From NCBI RefSeq assembly GCF_024701375.2, contig NZ_CP113910.1:7192001-7256000 (forward strand): a stretch of 64,000 nucleotides of DNA, given 5' to 3'. Below the pieces are notes generated by a model that was not told the origin of the DNA, made no database searches, and worked only from the letters and a program-made list of their open reading frames with translations. A program made the position numbers and the translations under genes. Each line of letters starts with the position of its first letter. Within the stretch, counting starts at the first letter, position 1. This DNA is from Streptomyces sp. KMM 9044 (lineage in GTDB: Bacteria; Actinomycetota; Actinomycetes; Streptomycetales; Streptomycetaceae). This document shows positions 1-64,000 of this stretch, one piece after another.

Positions 1-513
1 ATCGAGTCAGCCGTGCACCACCGCACCGTCGTCCTCGGCAGCGTCTACGCCGGCGTGGACGCGCTGGCCAACCGCCACGCCAACCGGTCCCGGCTGCTGC
101 GGGGTTCCGCCTCCTACTACGCAGGCGGCCTGCGCGCGGTCACCGGCTGGCGGGCGGCGCGCTACCGGGTCACGGTCGACGGTGAGGAGCACACCCACAC
201 CGGCTACACGGTGGTCGCCGCCAACTCCGGTTACTACGGTTCGGGCCGGGTCATCGCCCCCGACGCCCGCGTCGACGACGGCGTACTGGAGATCGTGATG
301 ATCGCGGACGCCCCGCGGCTGCTGTTCTTCCACCTGATGAACGATCTCAGGACAGGCGCCCACGTCCACCGGCCCCAGGTGCGGATCCTGCGCGGCAAGG
401 AGGTCCGTATCCTTGCCGACCGGGACGTCCCCTACGGGGCGGACGGCGAGGTCGAGGCGGTTCTCCCGGTGACTCTCCGGGTCCTCCCCGGCGCACTCCA
501 CGTGCTCCGCTGA
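1..513 (+). CDS. Diacylglycerol/lipid kinase family protein, C-terminal part
   Basis: The frame is open at the left window edge, so the gene begins upstream and only about 170 residues of the C-terminal part are seen. The segment has the look of the C-terminal domain of YegS/DgkB-type lipid kinases: a glycine-rich stretch GSARYY-like (residues SASYYAGG), the strand TVVAANSGYYGSGRVIAPDA, then DDGVLEIVMIADAPR and a final beta-rich part ending in a conserved-type DGE (ADGEVEAVLP). Such enzymes phosphorylate diacylglycerol or related lipids at the membrane using ATP; the catalytic N-terminal domain lies outside the window. Family assignment is by recalled pattern; substrate cannot be told. Confidence 0.75.
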   Translation: MESAVHHRTVVLGSVYAGVDALANRHANRSRLLRGSASYYAGGLRAVTGWRAARYRVTVDGEEHTHTGYTVVAANSGYYGSGRVIAPDARVDDGVLEIVMIADAPRLLFFHLMNDLRTGAHVHRPQVRILRGKEVRILADRDVPYGADGEVEAVLPVTLRVLPGALHVLR

Positions 514-564
514 CCGGCCCGGCAGCCTCCTGGGCCTACCCGGAACCGGACAGCGTGTGGCGCA

Positions 565-606
565 CGGGACTGGAACTGTTCAATCTCTGGAGCTGTTCCA
601 GTCCCG
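565..606 (+). terminator. 12-bp perfect hairpin downstream of the lipid kinase gene
   Basis: CGGGACTGGAAC at 565-576 pairs with GTTCCAGTCCCG at 595-606 around an 18-nt loop, about 50 bp after the stop codon. No T-run follows, as is usual in Streptomyces terminators. The bases 607-931 hold no gene that I recognise; they include a run of C followed by a run of G near 651-668. Confidence 0.5.
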
Positions 607-931
607 GTTGTGGTTTCGGCCGCATGACCGCATCCCGGGCCACGAGGATCGCCCCCCCCGGGGGGGAGAGAGAGACGCGAGCGCATCGGGCACGTCTCCC
701 CGCAAGCGGTGCACGACTCCCCGACCGCGCTCACCGGTGCCGGACTCGTCCGCCGCATCGAGCAGCCGGCAGCCCCGCCCGCTTCGAGGGGCGTGCCGGT
801 GACGGCCGTCACCATCTCGTGCGCCGGTCCTGCGGTGCCGTCATCGACTCGGCTGCGCTCCCGGCGACCCGCCCTGCGCGAACACCCCACTCCGTTCGGA
901 CTTTTCCGGAAGGAATGTTTCCGATGGCCGA

Positions 932-1264
932 ATCCTCTTCGGCTACGAGTGGGAACTGTTCGAGAGCCCCGCAGTCGCACACCAGTGGCGGCCCCGGAAC
1001 GGCACCGGGGCGGGCAGCGCCCCTGATGCCCACGACCCGGCCGGGAGCCACGCCCCGACGATGCTGACCACGGACCTCGCCCTGCGGGCCGACCCCGCCT
1101 ACGAGCAGATCTCGCCGCATTTCATGGAGGACTTCGACGCGTTCGCGGACGCGTTCGCCCGTGCCTGGTTCAAGCTCACCCACCGCGACATGGACCCGAT
1201 CGTGCGCTACCTCGGGCCCGAGGTCCCCGCCGAGACCCTGGTGTGGCAGGACCTCCTGCCGGAG
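932..1264 (+). pseudogene. katG: Catalase-peroxidase (KatG) internal fragment
   Basis: About 110 codons match the middle of Kat[23 protein letters not shown], then [31 protein letters not shown] and [16 protein letters not shown]. These are the end of the N-terminal domain and the stretch with the conserved [11 protein letters not shown] block. The distal haem-site part and the whole C-terminal domain are absent. The frame runs without a stop straight into a cytochrome P450 segment at about 1265-1271, so this is a chimeric relic and cannot make an active enzyme. Confidence 0.8.
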
Positions 1265-1270
1265 GTGAAC

Positions 1271-1546
1271 CTGGACCGGCTCGTTTACGCCCGACGGGTC
1301 CTGCGGGAGGCGATTCGGAAGTACGGACGGGCCTGGACGGTGACGCGCACCGCCACCCGTGGCAGCGAACTCGGAGGCCGCCTCGTTCCCGAGGGCGTCG
1401 ACGTCGTCTGGAGCTCTTGTCCGCACCAGCACGACCCGCGGGTCTTCCCCGAACCCGGTGTCTTCGACCCGGACCGGTGGGCACCCGCCCGCACCCCTGC
1501 CGCCACGCGGCTCCTTCCTCGCGTTCGGTGAGGAGAGGGGGAGAAC
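1271..1546 (+). pseudogene. Cytochrome P450 fragment fused to KatG relic
   Basis: After the KatG part the same frame reads [16 protein letters not shown] (K-helix with the ExxR motif, E-A-I-R) followed by [13 protein letters not shown] and the PERF-like region [13 protein letters not shown]. The frame then breaks: the expected haem-binding loop start [11 protein letters not shown] is found in another frame at about 1510-1545 and the cysteine ligand is not recognisable. About a fifth of a P450 is left. It resembles P450s with a [14 protein letters not shown] K-helix region; no substrate can be inferred. Confidence 0.75.
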
Positions 1547-1715
1547 GGCCACGAGGGACGAAGAACGGCCAGGTACGGCGAGGAAATTCCACCATCTGAT
1601 CGTGCATGGCGGGTTAATGTCGGTGTCAAGGAGCACAATGATCATTGAAAGAGATCAACACCGGCGCCGCGCTGGGTAGACGGTCTCGAGACCCGGCTCC
1701 GGAAAGGCCCCAGCG

Positions 1716-2147
1716 ATGCTCTTCACCGTCAACCAGACCCAGGACCGTTCGCGCGCCGGGCGGATGACCGCCGGGCTCCGGGCGGCCCCCGCGCCGTCGT
1801 TCACCCCGGCCGACGTCGACGTGCTGCGCATCATCTCCGACCCGCGCACCCCCACCTTCGTCACGGTGTACGCGAACGGCCGCCGCAGGTACAGCTACTG
1901 GCGGCCGCTCGACTCGACCACGGGCCAGGGCGGCTGCTACGTCGCCCTGCCCACCACCGACTGCGACGCGCTGCACGCGGCCGGGAAGATCGAGCTCGGG
2001 GATCCGGTCGTGGACCCGAACCGGACGACGTACCGGGTCAGCGCCTCCTCCACCCGGGTCGGTCCGCCCTCCCGGGCCCTGGCCGCGCAGATCCGCCAGG
2101 TGCAGGAGCGCCCCCGCCTGGTCCGGACCGCCGCCCGCGTCGCCTGA
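1716..2147 (+). CDS. Hypothetical protein, 143 aa
   Basis: I do not recognise a family. The ATG at 1716 is preceded by GGAAAGG at suitable distance. The protein has an Arg/Ala-rich N-terminus, a central part FTPADVDVLRIISDP, FVTVYANGRRRYSYWRPL and a basic C-terminus, with no signal peptide or membrane segment. Third-position GC is very high as in its neighbours, which supports real coding. It lies between the KatG/P450 relic and the terB-type gene with no sign of an operon. Confidence 0.55.
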   Translation: MLFTVNQTQDRSRAGRMTAGLRAAPAPSFTPADVDVLRIISDPRTPTFVTVYANGRRRYSYWRPLDSTTGQGGCYVALPTTDCDALHAAGKIELGDPVVDPNRTTYRVSASSTRVGPPSRALAAQIRQVQERPRLVRTAARVA

Positions 2148-2937
2148 ACGGCCGCGGGGCGCACTCCGCGGCCTGTGAGGAAGCGGGAGACGCGGCGCGG
2201 GGGAGGCGTGTACTACGTCCTGGCGGCGCTCGCCGACTGGCGGGTCCTCTCCCGGTGGATCGTGCCGTTCAGGCTGCTGAGGGGCGCGGTGTTCACGGTC
2301 GCCGTGATCAATGGGCGGGCGCCCGAGACGTTCGTCGGGTGTCGCCGTGCGGGGAGGGCCCCGGAGTGGCCACGACCGGTGCGGTGCTCCGGTGCGAACG
2401 GCGCGTCGGCATGCCGTGGGAGCGTCGGTGACCCCGCTGCGACCGGACCGGTGGTGAACAGTGGCGACGGGACGCAGACCGAGGCCGCGCGCCGCGTTCC
2501 TGGCTGCCACCGGCGACCGGGACCGTGATGCCGCGCCCTGCCCGTCTCCCCGGCCGTATCCCTGATCGGTGTCCTTCACCACGATCGCCGGCGGCTGAGC
2601 CGTCCGGGTGAAGTGCCGTCGCTGCGTGCCGGCCACACCGTGGGCAGCCACCGCCTCGCCCGGGGCGACTGCATGGTCCGCGACGACGACAACGCGCCCG
2701 ACACCGCCGGCCTCTGCACCACGGGGCCGGGGCCGCCCTGGTCCGTGAACTCTGCCGTGTGCCCCGCGTGATCCGTGCACGGGGCGTGATTTGCAGGATG
2801 GCAAAGCGACGATAATTTTTTCCTTTTTGCCCTCGGGGAACATGGCCGCGATGGCGTCCGTTGACCAGGCGAACCGCACCCTCCGGGCCTGACGACCGGT
2901 ACCGGAGAAGACAGCAGCAGAAGCCGAGGTGGCACCA
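2148..2937. other. Gene-free stretch upstream of the TerB gene
   Basis: No convincing gene in 790 bp. The long open frames on the minus strand here are GC-rich shadows. A locally AT-rich patch at about 2786-2837 (with runs of T and TTTGCC) may hold the promoter of the downstream gene, but I cannot point to -35/-10 boxes. Confidence 0.5.
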
Positions 2938-3516
2938 GTGGCGATGTGGGACCGGGTCAAGGACCAGGCCAAGGCGCTCCAGCAGTCCCAGAGCGCGAGG
3001 TCGGGAGGAGGGCAGCACGGGAATCCCGGACCGGGACGGGCCGGCGGCCATTCCCGAGGCTCGTCCTCCGGGGGCTCCAGGGCCCAGCTGATGGGGCTGC
3101 TGAAGTCCCAGCTCGCGTCGGCGAAGACAGAACTCAAGAGCGGCGCCTACCGGGACGCGAGCATGGCGATGTGCGCGCTGGTCGCGGCCGCCGACGGGCA
3201 CGTCGAGCCGGCGGAGCGGCAGCGCGTGGAGGAGCTGATCGTCTCCAATGAGGTCCTGCAGAACTTCCCGCCGGACCAGCTCCGCAAGCGGTTCAACGAG
3301 CACGTGGACCAGCTCGTGGCCAACTTCGAACTGGGTAAGGCGAGGGCCCTGCAGGATATCGCGAAGGCGTCGAAGAAGCCGGTCGAGGCACGCGCGGTCA
3401 TCCAGACCGGCCTGGTCATCGCCGGTGCCGACGGCGGCTTCGAGGCGAGCGAGCAGTACGCCATCCGTGAGGCCTGCGCGGCCCTGGGCCTCTCGCCCAC
3501 GGAGTTCGGAGTCTGA
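2938..3516 (+). CDS. TerB-family tellurite-resistance-like protein
   Basis: About 192 residues. I chose GTG 2938 because GAGG at 2926-2929 stands 8 nt upstream; GTG 2929 and ATG 2944 are alternatives. The N-terminus is a Gln/Ser/Gly-rich linker (AKALQQSQSARSGGG), then a helical TerB domain from about residue 55: LLKSQLASAKTELKSGAY, MCALVAAADGHVEPAE with the acidic metal-site-like DGHVEPAE, and a second acidic repeat GADGGFEASEQYAIREAC. TerB proteins are cytoplasmic/membrane-associated acidic helical proteins of stress (Ter) systems. No other ter genes are nearby, so a role in tellurite resistance is not implied. Confidence 0.85.
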   Translation: MAMWDRVKDQAKALQQSQSARSGGGQHGNPGPGRAGGHSRGSSSGGSRAQLMGLLKSQLASAKTELKSGAYRDASMAMCALVAAADGHVEPAERQRVEELIVSNEVLQNFPPDQLRKRFNEHVDQLVANFELGKARALQDIAKASKKPVEARAVIQTGLVIAGADGGFEASEQYAIREACAALGLSPTEFGV

Positions 3517-3608
3517 GAACCCCCCCGGGCCTCTCGGACCCTCGCACCGTTCCTGCCGCGGGCCCCGGAGAGGGCAAGCGGCAGGAGCGGCGGTGAGAGC
3601 GACCTCCT

Positions 3609-4709
3609 TCAGTTCCTGGCGGTCACCCCATCGATGAAAGCGGCATCGAGGGTATGGCCGAGCAGGTGCAGCGGGGCGGCCGACACCCCGGCCCGTTCCA
3701 CCGCGTCCCAGTAGGCCAGAGTCACCCCGACGTCCACCAGGCCGTGCACCAGCGAGGAGAAGCCGAGGAAGGTGAAGAAGAACTGGGAGGTCAGGGGAAG
3801 TCCGTCGGCACGCCGTGGGACCACGTCCTCGTGGGCGCGTGCCTCCTCCGCCTCGGCGGCTGTGCGACGCAGGGCGCACTCGAAGTCCCATCCGCTGGTG
3901 GTGTGAGAGGCGTTGTCCTCGGCCGGACCGGCCGGACCGGCCGGACCGGCCGGACCGGCCGGACGGGAACGGCCGAGGCGAACGGGCCGAAGATCCGGTG
4001 TGCGCCGGGCAGCGCGTTGTCCCGGCCGCTCACCGCCAGCCCCACGATCAGGTCGGACTGGCGGGTCAGTGCCACGAGTTCCTGGTGGTAGGCGGTCATC
4101 AGGGGCGCGTACAGGGTGGTCCGCGCGTGGGACGCGGGCATACGCAACGCCTCCGTCAGGGAAGCGCCGAGCGTGAACTCCGAGGAGTGGAAAAGGACAT
4201 CGCGCCGGGCGGCCCCGGCACGGGTGGTCGCGCCGCTGCCACCGGCCACCGCCGTGGTGCGCAGCACCGGCGGCCGGTACGGGGCGCACACCCGGGTCCG
4301 GCGTTCCGCCGCCGGCCCGGAGCCACCGGTTCCGTGGCCGGTCTCCGCCGACCACCGGACATGGTCACGGAAATCACTGCGCAGCAGCGGGAGACCAGGT
4401 GTGGTGCTGTCGCCGCCGTCTGCCAACCGGTCGTACACCTCGGTCAGTTCCTGCATGAGCAATGCCGCGCTGTACCCGTCGCCGATGACGTGATGGGCGT
4501 GCACCAGCAGGGTGTGCTCTTCTGGAGCGAGGCTGAGCACCTGAAGGCGCACCAGCGGCCAGGCCCAGGTCTCGAGGCGCCGTTCCGCCTCGGCCGCGGC
4601 TTGTTCGTCCACCTCGGCAGGGGACGTGACCGTCTCGAAGACGACCGGCAGACGCAGGGACGGCGGCAGTTCCTGCTGGACGGAGGGACGGGCTCCGGCG
4701 GGGAAGACG
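3609..4709 (-). pseudogene. NRPS relic: remainder of last condensation domain
   Basis: Continues the C domain beyond the insertion: ARPSVQQELPPSLRLPVVF, then HHxxxDG as HAHHVIGDGYSAALL, the conserved-type RSDFRDHVRW, LYAPLMTAYHQELV and GLAVSGRD. A frame change follows the 9-bp repeat tract near 3921; the true C-terminus (SQFFFTFLGFSS, LHLLGHTLDAAFIDG) is in the other frame and ends at 3609. The catalytic histidines are preserved, so decay is recent or partial. Confidence 0.75.
3921..3964. repeat. 9-bp tandem repeat GGCCGGACC, about 4.9 copies
   Basis: Five head-to-tail units inside the NRPS condensation domain, encoding repeated Pro-Val-Arg on the minus strand. The unit keeps the frame, but a frame change sits at its border with the following codons. 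Confidence 0.85.
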
Positions 4710-4933
4710 CAAGGCCGAGAAGTTAGCGGTCAGCTGGCCGGCGTGTAGGTCGCGGGGCGGGTCTTGGTGATCAGTCCCTGCTGGGACCATTGGGATATTT
4801 GTACGCAGAAGCTGTTCATGTTGGTGATGCCGAGCAGGCGGGCGATGTCGCGGGCGTGCCAGGGGCGGTCCACGGCCCCGGCGTAGTTCTCCCTTGAGTT
4901 GTTCTGCCCCGGTTTGATGTGGCTGGTTGCAGG

Positions 4934-5000
4934 ACGAGCGCGACTTCTGATGATCTTTCAGGTCTCTACGCCAAAAGATCGTCACAGGAGTCGCGCTCGT
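4934..5000 (+). promoter_or_regulatory. Hairpin covering the transposase ribosome site and start
   Basis: ACGAGCGCGACT (4934-4945) pairs perfectly with AGTCGCGCTCGT (4989-5000), and inside it GATCTTT (4952-4958) pairs with AAAGATC (4974-4980). The right arm includes the GGAG and the first two bases of the GTG start at 4999. A transcript entering from outside would fold this way and hide the start site, a known device of IS elements to avoid expression by read-through. Confidence 0.7.
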
Positions 5001-6297
5001 GCCCGTATCTTCGCCGATCCCCCCTGCCGTTGGCCAACTCGCCGACCTCGCCCTGTGGGAGGCCGAGCTCGCCACCGGCCCTGCGGCAGTGGAGTCCAAG
5101 CTGGTCAGCAGGTTGCGGCAGGTCCCGGACCTGCGCGCGAAGCGTGGCCGACGCCACGCCCTCGCGGTGATCCTGACACTGACCGCGTGCGCGACGCTGG
5201 TGATCGGCGGCGACTCGATCGCCGCGATCTGGCAGTGGGCGACCCGTGCCCCGCAAGCGAAACTGGCCCGCATCGGCGCCCGGTACGACCCGCTGGCCGG
5301 CCGCTACCTCGTGCCGAGCGAGCGCACCTTCCGGCGAGTGCTCGCCCATCTGGACGCCGACGCCCTGGACGCCGTGACCTGCGAATACACCACAGACCTC
5401 GCGCGCGGCACCGTCCCCGCGCCCGAGATCCCCGCCACCCCGGGACCGGTGGAACGCGAACAGCGCCGCGCCGCTCAACGCTCAGCCGAGCACCCGGTGC
5501 CGGACGGGCTGCTGCCGACCGCCGCCCTGGACGGCAAGGCCCTGGCCGGCGCCCGCACCGAGAGCGGACGGGTCTTCCTGGTCGGCGCGATCGACCACAC
5601 CAGCGGCGCGGTCCTGGGCCAGAGGCAGGTCCCCGACAAGCGCGGCGAGGGCGAGGCCGCACGGGCCCTGCTCACCCGACTCGACCTGCCCGGAAGGGTG
5701 TTCACCCTGGACGCGCTGCACACCACGAAGAAGACCGCCCGCCTGATCACAGGCCCTCTCCACAGCCACTACGTCCTGATCCTCAAGGGCAACCAGCCCC
5801 TCGCCCACGCCGCCGCCCAGGCGCTGCTGACCGGCGCGGACGCCGACTTCACCGAGACCACCGCGATCGACGACGACCGCGGCCACGGCCGCACCGAACG
5901 CCGCACCCTGCGCACCGCACCCGCCGACGACACCCTGTTCCCCGGCGCATCCCAGGTCTTCCGCCTCCGCCGCGACACCGGCAACCTCGACGACGAATGG
6001 ACCAGCAAGGAGATCGTCTTCGGCGTCACCAGCCTGCCGCCCGACCTCGCCGGCCCCGCTCACCTCAACCACTACGAGAGAACCCACTGGACTGTGGAAA
6101 ACAAGATCCACTGGGTGCGGGACGTCACCTTCCGAGAAGACAACTCCCAGGTCAGGACCGGTACAGCACCCCGAGCCCTGGCCGGCTTCCGCAACCTGGC
6201 GATCAGCACCATCCGCCTCGCCGGACGCGCCAACATCGCCCACGCCCGCCGCGACCTCCTCCGCCACGAAGACGCCTTCGCCGTCTACGGCATCTGA
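4999..6297 (+). CDS. ISAs1 family transposase
   Basis: 432 residues, the usual length. N-terminal DDE_Tnp_1-associated part with [20 protein letters not shown], then the first catalytic Asp in [12 protein letters not shown], the second in [13 protein letters not shown], and the C-terminal [20 protein letters not shown] block carrying the catalytic Glu, followed by [14 protein letters not shown] 4999 is the start, with GGAG upstream inside a hairpin. The frame is intact and the element ends are intact, so it may still be mobile. Confidence 0.92.
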
Positions 6298-7982
6298 CCA
6301 ACCACCACGGGACCGGACATCACACAACTACGCCGGGGCCGTGAGGGGCGGTCGGGGCTGCTGTTCATGATGGCGAGGGCGAGCTGGAAGCGTCCGCCTG
6401 GGTCTTCGGCGGCCTGGCTGGTATCGGCGGGTGTCGGGTCGGGTTTGCAGGTCTCTGCCGGAGTCGGGTGGTTGGCGTTGTCCGGTGCTGTCCCGGCGGT
6501 GGCGTCGCTGCGGTCGTGCAACGTGATCTCGACGCTTTCGACCGGGGTGCTCGTGGTGGGGCGGGCCTGGCCGTGCCAGGAGTGGTAGCGCGAGATCGGC
6601 GACTTCACCTTCCGCGCGCTGATGCGGTGCCTGCGCGGGGGGAGGAGGTTGTCCGTGACCGCGGTGATGATTGCCTCGGGGGTGCCGGTGACGCCCTCGG
6701 CCAGGGTGATCTGGGCGCGGGCCGCGGTCAGGGCGTGGGTGAAGCTCGTGCGGTCGGGATCGGCCCCCGCCGAGACGGCGGCCTCGGTCATCGCCGTCCG
6801 CAGCACCTGGTAGGCGGTCAGTGCGGCCCACAGTTCCTGCTCGATGCCGAAGCGGTCGCGTGAGCGCAGGACCCGGCCCTTCATCAGGGTGGCGCGCAAA
6901 GCGAAATAGGCGGATTCGATTTCCCAGCGTTCCGTGTAAAGCCTGACCAGGCGTATCGCGGGGTCGGCGGCGGGGTCCAGGAGCGTGGTGGCCAGGCGGT
7001 AGCGGCCGCCGGCGGTGGTGCCGTCGGCCAGGCGCACGAGGAGGTCGGCCTCGATGATGCGGACGGTCAGGGTTCCCAGGCGGGCGAGGTAGGAGCCGTC
7101 GGCGAGCGGGCGGACCAGGGGTGGGCGGCGGGTGGACTTCAAGCGGGCAACGAACTGTGCGCCGGTGCCCGCGACGCCGGCCAGGAAGGCGTTGGAGTCG
7201 AAGCCCCGGTCCACCAGCACCAGGTGGGAGGTGTTCAGTAGCGGGAGGAGCCGGGTGGCGTAGGTGGTCTCGCCTGTGCTGGTGGGGCCGAAGCAGGCTC
7301 CGAGCAGGCCCCGGGTGCCGGTCTCCACGAGGGTCATCAGCATCACGGTCGGGTAGCCGGCCCAGGCGAGCCGGTAGCGGACCTTCCCGAGCCAGCCGCG
7401 GGCGCGTTCGCTGTCCGGCGCCTTGATCGAGGAGCAGCCGTCGAAGGCCACGGTGCGCCAGTGCCGGTAGGACACCCCGGGCGTCGTGGGTGGGGCCAGT
7501 GGCACGGCAAGTGTCTCGAACAGGGTCTTGAACGGGGCAGGGGTGAGGCGTCGGCGCAGGTGCCGCAGCGCGGTGCCGGAGACCTTCGGCGCCAACGGGC
7601 CTGTCGAAGCGGCCAGTTGCTGCCAGACCCCGATGCAGGACAACTCGGGGAAGAGGGCCAGGGCCAGGACGTAGTACACCCCGACGCGGGAGGGCAGCAG
7701 CCGCAGCCGTCGCTCGCCTCGTCCGGTCTCGTCGAGGATCGCGTCGACCAGTTCGAAGGGAATGAACTGTGTCAACCCGCCCAGATGGCCCGGGGCGAAG
7801 ACCCCGGCGGCCACCGTGATGGTGCGCGTGATGCTGGTGATGGCAGAATGGAGACGCAACGAGACCCCGGATCAGTGGACATTTCTTCGCAGAAACCATG
7901 ATCCAGCAGGGGTCTCGCTGTGCGTTCACCCACCCCGACGCCGCCTCGACACCCCGTCTGATCGGCTAACTTCTCGGCCTTG

Positions 7983-8639
7983 GGGGAAGACGGTGCGGAG
8001 CATGCCGTGCCGCTCCACCAGCATGTCGACCGCCGCCTGGAAGACGTCGGGATCCAGCGGTCCGGACAGCCGAATCCGGGCCAGCCAGGTCCCGGCACCC
8101 GGCGCGAGGGCCTCCGCGGGCAGGAACCCGCGCCGGCCGGACGTGACGGGGAACGGAGATGTCCGGTCGTCGCCGGCCGGAAGGGACCGCACGGCCGGGG
8201 ACGTGGAGACGGAAGCCGAGGCTGCGGTGGCGGAGTGCGCTTCCGCCGCGGCGGCATCGATGGCCGTGGACAGCGTCGCAAGAGTGCGGTGACGGTAGAT
8301 CACCGTCGGCCGGGGCAGCGGCAACCCGTGGTCCGTGAGCCGGGCGAACACCCGCAGGACGAGCAGCGAGTCACCACCCAGGTCGAAGAAGTCGTCCTCC
8401 CGGCAAAGCGATTCCACTTCCACCTGGAGCAGGTCCGACCAGACGGCCGCAACGCGTCGTTCGGTCGCAGTGGCCGGGGAGGACGTCTCCACGGCGTGCC
8501 GCCCGGCGGAGCCGGAGGGCGGAAGACTCACCACGTACCGTGCGAAGTCCGTTGCAGGGAACGCCTGTTGCGGGCGCCGTCCGTGGTACGGATCGGTGTA
8601 CGTGCTCCACAGCTTCTCGGCGAGGATGTTCAGGCTGTG
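7983..8639 (-). pseudogene. NRPS relic: second PCP and start of last condensation domain
   Basis: Contains LNILAEKLWSTY (end of the broken C domain), then ATATERRVAAVWSDLLQVEV and the carrier motif FFDLGGDSLLVLRVFARL, then the opening of a C domain with FLPAEALAPGAGTW and ERHGMLRTVFP. It stops at the IS4-like element; the 10 bp GGGGAAGACG at 7983-7992 is the target duplication. Confidence 0.75.
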
Positions 8640-9089
8640 TAGCCGTCCGCCGCCGCGTGGTGCGTCACCAGCACCAGACGGGCGAGAGCCGGAGCCTGGC
8701 GGAGCAGCACGGCCCGGACCGGAGGCAGAGCCGCCAGGTCGAACGGCCGGTTGCAGAGGGCCGTCTCGGTGCCGGCCACCTCGTCGGCGGCGCAGTCGCG
8801 CACCGCGCACCAGTCCCGCAGCGGCACCGGAGACACCACGCGCTGCGCGGGGAGTCCGTCCGGGGCTTCCACCCGCAGCCGGAGCATGCCGTGCCGTTCG
8901 GCCAGCGCCGACAGCGCCCGGCCCGGCAGCCCGGTGTCGAGCGGGCCCCGGACGGTCAGTCGCAGGTGCCCCCGCGCCGGGACGTCCGGATGCAGTCTGC
9001 TGCTGGCGTACAGCGCCAGTTGTACGGGGGGCAGGGCGAAGGCCCGTCCGTCCTCACGGCCGGCCCCCGTCCGTCCTCGGGCTCATGAC
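8640..9089 (-). pseudogene. NRPS relic: N-terminal half of first condensation domain
   Basis: Encodes FALPPVQLALYASSRLHPD, LAERHGMLRLRVEAPDG and the active-site motif HHxxxDG as THHAAADGYTA, then a TGA stop at about 8638-8640. The following segment SLNILAEKLWSTYTDP is in another frame. The C-terminal half of this domain is largely missing. Confidence 0.7.
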
Positions 9090-9947
9090 CCGGCACGTCT
9101 TCGAGTCTGCTCCCCGCACCCGCTCCCAGGTCCAGGAGGGCGGAGAGTTCACGCACCGTCCGGTGTTCGAAGAAGAGCGTGGTGGGCAGCTGCCGTACCA
9201 GCTCCCGCTCCAGTCGCTTGACGAGGCCGACGGCGCCCAACGAGTCCAGTCCGAGCCGCAGGAACGGCGTGTCGTCGTCGACGCCCGATGCCGGGATGCC
9301 GAGTGACCGGGCCAGCAGTTCCCGCAGGACGACAGTGGTGCCGGACGGCACCGTGGGCCGGTGGTGGTGCCGGTCGGCGTCAGGGGGCTCCGTGAGGGCG
9401 GAGGCCTCCGTCAGCTGCCGCAGGTTCGCCAGCACGGCCGCGTGGGTCAGCTCCACGCCCTTGGGCGCCCCGGTGCTGCCGGACGAGAACTGCAGGAAGG
9501 CCAGTCCGTCCGGATCCGGCGCGGCGGGGGAGTCCAGGGCCGGGCCCTCCCGCAGTACCTCCGTCCGCAGGACCCGGGCACTTGTCCGGGAGTTCGGCGG
9601 CCACCGGCGCACAGGCCGCGTCCACCACGACCGGGGGACGGCCGAGGTGCTCCCACACCGGCAGGACCCGCCGTACGTCCGGCGCCAGCGGCACGGGCAC
9701 CAGACCGGCCGCGAGCGCGCCCCAGAACATGGGCTGGAAGTCGGCGCTGTTCTGCGAACACCGGCACGCAGGTGCCCGGCGCGACGCCCGCGGCACGCAG
9801 GCCGCCCGCGACGCGCAGCGACTCGGCCGCGAGCTCCCGGAAGGTGACGGCCCTCTCACCACTGTCGCCCCGGACATGGACGATCAGTCGGCCGGGGGAC
9901 TGGCGGGCGGCGTCCAGCAGGACGTCCGGAAGGGGCGCGGTGTTCAT
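9090..9947 (-). pseudogene. NRPS relic: adenylation domain start and first PCP
   Basis: Starts MNTAPLPDVLLDAARQSP and RAVTFRELAAES, typical of an A-domain N-terminus. Frame changes occur near 9755 (after VPVFAEQ, before FQPMFWGALAAGLVPVPLAP) and near 9590. The A3 motif FSSGSTGAPKGVELTHAAV is intact at about 9450-9510. Immediately after it most of the A domain is missing, and the sequence continues with a carrier domain whose phosphopantetheine serine is in LGLDSLGAV. Confidence 0.75.
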
Positions 9948-10169
9948 GGGTCCGTTCGTCGTTCGTGGTGTGCCCGGAACCGGGGACGTGCGGCGGCGCA
10001 GAGGCAAGCGGTACAGCAGAGGCAAGCGATACATGGGACTCGCCGGAACCGGGACAGGTTGCTTCCGCGTATTGATCGCCGGTGGACCCATTGTCAGTGG
10101 CCTCGCCTACGGTTCGATCAGTGGGACCTGCCGGAACGGCCGGGGGCCCGCGCCGGGGAGGGTTCTGTC

Positions 10170-11619
10170 ATGTCTGGCGGGTCGGTGTCGACGACGTATC
10201 TGGAGCTGTCGCAGGATGACGGCGCCGCGCACAAGTTCTACGAGGTGACCGTCGACGGCCTGGTGGTGACCGTTCGTTACGGACGGATCGGTGCCCCGGG
10301 GCAGACCCAGATCACCACCTTCCCCTCGGCGGACAAGGCGCGGGCCGCCGCCGCGAAGAAGGTCGGGGAGAAGGTCCGCAAGGGTTACGCCCCCGCCGTT
10401 CCCGGGCAGCGCGCGCCGCGTGCGGTGACCCGGCGTCAGGTGGCGTCCGCTCCCTCCACCGCGCGCGCCGTGGCTCCCGTGCTGTGGCGGTTCGGCACCG
10501 GCTCCGCGGCGTTCGGCATCCATGTCGACGATGAGCACTGCTGGGTCGGGAACCAGGCGGGTGACGTCTACACCCTGGGCCACGACGGTCAGGTGCTGGC
10601 CCGCTTCAATCTGCCGGACGGCGTGAAGTGCCTGGTGGCCGACGACTTCTGGATCTACGCGGGCTGTGACGACGGCAAGGTCTACGACCTGTCCTCCAAG
10701 CTGCCTTTCGCGGCGTACGACATCGCCGCGGACGTCGACATCTTCTGGCTGGACATCCACGAGGGTGTGCTGAACGTCTCGGACCGCGGCGGCAAGCTCA
10801 CCGTCATCGACCACGAGGACGAGCACCAGTGGTCCCGACACAGCCAGGGCGACCACGCCTGGATGGTGCGCGCCGACGACCGGGCCGTCTACCACGGTCA
10901 TCACAGTGGCGTCACCGCCTACGCGCCCGACGGCGGCCGCGAGTTGTGGCACACGCGCACCCGCGGCGGTGTGCTGTTCGGCTGGCAGGAGGACGACACC
11001 GTGTACGCGGGCACGGCGCACCGCGTGGTGCAGCGGCTGTCGAAGGCGAGCGGGAGCATCGAGGCCACCTACGCCTGCGACAGTGCCGTGTACTCGTGCG
11101 CCACCTCGCCCGGCGGCCGGTTCGTGTTCGCCGGTGACGCGGCGTCGTCCGTCTACTGCTTCGACCAGGACGGCACCCGGCTGTGGAAGCTCGGCACGGG
11201 GGGGCGGCTCGGCCCTGTCGATGCAGTACCGCAACGAGCGGCTGTACCTGGTCACCACCGACGGTTCGCTGGTCTGTGTCGACGCGAGCGAGGCGGCCGT
11301 CTCCGCCGCCCAGCAGGGCACGGTGCCGGTCGCGCGGGACGTCAAGCTCGCCGAGGCACTGCCGACCTACGCGCCGGCCACGACAGCGAGCGCGGTGACC
11401 GCGGTGGCCCAGGCCCCGACCGGGGCGATCGTCGTCCAATGTGTTCAGGACTCCGGCCGTCTGCGCGTGCACGTGGTGTCCGAGGGGTACGACTCGTCGT
11501 GGAACGTGCAGTTCCCGCGCGCGATACGAGAGCCCGGAGCCCGCTATGTCGTGGACGCCCTGCACCCGGCGGCCGGTGGCTTCTACCGGGTCCGCGGTGA
11601 CATCCGACGGCTGCTCTGA
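10170..11619 (+). pseudogene. WGR-domain protein with beta-propeller-like repeats, frameshifted
   Basis: ATG 10170 follows a strong GGGGAGGG site. Residues 8-85 form a WGR domain (FYEVTVDGLVVTVRYGRIG, TQITTFPSADKARAAA). The rest looks like a PQQ/WD-type propeller (HVDDEHCWVGNQAGDVYTLG, DKVYDL, VSDRGGKLTVID, YCFDQDGTRLWKLG). At the G-run 11198-11204 the frame changes: six G would give KLGTGGGSALSMQYRNERL, seven are present. The remainder to 11619 (TDGSLVCVDASEAAV, YVVDALHPAAGGFYRV) is in the new frame. With correction the product is about 483 residues. WGR domains bind nucleic acid ends in PARPs; its role here is unknown. Confidence 0.8.
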
Positions 11620-11623
11620 CGTG

Positions 11624-11658
11624 CCGGGGCCCCTTGCGGGCGGGAGAGGGGGCCCCGG
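11624..11658 (+). terminator. 10-bp GC terminator hairpin
   Basis: CCGGGGCCCC (11624-11633) and GGGGCCCCGG (11649-11658) with a 15-nt loop, directly after the WGR gene stop. Confidence 0.75.
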
Positions 11659-11700
11659 AGAAGTTCCCGAGGGCCGGACAGCGGCCCCCGGGGCGTACGA

Positions 11701-11731
11701 CAGGGCTCACACGGGATTCGTATGAGCCCTG
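11701..11731. promoter_or_regulatory. Inverted repeat upstream of FAD-binding subunit gene
   Basis: CAGGGCTCA (11701-11709) and TGAGCCCTG (11723-11731), flanked by GTAC bases on each side. It lies between the terminator and the next gene; it could be an operator or a second terminator. Confidence 0.4.
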
Positions 11732-11830
11732 TACGCGCCCCCTCGCCCGTGCGGAGAATGCAGTGTTCATGATCATTCAGTGGAATGGCCGGTTCCGTCG
11801 GCCGAAGCCCAGGAAGGCAGGTCGACCGTC

Positions 11831-12553
11831 GTGCACTTGCGTCTGCCCACATCCCTGACCGAAGCACAGAACTGCATGGCCGAGGGAGCGGTGCCCATCG
11901 GCGGAGCCACCCTCGTGTGGGCGCTCTGGCAGCGGGACGGCTTCCCCGAGCAGGCGATGTCCCTGCGCAGTCTGCCGGAGGCCAACGTGCTCGAGAGCGA
12001 GGCGCTGGGCGCTGCCGTTCTGCTGCACCGCATCGACGGCCGGGTACCGGAGGTCCTGCGCGGCGCGGCCTCCACCGTGGGCACCGGAGCGGTGCGCCGC
12101 ACGGCGACGGTCGGCGGCAACATCGTGGGCAGCACCCTGCGATGTCTGCTGCCGGCGGCGCTCGTCCTGGACACACGCGCCACGGTGCTGGACCGGGACG
12201 GAGCCTTCGAGACCGATCTGGCCGAGGTGGTGGCCAAACGCCACCTGCTCCTCAGCCTGCGCTGGCGCACCCCGATAACCAGCGGGTATCACAAGGCACC
12301 CGCCGAAGCGGGCGGATCGCCGCCCCTCGTCGTCGCCACCGCCGTGCACGCGGAGGAGGACGGACGACGCAGGGTCCGCGTCGCGGTCCGTGACGGCTAC
12401 GAGGTGATCGGCGGGAGCACGGACTGCGTGGCCGGTACGGACGAGACGCTGCGGGCCCTGAACACCTCGGACCTCGGTTCGCTCCCCCCGGAGACCGGCG
12501 ACGTGATGCGCAGGGAGGTGTCCGGGGTCCTCGGCCGGGCCGCCGACGGCTGA
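11831..12553 (+). CDS. FAD-binding domain protein of molybdopterin dehydrogenase type
   Basis: About 240 residues from GTG 11831 (AGGCAGG upstream); ATG 11780 in the same frame is an alternative. It corresponds to the medium, FAD-binding subunit (CoxM/XdhB type) of molybdenum hydroxylases: the pyrophosphate loop GGATLVWALWQRD near the N-terminus and the second FAD motif TATVGGNIVGSTLRCLLPAA, then the C-terminal CODH-like domain. The usual partners (2Fe-2S small subunit, Mo-binding large subunit) are not adjacent, so it is an orphan or the complex genes have been lost. The protein is somewhat shorter than typical subunits (270-300). Confidence 0.8.
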   Translation: MHLRLPTSLTEAQNCMAEGAVPIGGATLVWALWQRDGFPEQAMSLRSLPEANVLESEALGAAVLLHRIDGRVPEVLRGAASTVGTGAVRRTATVGGNIVGSTLRCLLPAALVLDTRATVLDRDGAFETDLAEVVAKRHLLLSLRWRTPITSGYHKAPAEAGGSPPLVVATAVHAEEDGRRRVRVAVRDGYEVIGGSTDCVAGTDETLRALNTSDLGSLPPETGDVMRREVSGVLGRAADG

Positions 12554-12630
12554 CCGGTACGACTGCCGTTCGTGCGGGCCGGCCGCCGCGACGGCCCTGA
12601 CCGGCGAAGGCGTCACCGCCCGGGTACGGC

Positions 12631-13143
12631 TCAGCCGGCCGCCAGGGCGTGCCAGGTCGTGGGGTCCCGGACCCCGGACCGGCGCAGCGACTGCGGACAG
12701 TGCAGGCAGACCTCGTCGGCCTCCAGGAGTACGGCGAGCGCCGGGCGGCGGCCGTCGACGGTCATGTCGTCGAAGAACGGCGCGTTCGTCAGGAGGCGGG
12801 CATGTCCGTTGATGCGCAGCACTTCCCTGCCGCCGGGGACGAGGTGGAGGAGACCGGCCTGCGGGTTCTCGAGAGTGTTGCGGAAGCTGTCGCCCCGGCG
12901 GTTGCCCGGCCGGCCGGGCAGGGCGATGGTGCGCGGGCCGAGGACAGGGGCGGAACCGGGCCGCCCGCCGCGCGGCGACACGTCACGGGTGCCCCGGCGG
13001 CCGGACGTGGCCGGCAGACAGAAGGACGAGCGGGCCAGTATGCCGAGGTCGTCCTCGGCCAGTCCGGGGCGCGCCTTGTCGATGACCACGGGGTGCGGCT
13101 CCCCGGGCAGGTCCCGCGGCTCTGCCGACGACGTCAGCTCCAC
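12631..13143 (-). CDS. Pyridoxamine 5'-phosphate oxidase-like FMN-binding protein
   Basis: About 170 residues from GTG 13143; longer in-frame starts exist. It resembles the MSMEG_1061-type PNPOx family: GPRTIALPGRPGNRRGDSFR, NTLENPQAGLLHLVPG, REVLRINGHARLLTN and the C-terminal LEADEVCLHCPQSLRRSG with a CxxC-like pair seen in that subgroup. These are flavin-split-barrel proteins, often F420- or FMN-dependent reductases of unknown substrate. It converges with the FAD-subunit gene. Confidence 0.75.
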   Translation of the reverse strand: MELTSSAEPRDLPGEPHPVVIDKARPGLAEDDLGILARSSFCLPATSGRRGTRDVSPRGGRPGSAPVLGPRTIALPGRPGNRRGDSFRNTLENPQAGLLHLVPGGREVLRINGHARLLTNAPFFDDMTVDGRRPALAVLLEADEVCLHCPQSLRRSGVRDPTTWHALAAG

Positions 13144-13392
13144 ACATCCCCCGGCGAGAGCCCCCGGGCGCCGTGAACCGCCGCGTTTGTTGTCCCGGGC
13201 ATGCCGACTCCCTTGTAGCGCGTGCGTGCATGCTGGCGTAGCGGACATCAGCCCCCAGGGGGTTACACCCCGTCCGACCAGGTCCGCCGGCCGCGGGAGG
13301 GGGTATCGGAACCGAACCGCCGTAACGGCGCCGGGCGGGGCCGGCGAACGGGAGGGGACAGGACCGGCAGCTGCTCCGGAAATCCGCCCGCG

Positions 13393-14871
13393 TCAGTCGA
13401 CGGGCCAGGTGTGCACCGGGGCGTTGAGATGCATGTAGTCGATGTACTGCTGCGTCATCCGGCGCAGGGCCTCATGGCGGCCGCAGCGGGCCGTGGCGTC
13501 GATGTGGTGGAACATCTCCTTCTGCCACACCGCCCCGTTGCGCCCGGTGACACAGCGCTGCTCGATGATGCCGAGCAGCGGCTCCCGCCAGGCCTCGTCC
13601 ATCCCCGACAGTTCCAGCCCGCGGTGCGCCAGGGGCAGCAGACGCCGCAGCACCAGCTCGGGCACCGGCACCTCGCCCATTCCGGGCCAGTACAGCCGGG
13701 CCTCGACGCCGTGCCGCGCCGCCGTGTGCAGGTTCTCCTCGGCTGCAGAGAAGGACATGCGGGACCACACCGGTCGTTCCTCCTCCACCAGGGCGCGGGT
13801 GAGCCCGTAGTAGAAGGCGCCGTTGGCCAGGGTGTCGGCGACGGTGGGGCCGGCCGGCAGCACCCGGTTCTCCACCCGGACATGCGGCTTGTCGTGCGCG
13901 ATGGCGTAGACCGGGCGGTTCCAGCGGTAGATGGTGCCGTTGTGCAAGGTCAGTTCGCCCAGTTCGGGAATGTCGCCCCGGTCCAGCGTCTCGGCGGGAT
14001 TCTCTTCGTCGCACAGCGGGAGCAGCGCCGGGAAGTACCGCAGGTTCTCCTCGAAAAGGTCGAAGACACTGTTGATCCACCGCTCCCCGAACCACACCCG
14101 GGGCCGTACCCCCTGCATCTTGATCTCCTGCGGGCGGGTGTCGGTGGCCTGTTCGAACAACGGGACGCGTGTCTCATGCCACAGTTCCTTGCCGAACAGG
14201 AACGGTGAGTTGGCGGCCAGGGCGATCTGGACCCCGGCGATCGACTGCGCCGCGTTCCAGTAGTCGGCGAACTGCTCCGGGAACAACTGGAGATGGAACT
14301 GGGTGCTGGTGCAGGCGGCCTCGGGAGTGATCGTGTCCGCGTAGGTACGCAGCCGGTCGACGCCGTCGACCTCGATGTGCAGGTCCTCCCCCCGGGCCGC
14401 GAAGATCTGGTCGTTGAGCAGCCGGTAGCGCGGGTTCTCCGACAGCGCCGACTCACCCACGTCCTCCTGCCGCAGCGTCGGCAGGATCCCGGTCATGATC
14501 AGATGCGTGCCGACCGACTTCGCGCGGTCCTCGGCATGGTTCAGCGCGGCACGGATCTCCGACTCCCACGAGTCGGGGCCGCCTGCCGTCAGCCGACGCG
14601 GCGGAACGTTGACCTCGAGGTTGAACCGGCCCAGTTCCGTGGACCATGCGGGGTCCGCGATCACTTCGAGCGCGTCGCTGTTGCGCATCGCGGGCTCCCC
14701 CCGGTCGTCGACCAGGTTCAGCTCGATCTCCAGCCCGACCTGGGGCCGCTCGGCCTCGAAGCGCGCATCCCGCAGCATCTGCGCGAACGTGTCGAGGCAC
14801 TCCTGCATCTTGATCCGGTACCGGCGGCGGTCCTCACGGGTGAATACCAGCGCCGGGACATCACGTCCCAT
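13393..14871 (-). CDS. Glutamate-cysteine ligase (GCS2) family protein
   Basis: 492 residues from ATG 14871, which has GGGAGG 7 nt upstream. GCS2-type carboxylate-amine ligase features: VGLEIELNLVDDRG (acidic ATP/Mg strand), GRFNLEVNVPPRRLT, STQFHLQLFPEQFADYWNAA, RVENRVLPAGPTVADTLANG and WPGMGEVP. The family joins glutamate-type carboxylates to amines with ATP; streptomycetes use mycothiol rather than glutathione, so the product is not obvious. No ergothioneine gene is adjacent. Intact and single-gene. Confidence 0.85.
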   Translation of the reverse strand: MGRDVPALVFTREDRRRYRIKMQECLDTFAQMLRDARFEAERPQVGLEIELNLVDDRGEPAMRNSDALEVIADPAWSTELGRFNLEVNVPPRRLTAGGPDSWESEIRAALNHAEDRAKSVGTHLIMTGILPTLRQEDVGESALSENPRYRLLNDQIFAARGEDLHIEVDGVDRLRTYADTITPEAACTSTQFHLQLFPEQFADYWNAAQSIAGVQIALAANSPFLFGKELWHETRVPLFEQATDTRPQEIKMQGVRPRVWFGERWINSVFDLFEENLRYFPALLPLCDEENPAETLDRGDIPELGELTLHNGTIYRWNRPVYAIAHDKPHVRVENRVLPAGPTVADTLANGAFYYGLTRALVEEERPVWSRMSFSAAEENLHTAARHGVEARLYWPGMGEVPVPELVLRRLLPLAHRGLELSGMDEAWREPLLGIIEQRCVTGRNGAVWQKEMFHHIDATARCGRHEALRRMTQQYIDYMHLNAPVHTWPVD

Positions 14872-14966
14872 CGGATTCCCTCCCGGCCTCCCGTCCGCGG
14901 ACACCTCTCCACCCCAGCGTCGCACCACCGGCCGACTCCGACCACGCGGGACGGGATCCACCGCGT

Positions 14967-15004
14967 GCCGCCGGTACCCCGTACCTGTACGGGGTACCGG
15001 CGGC
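14967..15004. promoter_or_regulatory. Near-perfect 18-bp-arm palindrome
   Basis: GCCGCCGGTACCCCGTAC (14967-14984), two-base centre CT, then the exact complement (14987-15004). It lies about 95 bp upstream of the GCS2 gene start and before the response-regulator relic on the other strand. Could be a terminator of the relic's lost neighbour or a dimeric operator. Confidence 0.6.
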
Positions 15005-15069
15005 CGGCGACGACGCCACCTGCCAGGCACGGCGCGGGTCCAGACAACTCGACCTCACACCCGCCGGGT

Positions 15070-15297
15070 AACGGCTCCTGAGCCACCTGCCGGCCAACGC
15101 CGAACGCGTGCCGTCGAAGGAGCAGATCAGCCGGCACGTGTGGGGCGAGTACCGGGCCGATCCGGCCATCGAGAAGCTCGTCTCCCGCCTGAGAGCCAAG
15201 GTCGACCAGGAACACCCCGCACGGATGGATCCGTACCCGCCGGGGCCTCGGCTACTGGCCCGGCCGCCCCGTCCGTCAGGACGCCACCCCCGCATGA
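15070..15297 (+). pseudogene. Response regulator C-terminal (winged-helix) fragment
   Basis: About 75 codons similar to the end of the OmpR-type DNA-binding domain: LPANAERVPSKEQISRHVWG, RADPAIEKLVSRLRAKVD, then after a frame change near 15225 the recognisable end RTRRGLGYWPGRP and a TGA at 15295-15297. Receiver domain and start are missing. Confidence 0.65.
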
Positions 15298-15422
15298 TGA
15301 CGTGTCCATGGCGCCGAAGCGGATTCCCTGCCCGGCGCGGGACGAGTGGCCCGGCTCACATGGCGTACCGGGCCTGCCACCGACACGATGGTCTTCGTCA
15401 CCGGCAGACCGAAGGGATCAAC

Positions 15423-18400
15423 ATGTTCCGCAAGGTGCTGGTAGCCAACCGTGGTGAGATCGCGATTCGGGCGTTCCGCGCGGGCTACGAGCTGGGTGCC
15501 CGAACGGTCGCGGTCTTCCCGCACGAGGACCGCAACTCGCTCCACCGGCTCAAGGCGGACGAGGCGTACCAGATCGGCCAGGTCGGGCATCCGGTGCGCG
15601 CCTATCTCTCGGTCGAGGAGATCGTCGGCGCGGCACGCCGGGCGGGCGCCGACGCCGTCTACCCGGGCTACGGATTCCTGTCCGAGAATCCCGAGCTGGC
15701 CCTGGCGTGCGAGGGGGCGGGCATCACCTTCGTCGGACCGAGTGCCCGCATCCTGGAGCTGACCGGGAACAAGGCGCGTGCCGTCGCCGCGGCCCGCGCG
15801 GCGGACGTGCCGGTGCTGGGCTCCTCGGAACCCTCCACCGACGTGGAGGAGCTGGTCCGCGCCGCCGACGGCATCGGCTTCCCGGTGTTCGTCAAGGCGG
15901 TGGCCGGCGGCGGCGGGCGCGGGATGCGGCGGGTCGAGGCCCCCGCCCAGCTGAGGGAGTCCATCGAGGCGGCCTCGCGGGAGGCCGCGTCCGCGTTCGG
16001 TGACCCCACGGTCTTCCTGGAGCGGGCCGTCGTCGATCCACGCCACATCGAGGTGCAGATACTCGCCGACGGCCAGGGCAACGTCATCCACCTGTTCGAG
16101 CGCGACTGCTCGGTACAGCGCCGCCACCAGAAGGTGATCGAACTCGCGCCCGCGCCGAACCTCGACCCCGGGCTGCGGGACCGCATCTGCGCCGACGCCG
16201 TGCGTTTCGCCCGCCAGATCGGCTACCGCAACGCCGGAACCGTGGAATTCCTTGTCGACCGCGACGGGAACCACGTCTTCATCGAGATGAACCCGCGCAT
16301 CCAGGTCGAGCACACGGTGACCGAGGAGGTCACCGACGTCGACCTCGTTCAGGCGCAGCTGCGCATCGCCGCCGGTGAGACACTCGCCGATCTCGGACTC
16401 GCCCAGGAGAGCATCACCCTGCGCGGCGCCGCGCTGCAGTGCCGCATCACCACCGAGGACCCGGCGAACGGCTTCCGCCCCGACACCGGCCGGATCAGCG
16501 CCTACCGCTCGCCCGGCGGCTCCGGCATCCGCCTGGACGGCGGCACCACCCACGCCGGTACGGAGATCAGCGCGCACTTCGACTCCATGCTGGTCAAACT
16601 GACCTGCCGGGGCCGGGACTTCGCCACCGCCGTGGGCCGGGCCCGGCGCGCCGTGGCCGAGTTCCGCATCCGCGGCGTCTCCACCAACATCCCCTTCCTC
16701 CAGGCCGTGCTCGACGACCCGGCGTTCCGGGACGGACAGGTCACCACATCGTTCATCGAGCAGCGCCCCCACCTGCTCACCGCGCGCCACTCCGCCGACC
16801 GCGGCACGAAGCTGCTGACCTACCTCGCCGACGTCACGGTGAACAAGCCGCACGGCGAGCGCCCTGCCCTGGTCGACCCGACGACCAAGCTGTCCCACCT
16901 GTCCCAGCGGGCCCCCGCCGAACCACCCGCCGGATCCCGGCAGCGCCTCGCCGAACTCGGCCCCGAGGGATTCGCGAGCCGGCTGCGCGCGTCACCCACC
17001 ATCGGGGTCACCGACACCACCTTCCGCGACGCCCACCAGTCGCTGCTCGCCACCCGGGTCCGCACCAAGGACCTGCTCGCCGTCGCTCCCGTGGTGGCGC
17101 GCACCCTGCCCGAGCTGCTCTCCCTGGAGTGCTGGGGCGGCGCCACCTACGACGTCGCCCTGCGCTTCCTCGCCGAGGATCCGTGGGAACGCCTGGCAGC
17201 CCTGCGGGAAGCCGTCCCCAATATCTGCCTGCAGATGCTGCTGAGGGGCCGCAACACCGTGGGCTACACGCCGTACCCGACCGAGGTGACCCACGCCTTC
17301 GTCGAGGAGGCGGCGGCCACCGGCATCGACATCTTCCGCATCTTCGACGCGCTGAACGACGTCGACCAGATGCGGCCCGCCATCGACGCCGTACGGGAGA
17401 CCGGGACGGCCGTCGCAGAGGTCGCCCTGTGCTACACCTCCGACCTGTCCGACCCGTCCGAGCGGCTCTACACCCTTGACTACTACCTGCGCCTGGCCGA
17501 GCAGATCGTGGACGCCGGTGCGCACGTCCTGGCCGTCAAGGACATGGCCGGCCTGCTGAGGGCGCCCGCGGCGGCGACCCTGGTGTCCGCCCTGCGCCGG
17601 GAGTTCGACCTGCCGGTCCACCTGCACACCCACGACACCTCCGGCGGTCAGCTCGCCACCTACCTCGCCGCGATCCAGGCAGGAGCGGACGCGGTCGACG
17701 GAGCGGTGGCGTCCATGGCGGGTACCACCTCGCAGCCCAGCCTGTCGGCGATCGTCGCGGCGACCGACCACTCCGAGCGCCCCACCGGCCTCGACCTCCA
17801 GGCCGTCGGAGACCTGGAGCCGTACTGGGAGAGCGTCCGCAAGGTCTACGCACCCTTCGAAGCGGGCCTCGCCTCTCCCACCGGCCGCGTCTACCACCAC
17901 GAGATCCCCGGCGGGCAGCTCTCCAACCTGCGCACCCAGGCCATCGCCCTCGGCCTCGGCGACCGCTTCGAGGACATCGAGGCGATGTACGCCGCCGCCG
18001 ACCGGATCCTCGGCCGACTCGTCAAGGTCACCCCGTCCTCGAAGGTGGTCGGCGACCTGGCCCTGCACCTGGTGGGCGCCGGGGTGGCCCCCGACGACTT
18101 CGAGCAGGACCCCGGCCGGTTCGACATCCCCGACTCCGTCATCGGCTTCCTGCGCGGCGAGCTCGGCACCCCGCCCGGCGGCTGGCCCGAACCGTTCCGG
18201 ACCAAGGCGCTGCGCGGCCGCGCCGAGGCCAAGCCCGTGCAGGAACTGACCGCCGACGACCGCGCCGGGCTGGCGAAGGACCGCCGAACCACGCTCAACC
18301 GCCTGCTGTTCCCCGGCCCGGCCCGCGCGTTCGAGACGCACCGGCAGACCTTCGGCGACACCGGCGTCCTGGACAGCAAGGCCTTCTTCTACGGGCTGTG

Positions 18401-18806
18401 CCCCGACAAGGAGTACACCGTCGACCTCGACCCCGGGGTGCGGCTGCTCATCGAACTCCAGGCCGTGGGCGACGCCGACGAGCGCGGCATGCGCACCGTG
18501 ATGTCCACCCTGAACGGCCAGATGCGGCCGATCCAGGTCCGTGACCGGGCCGCCGCCTCCGACGTCCCGGTTACCGAGAAAGCCGACCGGAACGACCCCG
18601 GCCATGTCGCGGCGCCGTTCGCCGGGGTGGTGACCCTCGCGGTCGCCGAGGGCGACGAGGTGGCGGCCGGTGCCACGGTGGCCACCATCGAGGCGATGAA
18701 GATGGAGGCCGCGATCACCGCCCCGAAGTCCGGCACGGTGACCCGGCTGGCCATCAACCGCATCCAGCAGGTGGAAGGCGGCGACCTCCTCGTGGAACTC
18801 GCCTGA
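15423..18806 (+). CDS. pyc: Pyruvate carboxylase
   Basis: 1127 residues, the normal single-chain length, from ATG 15423 with GAAGGGA upstream. It carboxylates pyruvate to oxaloacetate with ATP and bicarbonate, an anaplerotic step in the cytoplasm. Domains: biotin carboxylase (1-450) with the ATP-grasp loop KAVAGGGGRGMRR and EMNPRIQVEHTVTEE; carboxyltransferase (about 530-800) with TFRDAHQSLLATRVRT and IFRIFDALNDV; tetramerisation part; biotinyl domain at the C-terminus with the target lysine in IEAMKMEAAI at about residue 1093. All parts are intact. It stands alone, about 120 bp after the response-regulator relic. Confidence 0.97.
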   Translation: MFRKVLVANRGEIAIRAFRAGYELGARTVAVFPHEDRNSLHRLKADEAYQIGQVGHPVRAYLSVEEIVGAARRAGADAVYPGYGFLSENPELALACEGAGITFVGPSARILELTGNKARAVAAARAADVPVLGSSEPSTDVEELVRAADGIGFPVFVKAVAGGGGRGMRRVEAPAQLRESIEAASREAASAFGDPTVFLERAVVDPRHIEVQILADGQGNVIHLFERDCSVQRRHQKVIELAPAPNLDPGLRDRICADAVRFARQIGYRNAGTVEFLVDRDGNHVFIEMNPRIQVEHTVTEEVTDVDLVQAQLRIAAGETLADLGLAQESITLRGAALQCRITTEDPANGFRPDTGRISAYRSPGGSGIRLDGGTTHAGTEISAHFDSMLVKLTCRGRDFATAVGRARRAVAEFRIRGVSTNIPFLQAVLDDPAFRDGQVTTSFIEQRPHLLTARHSADRGTKLLTYLADVTVNKPHGERPALVDPTTKLSHLSQRAPAEPPAGSRQRLAELGPEGFASRLRASPTIGVTDTTFRDAHQSLLATRVRTKDLLAVAPVVARTLPELLSLECWGGATYDVALRFLAEDPWERLAALREAVPNICLQMLLRGRNTVGYTPYPTEVTHAFVEEAAATGIDIFRIFDALNDVDQMRPAIDAVRETGTAVAEVALCYTSDLSDPSERLYTLDYYLRLAEQIVDAGAHVLAVKDMAGLLRAPAAATLVSALRREFDLPVHLHTHDTSGGQLATYLAAIQAGADAVDGAVASMAGTTSQPSLSAIVAATDHSERPTGLDLQAVGDLEPYWESVRKVYAPFEAGLASPTGRVYHHEIPGGQLSNLRTQAIALGLGDRFEDIEAMYAAADRILGRLVKVTPSSKVVGDLALHLVGAGVAPDDFEQDPGRFDIPDSVIGFLRGELGTPPGGWPEPFRTKALRGRAEAKPVQELTADDRAGLAKDRRTTLNRLLFPGPARAFETHRQTFGDTGVLDSKAFFYGLCPDKEYTVDLDPGVRLLIELQAVGDADERGMRTVMSTLNGQMRPIQVRDRAAASDVPVTEKADRNDPGHVAAPFAGVVTLAVAEGDEVAAGATVATIEAMKMEAAITAPKSGTVTRLAINRIQQVEGGDLLVELA

Positions 18807-18883
18807 GCCGACCACTGCCGGCCGCCCGCCGTCCCGTCCCTGTTCCCCGTCGGCGGCAAGCGCCCGGCGTGACGGCGACGTCT

Positions 18884-19249
18884 CTACTGGGGCGGTGCCG
18901 GTGTGTCGTGGGTCCGGTACATGGCCTGTACGCCGAGCTCCAGCTGGACGGTGGGTTCCACCACGGCGATGCCGCGGGCGAGCATCGAGCGCCAGTCGAG
19001 GGTGAAGTCCCCGCGGTGCAGTTCGGCCTTCGTGAGAGCGGCGCAGCGCAGTTCCTGCTCGTAGCCGCCGTTCACGGTGCCGAGGTACTCGGTATCGAGG
19101 CCCGCGGAGCCGCTGGTGCCGTGCATGGCGAGGGTGCCGTGCACGGGCCACTTGGAGCCGCCGCGATAGGCGAACCGGGTACTGGCGAAGTCGACGTACG
19201 GGTAGTGCTCGACGTCGAGGAAGTCCGCGGACCGCAGACGGTTGCCCGG
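18884..19249 (-). pseudogene. YceI family protein, N-terminally truncated
   Basis: About 120 codons: NRLRSADFLDVEHYPYVDFA, then KWPVHGTLAMHGTS, and the typical end RGDFTLDWRSMLARGIAVV followed by VQLELGVQAM. YceI proteins are lipocalin-like isoprenoid binders of about 180-190 residues; the first third is missing and the frame runs instead into the antisense of a RibD-like fragment at about 19250. Confidence 0.75.
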
Positions 19250-19756
19250 GGCGGCTGGTTCGTACCGTACCTGGACGCGGCTTTCGAACGGCTGGCCGCC
19301 ACCTGGCTCGGTCAGGCGGACGCCCTGCTGCTGGGCCGCCACACGTACGTGAGCTTCGCACGGGACTGGCCGAAGACGACCGAACCGCCCTTCGGCTCCT
19401 CATGAACGGCCTGTCGAAGTACGTGGCCTCCCACACCCTGACCGAGGCCGGGTGGAGCCCGAGCACGATCCTCTCCGGCGACGTCCCCGCCCAGGCCGCC
19501 GACCTGAAGCGGCGGCCCGGCCGTGAACTGCAGTTCCACGGCAGCGCCCGTCCTCCTGGCCGCCGGTCTGATCGACGAACTGCGCCTCGTGATCGCCCCG
19601 GTGGTCGTCGGCACCGGCCGCCGTCTCTTCCCGGCGGGCGCCACCCCGGCCGGTCTGCGCCTCGTCCACCACGGGACGACACCGCGCGGCCTGGCCGTCC
19701 ACACCTACGAAACGACGGGACAACCCGGGTACGGGACGTACGGCGCCGACGCATAG
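19250..19756 (+). pseudogene. RibD C-terminal/dihydrofolate reductase-like protein, broken
   Basis: Pieces in three frames: WFVPYLDAAFERLAATWLG and ADALLLGRHTYVSFARDWP (to about 19397), MNGLSKYVASHTLTEAGW with STILSGDVPAQAADLK (to about 19550), and VLLAAGLIDELRLVIAPVVV, GTGRRLFPAGATPAGLRLVH to the TAG at 19756. The N-terminal strand with the start is missing, and it abuts the YceI relic head to head. Family members are NADPH-dependent reductases of unknown substrate. Confidence 0.75.
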
Positions 19757-19920
19757 GGGGCGCGAGTCGGCAGTCCTGCGGGGCTGCTCGGCCCGTACGG
19801 CTACGGCAGAGAAGTCCTCGCTGCCGGGTGCCGGACCCGTTGGGGGCGTCGGCCGGGCAGGGCGGAAACGACTTCGTGTGCTCCTTGCCTGCCGACGGGC
19901 GGCACACCGTTCCCGGGTCT

Positions 19921-19966
19921 TCCGTACGGTGCGACCGGCCGGCCCCGGCCGGTCGCACCGTACGGA
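19921..19966. terminator. 20-bp perfect bidirectional terminator hairpin
   Basis: TCCGTACGGTGCGACCGGCC (19921-19940) and its complement (19947-19966) with a 6-nt loop, placed between the convergent RibD-like relic and ASCH gene. Confidence 0.8.
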
Positions 19967-20006
19967 GGAACGGAGGTGTCCTCGGGGAGAGGGAATGCCA
20001 GGTGCG

Positions 20007-20385
20007 TCAGCCGGCCCGCACCACACGGAAGGTGAGGCATACGAGGGGGGTGCCGTCCTCGACCGGGGTGCCCTCGCGCTGCCAGAAGCGACGGTGGCCG
20101 GCCCGCCAGTCCTCCAGGGAGGCGTCGCCCTCACCCTCGGCGGCAGCGTGTCCCCACGTGACCTTCGCGAAGGACGTCGTTTCCACGTCGGTGATCTCGA
20201 TCGTGGCGACAGCACGGCCGTCGTTGTCCAGGAGGGCCAGCCGCTCACCGGGGAACTCCACCCCTTTCGGTCTCCCTGACATAGTCGGCCAGCAGGTCGG
20301 TCGTGGCGGTCTTCCGTCCGGCCAGAACGAGAGAGTTCAGCTCGTCACGCAACCTGTCGGGGGTGCCGAGTTCCAGTGCGCGCAT
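20007..20385 (-). pseudogene. ASCH domain protein, frameshifted
   Basis: ATG 20385 begins MRALELGTPDRLRDELNSLV and LAGRKTATTDLLADYVRE; near 20265 the frame changes and continues FPGERLALLDNDGRAVATIE, EGEGDASLEDWRAGHRRFW and GTPLVCLTFRVV to 20007. Together this is a full-length ASCH (PUA-like, RNA-binding fold) protein of about 125 residues with the family's GxKxAT motif (GRKTAT). One base removed would restore it; the track AAAGGGGTGG is at the break. Confidence 0.75.
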
Positions 20386-20542
20386 ACCGCCGACTCGTGG
20401 CCACATGTGCCTCATCGCCTCACTCGATCAGCCCTGGGAAACGCGGATTGTCCTCGGTCGGCCATTATGGGCCGAACGCGCGGTCGATCCGTTTCCGCTG
20501 GACGGAAACGGTCCCTGGCCGGGTGGCCCGGACGGACGCAGA

Positions 20543-21748
20543 ATGGCGGCCATGTCATCCTCGCGCGTCCGCAGCCGTACGCAGATCGGCATCGTCGGTG
20601 CCGGCCCCGCCGGGCTCATGCTCTCCCACCTGCTCGCCCGTGCCGGGATCGACTCCGTCACGGTCGACCTGCGCAGCCGTCGCGAGATCGCGGGGACCCA
20701 TCGCGCCGGGATCCTCGAGCAGGACTCCGTCGACCTGCTGACCGGCACCGGCGTCGGTGACCGGGTGCACCGCGACGGCTATCGCCACGACGGGATGGAA
20801 CTGGCCTTCGGCGGGGGCGCCCACCGGATCGACTTCCAGGGTCTGGTCGGCGCCTCGACCCAGCTCTACCCGCAGACGGACGTCTTCATCGACCTCGCCG
20901 ACGCCCGTGAGCGCGACGGAGGCGACGTCCGGTTCGGCGTCACCGACGTGTCGGTCGACAGCCTCACCTCCAGTACCCCGGCCATGCGGTTCACCGACGC
21001 CTGCGGTACCGCCCACGAGATACGCGCCGACTTCCTGGTGGGTGCCGACGGGTCGCGCAGCCTGTGCCGCCGCGAGGTGCCGGGGGACCGGCGCACGCAG
21101 TACTTCCGCGAGTATCCGTTCACCTGGTTCGGCATCCTGGCCGAGGCGCCGCCCAGCGCTCCGGAACTGATCTACAACCACTCGCCGCGCGGCTTCGCGC
21201 TGATCAGCCGGCGCACCGAGACCCTTCAGCGGATGTACTTCCAGTGCGACCCCGCAGAAGATGCCGCCACCTGGTCCGACGACCGGATATGGGAGGAACT
21301 CCAGTCCCGTGTAGGGGCCAACGGGCATACGCTCGAGGAGGGGCCGATCACCTCCAGGACCGTGCTCCCGTTCCGCAGCTTCGTCCAGGAGCCGATGCAC
21401 CACGGGCGGCTCGTGCTCGCCGGTGACGCCGCGCACACGGTGCCGCCGACCGGCGCCAAAGGCCTCAACCTGGCTCTCGCCGATGTACGGGTCCTGGCCG
21501 AGGAACTCGAGCGAGCCGTCGCGAGTGGCGACACCGCCCCACTGGAGAGCTACAGCGAGCGCGCGCTCGGCCGGGTCTGGAAGGCCCAGCACTTCTCGTA
21601 CTGGATGACCACCATGCTGCACACCTTGCCGGAGGCCACCCCGTTCGACATACGGCGCCAGGAGGGCGAACTGGCGGCGGTGACCGGCTCGACCGCGGGC
21701 TCGACCTACCTCGCCGAGGCCTACACCGGCTGGCCGCAAGGGCGATGA
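20543..21748 (+). CDS. pobA: 4-hydroxybenzoate 3-monooxygenase (FAD)
   Basis: 401 residues from ATG 20543 (ATG 20552 is equally possible). It hydroxylates 4-hydroxybenzoate to protocatechuate with NAD(P)H and O2 in the cytoplasm, feeding the beta-ketoadipate pathway. Motifs: GxGxxG as GIVGAGPAGLMLSHLLA, the DG motif in FLVGADGSRSLCR, and the GD motif GRLVLAGDAAHTVPPTGAKG. The PobA-like signature RAGILEQDSVDLL near residue 50 and HRIDFQGL are present. No pobR or pca gene is seen in the window. Confidence 0.9.
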   Translation: MAAMSSSRVRSRTQIGIVGAGPAGLMLSHLLARAGIDSVTVDLRSRREIAGTHRAGILEQDSVDLLTGTGVGDRVHRDGYRHDGMELAFGGGAHRIDFQGLVGASTQLYPQTDVFIDLADARERDGGDVRFGVTDVSVDSLTSSTPAMRFTDACGTAHEIRADFLVGADGSRSLCRREVPGDRRTQYFREYPFTWFGILAEAPPSAPELIYNHSPRGFALISRRTETLQRMYFQCDPAEDAATWSDDRIWEELQSRVGANGHTLEEGPITSRTVLPFRSFVQEPMHHGRLVLAGDAAHTVPPTGAKGLNLALADVRVLAEELERAVASGDTAPLESYSERALGRVWKAQHFSYWMTTMLHTLPEATPFDIRRQEGELAAVTGSTAGSTYLAEAYTGWPQGR

Positions 21749-22095
21749 CCATGGCACTGTCCCGCCAGGAACCGAGCGTCGCCCGGCCCGGCCGGGGCGT
21801 CACCGGCTTCCTCCCCGATCAGGCGGGTGTACCCGGCATCGCAGGCTTCCGGCCGAGGGCGACGCCGGGTGGCGGCTGGCCGTCGACCACCTCCACATGC
21901 GCCCGACCCGGCTACGACGACATGTTCGTGGACGAGGTCCGCTTGGTCGTCGACGGGCACGGCACACACAAGGACGTGTACTCGCCGGAGGGCACGTTGG
22001 CCCGCGACGCCGGTCGGCTGTGCCCGTGCCGCGCGGGTGGGCCGGCGGGAAGCCGGGGTGGATACCGGCCCCAGGCCGCACAAGGAGTGAGGTGA
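21745..22095 (+). CDS. Short hypothetical ORF overlapping the pobA stop
   Basis: ATG 21745 overlaps the pobA stop as ATGA, which often marks translational coupling, but the 116-residue product has no family I recognise. The part DDMFVDEVRLVVDGHG and KDVYSPEGTLARDAG looks like real coding; the piece just before it (GDAGWRLAVDHLHMRP) lies in another frame, so this may be a degraded gene. The stretch 22096-22333 holds nothing recognised. Confidence 0.35.
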   Translation: MTMALSRQEPSVARPGRGVTGFLPDQAGVPGIAGFRPRATPGGGWPSTTSTCARPGYDDMFVDEVRLVVDGHGTHKDVYSPEGTLARDAGRLCPCRAGGPAGSRGGYRPQAAQGVR

Positions 22096-22333
22096 AGGGG
22101 CGGATGGGGCAACAGGCTTTCCGCACAAGCTAGTTGACAACTGTTCGGTGCAGTCACAGGGGTGCTGATCAACGCTGGAACGCGGTGGAATGGAGGTACC
22201 GGGGAGGAAGGGGGCGCCTCGTGGAGCAGGCCTGTGGAGGAAACGAGCGCCGGTGCCCGGCACTCCGGCCCGCCGGACGAGCCGTGACATGCCCCGTCCC
22301 GTCCCGGATGACGACCACCTCCTGGGGGACCCG

Positions 22334-22770
22334 ATGGCCTTTCCGCCACCGCCACCCGACCGGACGACGGCCCGTCCGCGCCGTCGAAGCCGACCGAACC
22401 GCCCGCGCCCTCGCACAGCGCACAGGCCCCACAGGATCCGCCCGCCCACGGTCCGCCGTGGCAGGGGCCGTCGTTCCAGGGCCCGGTGCGGCACGATCCA
22501 CTGGCGGTCGCCCTCGGCAACGCGTCGCTCCTCGGCCCGGGCTATCTGCTGATGTGCCGCCCGGGACCGTTCTGGACCGCCGCGGTGATCACCTTCACGC
22601 TGGTCTGAACGGCGGTCGCGACCGCCGAGACCCGGAGCGAGGTACTGCTGCTGCTGTGGTGGACGGCGGTCGTGGCGCACGGGTGGCTGCTCGCCCGGCG
22701 TCGGCAGGGCGACCCGCGGACGGCACAGCGCCTGGTCGCTTTCGGCCTCACCGCCGCGGTGCTGCCCAGT
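22334..22770 (+). pseudogene. Proline-rich membrane protein, broken
   Basis: A Pro-rich N-terminus (MAFPPPPP, then after a frame change SKPTEPPAPSHSAQAPQDPP) is followed by LAVALGNASLLGPGYLLM, a hydrophobic segment ending in a TGA at 22606, and, still in frame, LLLLWWTAVVAHGWLLARR. The order proline tail plus two or three membrane segments is common in small Streptomyces membrane proteins. Function unknown; broken by one frameshift and one stop. Confidence 0.6.
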
Positions 22771-23140
22771 CGGCCGCGGCGACCCGGGCGGGCTCCGCCA
22801 GCGGCAGAACCACCATGCTCATCCGGGCCACCGGCGATCCCTCCCCCTCACGGTGCCAGTAGAGGCCCGCACACACGGGGCACCGGGTCGGTCCGGAGGG
22901 CAGGTGGTCGTGCTGCCAACTGCCGAGCTCAGCCGTCCCGAACCAGGTGACCCGTTCCGCCAGAGCCAACTCCCCGGCGGAATCGAACCATTGCGGTCTC
23001 CGCATGCCGCAGCGATCGTGGATGTGGTCCGACCACCGTGACAGCAGTGCCTCCATGGCGTCGGTGTGCACGGCAGTGTCGTGTCCGGCCGCATCGTTGA
23101 CCGATGTCGTGGCGCAGAGAATGGCAGAAGGGGCCGACAA
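22748..23140 (-). CDS. Hypothetical protein, 130 aa
   Basis: No family recognised. The body AMEALLSRWSDHIHDRCG, LAERVTWFGTAELGSWQHD and a CPVC pair in PTRCPVCAGLYWHREGEG suggest a real small cytoplasmic protein, perhaps with a metal site. Its 3' end overlaps the broken membrane-protein gene on the other strand, so the C-terminus may be truncated and replaced. Confidence 0.5.
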   Translation of the reverse strand: MSAPSAILCATTSVNDAAGHDTAVHTDAMEALLSRWSDHIHDRCGMRRPQWFDSAGELALAERVTWFGTAELGSWQHDHLPSGPTRCPVCAGLYWHREGEGSPVARMSMVVLPLAEPARVAAADWAAPRR

Positions 23141-23235
23141 CGCCCCCGCCCGCAGCGCCGTCCGGCTCGCCGGCCAGTTCCTCGTGGGCCGGTCCGGCAG
23201 GCAGACGCAGCAGTGAAAGAGGCCACCCGCAGGCC

Positions 23236-23919
23236 TCAGCGCGGCTGACGCAGTCCGGTGAGGAGGAGGCCGACCAGCCGGCGTGCGTCATAGCGGGGAT
23301 CGCTGTCCGCGCCGATGCAGAGGTTCCCGACGCCGCGCATGAGGGCATAGGCTTCCACATCGGTGCGGATCTCCCCGGACGCGGCCGCGGCGGCGAGGAG
23401 TTCGGCGCACACGGGCACGAGCCGGTCGAGGAAGTAGGAGTGCAGTGTCTCGAAGCCGGTGTTGTCGGACTGCAGGACACCGGCGAGTCCGTGCTTGGTG
23501 ACCAGGAAGTCGACGAAGAGACTGATCCACTCCCGCAGCGCCGCGTACGGCGTCGCACTGCTCTCCAGCAGGGTCGGACCGGCCTCGGCGCAGGCCTCGA
23601 CCTGGTGCCGGTAGACAGCGATGATGAGATCCGCCCGGGCCGGGAAGTGGCGGTAGATCGTGCCCACCCCGACACCGGCCTCGGCCGCGATGTCGCGCAC
23701 CGGCGCGTCCACGCCCGACGTGACGAAGACGGTGGCCGCCGCGTCGAGCAGGGTCTTCTCGTTGCGCCGGGCGTCCGTCCGCTTGGGCCGGCCCGCGCGT
23801 ACCGTGTTCCTGCCGCTGCCGTCGGTCTCGTGCACCGCGCCGCTCCCTCCACTGCCGGACCTGCCGCACGGGGCATGGGTCGTCGCCCTTGTTCCGGAGC
23901 GGAGTTCCGTTTGTTCCAT
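23236..23919 (-). CDS. TetR family transcriptional regulator
   Basis: 227 residues from ATG 23919. After a 45-residue Gly/Arg-rich tail the TetR helix-turn-helix is clear: EKTLLDAAATVFVTSGVD, RDIAAEAGVGVGTIYRHFP. The ligand domain has the SBP/AefR-like C-terminus LDRLVPVCAELLAAAAASGE and ending VGLLLTGLRQ as in the subgroup that contains SCO-type repressors of antiporters. Target unknown; the genes next to it are hypothetical or separate. Confidence 0.9.
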   Translation of the reverse strand: MEQTELRSGTRATTHAPCGRSGSGGSGAVHETDGSGRNTVRAGRPKRTDARRNEKTLLDAAATVFVTSGVDAPVRDIAAEAGVGVGTIYRHFPARADLIIAVYRHQVEACAEAGPTLLESSATPYAALREWISLFVDFLVTKHGLAGVLQSDNTGFETLHSYFLDRLVPVCAELLAAAAASGEIRTDVEAYALMRGVGNLCIGADSDPRYDARRLVGLLLTGLRQPR

Positions 23920-24654
23920 GATGTCAGAACACGGTACCGGCGGCGACAGTCGGTCGGCGGATCCGAGGCCATGAGGGCCCGGAACGACCGTCCGGTCGAC
24001 GTGACGGGTCGGTCGAATATGGCGCTTCAGGTGCCGCCGTTCACCGCCGGGCTGCACCCGGGCGCATTCGAGCCTTCGCCCTCTTCCGATGCCGGATTTC
24101 CCGGACACCGTCGGCAAGGGCAATCCGGGCGGCGCCCAGTACGGCGAGGACCGAGGAGAAGTCGCGCTGCCCTCCCTGTCACCGTGAGGTGCTCGACCGT
24201 ATGAGCGCCCAGGCGATGTCCAGGGCCCCTTCACGCACCCGTCAGGACCATCGACCCGCCCCCGTGGTGCCGGTTCCTGACGGACGGCCGGCTGTGCGCG
24301 AAGTCTGGACAGCCGGCGAACGACGTGTTGTCACTCCGCCGCACAGTGAGTTTCCGACGTTGAAAGGATTCTGGTCGTCACGGCGTCGTGCCGGCGGGCG
24401 GACACGGGTGCCGTCACCATGAGCCGGACGCCGGACCGATGGTCTCGATTTTGCAACGTTATGCATCCGTGTCCGGGGCACTGGCAAGGCTACGAGCAGG
24501 GACGGGTGACGGGCGCCCGTACGCTGAGGAGACGCCGCCGCCGCGCCGTCCCGTCCACCGGTGCCCGGTCCTTCGCTGCCGGGCCCGCGGGCGTCCGGGC
24601 CCGGCAGGCCGACACGCCGGTACGCGGGCCGGCGGGAACGGCACGCCGGGGGGC
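23920..24654. other. Gene-free stretch between TetR and AraC genes
   Basis: No gene recognised in about 730 bp. It presumably holds the promoters of the divergent tetR and araC-type genes; no clear operator palindrome was seen. Confidence 0.45.
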
Positions 24655-25437
24655 GTGTGCGCGCCGGAGGTGCGCCTGCTGCCGGTGGTCCCCGCCTGCG
24701 CCTCGGTGATGCCGTTCCGGATGAAGGCGTACGACGAGGTCGTCGAGCGCGACACCGACTGGAGGAAGCACTCCCACCCGTTCCACGAGCTGCTGTGGAA
24801 CGGGTCCGGCGCTTCGGCGACCGTCGTCGGCTCGAGGGTGTGGACGATCACCCCGTCGCTCGGACTGTGGATGCCCGCGGGCACGCTGCACTCGGGATCG
24901 GCGACCGCCGACACCTGGTTCCGGGCCACCTTCTTCGGTTTTCACACCACGCCCTCCCTCTCCGACACGCCGATGGTCGTCGAGATCACCCCGTTGCTGC
25001 GGCTGCTGCCGGAACGGCTGGGCGAGTCCGGCCTCTCCGTCATGTCGCGGGAGGTCACCGAAGCCATGGTGCTCGACGTGCTGAGGCCCTCTCCTCACGA
25101 GTTGCTGGTGCACCGGCCCGCCTCGGCCCTGCTGCGTCCGATAGCCGACGCGGTGACCGCCGCGCCGGGCGACCGGAGGACCCTCGCCGACCGGGCGGCG
25201 GAACTCGGCGTGAGCACGCGCACGATCAGCCGGGCGTTCGTCGCGGAGACCGGCACCAGCTTCGTACGCCGGGTCGCCTCGGTCTGCGCCCAGCACGCGA
25301 TCGCCCTCCTGACACGGGGCCGGGAAGTGGAAGCGGTCGCCCTCGGGGTGAGGTACGGGTACGGGTCGGCGAGTGCCTTCGGTGCGGCCTTCCGGCGGAC
25401 GACGGGACTCAACGCGGGAGCCCTCCGCGCTTCCTGA
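24655..25437 (+). CDS. AraC family transcriptional regulator
   Basis: About 260 residues from GTG 24655; ATG 24709 is an alternative start. N-terminal cupin sensor (HSHPFHELLWNGSGASATVV, LGLWMPAGTLHSGS) and two C-terminal helix-turn-helix units (LADRAAELGVSTRTISRAFV; AVALGVRYGYGSASAFGAAF). It ends 120 bp before an iron box and an EntS-like exporter gene, so it may act on the iron/siderophore gene, but this is inference. Confidence 0.85.
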   Translation: MCAPEVRLLPVVPACASVMPFRMKAYDEVVERDTDWRKHSHPFHELLWNGSGASATVVGSRVWTITPSLGLWMPAGTLHSGSATADTWFRATFFGFHTTPSLSDTPMVVEITPLLRLLPERLGESGLSVMSREVTEAMVLDVLRPSPHELLVHRPASALLRPIADAVTAAPGDRRTLADRAAELGVSTRTISRAFVAETGTSFVRRVASVCAQHAIALLTRGREVEAVALGVRYGYGSASAFGAAFRRTTGLNAGALRAS

Positions 25438-25558
25438 ACCGCACCCCGAATGTCCTCCGCGCCCGCATCGCTGCGGCATCCGTCTTCCGATCGCTGTGTC
25501 AGGTCTCCCGAACGATCGATTGCGACCCCCGGGGCCGTTCGCCTACTGTGCTCAACGT

Positions 25559-25577
25559 AAAGGCAAGGCTTACCTAA
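25559..25577 (+). promoter_or_regulatory. Iron box (DmdR/IdeR/DtxR-type operator)
   Basis: AAAGGCAAGGCTTACCTAA, whose complement matches the iron-box consensus TTAGGTTAGGCTAACCTAA at 13 of 19 positions, including the TTAGGT and CCT core. It lies 100 bp upstream of the small lipoprotein-like ORF and the MFS gene, implying repression by Fe(II)-bound DmdR1 when iron is plentiful. Confidence 0.65.
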
Positions 25578-25678
25578 ATCTTTGCTTCTGGTGCGGTGCA
25601 CACATTCCACGACGGCATCCCGTGCTCCGGGCGTGGGTGGACCGGCGTCTTCCCCATACGGAACCGTGGAGTTCGACC

Positions 25679-25756
25679 ATGCGCTCAGCCCGCCTGCGAC
25701 TGCTCGTCGCGGCCGCCGTGTCCTCCTGCGTGCCGGCGGCACGGAGCGGGATGTGA
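25679..25756 (+). pseudogene. Signal-peptide remnant of a probable siderophore lipoprotein
   Basis: ATG 25679 encodes 25 residues, MRSARLRLLVAAAVSSCVP then AARSGM, i.e. a basic start, hydrophobic stretch and a cysteine in a poor lipobox, and stops at once. An iron box precedes it and the exporter gene starts in its stop codon (ATGTGA). I infer that a siderophore-binding lipoprotein gene has lost its body by deletion, leaving leader and promoter. It could instead be a genuine short leader peptide. Confidence 0.45.
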
Positions 25757-27069
25757 CCTCCGGACTCTCCGCCGTCCTGCCCGACCTCTCTCCCTGGCGG
25801 TCCTCCCGCGACTTCCGGCTCCTGTGGGTGCAGGGGCTGGTCACGACCTTCGGCAGCTTCATGGCCCTGGTCGCCCTGCCGCTGCAGATCAAGGAGCTGA
25901 CCGGATCACCCCTCGCCGTGGGCGCCATGGGCGCGGTCGAACTGGTGCCCCTGGTGGTCTTCGGGCTGTACGGCGGCGCACTCGCCGACGCCGCGGACCG
26001 GCGCAGGGTCATCCTGCTCACCGAGGCCGGACTGGGCGTGCTCGCGCTCGTCCTCCTGGTCAACGCGACGCTGCCGGAACCGATGCTGTGGCCGCTGTAC
26101 GTGGTCGCGGCCGGGGTGGCGGCCCTGGTGGGGCTCCAACGGCCCGCGCTGGACTCGCTGATGGCCCGGATCGTGCCGCACGACCAGCTCCCGGCGGCGG
26201 CCGCCCTGAACGCGCTGCGCTGGCAGATCGGCGCCATCGCCGGACCTGCCCTGGCCGGCCTGGTCGTGACGTACGCGGGCAACGCTCCGGCCTACGCGAC
26301 GACGGCGGCCGGCTTCGCCGTCTCGATCCTGCTGTGCCTGCGGCTCGCGCCCATGCCGGCGGCCGAGAACGCAGGGAAGCCGTCGCTGCGGGGCATCGCC
26401 GAGGGAGCACGGTACGCCTGGTCACGGCCGGTACTCCTTGGCACGTACGCGGTGGACATGGCGGCGATGTTCTTCGCCTTCCCGAACACGATCTTCCCGT
26501 TCCTCGCCGACGAACTGGACGCCGACTGGTCGCTGGGGCTGATGTACGCGGCGGGTTCCGTCGGCTCGGTGGCGGTGAGTCTGACCAGCGGCTGGGTCTC
26601 CCGGGTACGGCGGCACGGACTCCTGGTGGTGTGCGGCGCGACCGGCTGGGGCCTGGCCATCGCGGCGGCAGGCTGGTTGCCGGACCTCTGGCTGGTGCTG
26701 GTCTGTCTGGCACTGGCCGGGGCCGGCGACATGCTGAGCGGGCTGGGCCGCTCGACCATCTGGAACCAGACCATCCCCGATGAACTGCGCGGCCGGCTCG
26801 CGGGCATCGAGGTGCTGTCGTACAGCGTCGGCCCGCAGCTCGGACAGGTCAGGGCGGGCGCGATGGCCGGCTGGACCGGCACCCGTCCCGCCTTCTGGAC
26901 CGGAGGCCTTGCCTGCGTGGCCTCGGTGGGCCTGCTGGCGGTCGCGCTGCCGAGACTGCTCACCTACGACGCGATGACGGACGAGGACGCCCTCCGCCGC
27001 CGCGCCGCCCACACCGCCGCGCCCGGCGGACCGGACCCGGCCGGAGCGGCCGGGAAGCCGGACCTGTGA
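25753..27069 (+). CDS. MFS transporter, EntS (enterobactin exporter)-like
   Basis: 438 residues from GTG 25753 with GGAG 6 nt upstream, overlapping the stop of the 25-aa ORF, so probably translated by coupling. Twelve membrane segments; start DFRLLWVQGLVTTFGSFMAL, loop DAADRRRVILLTEAGLG between TM2 and TM3, and a second half beginning near RGIAEGARYAWSRPVLLG, all as in EntS-like exporters. With the iron box upstream it most likely exports a siderophore or takes part in iron-limited growth. Confidence 0.85.
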   Translation: MTSGLSAVLPDLSPWRSSRDFRLLWVQGLVTTFGSFMALVALPLQIKELTGSPLAVGAMGAVELVPLVVFGLYGGALADAADRRRVILLTEAGLGVLALVLLVNATLPEPMLWPLYVVAAGVAALVGLQRPALDSLMARIVPHDQLPAAAALNALRWQIGAIAGPALAGLVVTYAGNAPAYATTAAGFAVSILLCLRLAPMPAAENAGKPSLRGIAEGARYAWSRPVLLGTYAVDMAAMFFAFPNTIFPFLADELDADWSLGLMYAAGSVGSVAVSLTSGWVSRVRRHGLLVVCGATGWGLAIAAAGWLPDLWLVLVCLALAGAGDMLSGLGRSTIWNQTIPDELRGRLAGIEVLSYSVGPQLGQVRAGAMAGWTGTRPAFWTGGLACVASVGLLAVALPRLLTYDAMTDEDALRRRAAHTAAPGGPDPAGAAGKPDL

Positions 27070-27073
27070 CGGC

Positions 27074-27106
27074 CGTGCCGGGCGGTCGCGAGGACTGCCC
27101 GGCACG
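27074..27106. terminator. Bidirectional terminator hairpin
   Basis: CGTGCCGGGC (27074-27083) and GCCCGGCACG (27097-27106), loop 13 nt, between the convergent MFS and DUF1080 genes. Confidence 0.8.
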
Positions 27107-27116
27107 ACGGGGAGGA

Positions 27117-28240
27117 TCACGTCAGGGGAGTGATCCGGATGTCGCGGAACCTCACCTTGTTCCCGTGGTCCTGCAGCCGGACCGCTTCCGCGGCAGGAGT
27201 CTCGGACCGGCCCGAGGCGGTCGGTCCGTCGAGGACGATGTCGTCGTGGGCCTTCTGCCCGTTTCGCACCACCGTGATCCGGGCGTCGGCGGTCTTGCGG
27301 CTGCTGTCGTCGAAGCGGGCCGCGCGGAAGTCGATGTCGTAGGTCTGCCATGTCTCGGGCGCCGTCGCCGCATTGGTGTCGGGCGCCCGCTTCAGATGGA
27401 AGGCCCCTGCCTCGTCGGTGTCGAGCGTGGTGTCACCGTAGGAGTCGAGGATCTGCAGCTCGTAGCGGTCCTGGAGGAAGACGCCGCTGTTCCCGCGGTC
27501 CTGTCCGGTGACCTCGGGGGGAAGCAGCGGGACCCGGAACTTCCCATGCAGTCTGAAGTCCTGGTGGGCGTCCTTGGTGCGGATGTCGCCGCAGCACACC
27601 TCCATCGACTTCTCGTCGCTCAGCGGCCATCGCAGGCTCCTGCCGTCTGTGTGCTGCCACTGCGCCTGCGAGGCGGCCGTACCGTCGAAGAGCGGGACCT
27701 GGGCTCCGTGCGGATGGACACTGAGCATGTCGAGATTGACATGACCGGTGTCGCCCGGGCCGAACCGGTAGGAGACCGTGTTGTTCCCGGCGCGCAGCGT
27801 CAGCCGCTCGGTCCGCGTCGACCAGGAGTCCCAGTCGCCGGTGGGCGGGAGCTGCGTCTTCCGCAGCTTCTTCCCGTTGACGTACAGGGACAGGGACAGG
27901 GACTTGGTGCCCCTGAACGGGTCCGGCCCGTTGGAGTAGCGCAGCCCCACGTCGTAGGCGCCCGACTTCGGGACCGTCACGTCGAACGTCGTGCCGGCCC
28001 TGCCCTCGATGGCGTACCGGTCCACGAAGCCGCTGCCGGAGTAGCCGGTGTGGTCGGTATGACGCCGGCCGTGCCTGTCAGGCGTGCCTCCTCGGCCTCG
28101 TACCGGGTCACGGGAGCCGGCTGCTTGCCGGGGATCCGGTCGAGGGTGTACCAGGCCTCGGTGTTCCACAACTGCATGTCCGCGGGAGCGGCGGCGGCCG
28201 GCGGCGCGAAGCACAGCCCGGAGGCCAGGGTCGAGATGCT
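27117..28240 (-). pseudogene. DUF1080 (3-keto-disaccharide hydrolase-type) protein with CBM, broken
   Basis: The main frame has a carbohydrate-binding module (GYSGSGFVDRYAIEGRAG, KLRKTQLPPTGDWDSW, GHVNLDMLSVHP) followed by a DUF1080 lectin-like domain (VPLFDGTAASQAQWQ, GNSGVFLQDRYELQILDSYG, GNKVRFRDIRITPL). Near 28060 the frame changes; upstream APADMQLWNTEAWYTLDRIP and RYEAEEARLTGTAGV are in another frame. The larger protein usual for this architecture (often with a ThuA or dehydrogenase part and a signal peptide) is missing its N-terminus, where a TauD fragment on the other strand begins. Confidence 0.75.
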
Positions 28241-28254
28241 CTTCACCCTCGTGG

Positions 28255-28410
28255 CACACGCACGCTGCTCGCCTGCCGGGTCCGCTGCGCCCCAGCACGC
28301 TCGTCTTCTGGGACAACCGCTGCGTACAGCACCACGCCATCTACGACTACTACCCGCACACCCGCTACGGTCGCCGGGTCGCGATCAACGGCGGCCCGCT
28401 GAAGAGCTGA
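28255..28410 (+). pseudogene. TauD/TfdA dioxygenase C-terminal fragment
   Basis: 52 codons ending at TGA 28408-28410 match the end of taurine dioxygenase: LRPSTLVFWDNRCVQHHAI and YDYYPHTRYGRRVAI. The last metal histidine (CVQHHA) and the arginine that binds 2-oxoglutarate (GRR) are present but the HxD part is gone. It abuts the DUF1080 relic head to head. Confidence 0.75.
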
Positions 28411-28482
28411 CCGGCTGCTGAGACCGCACACCCGGTCTTCGGGCCGGGTGCTCCACGCTGCCACGGCTCACCCGGCCGTCCT

Positions 28483-29694
28483 TCACACCCTCCGCTCCAG
28501 GAAGGCCGACAGGCCCGACAGGAGCCGGTCGACGTCCTCGTTGCCGGTGTAGGGGGCCAGCCCGATACGGAGTCCACCGGTGTCTTCGAGGCCGAGGCGG
28601 CGGGACGCCTCCAGTGCGTAGAAACTGCCGGAGGGTGCGTGGACGCCGCGGCCGGCCAGGAAGCGGTAGGCGTCCACGGTGCGGTGGCCGTCGAGGGTGA
28701 CGAGCAGGGTCGGGGTACGCCGGGCCGCGCGGGACCGGACGGTGACCTGCTCGATGGCCGCCAGTCCTTTCTCGAGCCGGTGGCGCATCGTACCCTCGTG
28801 TTCCTCGATCGCCTCGAACGCCGAGCCGAGCCGTTCGCGGCGGCTGTCGGCCTTGTGCACGGCCAGTCCGGCCAGGAAGTCGACCGCCGCACGGGTGCCC
28901 GCGAGGAACTCGTAGGGCAGCGTGCCGAGCTCGAAGCGCTCGGGAACCACGTCCGTGGAGGGCAGCAGCTTGTCGGGGCGCAGCGTTTCGAGGAGTTCGG
29001 GCCGGGCGGCCAGGACGCCGTGGTGGGGGCCGAGGAACTTGTACGGGGAGCAGACGAAGAAGTCCGCGCCGAGTGCCTCGACGTCGACGAAGGCGTGGGC
29101 GGCGTAGTGCACTCCGTCGACGTACAGCAGGGCGCCCGCCTCATGCACGATCCGCGCGATCTCTCCGATCGGGGGGATCGTGCCGAGGAGGTTCGAGGCC
29201 CCGGTGACCGCCACCAGCCGGGTGCGTTCACTGAGCACGGCCCGGATGTCGTCGTCGGTCAGTTCACCGGTGGCCGGATCGAAGTCAGCCCAGCGGACGG
29301 TGCAGCCGGCCCGCTCGGCCGCCTGTATCCAGGGCCGGATGTTGGCGTCGTGGTCCAGCCGAGTGACGACCACCTCGTCGCCCGGTGACCAGGTTCCGGC
29401 GAGGGTGCGGGAGAAATCGTAGGTGAGCTGGGTGGCGCTGCGGCCGAAGACGATGCCCGCCGGGTCGACGCCCAGGAGATCGGCCATGGCGCGGCGGGTT
29501 TCGACGACGACGGTCTCGGCGTTGCGCTCGCCGGGCAGACCGTCACCCCGGATCGAGAGGGGCTGGGCCAGCGCGGCGCTGATCGCCTCGATGACGGGCA
29601 GCGGCATCTGGGTGCCGCCGGGGCCATCGAAGTGGGCGGTGCCGGTGGCGAGCGCGGGAACCTGTGCGCGCAGGGCGGTGAGATCGTACGTCAT
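28483..29694 (-). CDS. Cysteine desulfurase-like PLP enzyme
   Basis: 403 residues from ATG 29694. Class-V aminotransferase fold of the VC1184-type cysteine-desulfurase-like subgroup: FDGPGGTQMPLPVIEAI at the N-terminus, TRLDHDANIRPWIQAAE, LYVDGVHYAAHAFVDVEAL with the PLP-ring aspartate, and the Schiff-base lysine in CSPYKFLGPHHGVLA. There is no obvious C-terminal catalytic cysteine loop, so substrate is open. It lies 44 bp before (downstream of) the AI-2E-type transporter gene in the same direction and may share its transcript. Confidence 0.88.
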   Translation of the reverse strand: MTYDLTALRAQVPALATGTAHFDGPGGTQMPLPVIEAISAALAQPLSIRGDGLPGERNAETVVVETRRAMADLLGVDPAGIVFGRSATQLTYDFSRTLAGTWSPGDEVVVTRLDHDANIRPWIQAAERAGCTVRWADFDPATGELTDDDIRAVLSERTRLVAVTGASNLLGTIPPIGEIARIVHEAGALLYVDGVHYAAHAFVDVEALGADFFVCSPYKFLGPHHGVLAARPELLETLRPDKLLPSTDVVPERFELGTLPYEFLAGTRAAVDFLAGLAVHKADSRRERLGSAFEAIEEHEGTMRHRLEKGLAAIEQVTVRSRAARRTPTLLVTLDGHRTVDAYRFLAGRGVHAPSGSFYALEASRRLGLEDTGGLRIGLAPYTGNEDVDRLLSGLSAFLERRV

Positions 29695-29738
29695 GTGGGG
29701 GCTTCCTGTCGGTGCGGCCTGGGGGCGCGGTGTACCGG

Positions 29739-30836
29739 TCAGAGGTGCGAGCCGCGGGTCAGCGGTTCCTGCGGCGGGTCGGAGAGCTGCTCGCGCAGAT
29801 AGTTCCAGATGACGGCGATCAGCGCGGCGACCGGTACGGCGAGCAGGCTGCCGACGATGCCGACCAGACTCCCGCCCAGCGTCACCGCCAGCAGGACGAC
29901 CGCCGCGTGCAGTCCGAGACCGCGGCTCTGGATCATGGGCTGGAACACGTTGCCCTCGAGCTGCTGCACCCCGACGATGATGGCCAGCACGATCAGCGCG
30001 TCCATCAGGCCGTTGGACACGAGCGCGATCAGCACCGCCACCAGACCGGCGAACAGGGCACCGACGATGGGCACGAAAGCCGACACGAAGGTCAGCACCG
30101 CCAGCGGGAGTACCAGCGGTACGCCCAGGATCCACAGGCCCAGGCCGATGAGCACGGCGTCGATCAGGCCGACGAGCGCCTGGGACCGGACGAACGATCC
30201 CAGGGTGGTCCAGCACCGCGCGGCCACGACCGGGACGTCGGTGGCGAGCCGGCCGGGGAGCTGCCGGCCGAGCCACGGCAGGAAGCGCGGGCCGTCCTTG
30301 AGGAAGAAGAACATCAGGAAGAGCCCCAGCACGGCGGTGACCACACCGTTGAAGACGGTGCTCACTCCTGTGGCGACCGTGGAGACGATGGTTCCGGCGC
30401 TGTCCTGGACCCGGGCGGTCGCGGTGTCGAAGGCACCGGCGATCCGCTCCTCCCCGATGTTCAGCGGGGGCCCGGCGGCCCACTCGCGCAGCCGCTGGAT
30501 GCCTTCCACCACTCCGTCGGTCAGCTCTTCGGACTGCGACGTCACGGGCACCGCGATCAGCGCGACGGTGCCCGTGGCCACCAGCAGGAACAACACGGTG
30601 ACCAGTGACGCGGCAAGCGCCGGAGCGAGGCCGCGTCGACGTAGGAAGCGGGTCGGGGGCCAGGTGAGCGTGGTGAGGAGGAGACCGACTATCAGGGGCC
30701 AGACGATCGGCCACATCCGGCCCAGAACCCACAGAACCACCGCGACGGCCACCAGGACCAGCAGCAGCTCACCGGAAATGCGCGCGGACGTGCGCAGCGC
30801 GGCGCGGGTTTTCCCCGCATTCAGCGTGGCAGACAT
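29739..30836 (-). CDS. AI-2E family transporter
   Basis: 365 residues, about eight membrane segments. Typical pattern: paired helices at the N-terminus (LLLVLVAVAVVLWVLGRMWP), an amphipathic middle region, then VLGLFLMFFFLKDGPRFLPW, ALVGLIDAVLIGLGLWILGV, and the conserved-type end QQLEGNVFQPMIQSRGLGLH and GGSLVGIVGSLLAVPVAALI. Members export small molecules or act as ion antiporters; AI-2 itself should not be assumed. It precedes the PLP-enzyme gene by 44 bp. Confidence 0.92.
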   Translation of the reverse strand: MSATLNAGKTRAALRTSARISGELLLVLVAVAVVLWVLGRMWPIVWPLIVGLLLTTLTWPPTRFLRRRGLAPALAASLVTVLFLLVATGTVALIAVPVTSQSEELTDGVVEGIQRLREWAAGPPLNIGEERIAGAFDTATARVQDSAGTIVSTVATGVSTVFNGVVTAVLGLFLMFFFLKDGPRFLPWLGRQLPGRLATDVPVVAARCWTTLGSFVRSQALVGLIDAVLIGLGLWILGVPLVLPLAVLTFVSAFVPIVGALFAGLVAVLIALVSNGLMDALIVLAIIVGVQQLEGNVFQPMIQSRGLGLHAAVVLLAVTLGGSLVGIVGSLLAVPVAALIAVIWNYLREQLSDPPQEPLTRGSHL

Positions 30837-30962
30837 GGAGGAACCTTATGGGGCCCGCCGGTTACGGCGATCACGGACCTCTCCGCCTCGCGTCTGTCAC
30901 CGGTGGTGGCGGTGCGAGGCCCGCACGCCGCCACCGGCACGGTGTCCACCGCAAAGGAGCGA

Positions 30963-31866
30963 TCAGCTGAAGGGGGCCAGGGTGATGTGGGCCCGGCGCG
31001 GGTCGCCGTCGTGGACGAGCGACTCGTGGTTGCCCACGTCGTCGAAGGCGAAGGCATAGGCCTTCCCGTCGGCCATCTGCGCGTGGATGGCGCGGGCGTA
31101 GTGGTTGGTGACGGCGTCCTGGTAGAAGCCTGCCGCGCCGGAGTCGGGCTGGTGGGGGTTGGTCAGGAGCGTGGAGCGGTGGAATCCGGCGCACAGAGTG
31201 CGTGAAACGGGGCCGCGCACCTGGTCGTTCGGCGCATCGAGTCGCCTGTGGCAGCCGAAGATGGAGGAGGCGTCCGGCTTCTGGAAGCTGGTGACGACGG
31301 CGCCCGCGCTGTTGGTGAAGTTCATGACGGCCCTGCTGCGCAATTACCCGGCGTGATGACGCCGTGCCGATACGGCCTTCAGAGCGCGTCGCAGATGCAG
31401 GCAGGCCGGGCGCGGCCGAGCTCTGAAAGCACGGCACGTGATCGCTCGCCGAATTGAGCAGCAGAGTCCATGACGTCACCAAAGACCCGTCCGTAGTACC
31501 TGACGCCGGGCTGGTGGGCGAAGGGCGTGACCGTCAGGGTCGGGGCGGTGTACGTCTGCCAGACGCGGTTGACGTAGTCCTCCATGACCGACGCCGGCAG
31601 GGCGCCCGTTTCCACCCCGTACAGCGGGGACAGGGCGCGCAGCACAGTGCCGTCGGAGCGGGTCTGGATCAGATTGGCCCAGCCTCCGGACTGTCCTCTG
31701 AGTGCGTTGAATAGCGCGTTGCGTCCACCGGACTTGAGCCGGCCGGTGCTCGCCGTGGTGCCGTCGGCGCGCTGCACCCCGACCGGGTAGGGCGTGGAGA
31801 ACATGTCGACCTGCGTGCTGTTGAGCCACAGGCCCGAGTCGTTGAGGGTGTACTCCGAGTTGACTC
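30963..31866 (-). pseudogene. GH64 beta-1,3-glucanase, truncated and MITE-interrupted
   Basis: The reading begins after a TGA near 31866: VNSEYTLNDSGLWLNSTQVD, MFSTPYPVGVQRADG, SVMEDYVNRVWQTYTAPTL and VRYYGRVFGDVM. A 139-bp insertion follows, then NFTNSAGAVVTSFQKPDAS, FGCHRRLDAPNDQVRG, ISRTLCAGF-like and YAFAFDDVGNHESLVHDG to 30963. Taking the insertion and one 7-bp repeat out gives GDVMNFTNSAGAV in frame. The N-terminal third, including the signal peptide, is missing. The intact enzymes are secreted and cut laminarin to pentasaccharides. Confidence 0.82.
31330..31468. mobile_element. 139-bp MITE-like insertion
   Basis: Bounded by the 7-bp direct repeat CATGACG (31323-31329 and 31469-31475). 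Near its ends it has inverted repeats CTGCTGCGCAATT and (complement) CTGCTGCTCAATT, 12 of 13 identical. It has no coding capacity and introduces a stop into the glucanase gene. I do not know the parent IS. Confidence 0.72.
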
Positions 31867-31957
31867 ACGAGCCGTCCTCGTGACGGCCGTGCAAGCACCG
31901 AAACAGCTAAGGAATTTCCGAGTCTTCCGGCCACGAGCCGCCCCGGGGCGAACCCCG

Positions 31958-32194
31958 CCCGGCTGCCTGTGGTTCGACCGGTCCCGCAGCCTCGCGGACC
32001 CGGCGGAGCGGGTCCCGGTCGAGGCCTTCCACGACGACGAGGCAGGGGCTGCCCACGTACAGTCGGCGCATTTCGGGGCCGTGCGGCGAACCCTGCTTCC
32101 CTGCCCGGCCGCGACGCCCTGCGTCGTGAACGCCACGGTTGCGCAGGACGACTGGTCTCCGCTGGGCGAGATGAGCGTCCCCGAGGAGAAGCGA
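31958..32194 (+). pseudogene. Antibiotic biosynthesis monooxygenase-like fragment
   Basis: 79 codons: PPGCLWFDRSRSLADPAERV, VEAFHDDEAGAAHVQSAHFG and VNATVAQDDWSPLGEMSVPE. This is the dimeric ferredoxin-fold ABM/putative quinol monooxygenase core, lacking the N-terminal strand; no stop follows directly, the frame running on into unrelated sequence. It lies between the glucanase and DMT relics. Confidence 0.65.
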
Positions 32195-32273
32195 CGCACC
32201 CCCGTGAGGCCGCACGGTACCTGCCCCGCTCCGTCCGGCGTCCAGCGGCTCACGGCCGTCCATGGGCAACGCC

Positions 32274-33225
32274 TCATCGAGCATCGGCATCGGCATCGGG
32301 GCGGTTCTCGCTGTTCAGGGCATGGGCGAGCGGCAGTCTCGAGAGCGCCGGCGCGCCCGTCACGATCAGGGCGACGCCCAGTAGTCGGGGCAGGAGTTAC
32401 CAGCCCGACCGCACGTACTCGGCGTAGACCGTGATACCGAGCGCCAGGCTCACGCCCGCGTCGCCGAGTGTGAGCGCGGGCTGGGACGCGACCAGTGGCC
32501 CCGCCTGCATCGCGTTCTCCAGAAGGAACAGCGCCGACGCGCCGAACAGGGCGAAGCCGTAGGTCTGCCAGGCCGTGAGGAACGCGGTGACACCGCCGTC
32601 GTCGAGTGCGTGCATCGATGCCTTCATCAGCGCCGCGGTCACCGCGTAGGCGACAGCGGTGGCCGGCCCGAAGCAGGCCGCACGGGTGCGGCCCTCGGGC
32701 CGGCGGAGCGCTGCGAGCACGAGGGAGGCAGACGATCGCCGTGGTACAGAGGGCAAGTGCCAGGACCCACCGGTCCAGCGGCACGTGTGTGCGGTTCCCC
32801 TCGGGCGACACGGCGGCCAGGGCGACGGCCAGCCCTGCCACCACGGCGAGGGCGGCCACCCAGCCGGAGCGGGACAGCCGTCCTCGCAGCACCACCGTGG
32901 CGATGGCCAGTGCGAGCGGCAGCTCGAGCACGAAGAGCGGCTGAACGACCGTCAGCGGCCCCGTCGCCAGGGCCGCAGCCTGGCAGAGCGCCGCCGTGAT
33001 GACGGCGAGGATGCCGGCGAGCCAGACGGGGCGCCGCGGGAGATCGAGCATCAAGGCGGCCCGCAGCTTGTCGGTCCGGGGCACGCTCAGGGCCGTCTTG
33101 CGCTGGAGGACAGTCGCGAGAGCGTTGCTGGACGCGGCGCCCAGTGCGAACAGGACCGGCAGCAAGATGTCCGCGGTGCGGGAGTCCTCCAAAGTGACAA
33201 GACGGCCCACCCTCAGGCCTGCCAT
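32274..33225 (-). pseudogene. DMT-superfamily permease, frameshifted and with a stop
   Basis: From ATG 33225: LPVLFALGAASSNALATVLQ, QKAALSVP-like, QAAALATGPLTVVQPLFVLE, LALCTTAIVCLP; a frame change near 32745 continues with ATAVAYAVTAALMKASMHAL and LGITVYAEYVRSGW. A TAA follows where the frame then goes on for 39 codons (LLGVALIVTGAPALSRLPLA) to a second stop at 32274, which I take as the original end. Nine or ten membrane segments in all, as usual for the Streptomyces DMT permeases. Confidence 0.78.
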
Positions 33226-33286
33226 ACTGATCCGCCTCCCTGTTCCTCGCGAACACGCGAGGGGTGTGTCGCGCCCGTCCCTGCGT

Positions 33287-34477
33287 TCACGTCCGTGCCG
33301 GTACCGGTCGCCGGAGGAGGTAGACGGCCGCGGTCACGACCAGGAGTGCCATACAGGCGATGAACACCAGGCCCGCTCCCTCCAGGCCGATCGGGCCCGT
33401 CAGTACTCCCACACCGATCACCGGCACCGAGATACCCGCGTAGGCCACGACGAACAGCGTCGAGATCACGGCCGCCCGCTCGCCCGCCGGAGATGCCCCG
33501 GCCACCGCGGTCAGCGCCCCGCGGAAGGCCAGCCCCTGCCCGGCGCCACCGACGAGCGCGCTCAGCACCACCAGCGAAAGCAGGTCCCAGTGCAACGCGC
33601 CCGCGAGCAGAGCCAGACCGGCGAAAAGCCCGGCGCATCCCCAGGGCAGCGACCGCGCCGGACCGATCCGGCCGACGGTCAGTTGGCCGGCCGTGGAGGC
33701 GAAGAAGGCCAGCGCGACGACCAGGCCGCTCACGGCCCGGTTGTGCACGTTCAGGAACTCGGCGAGGAACGCCGGACTGACCGACGTGAAGACCCCGAAC
33801 AGCGCGAAGCCCACGAACGAGGCGATCGCCGCCGAACCGAACACCGCCCGCGTCTGAGGAGGCACTCCGGGCCGTCGCGGACGTGCGGTGCTCGGAGGCC
33901 GCCGCTCACGTACGGTCTCCGGAAGCCGGAGCAGGACAACGGCCGAGCAGGCCACCAGGGCCAGGTGCGCGGCGAACGGCAGGTGCAGCGGCCAGGGCGC
34001 GTACTGCGACAGCACTCCCGCGAGCAGCGGACCGCATCCCAGCCCGCCCATGTTGGCTGCGGTGGCGACGAACGTGGCACGAGAGGCGCCGCCGTAGGGT
34101 GCCAGTTCCATGACGTACGCGGTGGCGGCCCCGGTGAACAGGCCGGCGGACAGTCCCGACAGCAGCCGCCCCGTGTACAGCCATCCCAGGCCGGTGGCGC
34201 ACAGGAAGCATAGGGCGCTCAGGGCCGCGAACCCCAGGCCCCACAGCAGCGCCGGGCGCCTGCCCACCGTGTCCGAGACGCTGCCCGCCAGCAGCAGGAC
34301 ACCGATGACGCCGAATGCGTACACGGCGTACACGACGGTGACGGTCAGCTCGGAGAACCCGAACTTTTCCTGGTAGAGGCCGTAGAGGGGGGTCGGCAGC
34401 GTGGTGCCGACCATGCATACGGCGAACAGCGCACCGCCGAGCACACACGCGCGCCACCTCTGGCGATCACCGCCCAT
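33287..34477 (-). CDS. MFS transporter
   Basis: 396 residues from ATG 34477, twelve predicted membrane segments. TM1-TM2 TTLPTPLYGLYQEKFGFSE, the MFS loop motif A region GSVSDTVGRRPALLWGLGF, TM5 MGGLGCGPLLAGVLSQYAPW (motif C like, antiporter type) and a second half starting FGSAAIASFVGFALFGVFTS. It looks like a proton-driven drug or metabolite exporter. Divergent from the acyltransferase relic at 34680. Confidence 0.9.
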   Translation of the reverse strand: MGGDRQRWRACVLGGALFAVCMVGTTLPTPLYGLYQEKFGFSELTVTVVYAVYAFGVIGVLLLAGSVSDTVGRRPALLWGLGFAALSALCFLCATGLGWLYTGRLLSGLSAGLFTGAATAYVMELAPYGGASRATFVATAANMGGLGCGPLLAGVLSQYAPWPLHLPFAAHLALVACSAVVLLRLPETVRERRPPSTARPRRPGVPPQTRAVFGSAAIASFVGFALFGVFTSVSPAFLAEFLNVHNRAVSGLVVALAFFASTAGQLTVGRIGPARSLPWGCAGLFAGLALLAGALHWDLLSLVVLSALVGGAGQGLAFRGALTAVAGASPAGERAAVISTLFVVAYAGISVPVIGVGVLTGPIGLEGAGLVFIACMALLVVTAAVYLLRRPVPART

Positions 34478-34679
34478 GCCGCCGACGGTAACCCCGTCCG
34501 TGCCGCGGTTGCGCCCGGCACGCCAAGCGCCCGGCGGAAGCAGGGAAGCAACCGGGCGCTGCCCTCGCCCCGTGTCATGGGGGAAGCCACGCGGTACCCG
34601 CAGGTGCGGATACTCATGTGCCGGAAGGCCTCGGCACGTGAAGCTGGCGAGCAGGTATTCCCGTGTCGAAAGGCCGACC

Positions 34680-35347
34680 ATGCTCAGCCGTGCTGCCGCT
34701 GCCCTGCTGCCCTTCTTCGGGCACCTCACCGTCACCCGCGAGGCGGACGGACCGTGCCCCGTGGGCAGTGCCTTCGTCGCCAACCACGACTCGTTGGCCG
34801 ACCCGGCGGTCGTACTGACCGCCCTGCGGTCCGTGGGCGTGAGGCCGGCGGTCCTGGCCACGGCGGGTCTCTGGCGCGTACCGGTGCTGGGCCGGTCGTT
34901 GCCCAGGGAGGGGCACATTTCCGTCCACCGGGGATCGGCGCGGGCGGCGGAGGCCCTCGCAGCCGCGGCCGAGGTGCTCGGAGCGGGGCGTCACGTACTC
35001 ATCTACGCCGAAGGTGGTCTCCCCCGGGCCAGGACGCGAAAAGTGCCGCGCCTCTGCCCTTCCGCACCGGTCTCGCGCGGCTCGTGGCCACGACCGGTGC
35101 GCCGGTGGTCCCCGCCGGTCAGGCGGGGGCCCGGCGTCTCTGTTCGGAAACGGCCGCGAAGCAACTGACCGGTGTGCTCACTGCCCCGGTGGGCCGCCCC
35201 CGATTCCACGTGCACATCGGTAGTCCGGTGCGTCTGCCGGCGAAGACGGCGCAAGGTACGTCTGTTGCGCATGGTGCGGTCAGTGCCGCCTGGCGGCGAG
35301 CGGCACACGCCGTCGGTGAAGCGTCCCACAGGCCCGGGAACCGTTGA
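34680..35347 (+). pseudogene. 1-acylglycerol-3-phosphate acyltransferase (PlsC-type), frameshifted
   Basis: From ATG 34680: PlsC HX4D motif in FVANHDSLADPAVVL, GRSLPREGHISVHRGSARAA and the EGG box in LIYAEGG. The frame changes near 35015-35030 and continues PFRTGLARLVATTGAPVVPA (motif IV-like) and RFHVHIGSPVRLPAK to TGA 35345. Together a complete soluble-type acyltransferase of about 220 residues, broken by one indel. Confidence 0.78.
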
Positions 35348-35729
35348 GGGCGGCGGAGTCCCTCCGCGCGGAGCGCCGGCCCCGAAGTCCTCACGTGCGC
35401 GTACGCCCGTTGGGGGAAACCGGTTGCCGCGGCGGCGTCGGCCGCGATGTGCGGGACCACGGCACAGCGATCGTTCCACCGCCGGGCCGAGGCCCGGCGC
35501 ACTGCGATCAGCTCCGGTAGCGATCGGGGATCTCGATGTGGCATCGCAGCTCACCGCACACCCAGGGCATCAGACGAACGCGGTGACGGTGCCGCGGGCG
35601 AGCGCGGCGGAGCCCGACAGCCGTTCTCCCGCCTCGTAGACCATGTGACGAGGGTGACTCTGTGGAACTTCGAGATGGGCAACCGGTCGAGCCGGTTGGC
35701 CGCGGGCGATCTCTTCCAGCAAACGTCGA
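35348..35729. other. Stretch with no recognised gene
   Basis: About 380 bp between the acyltransferase relic and the IS701 relic. Open frames here look like shadows; nothing recognised. Confidence 0.4.
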
Positions 35730-35805
35730 AAGCGCCGCTCCTGGCGCCGTAGACAGAGTCGGCGGTCACCCAGGCGATCGGCAGCGGCGAGGCAAGTGCG
35801 CACAC
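35730..35805 (-). pseudogene. IS701-type transposase relic
   Basis: Encodes LASPLPIAWVTADSVYGARS, almost the same as LASPLPITWVTADSAYGQDN in the transposase at 56955-60377. Only the block around the second catalytic Asp is left; after it the two readings diverge. Confidence 0.65.
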
Positions 35806-35860
35806 GTGGTCATGGCACGATCACCCCCGCCTCGATCAGGTTGTGGTGCCTCCCGGGGCG

Positions 35861-36295
35861 CTACCGCACGGAGCAGTAGAGCCGGGCTCCCCGGCCAGTG
35901 GCAGCGCGGGCAAGAGATGCCAGCTCCGCAAGGTGGCTGACGGCCTCGCCTTCCTCGACGAGCTCCCCATCAGCCCGCCGCAGGTGCGACCGCTTACGAG
36001 CCACCTCTTCGAGCCGCAGCGCGTCCTTGGCCGTGAGCAGGGCCTGGAGGCGCTCTGAAATCACGAAGACGTAGCAGCCATCGTTCGTGATCTCAGTCAG
36101 TACCTGCGGCTCGCCGGCCCGCAGGAGCCCTTGCGGACTGTCTCCGGTGAGGAGGCTCTTCCACTCGCCTGCGGCGTCCGCTGGATCGTAGATGCCCACA
36201 GGAATGATCTCGAATGCTCTGCGTGGGCTGAAGCCCTTGGCTGCAGCCGCCGACTCGTCGTCGGGCGCGATGAAGAAGTCTGCCCGGTCATCCAC
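35861..36295 (-). CDS. Hypothetical protein, 144 aa
   Basis: Not recognised. Starts GTG 36295. The sequence is acidic and helical (DDRADFFIAPDDESAAAAKG, GIYDPADAAGEWKSLLTG, VFVISERLQALLTAKDALR, RLEEVARKRSHLRRADGELV) with no membrane part. The opening ADFFIAPDDESA is reminiscent of small proteins that read DFFVAXDDEAA in streptomycetes; function unknown. Confidence 0.6.
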   Translation of the reverse strand: MDDRADFFIAPDDESAAAAKGFSPRRAFEIIPVGIYDPADAAGEWKSLLTGDSPQGLLRAGEPQVLTEITNDGCYVFVISERLQALLTAKDALRLEEVARKRSHLRRADGELVEEGEAVSHLAELASLARAATGRGARLYCSVR

Positions 36296-36328
36296 CTCGG
36301 CATCATGCCCGGTGCCCGGGCCAGGTGA

Positions 36329-36853
36329 CTAGCAGGATCCGCCGGGCAGGCCTTGGTCGGCCGCGATGTCCCGGCTCTCGAGGACACCCGCCAGGTCGGG
36401 GCCCAGGAGCTCCGAGCCCAGGACGCGGCGGAGGTTCGGGAGGAGAGCGAGGTCCTCGAGGGAGGTGACGTCGAACAGGCCGTCCTCGCCGTCCCAGACC
36501 GGTGCGCACTTCCGGTACACCCGGTTGCCGCCGTCCACGCGCAGTTCCTCGACGCCGGCCAGGAGTTCGTCGCCGAGCTCCAGCGACTCGAGGTACGCGC
36601 GCGCCTCGGACACCACTCTGTACGCCAGGTCGTGCTTCTGGGCGTACTCCCAGGTGTCGTCGCCGAGGCCCTTCTCCTTCAGGAGGCCGGCCAGACTGAA
36701 CTGCGGGGTCAGCTTCTCGTCGACGTACATGAGCTGCTCGATGACGACGAGCTTGAAGTTGAAGTCCTTGAACCGGGCCGTGGGGACGACCCCATGGCAC
36801 CGTGTGAACGCTCCTCCCCCGCCTCCGGTGCGGCGCCCGCGCGGGTGCCGCAC
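36329..36853 (-). CDS. DUF6892-like hypothetical protein, N-terminus uncertain
   Basis: The conserved part starts at about residue 26: FKDFNFKLVVIEQLMYVDEK, TPQFSLAGLLKEKGLGDD, LESLELGDELLAGVEELRVD, TSLEDLALLPNLRRVLG. The first 25 codons read through the GC hairpin that ends the ceb operon, so the original start is probably lost or the true start is not visible. Cytoplasmic; function unknown. Confidence 0.6.
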   Translation of the reverse strand: MRHPRGRRTGGGGGAFTRCHGVVPTARFKDFNFKLVVIEQLMYVDEKLTPQFSLAGLLKEKGLGDDTWEYAQKHDLAYRVVSEARAYLESLELGDELLAGVEELRVDGGNRVYRKCAPVWDGEDGLFDVTSLEDLALLPNLRRVLGSELLGPDLAGVLESRDIAADQGLPGGSC

Positions 36854-36856
36854 CGG
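36825..36856 (-). terminator. Terminator of the ceb-bglC operon
   Basis: CCGGTGCGGCGCCCGC (36825-36840) faces GCGGGTGCCGCACCGG (36841-36856): 15 of 16 pairs plus one G-U, no spacer. It lies 12 bp past the bglC stop. Confidence 0.75.
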
Positions 36857-36868
36857 GCCGATACCGGG

Positions 36869-38308
36869 TCAGGCTCCGGGGAGGATGCCGCTGCGGACCA
36901 CTTCGGAGTACCAGCGGGCGCTGGCCTTCGGGATGCGGGTGCCGGTCGGGTAGTCCACGTAGACGGCGCCGAAGCGCTTGCTGTAGCCGTGGGCCCACTC
37001 GAAGTTGTCCAGCAGGGACCAGAGGAAGTAGCCGCGTACGTCGACGCCGTCCACGATGGCCCGGTGGACGGCGGCCAGGTGGTCGCGCACATACGCGATG
37101 CGCGCGGGGTCGTTGACCTGCCCCGAGGGGTCGGCGTAGTCGTCGAACGCCGCGCCGTTCTCGGTGATGTACAACGGCAGCCGCGGGAAGTCGGCGGCCA
37201 GGCGGCGCAGCAGGTCGTACAGGCCGGTGGGGTCGACGGCCCAGCCCATGGCGGTGGTCTCGCCGGGCGGCTGGTGGAAGGCGACCTTGTCGGCGCCCGG
37301 CCAGGGGCTGTGGGCGCTCCTGCCGTGTCCGTCGGAGGTGTGGGCGCCGCTGCCGTCGGTCGCGGAGACGACGGTGGGGGTGTAGTAGTTCACGCCGAGG
37401 AAGTCCAGCGGCTGGTGGATCTGCCGCAGGTCGTCGTTGCGCACGAAGGACCAGTCGGTCAGTTCCGCGGTGTCCTTGAGCAGGTCCTCCGGGTAGACGC
37501 CCTGGAGCATCGGGCCGGTGAAGACCCGGTTGGCGAGCGCGTCGATGCGGCGGACCGCGTCGTTGTCGGCGTCGTCGGCGGTGAGCGGGCGGACCTGGTG
37601 GATGTTCAGAGTGACCGAGCACCGGGCGTCGGCGGGGAGACGGTCGCGCAGTGCCTGGACGGCCAGGCCGTGGCCCAGGTTGAGATGGTGGGCGGCGCGC
37701 AGGGCGGCGACCGGGTCGGTGCGGCCGGGGGCGTGCACGCCGGAGCCGTAGCCGAGGAAGGCGCTGCACCAGGGCTCGTTGAGGGTGGTCCAGGTCTTCA
37801 CCCGGTCGCCCAGGGCGTCCGCGGCGAGGGCCGCGTACTCGGCGAACCGCTCGGCCGTGGCCCGCTCGGGCCAGCCTCCGGCGTCCTCCAGCTCCTGCGG
37901 CAGATCCCAGTGGTAGAGGGTGGCGACGGGCTGGATGCCCTTGTCCAGCAGGTCGTCGACGAGGCGCCGGTAGAAGTCCAGGCCCTTCTGGACGGCGGGG
38001 CCCCGGCCGGTGGGCTGGATCCGGGGCCAGGCGAGGGAGAACCGGTAGGCACCCAGGTCGAGTTCCGCCATGAGGGCGACGTCCTCGCGCCAGCGGTGGT
38101 AGTGGTCGGTGGCGGTGTCACCGTTGTCGCCGTTGCGGACCCGGCCGGGGGTACGGGCGTAGGTGTCCCAGATGGACGGTGTGCGGCCGTCCTCGGCGGC
38201 GGCCCCCTCGATCTGGTAGGAGGCGGTCGCGGAGCCCCAGAGGAAGCCCTTGGGGAAGGTGCGGGCGGCGTCCGGGGCGGACGCGGTCTGCTGTGCTGCG
38301 GTGACCAC
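36869..38308 (-). CDS. bglC: GH1 beta-glucosidase of the cellobiose operon
   Basis: 479 residues. Intracellular GH1 enzyme cutting cellobiose and short cello-oligosaccharides brought in by CebEFG. Start ATG 38308. Signatures: [20 protein letters not shown] (N-terminal GH1), the acid/base Glu in [13 protein letters not shown], the nucleophile Glu in [13 protein letters not shown] and the aglycone-site end [20 protein letters not shown]. No signal peptide. It is the last gene of cebEFG-bglC, 112 bp after cebG. Confidence 0.95.
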
Positions 38309-38419
38309 GTAAGTCCTTTCGGGGTGGTGAGGGGGGAAGCGGGGGCGAGGGCGTGGGTGGTTCGCGAGCGCCTGCGCGTCGGAGCGGCGGGCGCGTTCGA
38401 CCGGCCCTTGACGGGGCGT

Positions 38420-39340
38420 TCAGCCCTTGACGGCGCCCGCCATGATGCCGCTGACGATCTGGCGGCCGAAGACGATGAACATGACCAGCAGCGGAAGCGT
38501 GCCGAGCAGCGCGCCGGCCATGATCAGCGACTGGTCGCGGACATAGCCCGCGCTGAGCTGGGTGAGGGCGACGGGGACCGTGGGGTTGGTCATGTCGAGC
38601 ACCACGAAGGGCCAGAAGAAGTCGTTCCACGCGTGCACGAAGGTGATCATGAACAGGACCGCCATCGCGGGCCGCGCGACAGGCAGCACGATGCTCCAGA
38701 AGATCCGCAACGAGTGCGCCCCGTCCACGCGTCCGGCCTCGACGAGTTCGTCCGGCAGCGCCTCCGAGAGGTACTGCCGCATGAAGAAGACACCGACGGC
38801 GCTCACCAGGGTGGGGAAGATGACGGCGGGCAGCTGCTGCGACCAGCCCAGCTCGGACATCATCATGAACAGCGGTACGACGCCGAGCTGCGGCGGCACC
38901 AGCATGGTGCCGATCACCAGCATGAGCAGGGCGTTGCGCCCCTTGAACCGCAGTTTGGCGAAGGCGAAACCCGCCAGGGTCGCGAACATCACCGTGGACA
39001 GGGCGATCACCCCGGCCACGATCAGGCTGTTGACCATGGCCTTGCCCATCGCCGCCTCGTCCCAGGCTCGGGCGAGGTTGCTGAACAGGTTCGGGCCGGG
39101 CAGGAACGGCGGCGGCGTCTGGCTGACCCGGGTGTTGTCGGTGGAGGCCGCCACCATCGTCCAGTACAGCGGGAAGATCGACAGCACCGCCATGACGGCG
39201 AGCAGGATGTAGGCGAGCGGGCCGGCGTGGTGCTGACGGCCGGCACGCGGGCGCATCAGCCGGCGACCGCCGCGGCCCGGCTTCTCGGCGGAGGGCCCGG
39301 CCGGGGTGTCCGTCCGGGCCGGGAGGCTGTGGATGGTCAT
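38420..39340 (-). CDS. cebG: Cellobiose/cellotriose ABC transporter permease CebG
   Basis: 306 residues, six membrane segments, MalG type. The start is MTIHSLPARTDTPAGPSAEK, then the first segment GPLAYILLAVMAVLSIFPLY. The EAA loop that contacts the ATPase is seen as LVEAGRVDGAHSLRIFWSIV. It starts 12 bp after the cebF stop, so the two are co-translated. The ATPase partner (MsiK in Streptomyces) is not in the window, as expected. Confidence 0.92.
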   Translation of the reverse strand: MTIHSLPARTDTPAGPSAEKPGRGGRRLMRPRAGRQHHAGPLAYILLAVMAVLSIFPLYWTMVAASTDNTRVSQTPPPFLPGPNLFSNLARAWDEAAMGKAMVNSLIVAGVIALSTVMFATLAGFAFAKLRFKGRNALLMLVIGTMLVPPQLGVVPLFMMMSELGWSQQLPAVIFPTLVSAVGVFFMRQYLSEALPDELVEAGRVDGAHSLRIFWSIVLPVARPAMAVLFMITFVHAWNDFFWPFVVLDMTNPTVPVALTQLSAGYVRDQSLIMAGALLGTLPLLVMFIVFGRQIVSGIMAGAVKG

Positions 39341-39352
39341 GGCGACTCCAGG

Positions 39353-40348
39353 TCAGGACGTACGGGAACGCAGGCGTTTGATCAGGCGCTGCGCCACGAA
39401 GACGAGGACGAGCAGCAGGAACATCGCCCACGCGACGGTGGCCGAGCGGCCCATCTGGTAGTTCTTCCAGCCCTCCTCGTACAGCAGCAGACCCAGGGTC
39501 TGGTACTGGTTGTCCGCGCCACCGGTGACGCCGTTGGGTCCCTGGCCGAAGATCAGCGGCTCGCCGAACAGCTGGGTGGCGCCGATCGTGGAGAGCACGA
39601 TGGTGAAGACGATGGTGGAGCGGATTCCGGGGACGGTGACGTGGGTGAACTGCTTCCACCGGGAGGCGCCGTCGATGGCGGCGGCCTCGTACCGTTCGGC
39701 GGGGATCGCCTGCATGGCGGCCAGATAGAGCAGCGCGTTGTAACCGGTCCAGCGCCAGATGACGATGGTGGAGATCGCGACCTGGGCGGACCACTTGTCG
39801 GCCTCCCAGTTCACCGGGTCGATGCCGACCGTGCCGAGCGCCCAGTTGATCATGCCGAAGTCGCGTTCGAAGATCATGGTGAACACGAGGGCCGCGGCGG
39901 CGACCGAGGTGGCGTAGGGGACCAGCGAGGCGACGCGGAAGAACAGCGAGGCGCGCATCCGGTAGTTGAGCAGGTGCGCCAGGCCGAGCGCCATCAGCAG
40001 CTGCGGCACCGTGGAGATGACACCGATGGTGAGGGTGTTCGCCAGCGCGTTCCAGAACCGTGCGTCGTTCCAGAGTTCGACGTAGTTGTCGAACGCCACC
40101 CATTCCATGACGTCGAGGGTGGCCAGTTCCACCCGGTGCAGGGAGATCCACGACGTGTAGACGAGGGGGTAGAAGCTGAAGGCGGCGAAGACGACGAAGA
40201 ACGGCGCGACGAACGCGTACGGGGCGCCTCTGACGTCCAGCCGGTGCAGCAGCGCGCCGCGCCGCCGGGCGGTGCCCTCGCCCTCCGTCTTCGGCGGCGG
40301 GCCCGAGGGGTCCCCGCCGGCCAGGGCCTTCGTGGTGGAGGTGGCCAC
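39353..40348 (-). CDS. cebF: Cellobiose/cellotriose ABC transporter permease CebF
   Basis: 331 residues from GTG 40348 with AAGGAAAA upstream. MalF-type permease: first segment PYAFVAPFFVVFAAFSFYPL, EAA loop YEAAAIDGASRWKQFTHVTV, and a last membrane segment WAMFLLLVLVFVAQRLIKRL. Together with CebG it forms the membrane channel for substrate delivered by CebE. Longer in-frame starts exist but have no ribosome site. Confidence 0.92.
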   Translation of the reverse strand: MATSTTKALAGGDPSGPPPKTEGEGTARRRGALLHRLDVRGAPYAFVAPFFVVFAAFSFYPLVYTSWISLHRVELATLDVMEWVAFDNYVELWNDARFWNALANTLTIGVISTVPQLLMALGLAHLLNYRMRASLFFRVASLVPYATSVAAAALVFTMIFERDFGMINWALGTVGIDPVNWEADKWSAQVAISTIVIWRWTGYNALLYLAAMQAIPAERYEAAAIDGASRWKQFTHVTVPGIRSTIVFTIVLSTIGATQLFGEPLIFGQGPNGVTGGADNQYQTLGLLLYEEGWKNYQMGRSATVAWAMFLLLVLVFVAQRLIKRLRSRTS

Positions 40349-40439
40349 CCGACTTTTCCTTCCTGGGAGCGGATGTGTGAGCCGCCCCGGGCCCGTCGGC
40401 AGGTTGCGGACGGGCCCGGACGGCCGATGGGGCGACGGG

Positions 40440-41750
40440 TCAGCCGACGGCCTTCTCGATGCGCTCCGCGGTGGTATTCCACGCCTCGTCACGCGGGGTG
40501 TCCTGCTGCTCGATCAGAGTCAGGCCCTGGGAGAAGGTGTCCTTGATCGTGCCGTCCTTACGGCCGAGGACCTGCTCGTCGGGGATCTCCTGGGCGGCGG
40601 CGCCGAAGATCTCGCCGATCGGCGCGCCGCTGAAGTACTCCGACCCGGCGTTCTTCACGTCGTCGCTCTCCAGTGCCTCTCGCGAGGACGGGATGTTGCC
40701 GATCTCCTTGAAGATGTGGGCCTGCTGCTCCGGCGCGGTCAGCCAGGCGACGAGCTTCTTGGCCTCCTCCTTCACCGGGCTCTGGTCGATCACTCCGAGG
40801 AAGGACCCGCCCCAGTTGGCGCCCTTGGGGGCCCTGGCGATGTCCCACTTGCCCTTGTTCGGCTCGCCGGCCTTCTCGCTGATGTGACTGAGCATCCACG
40901 CCGGACACACGGCCGTGGCGAACGTGCCGTTGGCCAGGCCCGGGTCCCAACCCGGCTGGAACTGGCGGAGCTTGGCGCTCAGACCGTCCTCGGCGGCGTC
41001 GGCGGCGAGGTTCCACGCCTCCTTGACGGCCGGGTTCTTGTCGTAAATCAACTCGCCCTCGGCGTCGTAGAACTGCTCGGGGTAGCCGTAGACCATGGCG
41101 TTGAACAGGCCGCTGGACGCGTCCATGTAGGACACGTCGTCACCCTTGAAGTCCTTCTTGAAGGTGCGGCCGACCTCGACGTACTTCTGCCAGTCCCCCT
41201 CCCACAGCTTGGCGACCTCCTCGCGGTCGGTGGGCAGGCCGGCCTGCTCGAAGTAGTCCTTGCGATAGCAGACGGCCATCGGGCCGATGTCGGTGCCCAG
41301 GCCCAGCACCTTGCCGTCCTGGGTACTGATCTGGGACTCCTTCCACGGCAGGAAGTGGTCGGTGCCCGATACGTCGGAGAAGTCCGCGAACTTGCCCGCC
41401 TGGGTCTCGGTGATCTCCTTGGCCCGGCCGATCTCGATGCCCTGGATGTCCTTCAGGCCCTTGCCGGCGGCGAGCCTGGTCTGCAGCGCGGTGTAGTACG
41501 TCTGCTCGTCACCGGCGATCTCGGCCTTGATGTCGACGTCCGGGTTCTCCTTTTCGTACTGCTCGAGAAGGCCCGTCTCCTTGATGCCCATCACCCCGTA
41601 CAGGCCCATGGTGATGGTGACCTTGCCGTCCTCCTTGCCACCACCCGTGGCCGAATCATTGTTGCTGCTGCAGCCGACGACGAGCGTCAGCGCGCCGACG
41701 ACCGCGGTCGCCGCCACCGCCCTCGTACGCAACGAACCGGGACTGCCCAT
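40440..41750 (-). CDS. cebE: Cellobiose/cellotriose-binding lipoprotein CebE
   Basis: 436 residues from ATG 41750, which has AGGAGGAG just upstream. Lipoprotein signal with hydrophobic core and lipobox LVVGC, cysteine at 27. Type-1 extracellular solute-binding protein (VTITMGLYGVMGIKETG; CYRKDYFEQAGLPTDREEV; SSGLFNAMVYGYPEQFYD; TAVCPAWMLSH). It catches cello-oligosaccharides outside the membrane and passes them to CebFG. First gene of the operon, 78 bp from the double operator. Confidence 0.94.
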   Translation of the reverse strand: MGSPGSLRTRAVAATAVVGALTLVVGCSSNNDSATGGGKEDGKVTITMGLYGVMGIKETGLLEQYEKENPDVDIKAEIAGDEQTYYTALQTRLAAGKGLKDIQGIEIGRAKEITETQAGKFADFSDVSGTDHFLPWKESQISTQDGKVLGLGTDIGPMAVCYRKDYFEQAGLPTDREEVAKLWEGDWQKYVEVGRTFKKDFKGDDVSYMDASSGLFNAMVYGYPEQFYDAEGELIYDKNPAVKEAWNLAADAAEDGLSAKLRQFQPGWDPGLANGTFATAVCPAWMLSHISEKAGEPNKGKWDIARAPKGANWGGSFLGVIDQSPVKEEAKKLVAWLTAPEQQAHIFKEIGNIPSSREALESDDVKNAGSEYFSGAPIGEIFGAAAQEIPDEQVLGRKDGTIKDTFSQGLTLIEQQDTPRDEAWNTTAERIEKAVG

Positions 41751-41827
41751 GGATCTCCTCCTAGCGACGGCGCTGACGCACCGGAGTGACGGTTTCCGCA
41801 ATGACCACAGCGGCTCTGGCAATGGGG

Positions 41828-41863
41828 TGGGAACGTGCCCACTTCGAGGTGGGCACGTTCCCA
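41828..41863. promoter_or_regulatory. Double CebR-type operator between cebR and cebE
   Basis: Two 14-bp imperfect palindromes, TGGGAACGTGCCCA (41828-41841) and TGGGCACGTTCCCA (41850-41863), which also form a 15-bp perfect inverted repeat with each other around TTCGAG. Each resembles the published CebR box TGGGAGCGCTCCCA with the outer TGGG..CCCA kept. The site lies upstream of both the cebEFG-bglC operon and the divergent regulator gene. Confidence 0.8.
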
Positions 41864-42045
41864 TCACTGGACCGAAGACTCCTGGCAGCGCAGCCGGTCT
41901 GTCAATGACTTGAACACAACTTGTGGTCCGGGGCCGGTGTCCGCCGTTCGGTCCCCGGGCCCTGACGCGCTTGCGCTGTCTGCAAGAATTGCCGCTGGTC
42001 AACTCCGCGGCCGGTGTCGCCGCGACTGCCGAAGAGGGGGAACAC

Positions 42046-43059
42046 ATGGCCGGGGACCGCCGCCCCACGATCAAAACCGTCGCCGCCCGTGCCGGCGTGG
42101 GCCGGACCACGGTTTCCCGTGTCGTCAACGGATCGGATCTGGTCAGTGCCGACGCGCGGTCCAGGGTCCTGGCGGCGATCAAGGAGCTCAATTACGTTCC
42201 GAACTCGGTCGCCCGCGGCCTGGTGACCAACCGGACCAACGCCGTGGCCCTGGTGATCCCGGAGTCGGAGAGCCGGCTCGGTTCGGAACCGTTCTTCGCC
42301 GCGCTGATCCGGGGCGTCAGCGGCGCCCTCGCCGAGAGCCGGACCCAGCTCCAGCTGATGCTCGTCCGTGACCAGGCCGAACGGGACCAGCTGACCGAGT
42401 CGGTGGCAACGCGCCGTGTGGACGGCGTTCTCCTGGTCTCCGTCCATTCCGAGGACCGGCTGCCCGGCATGCTGGAGGAGATGGGGCTGCCCACCGTGCT
42501 GGCCGGCCGCCGCAACGCGGGCGAACGGCTGAGCTACGTCGACTCCGACAACGCCGGAGGCGCCATCGAGGCGGTCCGGTACCTGCTGCGCGGCGGCAGG
42601 ACCAGAATCGCCACGATCACCGGGCCGCTGGACATGGACGTCGGCCGCAGCCGGCTCGCCGGCTGGCGTGACGCACACCGGGAGGCGGGAATGCCGGCGA
42701 GTGAACTCCTGGCTGAGACAGGTGACTTCACGGAGGAGGGCGGCAGCCGCGCGATGCGTTCGCTTCTTGAACGTGTCCCGGACCTGGACGCCGTCTTCGC
42801 CGCCTCCGACCTGATGGCGGTCGGCGCCCTGGCCGAGCTGCGCCGCCACAAGCGGCAGGTGCCCGGCGATGTCGCCGTCGTCGGATTCGAGGACTCCGTC
42901 CTCGCCCGCCACACCAACCCGCCTCTGACGACGGTGCGTCAGCCGGTGGAGGAACTGGGCCGCACGATGGCGCGGATCCTCACCGACATCACCCAACACG
43001 GCTCACCCCGGCAGCAGTTGACGCTACCGACGGAGCTGGTGGTGCGGGAGTCGTCCTGA
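42046..43059 (+). CDS. cebR: LacI family repressor of the ceb operon
   Basis: 337 residues from ATG 42046 (GAGGGGGAA upstream). Helix-turn-helix TIKTVAARAGVGRTTVSRVV with hinge YVPNSVARGLVTNRTNAVAL, then a periplasmic-binding-like sensor (DGVLLVSVHSEDRLPGML; VLAGRRNAGERLSYVDSDNA; FAASDLMAVGALAELRRHK). Divergent to cebE with the double operator between them. In streptomycetes CebR is released by cellobiose. The distinct operator variant suggests it may be a divergent CebR; the name rests on context. Confidence 0.87.
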   Translation: MAGDRRPTIKTVAARAGVGRTTVSRVVNGSDLVSADARSRVLAAIKELNYVPNSVARGLVTNRTNAVALVIPESESRLGSEPFFAALIRGVSGALAESRTQLQLMLVRDQAERDQLTESVATRRVDGVLLVSVHSEDRLPGMLEEMGLPTVLAGRRNAGERLSYVDSDNAGGAIEAVRYLLRGGRTRIATITGPLDMDVGRSRLAGWRDAHREAGMPASELLAETGDFTEEGGSRAMRSLLERVPDLDAVFAASDLMAVGALAELRRHKRQVPGDVAVVGFEDSVLARHTNPPLTTVRQPVEELGRTMARILTDITQHGSPRQQLTLPTELVVRESS

Positions 43060-43069
43060 ACCTCCGCTC

Positions 43070-44528
43070 TCAGCCCATCGGACCGCTGTCCGTCAGATAC
43101 CGGGCGCGGAGGCGGGCGCCGGCCGTGGGCGCGGTCAGTGTGCCCGGCCCGAAGCTCACCGATCCGGTGGCGGTGATCCCCGCCGTGGTGCCGGTGAAGG
43201 CCCACATGGCACCGGATCCGCCGTTCTCACCCGGCGCGGAGACCACGACGTGCCCGCCGACGACGGCGGTGCCTTGGCCGAAGCGGTCGCCGTCCTCGGC
43301 CGATCCGGGAACGCCGGCCGTGTTCTGACCGAAGACCTGCACCGAACCGCCGGTGGAGCCGGTGGCGCTCTCCCGCAGAACGACGAACCTGCCGGCATCC
43401 TCACGTCCGGCCAGATCCTCGCCGGGGACCCCGGTGACGACGTCGGCGTAACCGTCTCCGGTGACGTCACCGACCGCCACGTCGGTGCCGAAGCGGTCAC
43501 CGCTCTCACCCGTACCCGGGACACCGGGGGAGTCCTGGCCGATGAGCGTGGCCCTCGCCCCGGGACCGTCCCCCGTGCCCCGCACCACGCCCAGCAGGCC
43601 GCCGCCACCCGCCGCGTTGCGTCCGAAGACCACGTCCTGGGGGCCGTCACCGTCGACGTCGCCCAGAGCGATGCTGTCCGCGGACACGGTCTCCGTGGGG
43701 GCGATCAACGCCCCGGCCATCGGGCCACTCTCCGTGCCCCTGAGCAGTTGCAGGCGCGTCGGCGCGTCGGCGCGTCGGCGCGTCGGCGCGACCGGCAGGC
43801 CGTCCCGGGCCGGCCTGCCACCGCTGACGACCAGGTCGGTCATGCCGTCGCCGTCCACATCGCCCGCTTCCATCACATCCACGCGGATGCCCGGGGAGAC
43901 GAGGGGGCCGCCGGTGCGAGCGGCTCCACCCGTACGGCTGAAAGGCCCGTAACGGACGTGCTGAGCCGTGGCCAGGTCGGGGTGCCCGTCTCCGTCGAAG
44001 TCGCCCGCTCGGCTCGGCGACGTCCCCCGGCCGATGGCGGTGGCGGTGGCGGTGGCGAGCCCGCCCATACTTCCCCACAGCACGGTGTACCGCCCGGTGT
44101 CACGTGCTCCGTCGGCGTCCTCGCCGAGGGCCCCGACCACCAGATCGGTGAAATCGTCGTCGTCCAGGTCGGCCGCCGCGAGATGGCTGCCGAAGCGGTC
44201 ACCCGCCTCCGCCGTGCCCGGTATGCCGTAACGGTTCTGGCTGATCAGCTGACGCTTGACACCGTTCGGCCCCCTGGCCATTCCGTAGACGACGGCTACG
44301 TACCCGGCCTCGGCCCTGCCGTTGACGATCCCTCCCGGGGCGGCGATGGCCACGTCGGGACAACCGGCGGCGTCGAGGTCGACCGGGGACACCGACGTGA
44401 CACCGGATGCGACGGAACCGGACGAGGGGACGTCGGCACGGGACACCGCGGGTGCCGCCCCCCCCCGTAACGGTGACCACGACCGCAACCGCAGCGACGG
44501 CGGACCTGCGCAATGCAGGGGAGGACAA
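43070..44528 (-). pseudogene. Secreted FG-GAP/integrin-like repeat protein, frame broken at a G-run
   Basis: The probable start is TTG 44528 (GAGGGG upstream) giving a signal peptide, ALRRSAVAAVAVVVTVTGG. At the nine-C run 44458-44466 the frame changes; eight would join it to the body (AAPAVSRADVPSS). The body has five to six FG-GAP blocks with calcium loops: GDFDGDGHPDLA, GDVDGDGMTDLV, GDVDGDGPQDVV, GDVTGDGYADVV, each with a following GDRFG element. It would be an extracellular beta-propeller of about 485 residues. An 8-bp repeat lies inside it. Converges with cebR, 10 bp apart. Confidence 0.8.
43753..43784. repeat. 8-bp tandem repeat GGCGCGTC, four copies
   Basis: Four perfect units followed by a partial fifth inside the FG-GAP frame. 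The unit is not a multiple of three, so gain or loss of a copy would shift the reading frame. Confidence 0.85.
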
Positions 44529-44677
44529 GGCGGACCCCTCACGTCGTGCGGGCAGTCGGCCGCGCCCGCGAATGCTCGGCAACCGACAGGACTCGTACCG
44601 AGGGCCGATGGTTGTAGCCCGCCTGAGCACAGGATGGCGCACGCACACACTCCGTGGTTCGCCGTGCGTCGAGCGCC

Positions 44678-44727
44678 GCCCGCCGTCGGATCGGCAGGTC
44701 CCGGCATCGGCCGATCCGACGGCGGGC
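44678..44727. terminator. 18-bp perfect hairpin
   Basis: GCCCGCCGTCGGATCGGC (44678-44695) and its complement (44710-44727) around a 14-nt loop, between the FG-GAP gene and a hypothetical gene that are divergent. Could also be an operator for one of them. Confidence 0.6.
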
Positions 44728-44775
44728 AGCATCGCTGTATGTCTGCTGACGCGACCCCCGCCCCCCGGAGTGCAG

Positions 44776-45231
44776 GTGTGTTCCCTCAAGACCGACACGC
44801 ACCAGCTGATCCAACCCGGCAGTACGTGCCGAATAGTGAGGTTTCCGTTCGGTGCGGCGGAGCCGACCGACCGGTTCGGGACACACCAGGCAGTCCAGCC
44901 CGATGGGTACGTGGTGAGCAACTGGGCGACGGGCGACCGCAGTGGGCTGATCTGGCCGTCCCAAGCGGGCTGGGGCCATCTGCACGCCATGATCCAGTGG
45001 GAGACGGTCGGCCCCTCCGGTGGCTACACCGAATTGCGTGACCAGTTCGTGCGGGACCCGCTCGGCCTGACCACGAACCCCGACACCGGGCGACCAGTAC
45101 TACGTCAAGAACCACGGCATCTTCGTCGAGCCCAGCACACCCCTGGCGCTGCGCGTCACGCACAATGACGCCGGCCCTCGGCTGGCGACGCTCGCCGAGT
45201 TCAAACTCGTGATTCACGAGGCGGCCCCGTA
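44776..45231 (+). pseudogene. Hypothetical protein, frameshifted
   Basis: From GTG 44776 (CGGAG upstream): SLKTDTHQLIQPGSTCRIVR, FGTHQAVQPDGYVVSNWATG, GWGHLHAMIQWETVGPSGG; a frame change near 45085 leads to DQYYVKNHGIFVEPSTPLAL and ATLAEFKLVIHEAAP, TAG at 45229-45231. About 150 residues in all, beta-rich, no signal peptide. I do not recognise the family. Confidence 0.55.
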
Positions 45232-45359
45232 GCCAGACGTGTGCCGCGAGCACCTCGTCCACAGCGGCGGTACGCCGACGGAGGTGCAGGTCTCCACCCA
45301 TGGCGCGCGTCTGTTTCCCGTGCCACGGCCCGCGGACAGCGCGTTTGGCGCGAGTGGAA

Positions 45360-45570
45360 CCGTCGTCGGCGCGGTGGCTCAACCGTATGCCGTACCCGGA
45401 GGGCATGTCCGAGTCGGAGTCAACGTCGGCCGGCATGTACTCCTCGGGGAGGGCCGCCCCTTCGAAGGAGAGGCCGAGCCCTTCGCGAACGGTGCTGTGT
45501 GCTCCGTCGCAGCCGATCAGATACCGGGCATGCAGCTCCTTCTCCCGTCCGGTTGCGGCGTCCCGGCCCC
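45360..45570 (-). pseudogene. FAD-dependent monooxygenase fragment
   Basis: About 65 codons of a group-A aromatic hydroxylase around the DG motif: ARYLIGCDGAHSTVREGLGL and SFEGAALPEEYMPADVDSD. Neither the N-terminal GxGxxG nor the C-terminal GD motif remains. Confidence 0.65.
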
Positions 45571-45597
45571 GTTCCCCGGCAGCACAGCTCCCGGGTG

Positions 45598-46032
45598 TCA
45601 GGCGGCTTGGGTGAGTTCGGCGCGGCCGAACAGCAGTGCGTAGCCGGTGGGAAGTTGAGCGAGGACACGGTCGAGGAGCTTCTCGTCGGTGAACTGGGCG
45701 ACGATGCGCAGGACGGTGCCGGTGTCCCAGCGGGTGGTGGCTGGTGTGCCGCCGGTGCGGGAGGAGAGATCCTCGACGAAGCCCCAGCCGGTGAGGGGCT
45801 CGGCGGCGGGTGTCTGTGATGTGATGACAGCGGCGGCTTCGTGGGGCAGCTCGGCTGCCAGTGTCACCCGTTCGTCACCTGTCAGCTGCCGCCCGAGGGA
45901 GGCCAGCACGGCGCGCACGGCCTGCTCGGCCCGTGCGCGGGTGGGGTATGCGCCTTCGTAGCGCACTCTTTCCAGCATCTGCTCGTAGGCCGTGCTGACG
46001 GTGGACCGGCACGGCTCCTGCTGGGGGATCAT
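45598..46032 (-). CDS. DUF2267 domain protein
   Basis: 144 residues from ATG 46032. DUF2267 pattern: YEQMLERVRYEGAYPTRARA, EQAVRAVLASLGRQLTGDER, LAAELPHEAAAVI, then a second half VLRIVAQFTDEKLLDRVLAQ and LPTGYALLFGRAEL. Such proteins are common next to stress genes in actinomycetes; role unknown. It is followed on the same strand by hsp18 upstream, 300 bp away. Confidence 0.85.
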   Translation of the reverse strand: MIPQQEPCRSTVSTAYEQMLERVRYEGAYPTRARAEQAVRAVLASLGRQLTGDERVTLAAELPHEAAAVITSQTPAAEPLTGWGFVEDLSSRTGGTPATTRWDTGTVLRIVAQFTDEKLLDRVLAQLPTGYALLFGRAELTQAA

Positions 46033-46340
46033 CGGTGAGCGGTTGCCTTTCTTGTAGGAGACGGTGAGGGAGGGGGCCGGGGTCCTTTCGCCGGCCCCCG
46101 AGACCGCCCGGTCGGGGGAGGGGACGTCGCTGCCTTCGGCCCTACGAGCCGGGGGCGGCCGAACCGCAGGTTGCGGTCCGTCGGGTTCCTTGACCTGGCC
46201 CGGGAACACTTCCTGTCGTACGGCTGTCACTGCGTTCTTGCGTGGATGGCGGTGAATGCAGGGGACGGAGAGCAAGGGGGGGCGGCCGCAGCGCAGGCCG
46301 TCTCCCTCCCCCCCCCGTACCCCGCGCGGCTGGGAGGGGG
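46033..46340. other. Gap between DUF2267 and hsp18 genes
   Basis: About 300 bp with no gene. It contains a C-run at about 46303-46316 and CG-rich low-complexity sequence; no hairpin stands out. Confidence 0.4.
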
Positions 46341-46775
46341 TCAGCCGCCGATCTCCTTGTGGGCGGAGCCGCCGATGGCGATCCTGCGCGGCTTGGCTCG
46401 CTCGGCGATCGGGATACGCAGGGTCAGCACCCCCGCGTCGCAGTCCGCCTTGATGTGCTCGGTGTCCAGGGTGTCGGCCAGCACGACCTGACGGGAGAAG
46501 ACTCCCAGGGGCCGCTCGGAGAGCTCCATCTGGACGTCGTCCGCCTTGGTGACGGGCCGTCGCTCGGCCTTGACGGTCAGCATATTCCGTTCGACGTCGA
46601 TCTCGATCGCGTCCGTGGAGACGCCGGGCAGGTCGAAGGCGATCACGTACTCCTCGCCCTCACGGTAGGCGTCCATGGGCATCGCCGACGGCCGCGACCA
46701 TGTGCCGGTCGTGTTCAGGAGCTGCTGGGTGAGCCGGTCGAGCTCACGGAAGGGGGCGTCGGTGCGCATCAACAT
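46341..46775 (-). CDS. hsp18: Small heat shock protein Hsp20/Hsp18
   Basis: 144 residues, normal length. Alpha-crystallin domain from about residue 40: [73 protein letters not shown] (with the IPI tail motif of the family). An ATP-independent chaperone in the cytoplasm. It has a RheA-type operator 70 bp upstream and a divergent rheA-like gene, matching the thermosensor-repressor pair described in Streptomyces albus. Confidence 0.94.
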
Positions 46776-46845
46776 GGTGAAACACCTCCAGTGTTCAGGT
46801 CAGGCACTTTGCTGCCAATGCGGTTCACCTGCCTTCGTTGTAACA

Positions 46846-46864
46846 TGTCATCCAAGTGATGACA
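46846..46864. promoter_or_regulatory. RheA operator TGTCATC-N5-GATGACA
   Basis: TGTCATCCAAGTGATGACA, identical in arms and spacing to the inverted repeat reported for RheA at the S. albus hsp18 promoter; the symmetry extends outward as AAC(A/T). It lies between hsp18 and rheA. Confidence 0.88.
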
Positions 46865-46908
46865 AGTTGAGTGTCACCGGGATGACGACAGCGTCTCTTG
46901 AGGATTCC

Positions 46909-47622
46909 ATGATCAGTGACGATCGGCCCACCCCCGCGCCCGCGGTCTCACCCCCACGTCCTTCCTCGCCGCCGCCGCGTTGAACACGATCCACGAAGCC
47001 CTGCACACCGCCCGGACATCACAGGACGAGGTGCGCCCCGGGCCCGGCCGGGCCGGCTCGGAGCAGGCACTCGCCGCGCTCCCGCCGCTCCGCGAAGTCC
47101 GCGATCAGCCCGCCGGATGGGAACCGGGCCTGATCGAAGAGGCCCGGGAGGCAGGCGCCAGCTGGGCCGACCTCGCCCATCCCCTGGGTGTCTCCAGCCG
47201 CCAGGCCGCCGAACGCCGCTACCTGCGCGTACGCCCCGGAACCCCGGGGTCCACGGGCGAGCAACGGGTGCGGGCCACCCGCGACCGCCGCGCCGCCGAC
47301 CGCACCGGCACCGCATGGGCCCGCGCCAACGCCGCGGACCTGCGCCAGCTCGTCGGCCAGATCATCGCGCTCGCCCATCTCCCCGCCGCTGTCCGCACCC
47401 CTCTCGCCGAACTCACCGCAGCCCTCGCCGAGAACGACGCCGACGCCCTCGTCGGCCCCCTGACGGTGACGCACGCGCATCTGGTGTCCGGACACCCCGA
47501 CCTCGCGGCGTGCGTCGACGACGTCGCCCGCCACACCGACCGGCTCCGTCGGCACAGCGGTGACCAGTGTCAAGGACTCTGGCGCAAAGATCCCGTGCCG
47601 GACGTCCTCGTCCTGGCGCAGC
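46909..47622 (+). pseudogene. rheA: RheA-like hsp18 regulator, frames disturbed at both ends
   Basis: The main frame reads from about 46945: GLTPTSFLAAAALNTIHEAL, GWEPGLIEEAREAGASWADL, AHPLGVSSRQAAERRYLRVR and ADLRQLVGQIIALAHLPAAV, HLVSGHPDLAACVDDVARHT. Family: actinomycete HSP18 transcriptional regulators. The only good start, ATG 46909 (ISDDRPTPAP), is one base out of frame; without it only TTG 46980 is usable. At the 3' end there is no stop before the antisense doxX gene. It could still work if TTG 46980 is used and the extra tail is tolerated. Confidence 0.7.
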
Positions 47623-48081
47623 CTACTCGCCCACCCGCTGCCCGGGCTCCGGACGAGCAGCGGGCCGGACGTCGGTTTCCCCACGGCCCACGAGAACCGA
47701 CAGGGACAGGGCACCCGGCCCGAAGAACACGAGGAGAAGGAATCCCCAGCAGAAGAGCGCAGGGGCGAGGCCGCCGTTCTGCAGCGGGAACAGGCCGTCC
47801 TTCTGGTGCTCGGTGAAGTAGGCGAACGCCATGATGCCCGAGCTGATGAAGGCCGCACCGCGCGTCGTGACTCCGAGGAGGATGAGGACACCACATGCCA
47901 GCTCGATCACCCCGGCGTACCAGAACGGCCAGTCACCCACGGGGCTGGCCGTCCGGCCCAGCACCCCGAAGACCGTAGCGGCGCCCTCGCTGATGAACAG
48001 GACGCCCAGGACCATGCGGAACAGGCCCAGTACGAAGGGCTGGCGGGTGGTCAGCCAGTCGCTGAAGCGTGCGGTGCTCAT
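47623..48081 (-). CDS. DoxX family membrane protein
   Basis: 152 residues from ATG 48081 with AAGGAG upstream. Four membrane helices of DoxX type: LGLFRMVLGVLFISEGAATV, VIELACGVLILLGVTTRGAA, FISSGIMAFAYFTEHQKDGL, ALFCWGFLLLVFFGPGALSL, with the family's paired residues FAYFTEH. Members are membrane subunits of quinone-linked or oxidoreductase complexes. Convergent with rheA. Confidence 0.9.
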   Translation of the reverse strand: MSTARFSDWLTTRQPFVLGLFRMVLGVLFISEGAATVFGVLGRTASPVGDWPFWYAGVIELACGVLILLGVTTRGAAFISSGIMAFAYFTEHQKDGLFPLQNGGLAPALFCWGFLLLVFFGPGALSLSVLVGRGETDVRPAARPEPGQRVGE

Positions 48082-48489
48082 CGGGCACTCCTTGGAGATG
48101 TCGCTGCGTGTCGGATGCTTCGGACCTTGTGGATTCCGGGTGCGTCCTCCCGTTCTCCCTACGTTTGCGCGGCGTGGCTGGTTCAGGTGGACCGCGAGGT
48201 TCTTGCACGTGATCACAATTCTTGGCGAGCCGGTGGGAGCAGAAGACGGTACAGCTGCCGGAATCCGGCGAGCCGGGACCGAGAGCGCGGAGCCGCTGAC
48301 CTCCCCGTCGAGGGCGCGACCACAGGGTGGTGGAACACAGGACACGCGAACCGGCCGAGGCGGACCGCACCACTCGAACAGTGGCTTCGGGTGGGGGAAG
48401 GGTTGTCTCCCTGGCCCGGCGGGGCTTCACCAGCAAGGAGTTGAATAGGGTTCACCGCGCAGGCAAGGACGTTCCCTCCCTGACAGCGT
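48082..48489. other. Gap before the mobile-element region
   Basis: About 400 bp with the doxX promoter side and no recognised gene. Confidence 0.4.
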
Positions 48490-49588
48490 TAGGTCCTGTC
48501 TGAGATTCAGATCATGAGTTAGGTGGATCGCCTGCGCGCGGAGGCTCGGTCTTGATAGGTCATGAGTCATGGCGCGAGGCGATCTCACCGATGAGCAGTG
48601 GTCCCTGGTTGAACCCCATCTCCCGTATGCCGCGGTCGGGCCCATCCCTGATCTGCGAAAGTACTTCAACGCGGCGATGTGGCGGTTCCGCACCGGGGCT
48701 CCCTGGCGTGATCTGCCGACCGAGTTTGGGCCCTGGCAGAGTGCGTACGACCGCTTCCGGATCTGGGCGAAGCGGGGCATCTTCCAGCAGGTGATGGAAG
48801 CGATGATCGCCGAGGCTGCCGCCCGTGACCAGGTTGACATGGGTCTGGTCAGCGTGGACTCGGCAACCTCCCGCGCTCACCACCATGCCGCCGGGATGGT
48901 CCTCGATCCCGAGCAGCTGGCGGCCCTTGAGGCCGCCGCCGAAGCGGAAAAGGGGGCGGCAAGGAGGGACAACAGCCGCAGGACGGACAAGGTGATGCCC
49001 AAGGCGAAGACGAGGCACGCACCGAGCGACGACGGATCCGCAGACGGCGCCGGGCCCGGTTGAAAGCCGCTGAACTGGGACGTTCCCGAGGCGGGCTGAC
49101 CAGCAAGATCCATGTTGCGGCCGATCGCCGGTGCCGGCCGCTGGTGTTCGTCCTCACCCCTGGACAGGCGGGTGACAGCCCGCAGTTCACCGCGGTCCTC
49201 AAGCGGATTAAGGTCCGCGGCCCCGTCGGACGCCCCCGGACCCGGCCGGACGCCGTGGCCGGGGACAAGGCGTACTCCTCCCGGAAGAACCGCCGCTACC
49301 TACGCATACGCGGGATCAAGGCGGTCATTCCGGAGAAGGCCGACCAAGCCGCGAACCGCAAGAAGCGCGGCAGCGCCGGCGGCCGACCCATCTCCCACGA
49401 CGCCGAGCTGTACAAGGACCGCAACACCGTGGAGCGTTGTATCAACCGGCTCCGCAACTGGCGTGGCATCGCCACCCGCTATGACAAAACCCCGCAGAGC
49501 TACGAAGCCGGACTCCATCTCTGCGGCGCGATGCTCTGGATCCGCAGCATCACACCGCACTCATGATCCGAACCCCAGACAGGACCTA
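48490..49588 (+). mobile_element. IS5-family insertion sequence (IS427-like)
   Basis: Ends TAGGTCCTGTCTGAGATTCA (48490 on) and, on the complement, TAGGTCCTGTCTGGGGTTCG (ending 49588): 27 of the first 30 bp agree. TA at both borders may be the target duplication. About 1.1 kb, one transposase gene in two frames. Confidence 0.85.
48569..49566 (+). CDS. IS5-family transposase in two overlapping frames
   Basis: First frame 48569-49063: DUF4096 domain, MARGDLTDEQWSLVEPHLPY, WRFRTGAPWRDLPTEFGPWQ and VSVDSATSRAHHHAAG (first catalytic Asp). Second frame, open from about 48946 to 49566: RRRARLKAAELGRSRGGLTS, AVAGDKAYSSRKNRRYLRIR (second Asp), KDRNTVERCINRLRNWRGIA (DDE Glu). The passage between frames is at GGAAAAGGGGG (48947-48956), an A4G5 run where -1 slippage is plausible. 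Many IS5/IS427 elements use such programmed shifts; a mutation is the alternative. Confidence 0.8.
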
Positions 49589-49650
49589 GGAGAGACGCCT
49601 TGGTGCGATCAGTTAGCCTGGGTGCACGAGTGAGCAGGAGAACCACACGT

Positions 49651-50034
49651 ATGACCAGCAGCAGTGGTCCTGGTGCCGATCGGGCTTCGAAGCCGAAGCG
49701 TCGGACCTTCACCGCCGAGTACAAGCTGCGGATCGTCGCCGAGTACGACGCCGCCCCGGTCGGCGAGAAGGGCGCCGTTCTGCGCCGCGAGCGCCTGTAC
49801 CACTCCCACGTGATCGAGTGGCGTACGGCCCGTGACACAGGTGCGCTCGCGCGGCTGTCCGATCACCGCACCAGCCCTGTCCGCCCCAGGAAGCACCCGG
49901 CCGAGGCCGAGAACGCCAAGCTGCGGCGGGCGAACGAGCGGCTGCGTGCGGAGGTGGACCAGAGGAACGCGGCTCTGGAGGTGCCGGGAAAAACACACGC
50001 GCTCTTGCAGTCACTGTCCAGGAGCGCGGACTGA
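49651..50034 (+). CDS. IS3-family OrfA (HTH protein)
   Basis: From ATG 49651 (AGGAG upstream), about 127 residues. HTH_Tnp_1 domain RRTFTAEYKLRIVAEYDAAP and a leucine-zipper-like stretch AEAENAKLRRANERLRAEVD. It binds the element ends and forms the OrfAB transposase by frameshift with orfB. Confidence 0.8.
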   Translation: MTSSSGPGADRASKPKRRTFTAEYKLRIVAEYDAAPVGEKGAVLRRERLYHSHVIEWRTARDTGALARLSDHRTSPVRPRKHPAEAENAKLRRANERLRAEVDQRNAALEVPGKTHALLQSLSRSAD

Positions 50035-50075
50035 GCCAGGTCCTGGACGGCCACCTGCACGCGGCGGTCGAGGAG

Positions 50076-51057
50076 TTGAGGCTGCTGGTGGGCATCGTGG
50101 ACACCTGCCGGATCACCGGGCGTTCCCGGGCGACCCACCACCGGCGGCTGCACCCCAGGCCGTCGGCGGACAAGCGACCACGGCCGACCCCGGTCACCGC
50201 ACTGTCGGCCACCGAGCGGGCCGCCGTGCTGGCGCTGATGAACAGCTGCGAGTACGCCGAACTGCCGCCGGCCCAGATCTACGCCCGCGAACTGGACGAG
50301 GGCCGCTACCACTGCTCCGAGCGCACGATGTACCGGATCCTCAAGGAGGCCGGGCAGGACGGCGAGCGGCGCCGGATCGCCACCCACGGCGCCAGGACCG
50401 TGCCCGAACCCGTCGCCGACGCCCCTTCGCAGGTGTTCACCTGGGACATCACGAAGCTGGCCGGTGAGGACAAGGGCATCTGGTACCACGCCTACGTCAT
50501 CATCGACATCTACAGCCGCTACATCGTCGGCCACACCGTGGAACGGGCCGAATCGGCCGACCGGGCCGAGGAGCTGATCCGCGAGACCATCGAGCGCAAC
50601 GGCATCGTGCCCGAGACCGTGCACGCCGACCGGGGCACCTCCATGACCTCCAAGAAGGTCTCACAGCTGCTGATCGACCTCGGAGTCACCCGCAGCCACT
50701 CACGCCCCAAGGTGAGCAACGACAACCCCTACAGCGAAAGCCACTTCAAGACCACCAAGTACCAGCCCGACTTCCCGCGCGGGTTCGACCCGCTGACACA
50801 CGCCCGGGACTGGATGGACGGCTTCATCAGCTACTACAACCACGTCCACCGGCACTGAGGGATCGGCTACCACACCCCGGCCAGCGTGCACTTCGGCACC
50901 GCGGAGCTGGTGCGCGAGCAACGAGCCGCCACCCTCACAGCGGCCTACGAAAAACATCCGGAGCGGTTCAACCGCCGCCCCGTCCCGCCGTCAATCCCCC
51001 GCCAGGCATGGATCAACCACCCCGCCAAGCGACATCAAAAAGAACAACAGATCTCAT
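50076..51057 (+). pseudogene. IS3-family OrfB (integrase domain), with nonsense codon
   Basis: rve-type integrase: VFTWDITKLAGEDKGIWYHA (first Asp), ETVHADRGTSMTSKKVSQLL (second Asp), SNDNPYSESHFKTTKY (Glu). A TGA at 50856-50858 follows VHRH where the frame goes on as GIGYHTPASVHFGTAELVRE to TAG 51057, which is the usual C-terminus. The product is thus cut about 66 residues short. Confidence 0.82.
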
Positions 51058-51074
51058 AGCGCCACATTCATTTG

Positions 51075-51376
51075 ACTTGACAGACACCGACGCAACTGCC
51101 AGCGCAGCAGATCGTGAATGTCCTAGTCGGTGCCCTCGTCGCGCCAGAGGTGGAAGTAGTACTTCACCGCTCCGGGCGGGGGCATGTCGTGGGGCGGGAA
51201 ATCCCACTGACACCCCGTGCGGTTCTGGTAGAGGATCGCGTTCGCGATCTCCCGCATCGCGTACTTCCCCTGATGGCCGCTGACCGACGGATGCTGGGCC
51301 TTCCCTGCCGCGATCACGGGTTCGGCAAGCTTCCACTGCTCATCGGTGAGATCACTCGGATACGGCTTGTGCATGC
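51075..51376 (-). pseudogene. IS5-family transposase N-terminal fragment
   Basis: MHKPYPSDLTDEQWKLAEPV, then NAILYQNRTGCQWDFPPHDM and YYFHLWRDEGTD, TAG in place of the usual Gln, then DIHDLLRWQLR still in frame. Only the DUF4096 part of an IS5 transposase remains; different from the IS5 at 48.5 kb. Confidence 0.75.
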
Positions 51377-51601
51377 TCATGCCGCAACCCAAGCGAACCC
51401 CGAACGCCTGACCGGCGGCGTTGCCCCAACATCACACCATCAAGCGATGACAAGACCAGCGAAACACCACATCCCGCGCTCTGATAGACCCTGTGAGACC
51501 GACGGAGAATAAGTAGCGTGTTCCACAAGGTCACATTGCTGGGGCTTCACCCCGGATCGTAGACACCTTGGACACTGGACCTTGAGGGTCCAGAGGAAGA
51601 G

Positions 51602-51940
51602 ATGTCACTGATGGTGATGAAGGTGTACTCGGCGGAGTTCAAGGCGGATGCTGTCGCGCTGTACCTGTCGGACCCGAAGAATACGTTCGAGGGCGTGAGC
51701 AAGGACCTGGGCGTCAGCCGGGAGACGCTGCGGAATTGGGTGCGGGTCGAGCGCACCCGGCAGGGCCGTGCGGCGGCCGCGAGTCGCTCGCCGCGGGCGG
51801 TACAGGCCGTTGATGTACCCTCCGACGATGTGCTGAAAGAGGAGAACAAGCAGCTCAGGGCTCGGATCAGGGAGCTGGAGACCGAGCGGGAGATCCTGCG
51901 GAGGGCCGCGAAGTATTTCGCCGGCGAGACCAACTGGTGA
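51602..51940 (+). CDS. IS3-family OrfA, copy 1
   Basis: 112 residues: MKVYSAEFKADAVALYLSDP, GVSKDLGVSRETLRNWVRVE (HTH), and a coiled stretch KEENKQLRARIRELETEREI. Overlaps orfB by 4 bp (GTGA), the usual layout for -1 frameshifting to OrfAB. Confidence 0.88.
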   Translation: MSLMVMKVYSAEFKADAVALYLSDPKNTFEGVSKDLGVSRETLRNWVRVERTRQGRAAAASRSPRAVQAVDVPSDDVLKEENKQLRARIRELETEREILRRAAKYFAGETNW

Positions 51941-52827
51941 GCCGTTTCCAGTTCGTTGATGATCATCGCGGCGCGTTCGGCGTCAAGCGGCTGTGCCGGG
52001 TCCTGGAGGTCTCCCGGTCCGGGTTCTACCGGTGGCTGAAGGGCGCCCCGGCCCGCATCGAGCGGGCGCGGTCCGACGCCCGCCTGGCCCGGCGGATCCG
52101 GGAGATCCACAAGGAGTCCGACGGTACCTACGGCGTCCCGCGGATCACGGCCGAGTTGTGGGACGCCGGGATCGAGGTGAACCACAAGCGGGTCGCGCGT
52201 GTGATGGCCCGGATCGGCCTGCAGGGCGTGCATCTGCGTAAGAAGGTCCGCACTACCGTCCCCGAGCCGTCCGCGACGCCGGTGCCCGATCTACTGCGGC
52301 GTGACTTCACCGCGAGCGAGCCGAACACCAGGTACGTCGGCGACATCACTTACCTGCCCATCGGCGACGGCCAATTCCTGTATTTGGCAACGGTGTTGGA
52401 CCTTTGCTCGAAACGGCTGGCGGGCTGGTCGATCGCCGACCACATGCGCACCGAGCTGGTCACCGATGCGCTCCGGGCTGCGGCCCGTACCCGCGGCGGA
52501 ACTCTTGACGGGGCGATATTCCACAGCGACAACGGCGCCCAGTATGCGTCGAAGGAGTTCGCGAACGTGTGCCGCGAACTCGGCGTGACCAGATCACGTG
52601 GGGCGGTCGGAACCTCGGCGGACAACGCCGCCGCCGAATCCTTCAACGCAAGCCTGAAACGGGAGACCTTGCAGAGAAGGAAACGCTGGTCAGGGGCGCG
52701 CGAGGCCCGCCTCGCGGTGTTCCGGTGGGTCACTCGCTACAACACGAAAAGAAGACACTCCGCACTCGGCCAGATCAGCCCGATCACCTACGAACAACGA
52801 TCGATTACGCTGGCCACTGCTGCATAG
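51937..52827 (+). CDS. IS3-family OrfB transposase, copy 1
   Basis: 296 residues, full length. HTH_21 part (SRSGFYRWLKGAPARIERAR), rve integrase core with TRYVGDITYLPIGDGQFLYL (Asp), DGAIFHSDNGAQYASKEFAN (Asp) and DNAAAESFNASLKRETLQRR (Glu), and the end TRYNTKRRHSALGQISPITY. Identical in protein to the part kept in copy 2. Confidence 0.92.
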   Translation: MSRFQFVDDHRGAFGVKRLCRVLEVSRSGFYRWLKGAPARIERARSDARLARRIREIHKESDGTYGVPRITAELWDAGIEVNHKRVARVMARIGLQGVHLRKKVRTTVPEPSATPVPDLLRRDFTASEPNTRYVGDITYLPIGDGQFLYLATVLDLCSKRLAGWSIADHMRTELVTDALRAAARTRGGTLDGAIFHSDNGAQYASKEFANVCRELGVTRSRGAVGTSADNAAAESFNASLKRETLQRRKRWSGAREARLAVFRWVTRYNTKRRHSALGQISPITYEQRSITLATAA

Positions 52828-52929
52828 CAAACGGTGTCCACGATCCGGGGTCAAGCCCCGCTGGCCGGATCGCCACAAGGCGCTGGAAGCAGGTCACTTG
52901 TTCATCGACGGGTCCCTGGTGCCCCGACG

Positions 52930-53149
52930 CTAGAACACCGACAGTCCTGTGAGCGTCGTGAAGCGGTCCAGGGCCGCCACTCCCGCCACCGAGTTGCCCC
53001 GCTCGTCCAGGCCGGGCCCCCATACGCAGAGCGTGCAGCGGCCGGGAACGACGGCGATGATGCCGCCGCCGACACCGCTCTTGCCGGGCAGGCCCACGCG
53101 GTAGGCGAAGTCGCCCGCGGCGTCGTACGTTCCGCAGGTGAGCATGATC
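52930..53149 (-). pseudogene. glsA: Glutaminase C-terminal fragment
   Basis: 72 codons ending at TAG 52930: [40 protein letters not shown] and [10 protein letters not shown]. This is the end of the serine-dependent glutaminase family (motif GKSGVGGGI with catalytic Ser). Cut by the end of IS3 copy 2 at 53150; the rest of the gene is not in the window. The 70 bp to its left (52860-52932) hold a short piece of another transposase, ALEAGHLFIDGSLVP. Confidence 0.8.
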
Positions 53150-53386
53150 GGGGCTTGACCCCGGATCGTGGACACCGTTTGCTATGCAGCAGTGGCCAGC
53201 GTAATCGATCGTTGTTCGTAGGTGATCGGGCTGATCTGGCCGAGTGCGGAGTGTCTTCTTTTCGTGTTGTAGCGAGTGACCCACCGGAACACCGCGAGGC
53301 GGGCCTCGCGCGCCCCTGACCAGCGTTTCCTTCTCTGCAAGGTCTCCCGTTTCAGGCTTGCGTTGAAGGATTCGGCGGCGGCGTTG

Positions 53387-55313
53387 GTGTGTCCAGAAGG
53401 TGATTGTGAGGTTCTGATGTAGAAGACGGGAACGAACAGTTGCCATGCTGTTGTGGAGATGAAGGTAGGTCCTTCGGCATCGGCATGCAGGTGCAGGTGT
53501 CAAACCACCATGAGCTGCTGCGGTGAATGAGCCGTGGTGGTGAGCGTCATGGAAAAGCCGTACTAAATATGGCAGGTGTGGGCTGAGAAGGCGAACGCAA
53601 GTGAACCGCCGATGACGTGTCGTAAAGCTTAGACGACATCAAAACCAGGGCCTCAATGCTGTCCTGGGACAAGCCAGACGGGAACCTGTTTACTGGTCTG
53701 GCGGTGTCCGGCATGAAGGTGGCGCGAGCTCAGTCTGGGCTTCACAACGGAACTGGAGAACTCCTCGACGCGAAACCGCGATCCATGGGTTGACGTGGCT
53801 CGCGAGAGGGAGAGGCGCAAGTGGCGAAGAGTCATGAGGGCCGGAGTACCGGTCGCGCGTCGGGAGGGCGGAACGTCCCGTAGTAGTGATGAAACCTCCG
53901 TAATAGGGGTGGAGCGAAGGGGACGTGTTGTTGGGTGTCGATCGGCGATCAACCAGCGATGGGAGGAATCGGATGGTCGAGACAAGGCCAGCGGACAAGC
54001 CGTTTGATATTCCGAGGCGGCTGGTCTGGAACGCATACCTGAAGGTCAAGGCCAACAGGGGAGCGGCTGGGGTGGATGGGCAGTCTTTAGCGGAGTTTGA
54101 GCAGGATGAGAAGAACAACCTGTACAAGCTGTGGAACCGGCTGTCCTCGGGAAGCTACTTCCCTCCACCCGTGAGAGCGGTTGATATTCCCAAAGCCGGC
54201 GGTGGGATTCGGAGCCTTGGGGTTCCGACCGTGGCCGACAGGATCGCCCAGACGGTAGTGGCTATGACATTGGAGCCTGAGGTGGAGCAGATCTTCCATC
54301 AGGACTCGTATGGCTACCGCCCGAGGCGGTCCGCGCTGGATGCGGTGGAGACGTGCAAGCAGCGGTGCTGGAGGCATCCTTGGGTGATCGACCTTGACAT
54401 CCAGGGCTTCTTCGACAACGTGCCGCACGGCCCCATCAACGCGGCAGTGGAAAGGCATACCAATCTTCCGTGGGTTCTGCTGTATGTGAAACGGTGGCTA
54501 GTCGCCCCCGTACAACAGCCCGACGGAACGCTCGTCAGGCGGGAAAAGGGGACTCCCCAAGGGTCTGCTATTTCACCATTGTTGTCGAATCTGTTCATGC
54601 ACTACGCCTTTGACGCGTGGTTGGTCCGGGAGTACCCGGCGATCAGATTCGAGCGGTACGGCGACGATGCTGTGGTGCACTGTGCCAGTGAGAAGCAGGC
54701 GATTTTCGTCCGCGACATCATCGAGGGCAGGCTGCTGCAGTTCGGATTACGTCTCCATCCGGAGAAAACCAGGGTGGTGTACTGCAAACAGGAAGGTCGT
54801 GAACGGGAGTTCCCGGTCACGAAGTTCACGTTTCTGGGGTATACCTTCCGTCCTCGGGCTGCCCGCTTGCGGGATGGGAGGCTGAAGACCGGCTTCCTTC
54901 CCGCAGTGAGCGAAACAGCCATGAAGTCCATGGCGAGGACTATCCGGAGCTGGCGACTGGGGCGCTGTACCGAGCTGAGCTTTCAGGAGATCGCCGCGAT
55001 GATCAACCCCGTCGTGGCGGGATGGATCAACTACTATGGGCGCTTCTACAAGTCCAGGTTGATCAGGTTTCTGGAACAGCAGATCAATCCGTTCCTGGTG
55101 AAATGGGCCCGGAGGAAGTACAAACGGTATCGTCGTGCTTCAAGAAAGGCCCGGAGAAGGCTGGCTGAGATTGCCTCAGCATTCCCGGGCATGTTCGCTC
55201 ACTGGAAGCATGGCGCGTTGCCCACTGGTTCAACAATGGGAGCCGTGTGAGTCGCGAGGTTCACGCACGGTTCTGAGAGCGGCGGTGGGTGAAATTCCCG
55301 CCGCCGACTCACC
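53387..55313 (+). mobile_element. Group II intron 1, antisense in IS3 copy 2
   Basis: 1927 bp, bounds set by comparison with copy 1. The 5' end is GTGTGTCCAGAAGG, fitting the GUGYG consensus. Domain V is seen at about 55240-55277: GAGCCGTGTGAGTCGCGAGG then TTCACGCACGGTTCTG. Domain VI with CGGCGGTGGGTGAAATTCCC follows and the intron ends near GACTCACC. About 585 nt of ribozyme domains I-IV precede the reverse-transcriptase gene. Confidence 0.9.
53973..55250 (+). CDS. ltrA: Group II intron reverse transcriptase/maturase (LtrA type)
   Basis: 425 residues from ATG 53973 (GGGAGGAA upstream). RT blocks: NRGAAGVDGQSLAEF (RT0), VDIPKAGGGIRSLGVPTVAD (RT1), YGYRPRRSALDAVETC (RT2), VIDLDIQGFFDNVPH (RT3), GTPQGSAISPLLSNLFMHYA (RT4), FERYGDDAVVHC with the YxDD box as YGDD (RT5). 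Domain X/maturase follows (IAAMINPVVAGWINYYGRFY), and no HNH endonuclease is seen. It splices and mobilises its own intron RNA. Confidence 0.93.
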   Translation: MVETRPADKPFDIPRRLVWNAYLKVKANRGAAGVDGQSLAEFEQDEKNNLYKLWNRLSSGSYFPPPVRAVDIPKAGGGIRSLGVPTVADRIAQTVVAMTLEPEVEQIFHQDSYGYRPRRSALDAVETCKQRCWRHPWVIDLDIQGFFDNVPHGPINAAVERHTNLPWVLLYVKRWLVAPVQQPDGTLVRREKGTPQGSAISPLLSNLFMHYAFDAWLVREYPAIRFERYGDDAVVHCASEKQAIFVRDIIEGRLLQFGLRLHPEKTRVVYCKQEGREREFPVTKFTFLGYTFRPRAARLRDGRLKTGFLPAVSETAMKSMARTIRSWRLGRCTELSFQEIAAMINPVVAGWINYYGRFYKSRLIRFLEQQINPFLVKWARRKYKRYRRASRKARRRLAEIASAFPGMFAHWKHGALPTGSTMGAV

Positions 55314-55995
55314 TCCGCCGAGGTTCCGACCGCCCCACGTGATCTGGTCACGCCGAGTTCGCGGCACACGTTCGCGAACTCCTTCGACGCATACTGGGCG
55401 CCGTTGTCGCTGTGGAATATCGCCCCGTCAAGAGTTCCGCCGCGGGTACGGGCCGCAGCCCGGAGCGCATCGGTGACCAGCTCGGTGCGCATGTGGTCGG
55501 CGATCGACCAGCCCGCCAGCCGTTTCGAGCAAAGGTCCAACACCGTTGCCAAATACAGGAATTGGCCGTCGCCGATGGGCAGGTAAGTGATGTCGCCGAC
55601 GTACCTGGTGTTCGGCTCGCTCGCGGTGAAGTCACGCCGCAGTAGATCGGGCACCGGCGTCGCGGACGGCTCGGGGACGGTAGTGCGGACCTTCTTACGC
55701 AGATGCACGCCCTGCAGGCCGATCCGGGCCATCACACGCGCGACCCGCTTGTGGTTCACCTCGATCCCGGCGTCCCACAACTCGGCCGTGATCCGCGGGA
55801 CGCCGTAGGTACCGTCGGACTCCTTGTGGATCTCCCGGATCCGCCGGGCCAGGCGGGCGTCGGACCGCGCCCGCTCGATGCGGGCCGGGGCGCCCTTCAG
55901 CCACCGGTAGAACCCGGACCGGGAGACCTCCAGGACCCGGCACAGCCGCTTGACGCCGAACGCGCCGCGATGATCATCAACGAACTGGAAACGGC

Positions 55996-56334
55996 TCACC
56001 AGTTGGTCTCGCCGGCGAAATACTTCGCGGCCCTCCGCAGGATCTCCCGCTCGGTCTCCAGCTCCCTGATCCGAGCCCTGAGCTGCTTGTTCTCCTCTTT
56101 CAGCACATCGTCGGAGGGTACATCAACGGCCTGTACCGCCCGCGGCGAGCGACTCGCGGCCGCCGCACGGCCCTGCCGGGTGCGCTCGACCCGCACCCAA
56201 TTCCGCAGCGTCTCCCGGCTGACGCCCAGGTCCTTGCTCACGCCCTCGAACGTATTCTTCGGGTCCGACAGGTACAGCGCGACAGCATCCGCCTTGAACT
56301 CCGCCGAGTACACCTTCATCACCATCAGTGACAT
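55996..56334 (-). CDS. IS3-family OrfA, copy 2
   Basis: 112 residues, same protein as copy 1 OrfA (HTH GVSKDLGVSRETLRNWVRVE; coil KEENKQLRARIRELETEREI). Intact, but its partner OrfB is broken by the intron. Confidence 0.88.
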   Translation of the reverse strand: MSLMVMKVYSAEFKADAVALYLSDPKNTFEGVSKDLGVSRETLRNWVRVERTRQGRAAAASRSPRAVQAVDVPSDDVLKEENKQLRARIRELETEREILRRAAKYFAGETNW

Positions 56335-56395
56335 CTCTTCCTCTGGACCCTCAAGGTCCAGTGTCCAAGGTGTCTACGATCCGGGGTGAAGCCCC

Positions 56396-56687
56396 GGTGT
56401 GCCGCCGGCTCGGTGTGACCCGCTCGCGCGGCGCGGTCGGCACCAGCGCGGACAACGCCGCCGCGGAGAGCTTCAACGCAACCCTGAAAAGAGAGACCCT
56501 GCAAGGGAAGAGGCACTGGTCAGGAGCACGCGAGGCCCGCCTCGCGGTGTTCCGGTGGGTCACCCGCTACAACACGCGACGCAGGCACTCGGGGCTTGGC
56601 TACATCAGCCCGATCGCCTTCGAACAGCGATCAGCTACGCTGGCCTCTGCCGCATAGCAAACGGTGTCCACGCTTCAGGGGAAGCCC
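56396..56687 (+). pseudogene. IS3-family OrfB 3' end, copy 3 (divergent)
   Basis: Begins directly at the end of copy 2: VCRRLGVTRSRGAVGTSADN, AAESFNATLKRETLQGKRHW, TRYNTRRRHSGLGYISPIAF to TAG 56655-56657, followed by an end GGTGTCCACGCTTCAGGGGA. Related to copies 1 and 2 but with many synonymous and some amino-acid changes, so a different member of the same IS group. Confidence 0.82.
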
Positions 56688-56689
56688 CC

Positions 56690-56746
56690 AGCCTCCGCGC
56701 GCAGGCGATCCACCTAACTCATGATCTGAATCTCAGACAGGACCTA
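56690..56746 (-). repeat. 57-bp solo copy of the IS5 left end
   Basis: Exact reverse complement of 48490-48546 (from TAGGTCCTGTCTGAG to GCGCGGAGGCT). No transposase follows: it is a relic of a second IS5 copy, and the IS701 element is inserted right at its end (CCTAG). Confidence 0.9.
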
Positions 56747-56747
56747 G

Positions 56748-56888
56748 TACTCCAGCAGGATTTCGCTGTCTGACCTGGTCTTTTCGCCGGGTGGCGGGAG
56801 TGTAGCGGGACTTCGATCGTGCGGGGGCGGTCTCACGGAGACCGCCCCTCGATCGTGCGACAACGCCGCAGGTAGTGACAGCGGCGGG
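56748..56888. repeat. Long terminal inverted repeat of the IS701 element, left
   Basis: 141 bp; first 124 bp identical to the other end. It includes a hairpin GGGCGGTCTC/GAGACCGCCC (56825-56848) flanked by direct copies of CGATCGTGCG. Confidence 0.9.
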
Positions 56889-56954
56889 CGACTGCTTGGC
56901 GTCGGCGGCGCCAGTTCGACCAGCTCAGCGCGTGGTGTCGTCCGCGGTGTCCGC

Positions 56955-58025
56955 TCAAGTGCGGGGGCCGGGCACGACAAGCTGCCAGGAGTCGCCGAAC
57001 CTCCGCCACTGTGAGCCCGATGACCCCGGGTGTCTCACCTGTTCCGCCCCTTTTTCCCAGGACTGGTGTGCCGTGGCGGCCAGGAAGGCGTGGGCAAACA
57101 TGGCCAGAGTGATGTGCCGGTACCAGCCCACGTAGCGGCGGACCTCGTACTGGTCCAGGCCGCACTCGTTCTTCGCGGCCTGGAAGCACTCCTCGATCGC
57201 CCAGCGCGCCCCGGCGACCCTCACCAGTTCCTGGACGGTGACCTGAAGGGGCGCGTAGGCGAGGTAGTAGGCGATCTCGTCGGGCTTGCTGATGCTGCGC
57301 CGGGCCAGTGCCCACCGCATCCGGTGCGGGACCTCGCCCTGATAGTCGAATTCGGCGACGGCCGGCAGCCGCACCGCTGCCCAGTGGTAGACGCGGGGTC
57401 CCTTCGCGCCGTCGCCGCAGGAGATCTTCTCCCATGCCTCGTCCGGGGCCTGCGCGAACAGGCCCTCGATCCGTGAACAGCCCACGGTGAACTGGGACTT
57501 GGGGACGGCCAGTACGTAGCCGACACCCGACTGTTCCAGCAGCCGGCGGAATCGGTTGTCCTGGCCGTAGGCGGAATCCGCGGTGACCCAGGTAATGGGC
57601 AGAGGCGAGGCCAGGGCCCGCAGCACCATGTGCCGGGCCAGTTCGCCTTTGGTGGCGAACTCCCGCTCGTCGGGGACCCTTGCGGTGCGGCAGCGGTCCC
57701 GGTCCTCGGTCCAGGACTTCGGGAGGTAGAGCTCGCGGTCGACCAGGGCCCTGCCGCGGGCGGTGGCGTAGGCGGCGAAGACACCGATCTGGCAGTTCTC
57801 GGTCCGGCCGGCGGTTCCGGAGTACTGGCGCTGGACTCCGGCCGAGGTGGTGCCCTTCTTGATGAACCCGGTGTCGTCGATGATCAGAACACCGTCGGCC
57901 TCGCCGAGCTTGGCGGCGACGTATTCCTGCAGGTCGTCGCGGATGTCATCGGGCTCCCACTTTGATCCGGCGAGGAGGTGCTGCAGGCCGTCAGGGGTGG
58001 AGTGGCCGGCCTGTTCGGCCAGCTG
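56955..58025 (-). CDS. IS701 transposase, second exon (356 codons plus stop)
   Basis: DDE nuclease of IS701 type: begins QLAEQAGHSTPDGLQHLLAG, first Asp in GVLIIDDTGFIKKGTTSAGV, second in TWVTADSAYGQDNRFRRLLE, Glu in RWAIEECFQAAKNECGLDQY, end WRRFGDSWQLVVPGPRT. It has no start of its own at the exon border; it joins exon 1 (60198-60377) once the intron is removed, giving Trp-Gln at the junction (ARKNSW/QLAEQ) and a 416-residue protein. Confidence 0.92.
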   Translation of the reverse strand, partial: QLAEQAGHSTPDGLQHLLAGSKWEPDDIRDDLQEYVAAKLGEADGVLIIDDTGFIKKGTTSAGVQRQYSGTAGRTENCQIGVFAAYATARGRALVDRELYLPKSWTEDRDRCRTARVPDEREFATKGELARHMVLRALASPLPITWVTADSAYGQDNRFRRLLEQSGVGYVLAVPKSQFTVGCSRIEGLFAQAPDEAWEKISCGDGAKGPRVYHWAAVRLPAVAEFDYQGEVPHRMRWALARRSISKPDEIAYYLAYAPLQVTVQELVRVAGARWAIEECFQAAKNECGLDQYEVRRYVGWYRHITLAMFAHAFLAATAHQSWEKGAEQVRHPGSSGSQWRRFGDSWQLVVPGPRT

Positions 58026-60197
58026 GTGAGGTCGACTCGGGGCGCCCTGCTGGTGTTTCCACCAGCGGGTTTCCCCGAGCCGCCTCCCGAACCGGACGTG
58101 CCCGCTCTCCAGGCATCCGGCTCTCCACAAGCCCTCTCAGACGGCCGCGGCCGTCGTGCTCCCACTGGGCCAGGGCGAGGGGATCTTGTTCCCGCGATAC
58201 AAATAGCGGTTGGTTCGCACCTTCGCGCACCTGAACAAGACCACCTCGTCATCAGCAGGCCACCATCGGCCCGCGCAGTAACGACGGCGAAGACTCTTCC
58301 AGTTGGACCGGCGGTGCTTTCGCCGCAGCCACCCGAAGACCTGCCGCCAGGTGAAGGCCGACAGGTACTGGAAGGTCGCGGACGACACCCCGTGCCGGAA
58401 GTACGCCGTCCAGCCGCGCAACACCGGGTTGAGATGGTGCAGCACGACTGCCAGCGGCAGGTTCGTGTCCTGTCGGCACAGCGTCTTGACCTTCTCCTTG
58501 ACGGCTTGGAGGGCCTTCTTGGAGGGGTAGAGGTAGACGTAGTGCTTCTGGGTCCCACGTTTGCGGTGACGCTGGAGGCGCCACCCGAGGAAGTCCAGCC
58601 CCTCGTCGATATGGGTGATGGCCGTCTTCTCCACCGACAGACGCAGTCCCATCGGGGCGAGTACTTCCGCCACCTGGGTGCGCATGTCTTCGGCCTGCTC
58701 GCGTGTCCCGGTCACGGCGATCAGAAAGTCGTCCGCATACCGGAAGAGCCGGTAGTTGGGCAGATTCTGCCGACGTCGCCGGGCCCGCTGGCCTTGCGTG
58801 GAGTTCGGCCCGCCCGGACCGGCCGCGATGAACTCATCGAGAACCGACAGGGCGATGTTGGCCAGCAGCGGCGAGAGGATCCCACCCTGCGGAGTGCCGG
58901 AATCGGTGTCCTTGGACTGGCCAGCCTCGCTGAGGATGCCCGACTTCAAGAACGCCTTCACCAGGTCAAGGACGCGCCGGTCTCCGACTCGGCGACGCAC
59001 CCGGCCCATCAGGGCCGCGTGGTCGATCGAGTCGAAGCACGCCTCGATGTCCCCCTCCACCATCCACTCATAGGAGTTCTTGGCGAAGTGGTGCGCCTCG
59101 GCGAGCGCGTCGTGAGCCCGGCGCTTCGGGCGGAACCCGTAGGAGCACGGGAGGAAATACGCCTCGAAGATCGGCTCCAGTACCAGCTTCAGGGACGCCT
59201 GGACCACCCGGTCCCGCACGGTCGGAATACCCAGCCGACGGCGCTTGGCCGTCCCCGGCTTGGGGATCATCCTTTCCCGCACGGGAAGCGGACGGAAGGT
59301 GCGGTCCTTCAGGTCGGACCGCACCTCGTCGAGGAATGCCTCGACGCCTTGCCCGTCCTCCACGGAACGGGCCGTCTGCCCGTCCACTCCGGCCGAGCGA
59401 GCGCCCCTGTTCCTCCTCACCCGAACCCACGCGACCAGCAGGAACGCGGGATCAGCAACGAGATTGAACAGGTCATCGAACCGGCGATCACGATCGTCGG
59501 TCGCCCAACAGTGCAGTTTGGTCTGCATCTCCAGTACCCGGCGCTCGGCCTTGAGCAGCCCGAACTCCAGCGCGTCGGTATTCACCAGCGACCTCCTGGC
59601 ATTGCAGCATCCTCCCTGCCGACTTGCTGGCCCCCTTCGCCATGCACGGAGCTTTCCTCCGCTCGGACTACTACGAGGCCTCCGCCCCACCTGCGGACCT
59701 CAGCCGGCAACGGGCCTGCCCTCCTCGCCGGACCGGCTGTCCGGAAGGAAAGGGCGACCGCAGGCGGTTCCCACGTTCACCATGTGCCGATCGGCCAGGT
59801 CGGCGTCCCGCTACTACCCCGGCAGCATCACCACGCCTACGCCGCAGACCTTCAGCGTGGCCTCCCCACCGGCAGTTGGAGACCGGCTTCGGAGTTGACC
59901 GCCCCAGCCGAAGCAAGCGGTCACGCACTGCACCCCGGGCCCATATCCGCCAGATTGGAGCCCGGTGACAAGACTTACGGGGCTTTACACGGATTCCTCT
60001 TCGTACGCCTTCTGGCCTTGCTTGCCGAACCCGACGCGTCTGGCAGTACCGCGCCGTCCCGGCGTTGTCAGGGCTGCTTCCCGTCCTCACCGGCGTTCCC
60101 CGGCCCGGACTGCCCTCAGCTTCTACCCGGCCGCTGCGACGGCCCGGCGGTAGAGGTCTCCCACCTCCACTCGGTCACATGGCGCCTCGTGGCGCAC
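58026..60197 (-). mobile_element. Group II intron 2, sense in the IS701 transposase
   Basis: 2172 bp. The 5' end reads GTGCGCCACGAGGCGCC (60197 leftward), fitting GUGYG. Near the 3' end domain V is seen: AGAGCCGGATGCC, loop side GGAGAGCGGGC, ACGTCCGGTTCGGG (about 58086-58124), then a domain VI stem (GGCGGCTCGGGG ... CCCCGAGTCGACC) and the last bases CTCAC. It is on the same strand as the transposase, so splicing would restore that gene. Different from intron 1 in sequence and protein. Confidence 0.92.
58137..59585 (-). CDS. ltrA: Group II intron reverse transcriptase/maturase (LtrA type), second
   Basis: 482 residues from GTG 59585 (AGGAGG upstream). RT blocks: RNRGARSAGVDGQTARSVED, PLPVRERMIPKPGTAKRRRL, GIPTVRDRVVQASLKLVLEP, YGFRPKRRAHDALAEAHHF, MVEGDIEACFDSIDHAAL, SGTPQGGILSPLLANIALSV, NYRLFRYADDFLIAVTG with YADD. 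Domain X is HLNPVLRGWTAYFRHGVSSA and the end CAKVRTNRYLYRGNKIPSPW. No HNH nuclease, so movement probably uses nicked or single-stranded targets at replication forks. Confidence 0.93.
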   Translation of the reverse strand: MNTDALEFGLLKAERRVLEMQTKLHCWATDDRDRRFDDLFNLVADPAFLLVAWVRVRRNRGARSAGVDGQTARSVEDGQGVEAFLDEVRSDLKDRTFRPLPVRERMIPKPGTAKRRRLGIPTVRDRVVQASLKLVLEPIFEAYFLPCSYGFRPKRRAHDALAEAHHFAKNSYEWMVEGDIEACFDSIDHAALMGRVRRRVGDRRVLDLVKAFLKSGILSEAGQSKDTDSGTPQGGILSPLLANIALSVLDEFIAAGPGGPNSTQGQRARRRRQNLPNYRLFRYADDFLIAVTGTREQAEDMRTQVAEVLAPMGLRLSVEKTAITHIDEGLDFLGWRLQRHRKRGTQKHYVYLYPSKKALQAVKEKVKTLCRQDTNLPLAVVLHHLNPVLRGWTAYFRHGVSSATFQYLSAFTWRQVFGWLRRKHRRSNWKSLRRRYCAGRWWPADDEVVLFRCAKVRTNRYLYRGNKIPSPWPSGSTTAAAV

Positions 60198-60377
60198 CCA
60201 GCTGTTCTTGCGGGCGACCGGGGCGAGCAGCCCGCGCACGTAGTCCCGCATGCGGCGGCGGAGCTCGACTCGGCCGAAGCGGTGCCCGATGGTCAGGAAG
60301 AGATCGTCCAGTTCGAGGTCCCACTGCGCGGCGGCAGACTCGGTGATCACCCTCGGAGGCTGCCCCGCCGCCGTCAC
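60198..60377 (-). CDS. IS701 transposase, first exon (60 codons)
   Basis: From GTG 60377 to the intron border at 60198: TAAGQPPRVITESAAAQWDL, LDDLFLTIGHRFGRVELRRR, MRDYVRGLLAPVARKNSW. This is the standard N-terminus of IS701 transposases. Unspliced, it reads into the intron and stops at 60123 after 84 codons. Confidence 0.9.
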
Positions 60378-60504
60378 TATCTGCGGCGTTGTCGCACGAT
60401 CGAGGGGCGGTCTCCGTGAGACCGCCCCCGCACGATCGAAGTCCCGCTACACTCCCGCCACCCGGCGAAAAGACCAGGTCAGACAGCGAAATCCTGCTGG
60501 AGTA
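60364..60504. repeat. Long terminal inverted repeat of the IS701 element, right
   Basis: Partner of 56748-56888. The transposase start codon (GTG 60377) lies inside it. Confidence 0.9.
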
Positions 60505-60577
60505 CTAGGACGCCGCTGGGCGGCGGCCATGCCGCGGACGCCGGCGACGGAGCCCGCGGCGACTGGACGGTCCGGCC

Positions 60578-61225
60578 TCACTTCCGCCAGAACAGGTGGT
60601 GCGTCACGCCGCTCGGGCTGGGCACGACGTCCTGGTGGAACCGGTCGAGCAGCTCATCGGGGGACCCCCACAGCCGGGCCCCGGAGCCGAGCTCCGTCGG
60701 CGCGACCGCCACATGCAAGGTGTCGACGAGGTCGGCCTCAAGGAACCGCCGGATGATCGTGGCCCCACCGCCAAGCCGGACGTCCTGGCCCTGAGCCGCC
60801 TCCTTCGCCTGGGCGAGCACTGCGGCCGGGTCGCCGCCGACGAAGTGGAACGTTGTGTCGGAGAGCGTGAACGACGGGCGCTTGTGGTGCGTCATGACGA
60901 ACACTGGCGTGTGGAACGGGGGCTCGTCACCCCACCACCCCTGCCACTCGTGGTCCTGCCAGGGCCCGCGCTGCGGCCCGAACTTGTTGCGGCCCATGAT
61001 CTCGGCGCCGATGTTGCGGGCGTAGTCCCGCGTGAAGTAGTCGTCCAGACCTCGGCTGCCACCAGGTTCGGAGCGGTTGACGGGTGGGTGGTCGGTGGCA
61101 AAGGCCCAGGCGAGCAAGTTCCCCGGATCGGCATGGCCGAACGGCTTCTCGAGGCTCTGGCCCTCGCCGGCGCCGAACCCGTCGCTCGAGACGGTGAAGT
61201 TCTGGACCCGCAGCAACTGACTCAT
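60578..61225 (-). CDS. RibD C-terminal/dihydrofolate reductase-like protein
   Basis: 215 residues from ATG 61225 (AGGAGGAGC upstream). LRVQNFTVSSDGFGAGEGQS at the N-terminus (start of the reductase fold), MGRNKFGPQRGPWQDHEWQG, FVMTHHKRPSFTLSDTTFHF, and DVRLGGGATIIRRFLEADLV with the NADPH-binding GGG. Reaction unknown. Intact, unlike the paralogous relic at 19.3 kb. Confidence 0.88.
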   Translation of the reverse strand: MSQLLRVQNFTVSSDGFGAGEGQSLEKPFGHADPGNLLAWAFATDHPPVNRSEPGGSRGLDDYFTRDYARNIGAEIMGRNKFGPQRGPWQDHEWQGWWGDEPPFHTPVFVMTHHKRPSFTLSDTTFHFVGGDPAAVLAQAKEAAQGQDVRLGGGATIIRRFLEADLVDTLHVAVAPTELGSGARLWGSPDELLDRFHQDVVPSPSGVTHHLFWRK

Positions 61226-61386
61226 GCTGCTCCTCCTGCTTCGCACTTTCTGATCACTTGACGAACGGTGGACCGGCCGGGCCGGGAAAACTCATCGCCG
61301 CATCGTGCAGTTCTCATCGAGCTCCCGCAGTCGCGCGCCGGGTGACGACTCCCCGGTGGTCGTCCCCCAGCGCGGCCGCGTACGGC

Positions 61387-61641
61387 TCACCGGGCGAGCG
61401 TCCAGCGGGGGCGGCGGGTCTTCCGGCCCTTGCTTTCGCCGCGGGCGGCCGCGGCCTGACGGGCGGGCTCCCGGTTGGCCATCAGCACCTTGATCACCTG
61501 GCCGTGCGTCAGCTCCGCCCGGGGACCGGGCGGGCAAAGGGCACCGACGGTCCCCGCAACATCCAGCCGGCGCAGAAACTCGGCAGCGACGGGCAGAGCG
61601 CCCCAACACTTGGTCACCACGGACTCGATCACGCACTCCAT
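61387..61641 (-). pseudogene. IS1634-type transposase N-terminal fragment
   Basis: About 85 codons with the DUF4277 pattern: VTKCWGALPVAAEFLRRLDV, AELTHGQVIKVLMANREPAR. The frame ends at 61387 in a basic tail; the catalytic part is missing. Confidence 0.65.
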
Positions 61642-62282
61642 AAGGGGGCGTTCCGTCTGTGGCCGCGGGGACCGGGAAGTCATCGACACACCCGGACCAA
61701 CGCTGACAGGCCTGTGCGGACACCGCCCGGCCCCGCTCTCCAGCCGAATCAGCGACCCGCGAAATACGGGGCTGGCCCTCGGAGTCACCGGCGAGCTTGC
61801 GTAGAGGTCTCGGTCTCGGCGCGGACGTACCTCGGCCCATGGTCTGGGGGCTGCAGGCTCCGCCTGTCGGGGGACAGAGAGCGACGGTTTCCGGGGATGC
61901 CGCGAGCGTCGACCGGATTACTCACTCTCGCGGACCCGGCCGCCGGGAAGCCCGGCAGACCTCATCAGGCGCGATGTGAACCGCGTGGGGCTGCTGCGCA
62001 TTCCGTTGGCAGCCAATGAGCGAGCGTGGGTGCAAGGTCAGGTTTTCACTAATTTGGGTGTGGCTGGGTGGAGTGTGTTGCTCTCTGCCGGGTCGGCGTG
62101 ACCATGATGCTGGGCGACGGGCCGGGACCGAACGGCCGAGGACGAACCGCGGTAGTGCGTCAGTGGCATGGGGTGACAAGTCGCAGGGCTTCGCCCGGAC
62201 CGCTGATACGGGCACGGCCGGTCCCGGTAAGCAGGCCCAGGACGGAAGCTCTGGGCAGGACCGAACACGGGGGAAGAGCACT
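61642..62282. other. Upstream region of the urease operon
   Basis: About 640 bp with no recognised gene. Part around 62030-62095 is less GC-rich than its surroundings and may contain the urease promoter. No nickel- or nitrogen-control box (Nur, GlnR) was identified by eye. Confidence 0.4.
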
Positions 62283-62984
62283 GTGCACCTGACTCCACAT
62301 GAGCAAGAACGCTTGATGATTCACGTGGCGGCGGATGTCGCCGAGAAACGGCGGGCCCGGGGGGTGCGGCTGAACTACCCCGAGTCGATGGCTCTGTTGA
62401 TCGTGCATGTCCTCGAGGGGGCCCGGGACGGCAGGACCGTTGCTGAGCTCATGTCGTCCGGGCGGAAGGTGCTGTCGCGGGAGGAGGTCATGGACGGGGT
62501 CCCCGAGATGATCGAGAACGTACAGGTGGAGGCCACGTTCCCCGACGGCACGAAGCTGGTCACCATCCACGCCCCCTTCCCGGAGGCGGCCGACGGCGAA
62601 ACGGGGACCGTCTGTCCGGGGAAGGTGGACCACTCCACGCGCGAGGAGGACCAGGCAGTGGCCTTCAACGAAGAGCGCGAGGTCACGAAGTTGACGGTCA
62701 AGAACCCGACTGACCGTCCTGTCCAGGTCGGTTCGCACTACCACTTCGCCGAGGCCAACGCCGGGCTGGAGTTCGACCGTAAAAGGGCGTGGGGCAAGCG
62801 TCTGCACGTCCCGGCCGGCAGTTCCGTACGTTTCGAGCCCGGCATCTCCGAGGAGGTCGAACTCGTTCCCATCGAGGGTGAGCGTGTGGTGCACGGTCTG
62901 CGCGGCAGGACCAAGGGCCTACCCGAGAAGATCGAAGGCTCGCTCGACAACACACGGGGTTCGTTCGACAAGGAGCGGGTGTGA
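62283..62984 (+). CDS. ureAB: Urease gamma/beta fusion subunit
   Basis: 233 residues from GTG 62283 (GGGGGAAGAG upstream). Residues 1-100 are the gamma subunit ([60 protein letters not shown]) and about 105-215 the beta subunit ([60 protein letters not shown]). In most bacteria these are two proteins. Part of the nickel enzyme that hydrolyses urea to ammonia and carbamate. Overlaps ureC by 4 bp (GTGA). Confidence 0.95.
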
Positions 62985-64000
62985 CTTCCAGGACCGAGTG
63001 CCCAGACTGTTCCTGCTGCCAGCAGCCTCCGAAGCCCTCCGATCGGCTGCCCCGCCCCGCATACGCGGACCGGTTCGGCCCGACGGTCCGCGACCGGATC
63101 CGGCTTGCCGACACGGCGCTGCGGATCAGGATCGAGGACGACTGGTCGGGTGGCCCCGGACGCAGCGGCAACGAGATGGTGTTCGGCGGCGGCAAGGTGA
63201 TCCGTGAGTCGATGGGACAGTCCATCGCGCCGCGCGACCCGGGCAGAAGTCGTGAGTCCGTCGGCAGCCTCGCCGTCGAGCCGCCCGACACGGTCATCAC
63301 CGGCGCTGTCGTGCTGGACCACTGGGGCATCGTCAAAGCCGATATCGCCATCCGGGACGGCAACATCGTCGCCCTCGGCAAAGCGTACAACCCGGAGACG
63401 ATGGATCCTCTGCACGAGGAAGCCGGTCCTCACAACGACATCGGCCCCGAGCCCACCGACTTCGCCATCGGCCCGGACACCGAGGTCATCGCGGGCAAGG
63501 GCAGGATTCTCACCGCCGGGGGCATCGACACGCACGTCCACTTCATCTGCCCCGATCAGGTCAAAGAGGCACTGGCCGCAGGTGTCACCACGCTCATCGG
63601 TGGCGGGACGGGACCCGCAGAGGGCAGCACGGCCACCACCGTGACCCCCGGTTCATGGCACATCGCCCGCACCTTCGAAGCGCTGGACGCCTTCCCGGTC
63701 AACATCGGACTGCTCGGCAAGGGCGCCACCATGTCCGAGAAGTCCATGTACGACCAGGTGGACGCAGGCATCATCGGCTTCAAGATCCACGAAGACTGGG
63801 GTGCCACCCCGGCCGTCATCAGAAAATGCCTTCAGGTCTGCAAGAAGACCGGTGTACAGCTCGCACTCCATGCCGACTCCCTGAACGAGGCAGGTTTCGT
63901 CAAGGACACCATCGACGCCATCGGCGGCTGCTCCATCCATGTCTTCCACGTCGAGGGCGCCGGCGGAGGCCATGCCCCGGACATGATCAAGATGGTGGGT
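62981..64000 (+). CDS. ureC: Urease alpha subunit, 5' part
   Basis: From GTG 62981, with AGGAG at 62971 and a GTGA overlap with ureAB; runs off the right edge (340 codons seen of about 570). Catalytic subunit. Seen: [20 protein letters not shown], the His-x-His nickel ligands in [13 protein letters not shown], the carbamylated lysine in [14 protein letters not shown], and further ligands in [12 protein letters not shown] and [15 protein letters not shown]. The rest of the operon (accessory ureEFGD or their like) would follow outside the window. The N-terminal cysteine cluster CPDCSCC is an odd addition. Confidence 0.95.

Follow-up and report, generated by a model that had tools for sequence, protein, structure and literature searches.

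The DNA analyzed here, a window of 64,000 nucleotides from Streptomyces sp. KMM 9044 (NZ_CP113910.1, positions 7,192,001 to 7,256,000), includes an IS701-family insertion sequence whose transposase gene is interrupted by a group II intron. The locus is a clean natural setting in which to ask if a homing intron restrains its host transposon or rides with it. The element (type A) occupies positions 56748-60504 on the minus strand, as do the exons and the intron. Insertion sequences of the IS701 family generate target duplications of 4 bp. The sequence CTAG was found at both ends of the element (56744-56747, right, and 60505-60508, left), flanking inverted repeats of 141 bp, and it also borders the three empty type-A relatives described below. 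The inverted arms as detected, 56743-56888 and 60364-60509, are 146 nt long and 99% complementary, with the CTAG and one extra base counted in. A previous sequence-only reading of the locus had given the span as 56744 to 60508, which holds, except that the outer 4 nt on each side are the duplication and do not belong to the element proper. Exon 2 of the gene scored 403.7 bits against the NCBIfam IS701 model NF033540 (cut-off 150), which, together with the terminal inverted repeats and the 4-bp duplication, identifies the element as a member of the family.

The intron is 2,172 nt long (58026-60197). Group II introns follow the consensus 5′ GUGYG and 3′ AY, and the termini of this one (GTGCG and CTCAC) fit it. 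The Rfam domain V/VI model RF00029 matched positions 58026-58125 with 48 bits, and the match stopped exactly at 58026, the 3′-end of the intron. The last 105 nt fold with a z of -7.2, and the minimum-energy fold predicts a bulged branch-point A of domain VI at 58032. None of the Rfam D1-D4 models matched the intron at E 0.1. The intron, probably of IIB-like design, codes for a reverse transcriptase/maturase (58137-59585) with RVT_1 and GIIM domains, a YADD motif and a TIGR04416 score of 368.7 bits (cut-off 300); a domain profile search found no HNH domain in this protein. Its most likely start is GTG 59585, which gives 483 codons including the stop and has upstream an AGGAGG (59592-59597), read off the sequence as the likely ribosome-binding site. 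An assignment of its class through solved structures was discarded, as several intron reverse transcriptases scored alike (184.9, 184.7 and 180.9 bits). These results agree with what the sequence-only reading had recognized by eye, namely the GTGCG start, domain V/VI and a YADD reverse transcriptase without HNH domain.

Removal of the intron joins exon 1 (60377-60198, 60 codons) to exon 2 (58025-56955, 356 codons plus stop) in an open frame of 416 codons. The insertion point follows codon 60, at a codon boundary and in sense orientation, so that the earlier claim of an exact frame upon splicing stood. Empty copies, for which that reading had proposed to search, show the predicted exon borders: in three type-A copies (L023, L024 and L025; 96, 94 and 87% identical over about 1,585 nt) and a type-B relative (L126; 92-93% over 1,534 nt), the gene runs through this very point without a break. 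The start of exon 1 is less certain. GTG 60377 was taken as the start codon, which is not proven, and the annotated starts of three empty copies lie downstream of its equivalent. The frame of unspliced exon 1 runs into a stop 24 codons inside the intron, 11 residues that are invariant in 22 IS701 transposases fall within exon 1, and, in the bundle of helices predicted for the N-terminus, the splice junction falls within helix 50-56 (model mean pLDDT 75; 65-75 around the junction). These features support the view that the full-length transposase would be obtained only after splicing, and for this form the earlier claim of dependence on splicing was upheld. Splicing would be unnecessary if translation of the unspliced RNA re-initiated after the reverse transcriptase stop, with a leader encoded by domain V/VI in place of the first 60 transposase residues. 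In 13 of 14 introns, the exon-2 frame can be followed upstream through 37 codons of intron without a stop, and 12 of these 14 have it in the frame of the reverse transcriptase, directly behind its stop; in at least one case (NZ_CP108679.1), automatic annotation places the transposase start inside the intron. Nonetheless, 37 open codons are unremarkable at about 71% GC, by our estimate, such a product would forgo the 11 invariant residues, and the junction lies within a predicted helix; we regard re-initiation as highly improbable.

The intron was also looked for in other IS701 elements, as had been suggested, and six copies were found in this genome, five identical and one short by 1 nt, distributed over three IS701 types (A, B and C). 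The exon-2 proteins of these types are 48-70% identical to that of the window (48-49% for type C), and all six copies interrupt the same transposase motif, KN(S/G)WQ(L/I)AE, between W and Q. The spliced frame is intact in three of the six, the type-A copy and two type-B copies; both type-C transposases have an in-frame TGA, and one type-B copy is split by additional DNA. Every recognized site in this genome is occupied (6/6), with no empty recognized copy. Saturation as a rule was rejected: another genome (G128) keeps four uninterrupted IS701 matches, and one such empty site was read at L075. An occupancy rate for the genus as a whole was not drawn from the searches, in which no more than 2-4 candidates were scored in each genome. 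Among 14 introns, those of one genome are identical at aligned positions, and those of different genomes are 4-10% apart. In close relatives of the intron, 21 of 23 readable junctions run into IS701 exons with the frame continuing; one close relative, L074, is located outside IS701. A search of a phage collection for the intron in near mode gave no match.

Identification of the guide sequences (EBS) from the minimum-energy fold alone was abandoned for the many candidates that it left, and covariation with the exon targets (IBS) was used instead, in a set of 39 related introns from different hosts, with z calculated against shuffled targets. Both EBS1 (CCAACU, 59874-59879; z 11.8) and EBS2 (UCUUGU, 59968-59973; z 11.0) vary together with their targets across the 39 introns; these are IBS1 (AGCTGG, exon positions -6 to -1, 60198-60203) and IBS2 (GCAAGA, -14 to -9, 60206-60211), respectively. 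This covariation fixes the 5′ splice site. EBS2 was top-scoring among the intron positions scanned for its exon register. EBS1 lies in an 8-nt hairpin loop that appears in predicted folds, the short hairpin being no more stable than shuffles (z -0.67). It pairs with five of the six IBS1 bases in types A, B and C, and the mismatch at -4 may render splicing or homing less than optimal. A G at 59814 (intron position 384) is a candidate EBS3 that would pair with exon 2 base +1; its covariation is weaker (z 3.7 in 25 introns, with several other positions at 2.9-3.4), and it makes a G-A mismatch wherever +1 is A. The TGG that ends IBS1 is the conserved Trp codon, which was present in all 41 distinct empty sites listed by a motif search. 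The pairing suggests that the intron homes by reading DNA that encodes a conserved transposase motif. A homing intron could in this way track a whole transposase family, as its target DNA is kept constant by a conserved protein motif whose last residue, Trp, has a single codon. The arrangement is not due to chance: six copies in a single genome share the site, and the guides covary with their targets. Judged from the sequences, it is a recently spread intron that targets a transposase family, given the six copies in three types, the guide covariation and the relatives in IS701 exons.

We are therefore highly confident in an explanation in which a mobile group II intron would home into IS701-family transposase genes and its splicing would rebuild the transposase. 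The intron RNA would recognize, via EBS2 and EBS1, the DNA for the conserved motif R-K-N-x-W and reverse-splice after the Trp codon, and its own reverse transcriptase, which lacks an endonuclease domain, would copy it in. Since the site separates two codons and the orientation is sense, splicing would restore the transposase mRNA exactly; without splicing, exon 1 would give only a truncated product of 84 residues. The intron may then spread by two routes, homing into new IS701 copies and travelling as passenger of any IS701 still transposing. A dN/dS of 0.14 between the window exons and the closest empty copy also favors this explanation, whereas the EBS1 mismatch, the weakly supported EBS3, the three damaged spliced frames and the relative outside IS701 count against it.

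The sequence-only reading had held that known group II introns in mobile elements sit mostly where they break the gene, a contrast that published precedents do not support. Nesting of an intron in a transposase gene is already known from other bacteria, and what is new is a further case, in IS701. The closest is RmInt1 of Sinorhizobium meliloti, another endonuclease-less group II intron that lies in a transposase-coding region (ISRm2011-2), must be spliced for a functional transposase and homes into IS copies (PMC4238363, PMC5894124). It differs in its IS630-type host and IIB3/class D assignment, whereas the window intron has an IS701 host and three diverged types in one genome. E.c.I4 of E. 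coli and Shigella is likewise a single intron found at defined positions in the transposases of several members of one IS family (IS629, IS911, ISEc16 and ISEc31); it diverges by under 1% within a strain and in some strains has filled all or nearly all of its sites (PMC3522654); its hosts are IS3-like and belong to another bacterial group. Ll.LtrB of Lactococcus also sits in the mobility gene of another mobile element and lowers host-gene expression through intron-mRNA pairing (PMC6003770), but it is a group IIA intron in the relaxase gene of a conjugative plasmid, pRS01. IStrons, too, combine a ribozyme with an insertion sequence (PMC4227781); theirs is a group I intron that forms part of the IS, at its end, while here a separate group II intron lies within the transposase gene, and none of the four Rfam matches in the window at gathering score was to a group I family. 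Control of the host element by such an intron is a published idea, put forward for RmInt1, with E.c.I4 and Ll.LtrB as related cases: splicing is stated to be essential for mobility of ISRm2011-2, and poor splicing is proposed to limit the IS (PMC4238363). The mutual control that the sequence-only reading proposed, in which the intron travels with the IS and can limit its transposase level, would be a possible outcome in the present element too. For such questions the locus offers a single genome in which the same intron sequence occupies transposases of three types, with guides known and empty relatives elsewhere to serve as controls.

Could the intron be a plain relic, its copies identical because IS elements recently underwent gene conversion or were copied from one another, and not through active retrohoming? 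A short A-like tract in the type-B copy L002 (-40 to -17; positions -40, -34 and -17) suggests conversion between copies. However, this tract falls short of the junction, for which reason co-conversion was also rejected as proof of the order of homing; simple conversion would hardly explain introns in the distant type C, where the sequence stays that of type C right up to the junction, and in other species the site is used again, with guides that match. We give this possibility very little credence. A stronger competitor, to which we assign somewhat less than an even chance, shares the anatomy of the preferred reading and holds that splicing is so poor, as in RmInt1, that invasion in effect kills an IS701 and the intron persists by homing and on IS copies that moved before invasion. 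In RmInt1, under 1% of exons are reported to be correctly spliced in vivo (PMC4238363), and the -4 mismatch in all three types, the three damaged frames and the full occupancy of recognized sites are consistent with such a brake. The open spliced frames kept by the type-A and two type-B copies argue against it, as do the similar ratios of synonymous to nonsynonymous changes in the window (9:3) and empty (8:4) lineages, changes that may predate the insertion; as they cannot be dated to after it, the dN/dS of 0.14 between the window exons and the closest empty copy was not accepted as proof of selection since then. A further reading, which we consider doubtful, is that the intron and its IS701 make up a lasting composite element in which, unlike RmInt1, splicing would be good enough for intron-bearing copies to transpose, only occupied recognized copies would remain, and free intron RNA might act in trans on mRNA from each of the three types through the one conserved motif. 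The lack of an empty recognized copy in this genome and the distinct locations of the type-B and type-C copies fit the composite without proving it.

The IS701-family element at 56748–60504 (minus strand), here called type A, carries CTAG at both flanks and has inverted arms, 146 nt long when CTAG and one more base are counted in, with 99% complementarity. The layout described in the sequence-only reading was confirmed: transposase exon 1 (60377–60198), a 2,172-nt group II intron (60197–58026) and exon 2 (58025–56955), all on the minus strand, with the two exons joining to an open frame of exactly 416 codons. The proposal of a reverse transcriptase (RT) without an HNH domain held as well. RT and maturase domains were matched in the intron-encoded protein, and a domain search of this protein did not match HNH. 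An AGGAGG upstream of the GTG at 59585 (minus strand) reads as the likely RT ribosome-binding site. The domain V/VI recognized earlier was matched by RF00029, which ends exactly at 58026, and the last 105 nt of the intron are predicted to fold (z −7.2) with one bulged A at 58032. None of the Rfam D1–D4 models matched the intron at E 0.1.

The intron is present six times in this genome. Five copies are identical over 2,172 nt and the sixth (L004/L080) lacks one nucleotide, in domain VI. As had been suggested for checking, the intron was found in other IS701 elements: besides type A, it occupies type B in three places and type C in two, with exon-2 proteins 69–70% and 48–49% identical to that of type A, respectively. 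In all six copies the insertion lies in the motif KN(S/G)W|Q(L/I)AE. The spliced frame is intact in three of the six, type A and the type-B copies L002 and L003, which have CTAG on both flanks; between L002 and L003, three positions in exon 1 and one further downstream differ. The third type-B copy, L004, has an extra segment inside exon 2. Both type-C copies share an in-frame TGA, show four downstream differences from each other, and have no clear target duplication at their flanks. The remaining IS701-like matches (5 of 11 rows, at four places) are fragmentary or diverged, and a motif search found no site in them, so all six sites recognized in this genome are occupied. In contrast, another genome (G128) still has four uninterrupted IS701 matches, and one empty site was read there, in L075. 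Exon 1 of L002 includes a short type-A-matching tract at −40 to −17, with the type-B letters kept at −6 and −4. Three of the four A/B copies (56700–56743 and the L003 and L004 flanks) adjoin the same element end (GTCCTGTCTGRGATTCRGATCATGAG), which suggests a common CTAG target beside it.

Uninterrupted copies of the element were also located. Three IS701 elements on plasmids, L023, L024 and L025, run through exactly this junction without interruption and are flanked by CTAG at each end; over about 1,585 nt their identities are 96, 94 and 87%. The type-B junction is also empty in a type-B relative (L126; 92–93% over 1,534 nt). The borders of these empty copies therefore agree with the proposed exon borders. 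The homing site would be the DNA encoding the conserved transposase motif. The codon before the junction was TGG in all 41 distinct empty sites listed by a motif search of the loci collected up to that point, which required K-N but would have accepted W, F, Y or C in place of the Trp; in L128, a copy added afterwards, K-S replaces K-N and TGG is still present. Introns are identical at aligned positions within genomes (the six here, a pair in G128 and three on contig pieces of S. blattellae) and diverge by 4–10% between genomes, as homing after arrival predicts.

Guide sequences were sought by covariation in the first 620 nt of 39 aligned introns, which are 66.7–100% identical to the window intron and each have a different combination of last 14 exon bases and first 300 intron bases. 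Intron positions were scored for pairing with the exon upstream of the same intron, with z taken against reassigned exons. EBS1 (intron 319–324) pairs with exon −6 to −1 (score 0.73, runner-up in register 0.47, z 11.8) and EBS2 (225–230) with exon −14 to −9 (0.83, runner-up 0.54, z 11.0); at least five of the six pairs form in 29 and 33 of the 39 introns, respectively. Since exon reassignment ignores relatedness, the test was repeated on distinct combinations only. Mean pairs were 4.78 for own exons versus 2.69 over all combinations for EBS1 (32 combinations), and 4.92 versus 3.16 for EBS2 (25 combinations). However, EBS1 is mismatched at −4 in types A, B and C, and eight of the 39 introns have three pairs or fewer at EBS1 or EBS2. 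Covariation is weaker for a candidate EBS3 at position 384: its z is 3.7 over 25 introns, and several other positions reach 2.9–3.4.

Without splicing, the exon 1 frame ends after 24 intron codons. A transposase made from exon 2 only is unlikely to work, because the junction falls inside helix 50–56, part of an N-terminal helical bundle, in the structure predicted for a related transposase (L085; mean pLDDT 75, pTM 0.80), and exon 1 holds 11 residues invariant among 22 sequences. That the intron splices, how efficiently it does so, and that intron and IS701 transpose together are inferred. RmInt1 in ISRm2011-2 is a direct precedent for an intron in an IS transposase (PMC4238363, PMC5894124), and its poor splicing has been proposed to limit the IS (PMC4238363); E.c.I4 provides a precedent for a single intron shared by several IS of one family (PMC3522654), and Ll.LtrB for an intron that reduces expression of the mobility gene in which it resides (PMC6003770). 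Open-access searches for group II introns with IS701, or with Streptomyces and transposase, listed no title on this case.

The junctions of relatives were surveyed in 24 close-match loci that we chose among all those fetched, excluding duplicates of a place already included, interior fragments (e.g., L072) and distant relatives; some are contig-end pieces that may represent one insertion (L059–L061; L067 and L071). A junction was readable at 84% identity or more in 23, and IS701 exon 1 or exon 2 continues in frame at 21 of these. The exceptions are L074, whose host gene reads as nucleotidyltransferase-like, and L079, where the match covers only the last 88 nt. The 24th locus, L026, is below the cut-off, yet its exon 2 start looks IS701-like. 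The derivative in L077 (G388; reverse complement, 3472–4294) is 823 nt long and lacks most of the RT; it occupies the same IS701 site, and both its ends match. A genus search gave some match in at least 198 of 392 genomes, many short or distant, with two candidates scored per genome; the named close relatives are in Streptomyces and Kitasatospora.

Distant relatives (about 66–76%) reside in other genes. Pfam assigned eight joined host proteins to IS3-type HTH_Tnp_1 (two), DDE_Tnp_ISAZ013 (two), DDE_3, rve, Methyltransf_19 and, in L034, an antisense DDE_Tnp_1 transposase (one each). Related introns are apparently antisense in DDE transposase genes, presumably IS5-like, in L034 (by Pfam), L037 (by its reading), and L036 and L042 (only from the resemblance of their flanking letters); L034 and L037 indicate that orientation in the wider group is not always compatible with splicing. 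In L038 (by Pfam) and L053 (by its reading) the host is not a transposase: the intron lies within a Methyltransf_19 gene, in sense orientation and in frame, at the motif GGKD(H/N)Y. In L045, L046, L048 and L049, a related intron lies just inside the apparent 5′ end of another group II intron, a twintron-like nesting with GTGCGCC..GAGGCGC repeated.

A second, different group II intron is found at 53461–55313 (plus strand), with RF01999 D1–D4 and RF00029 matches and a 441-aa RT. It reads as antisense within an IS3-family OrfB, a placement in which splicing cannot mend the host gene. In NZ_CP108679.1 (L022), the annotated IS701 transposase (5164–6354) starts within the intron 3′ end, exon 2 beginning at 5269; this start is an annotation artefact that may recur elsewhere. 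An RF02514 (5_ureB_sRNA) match at 63238–63569 (minus strand) lies antisense to the beginning of a urease-like ORF.
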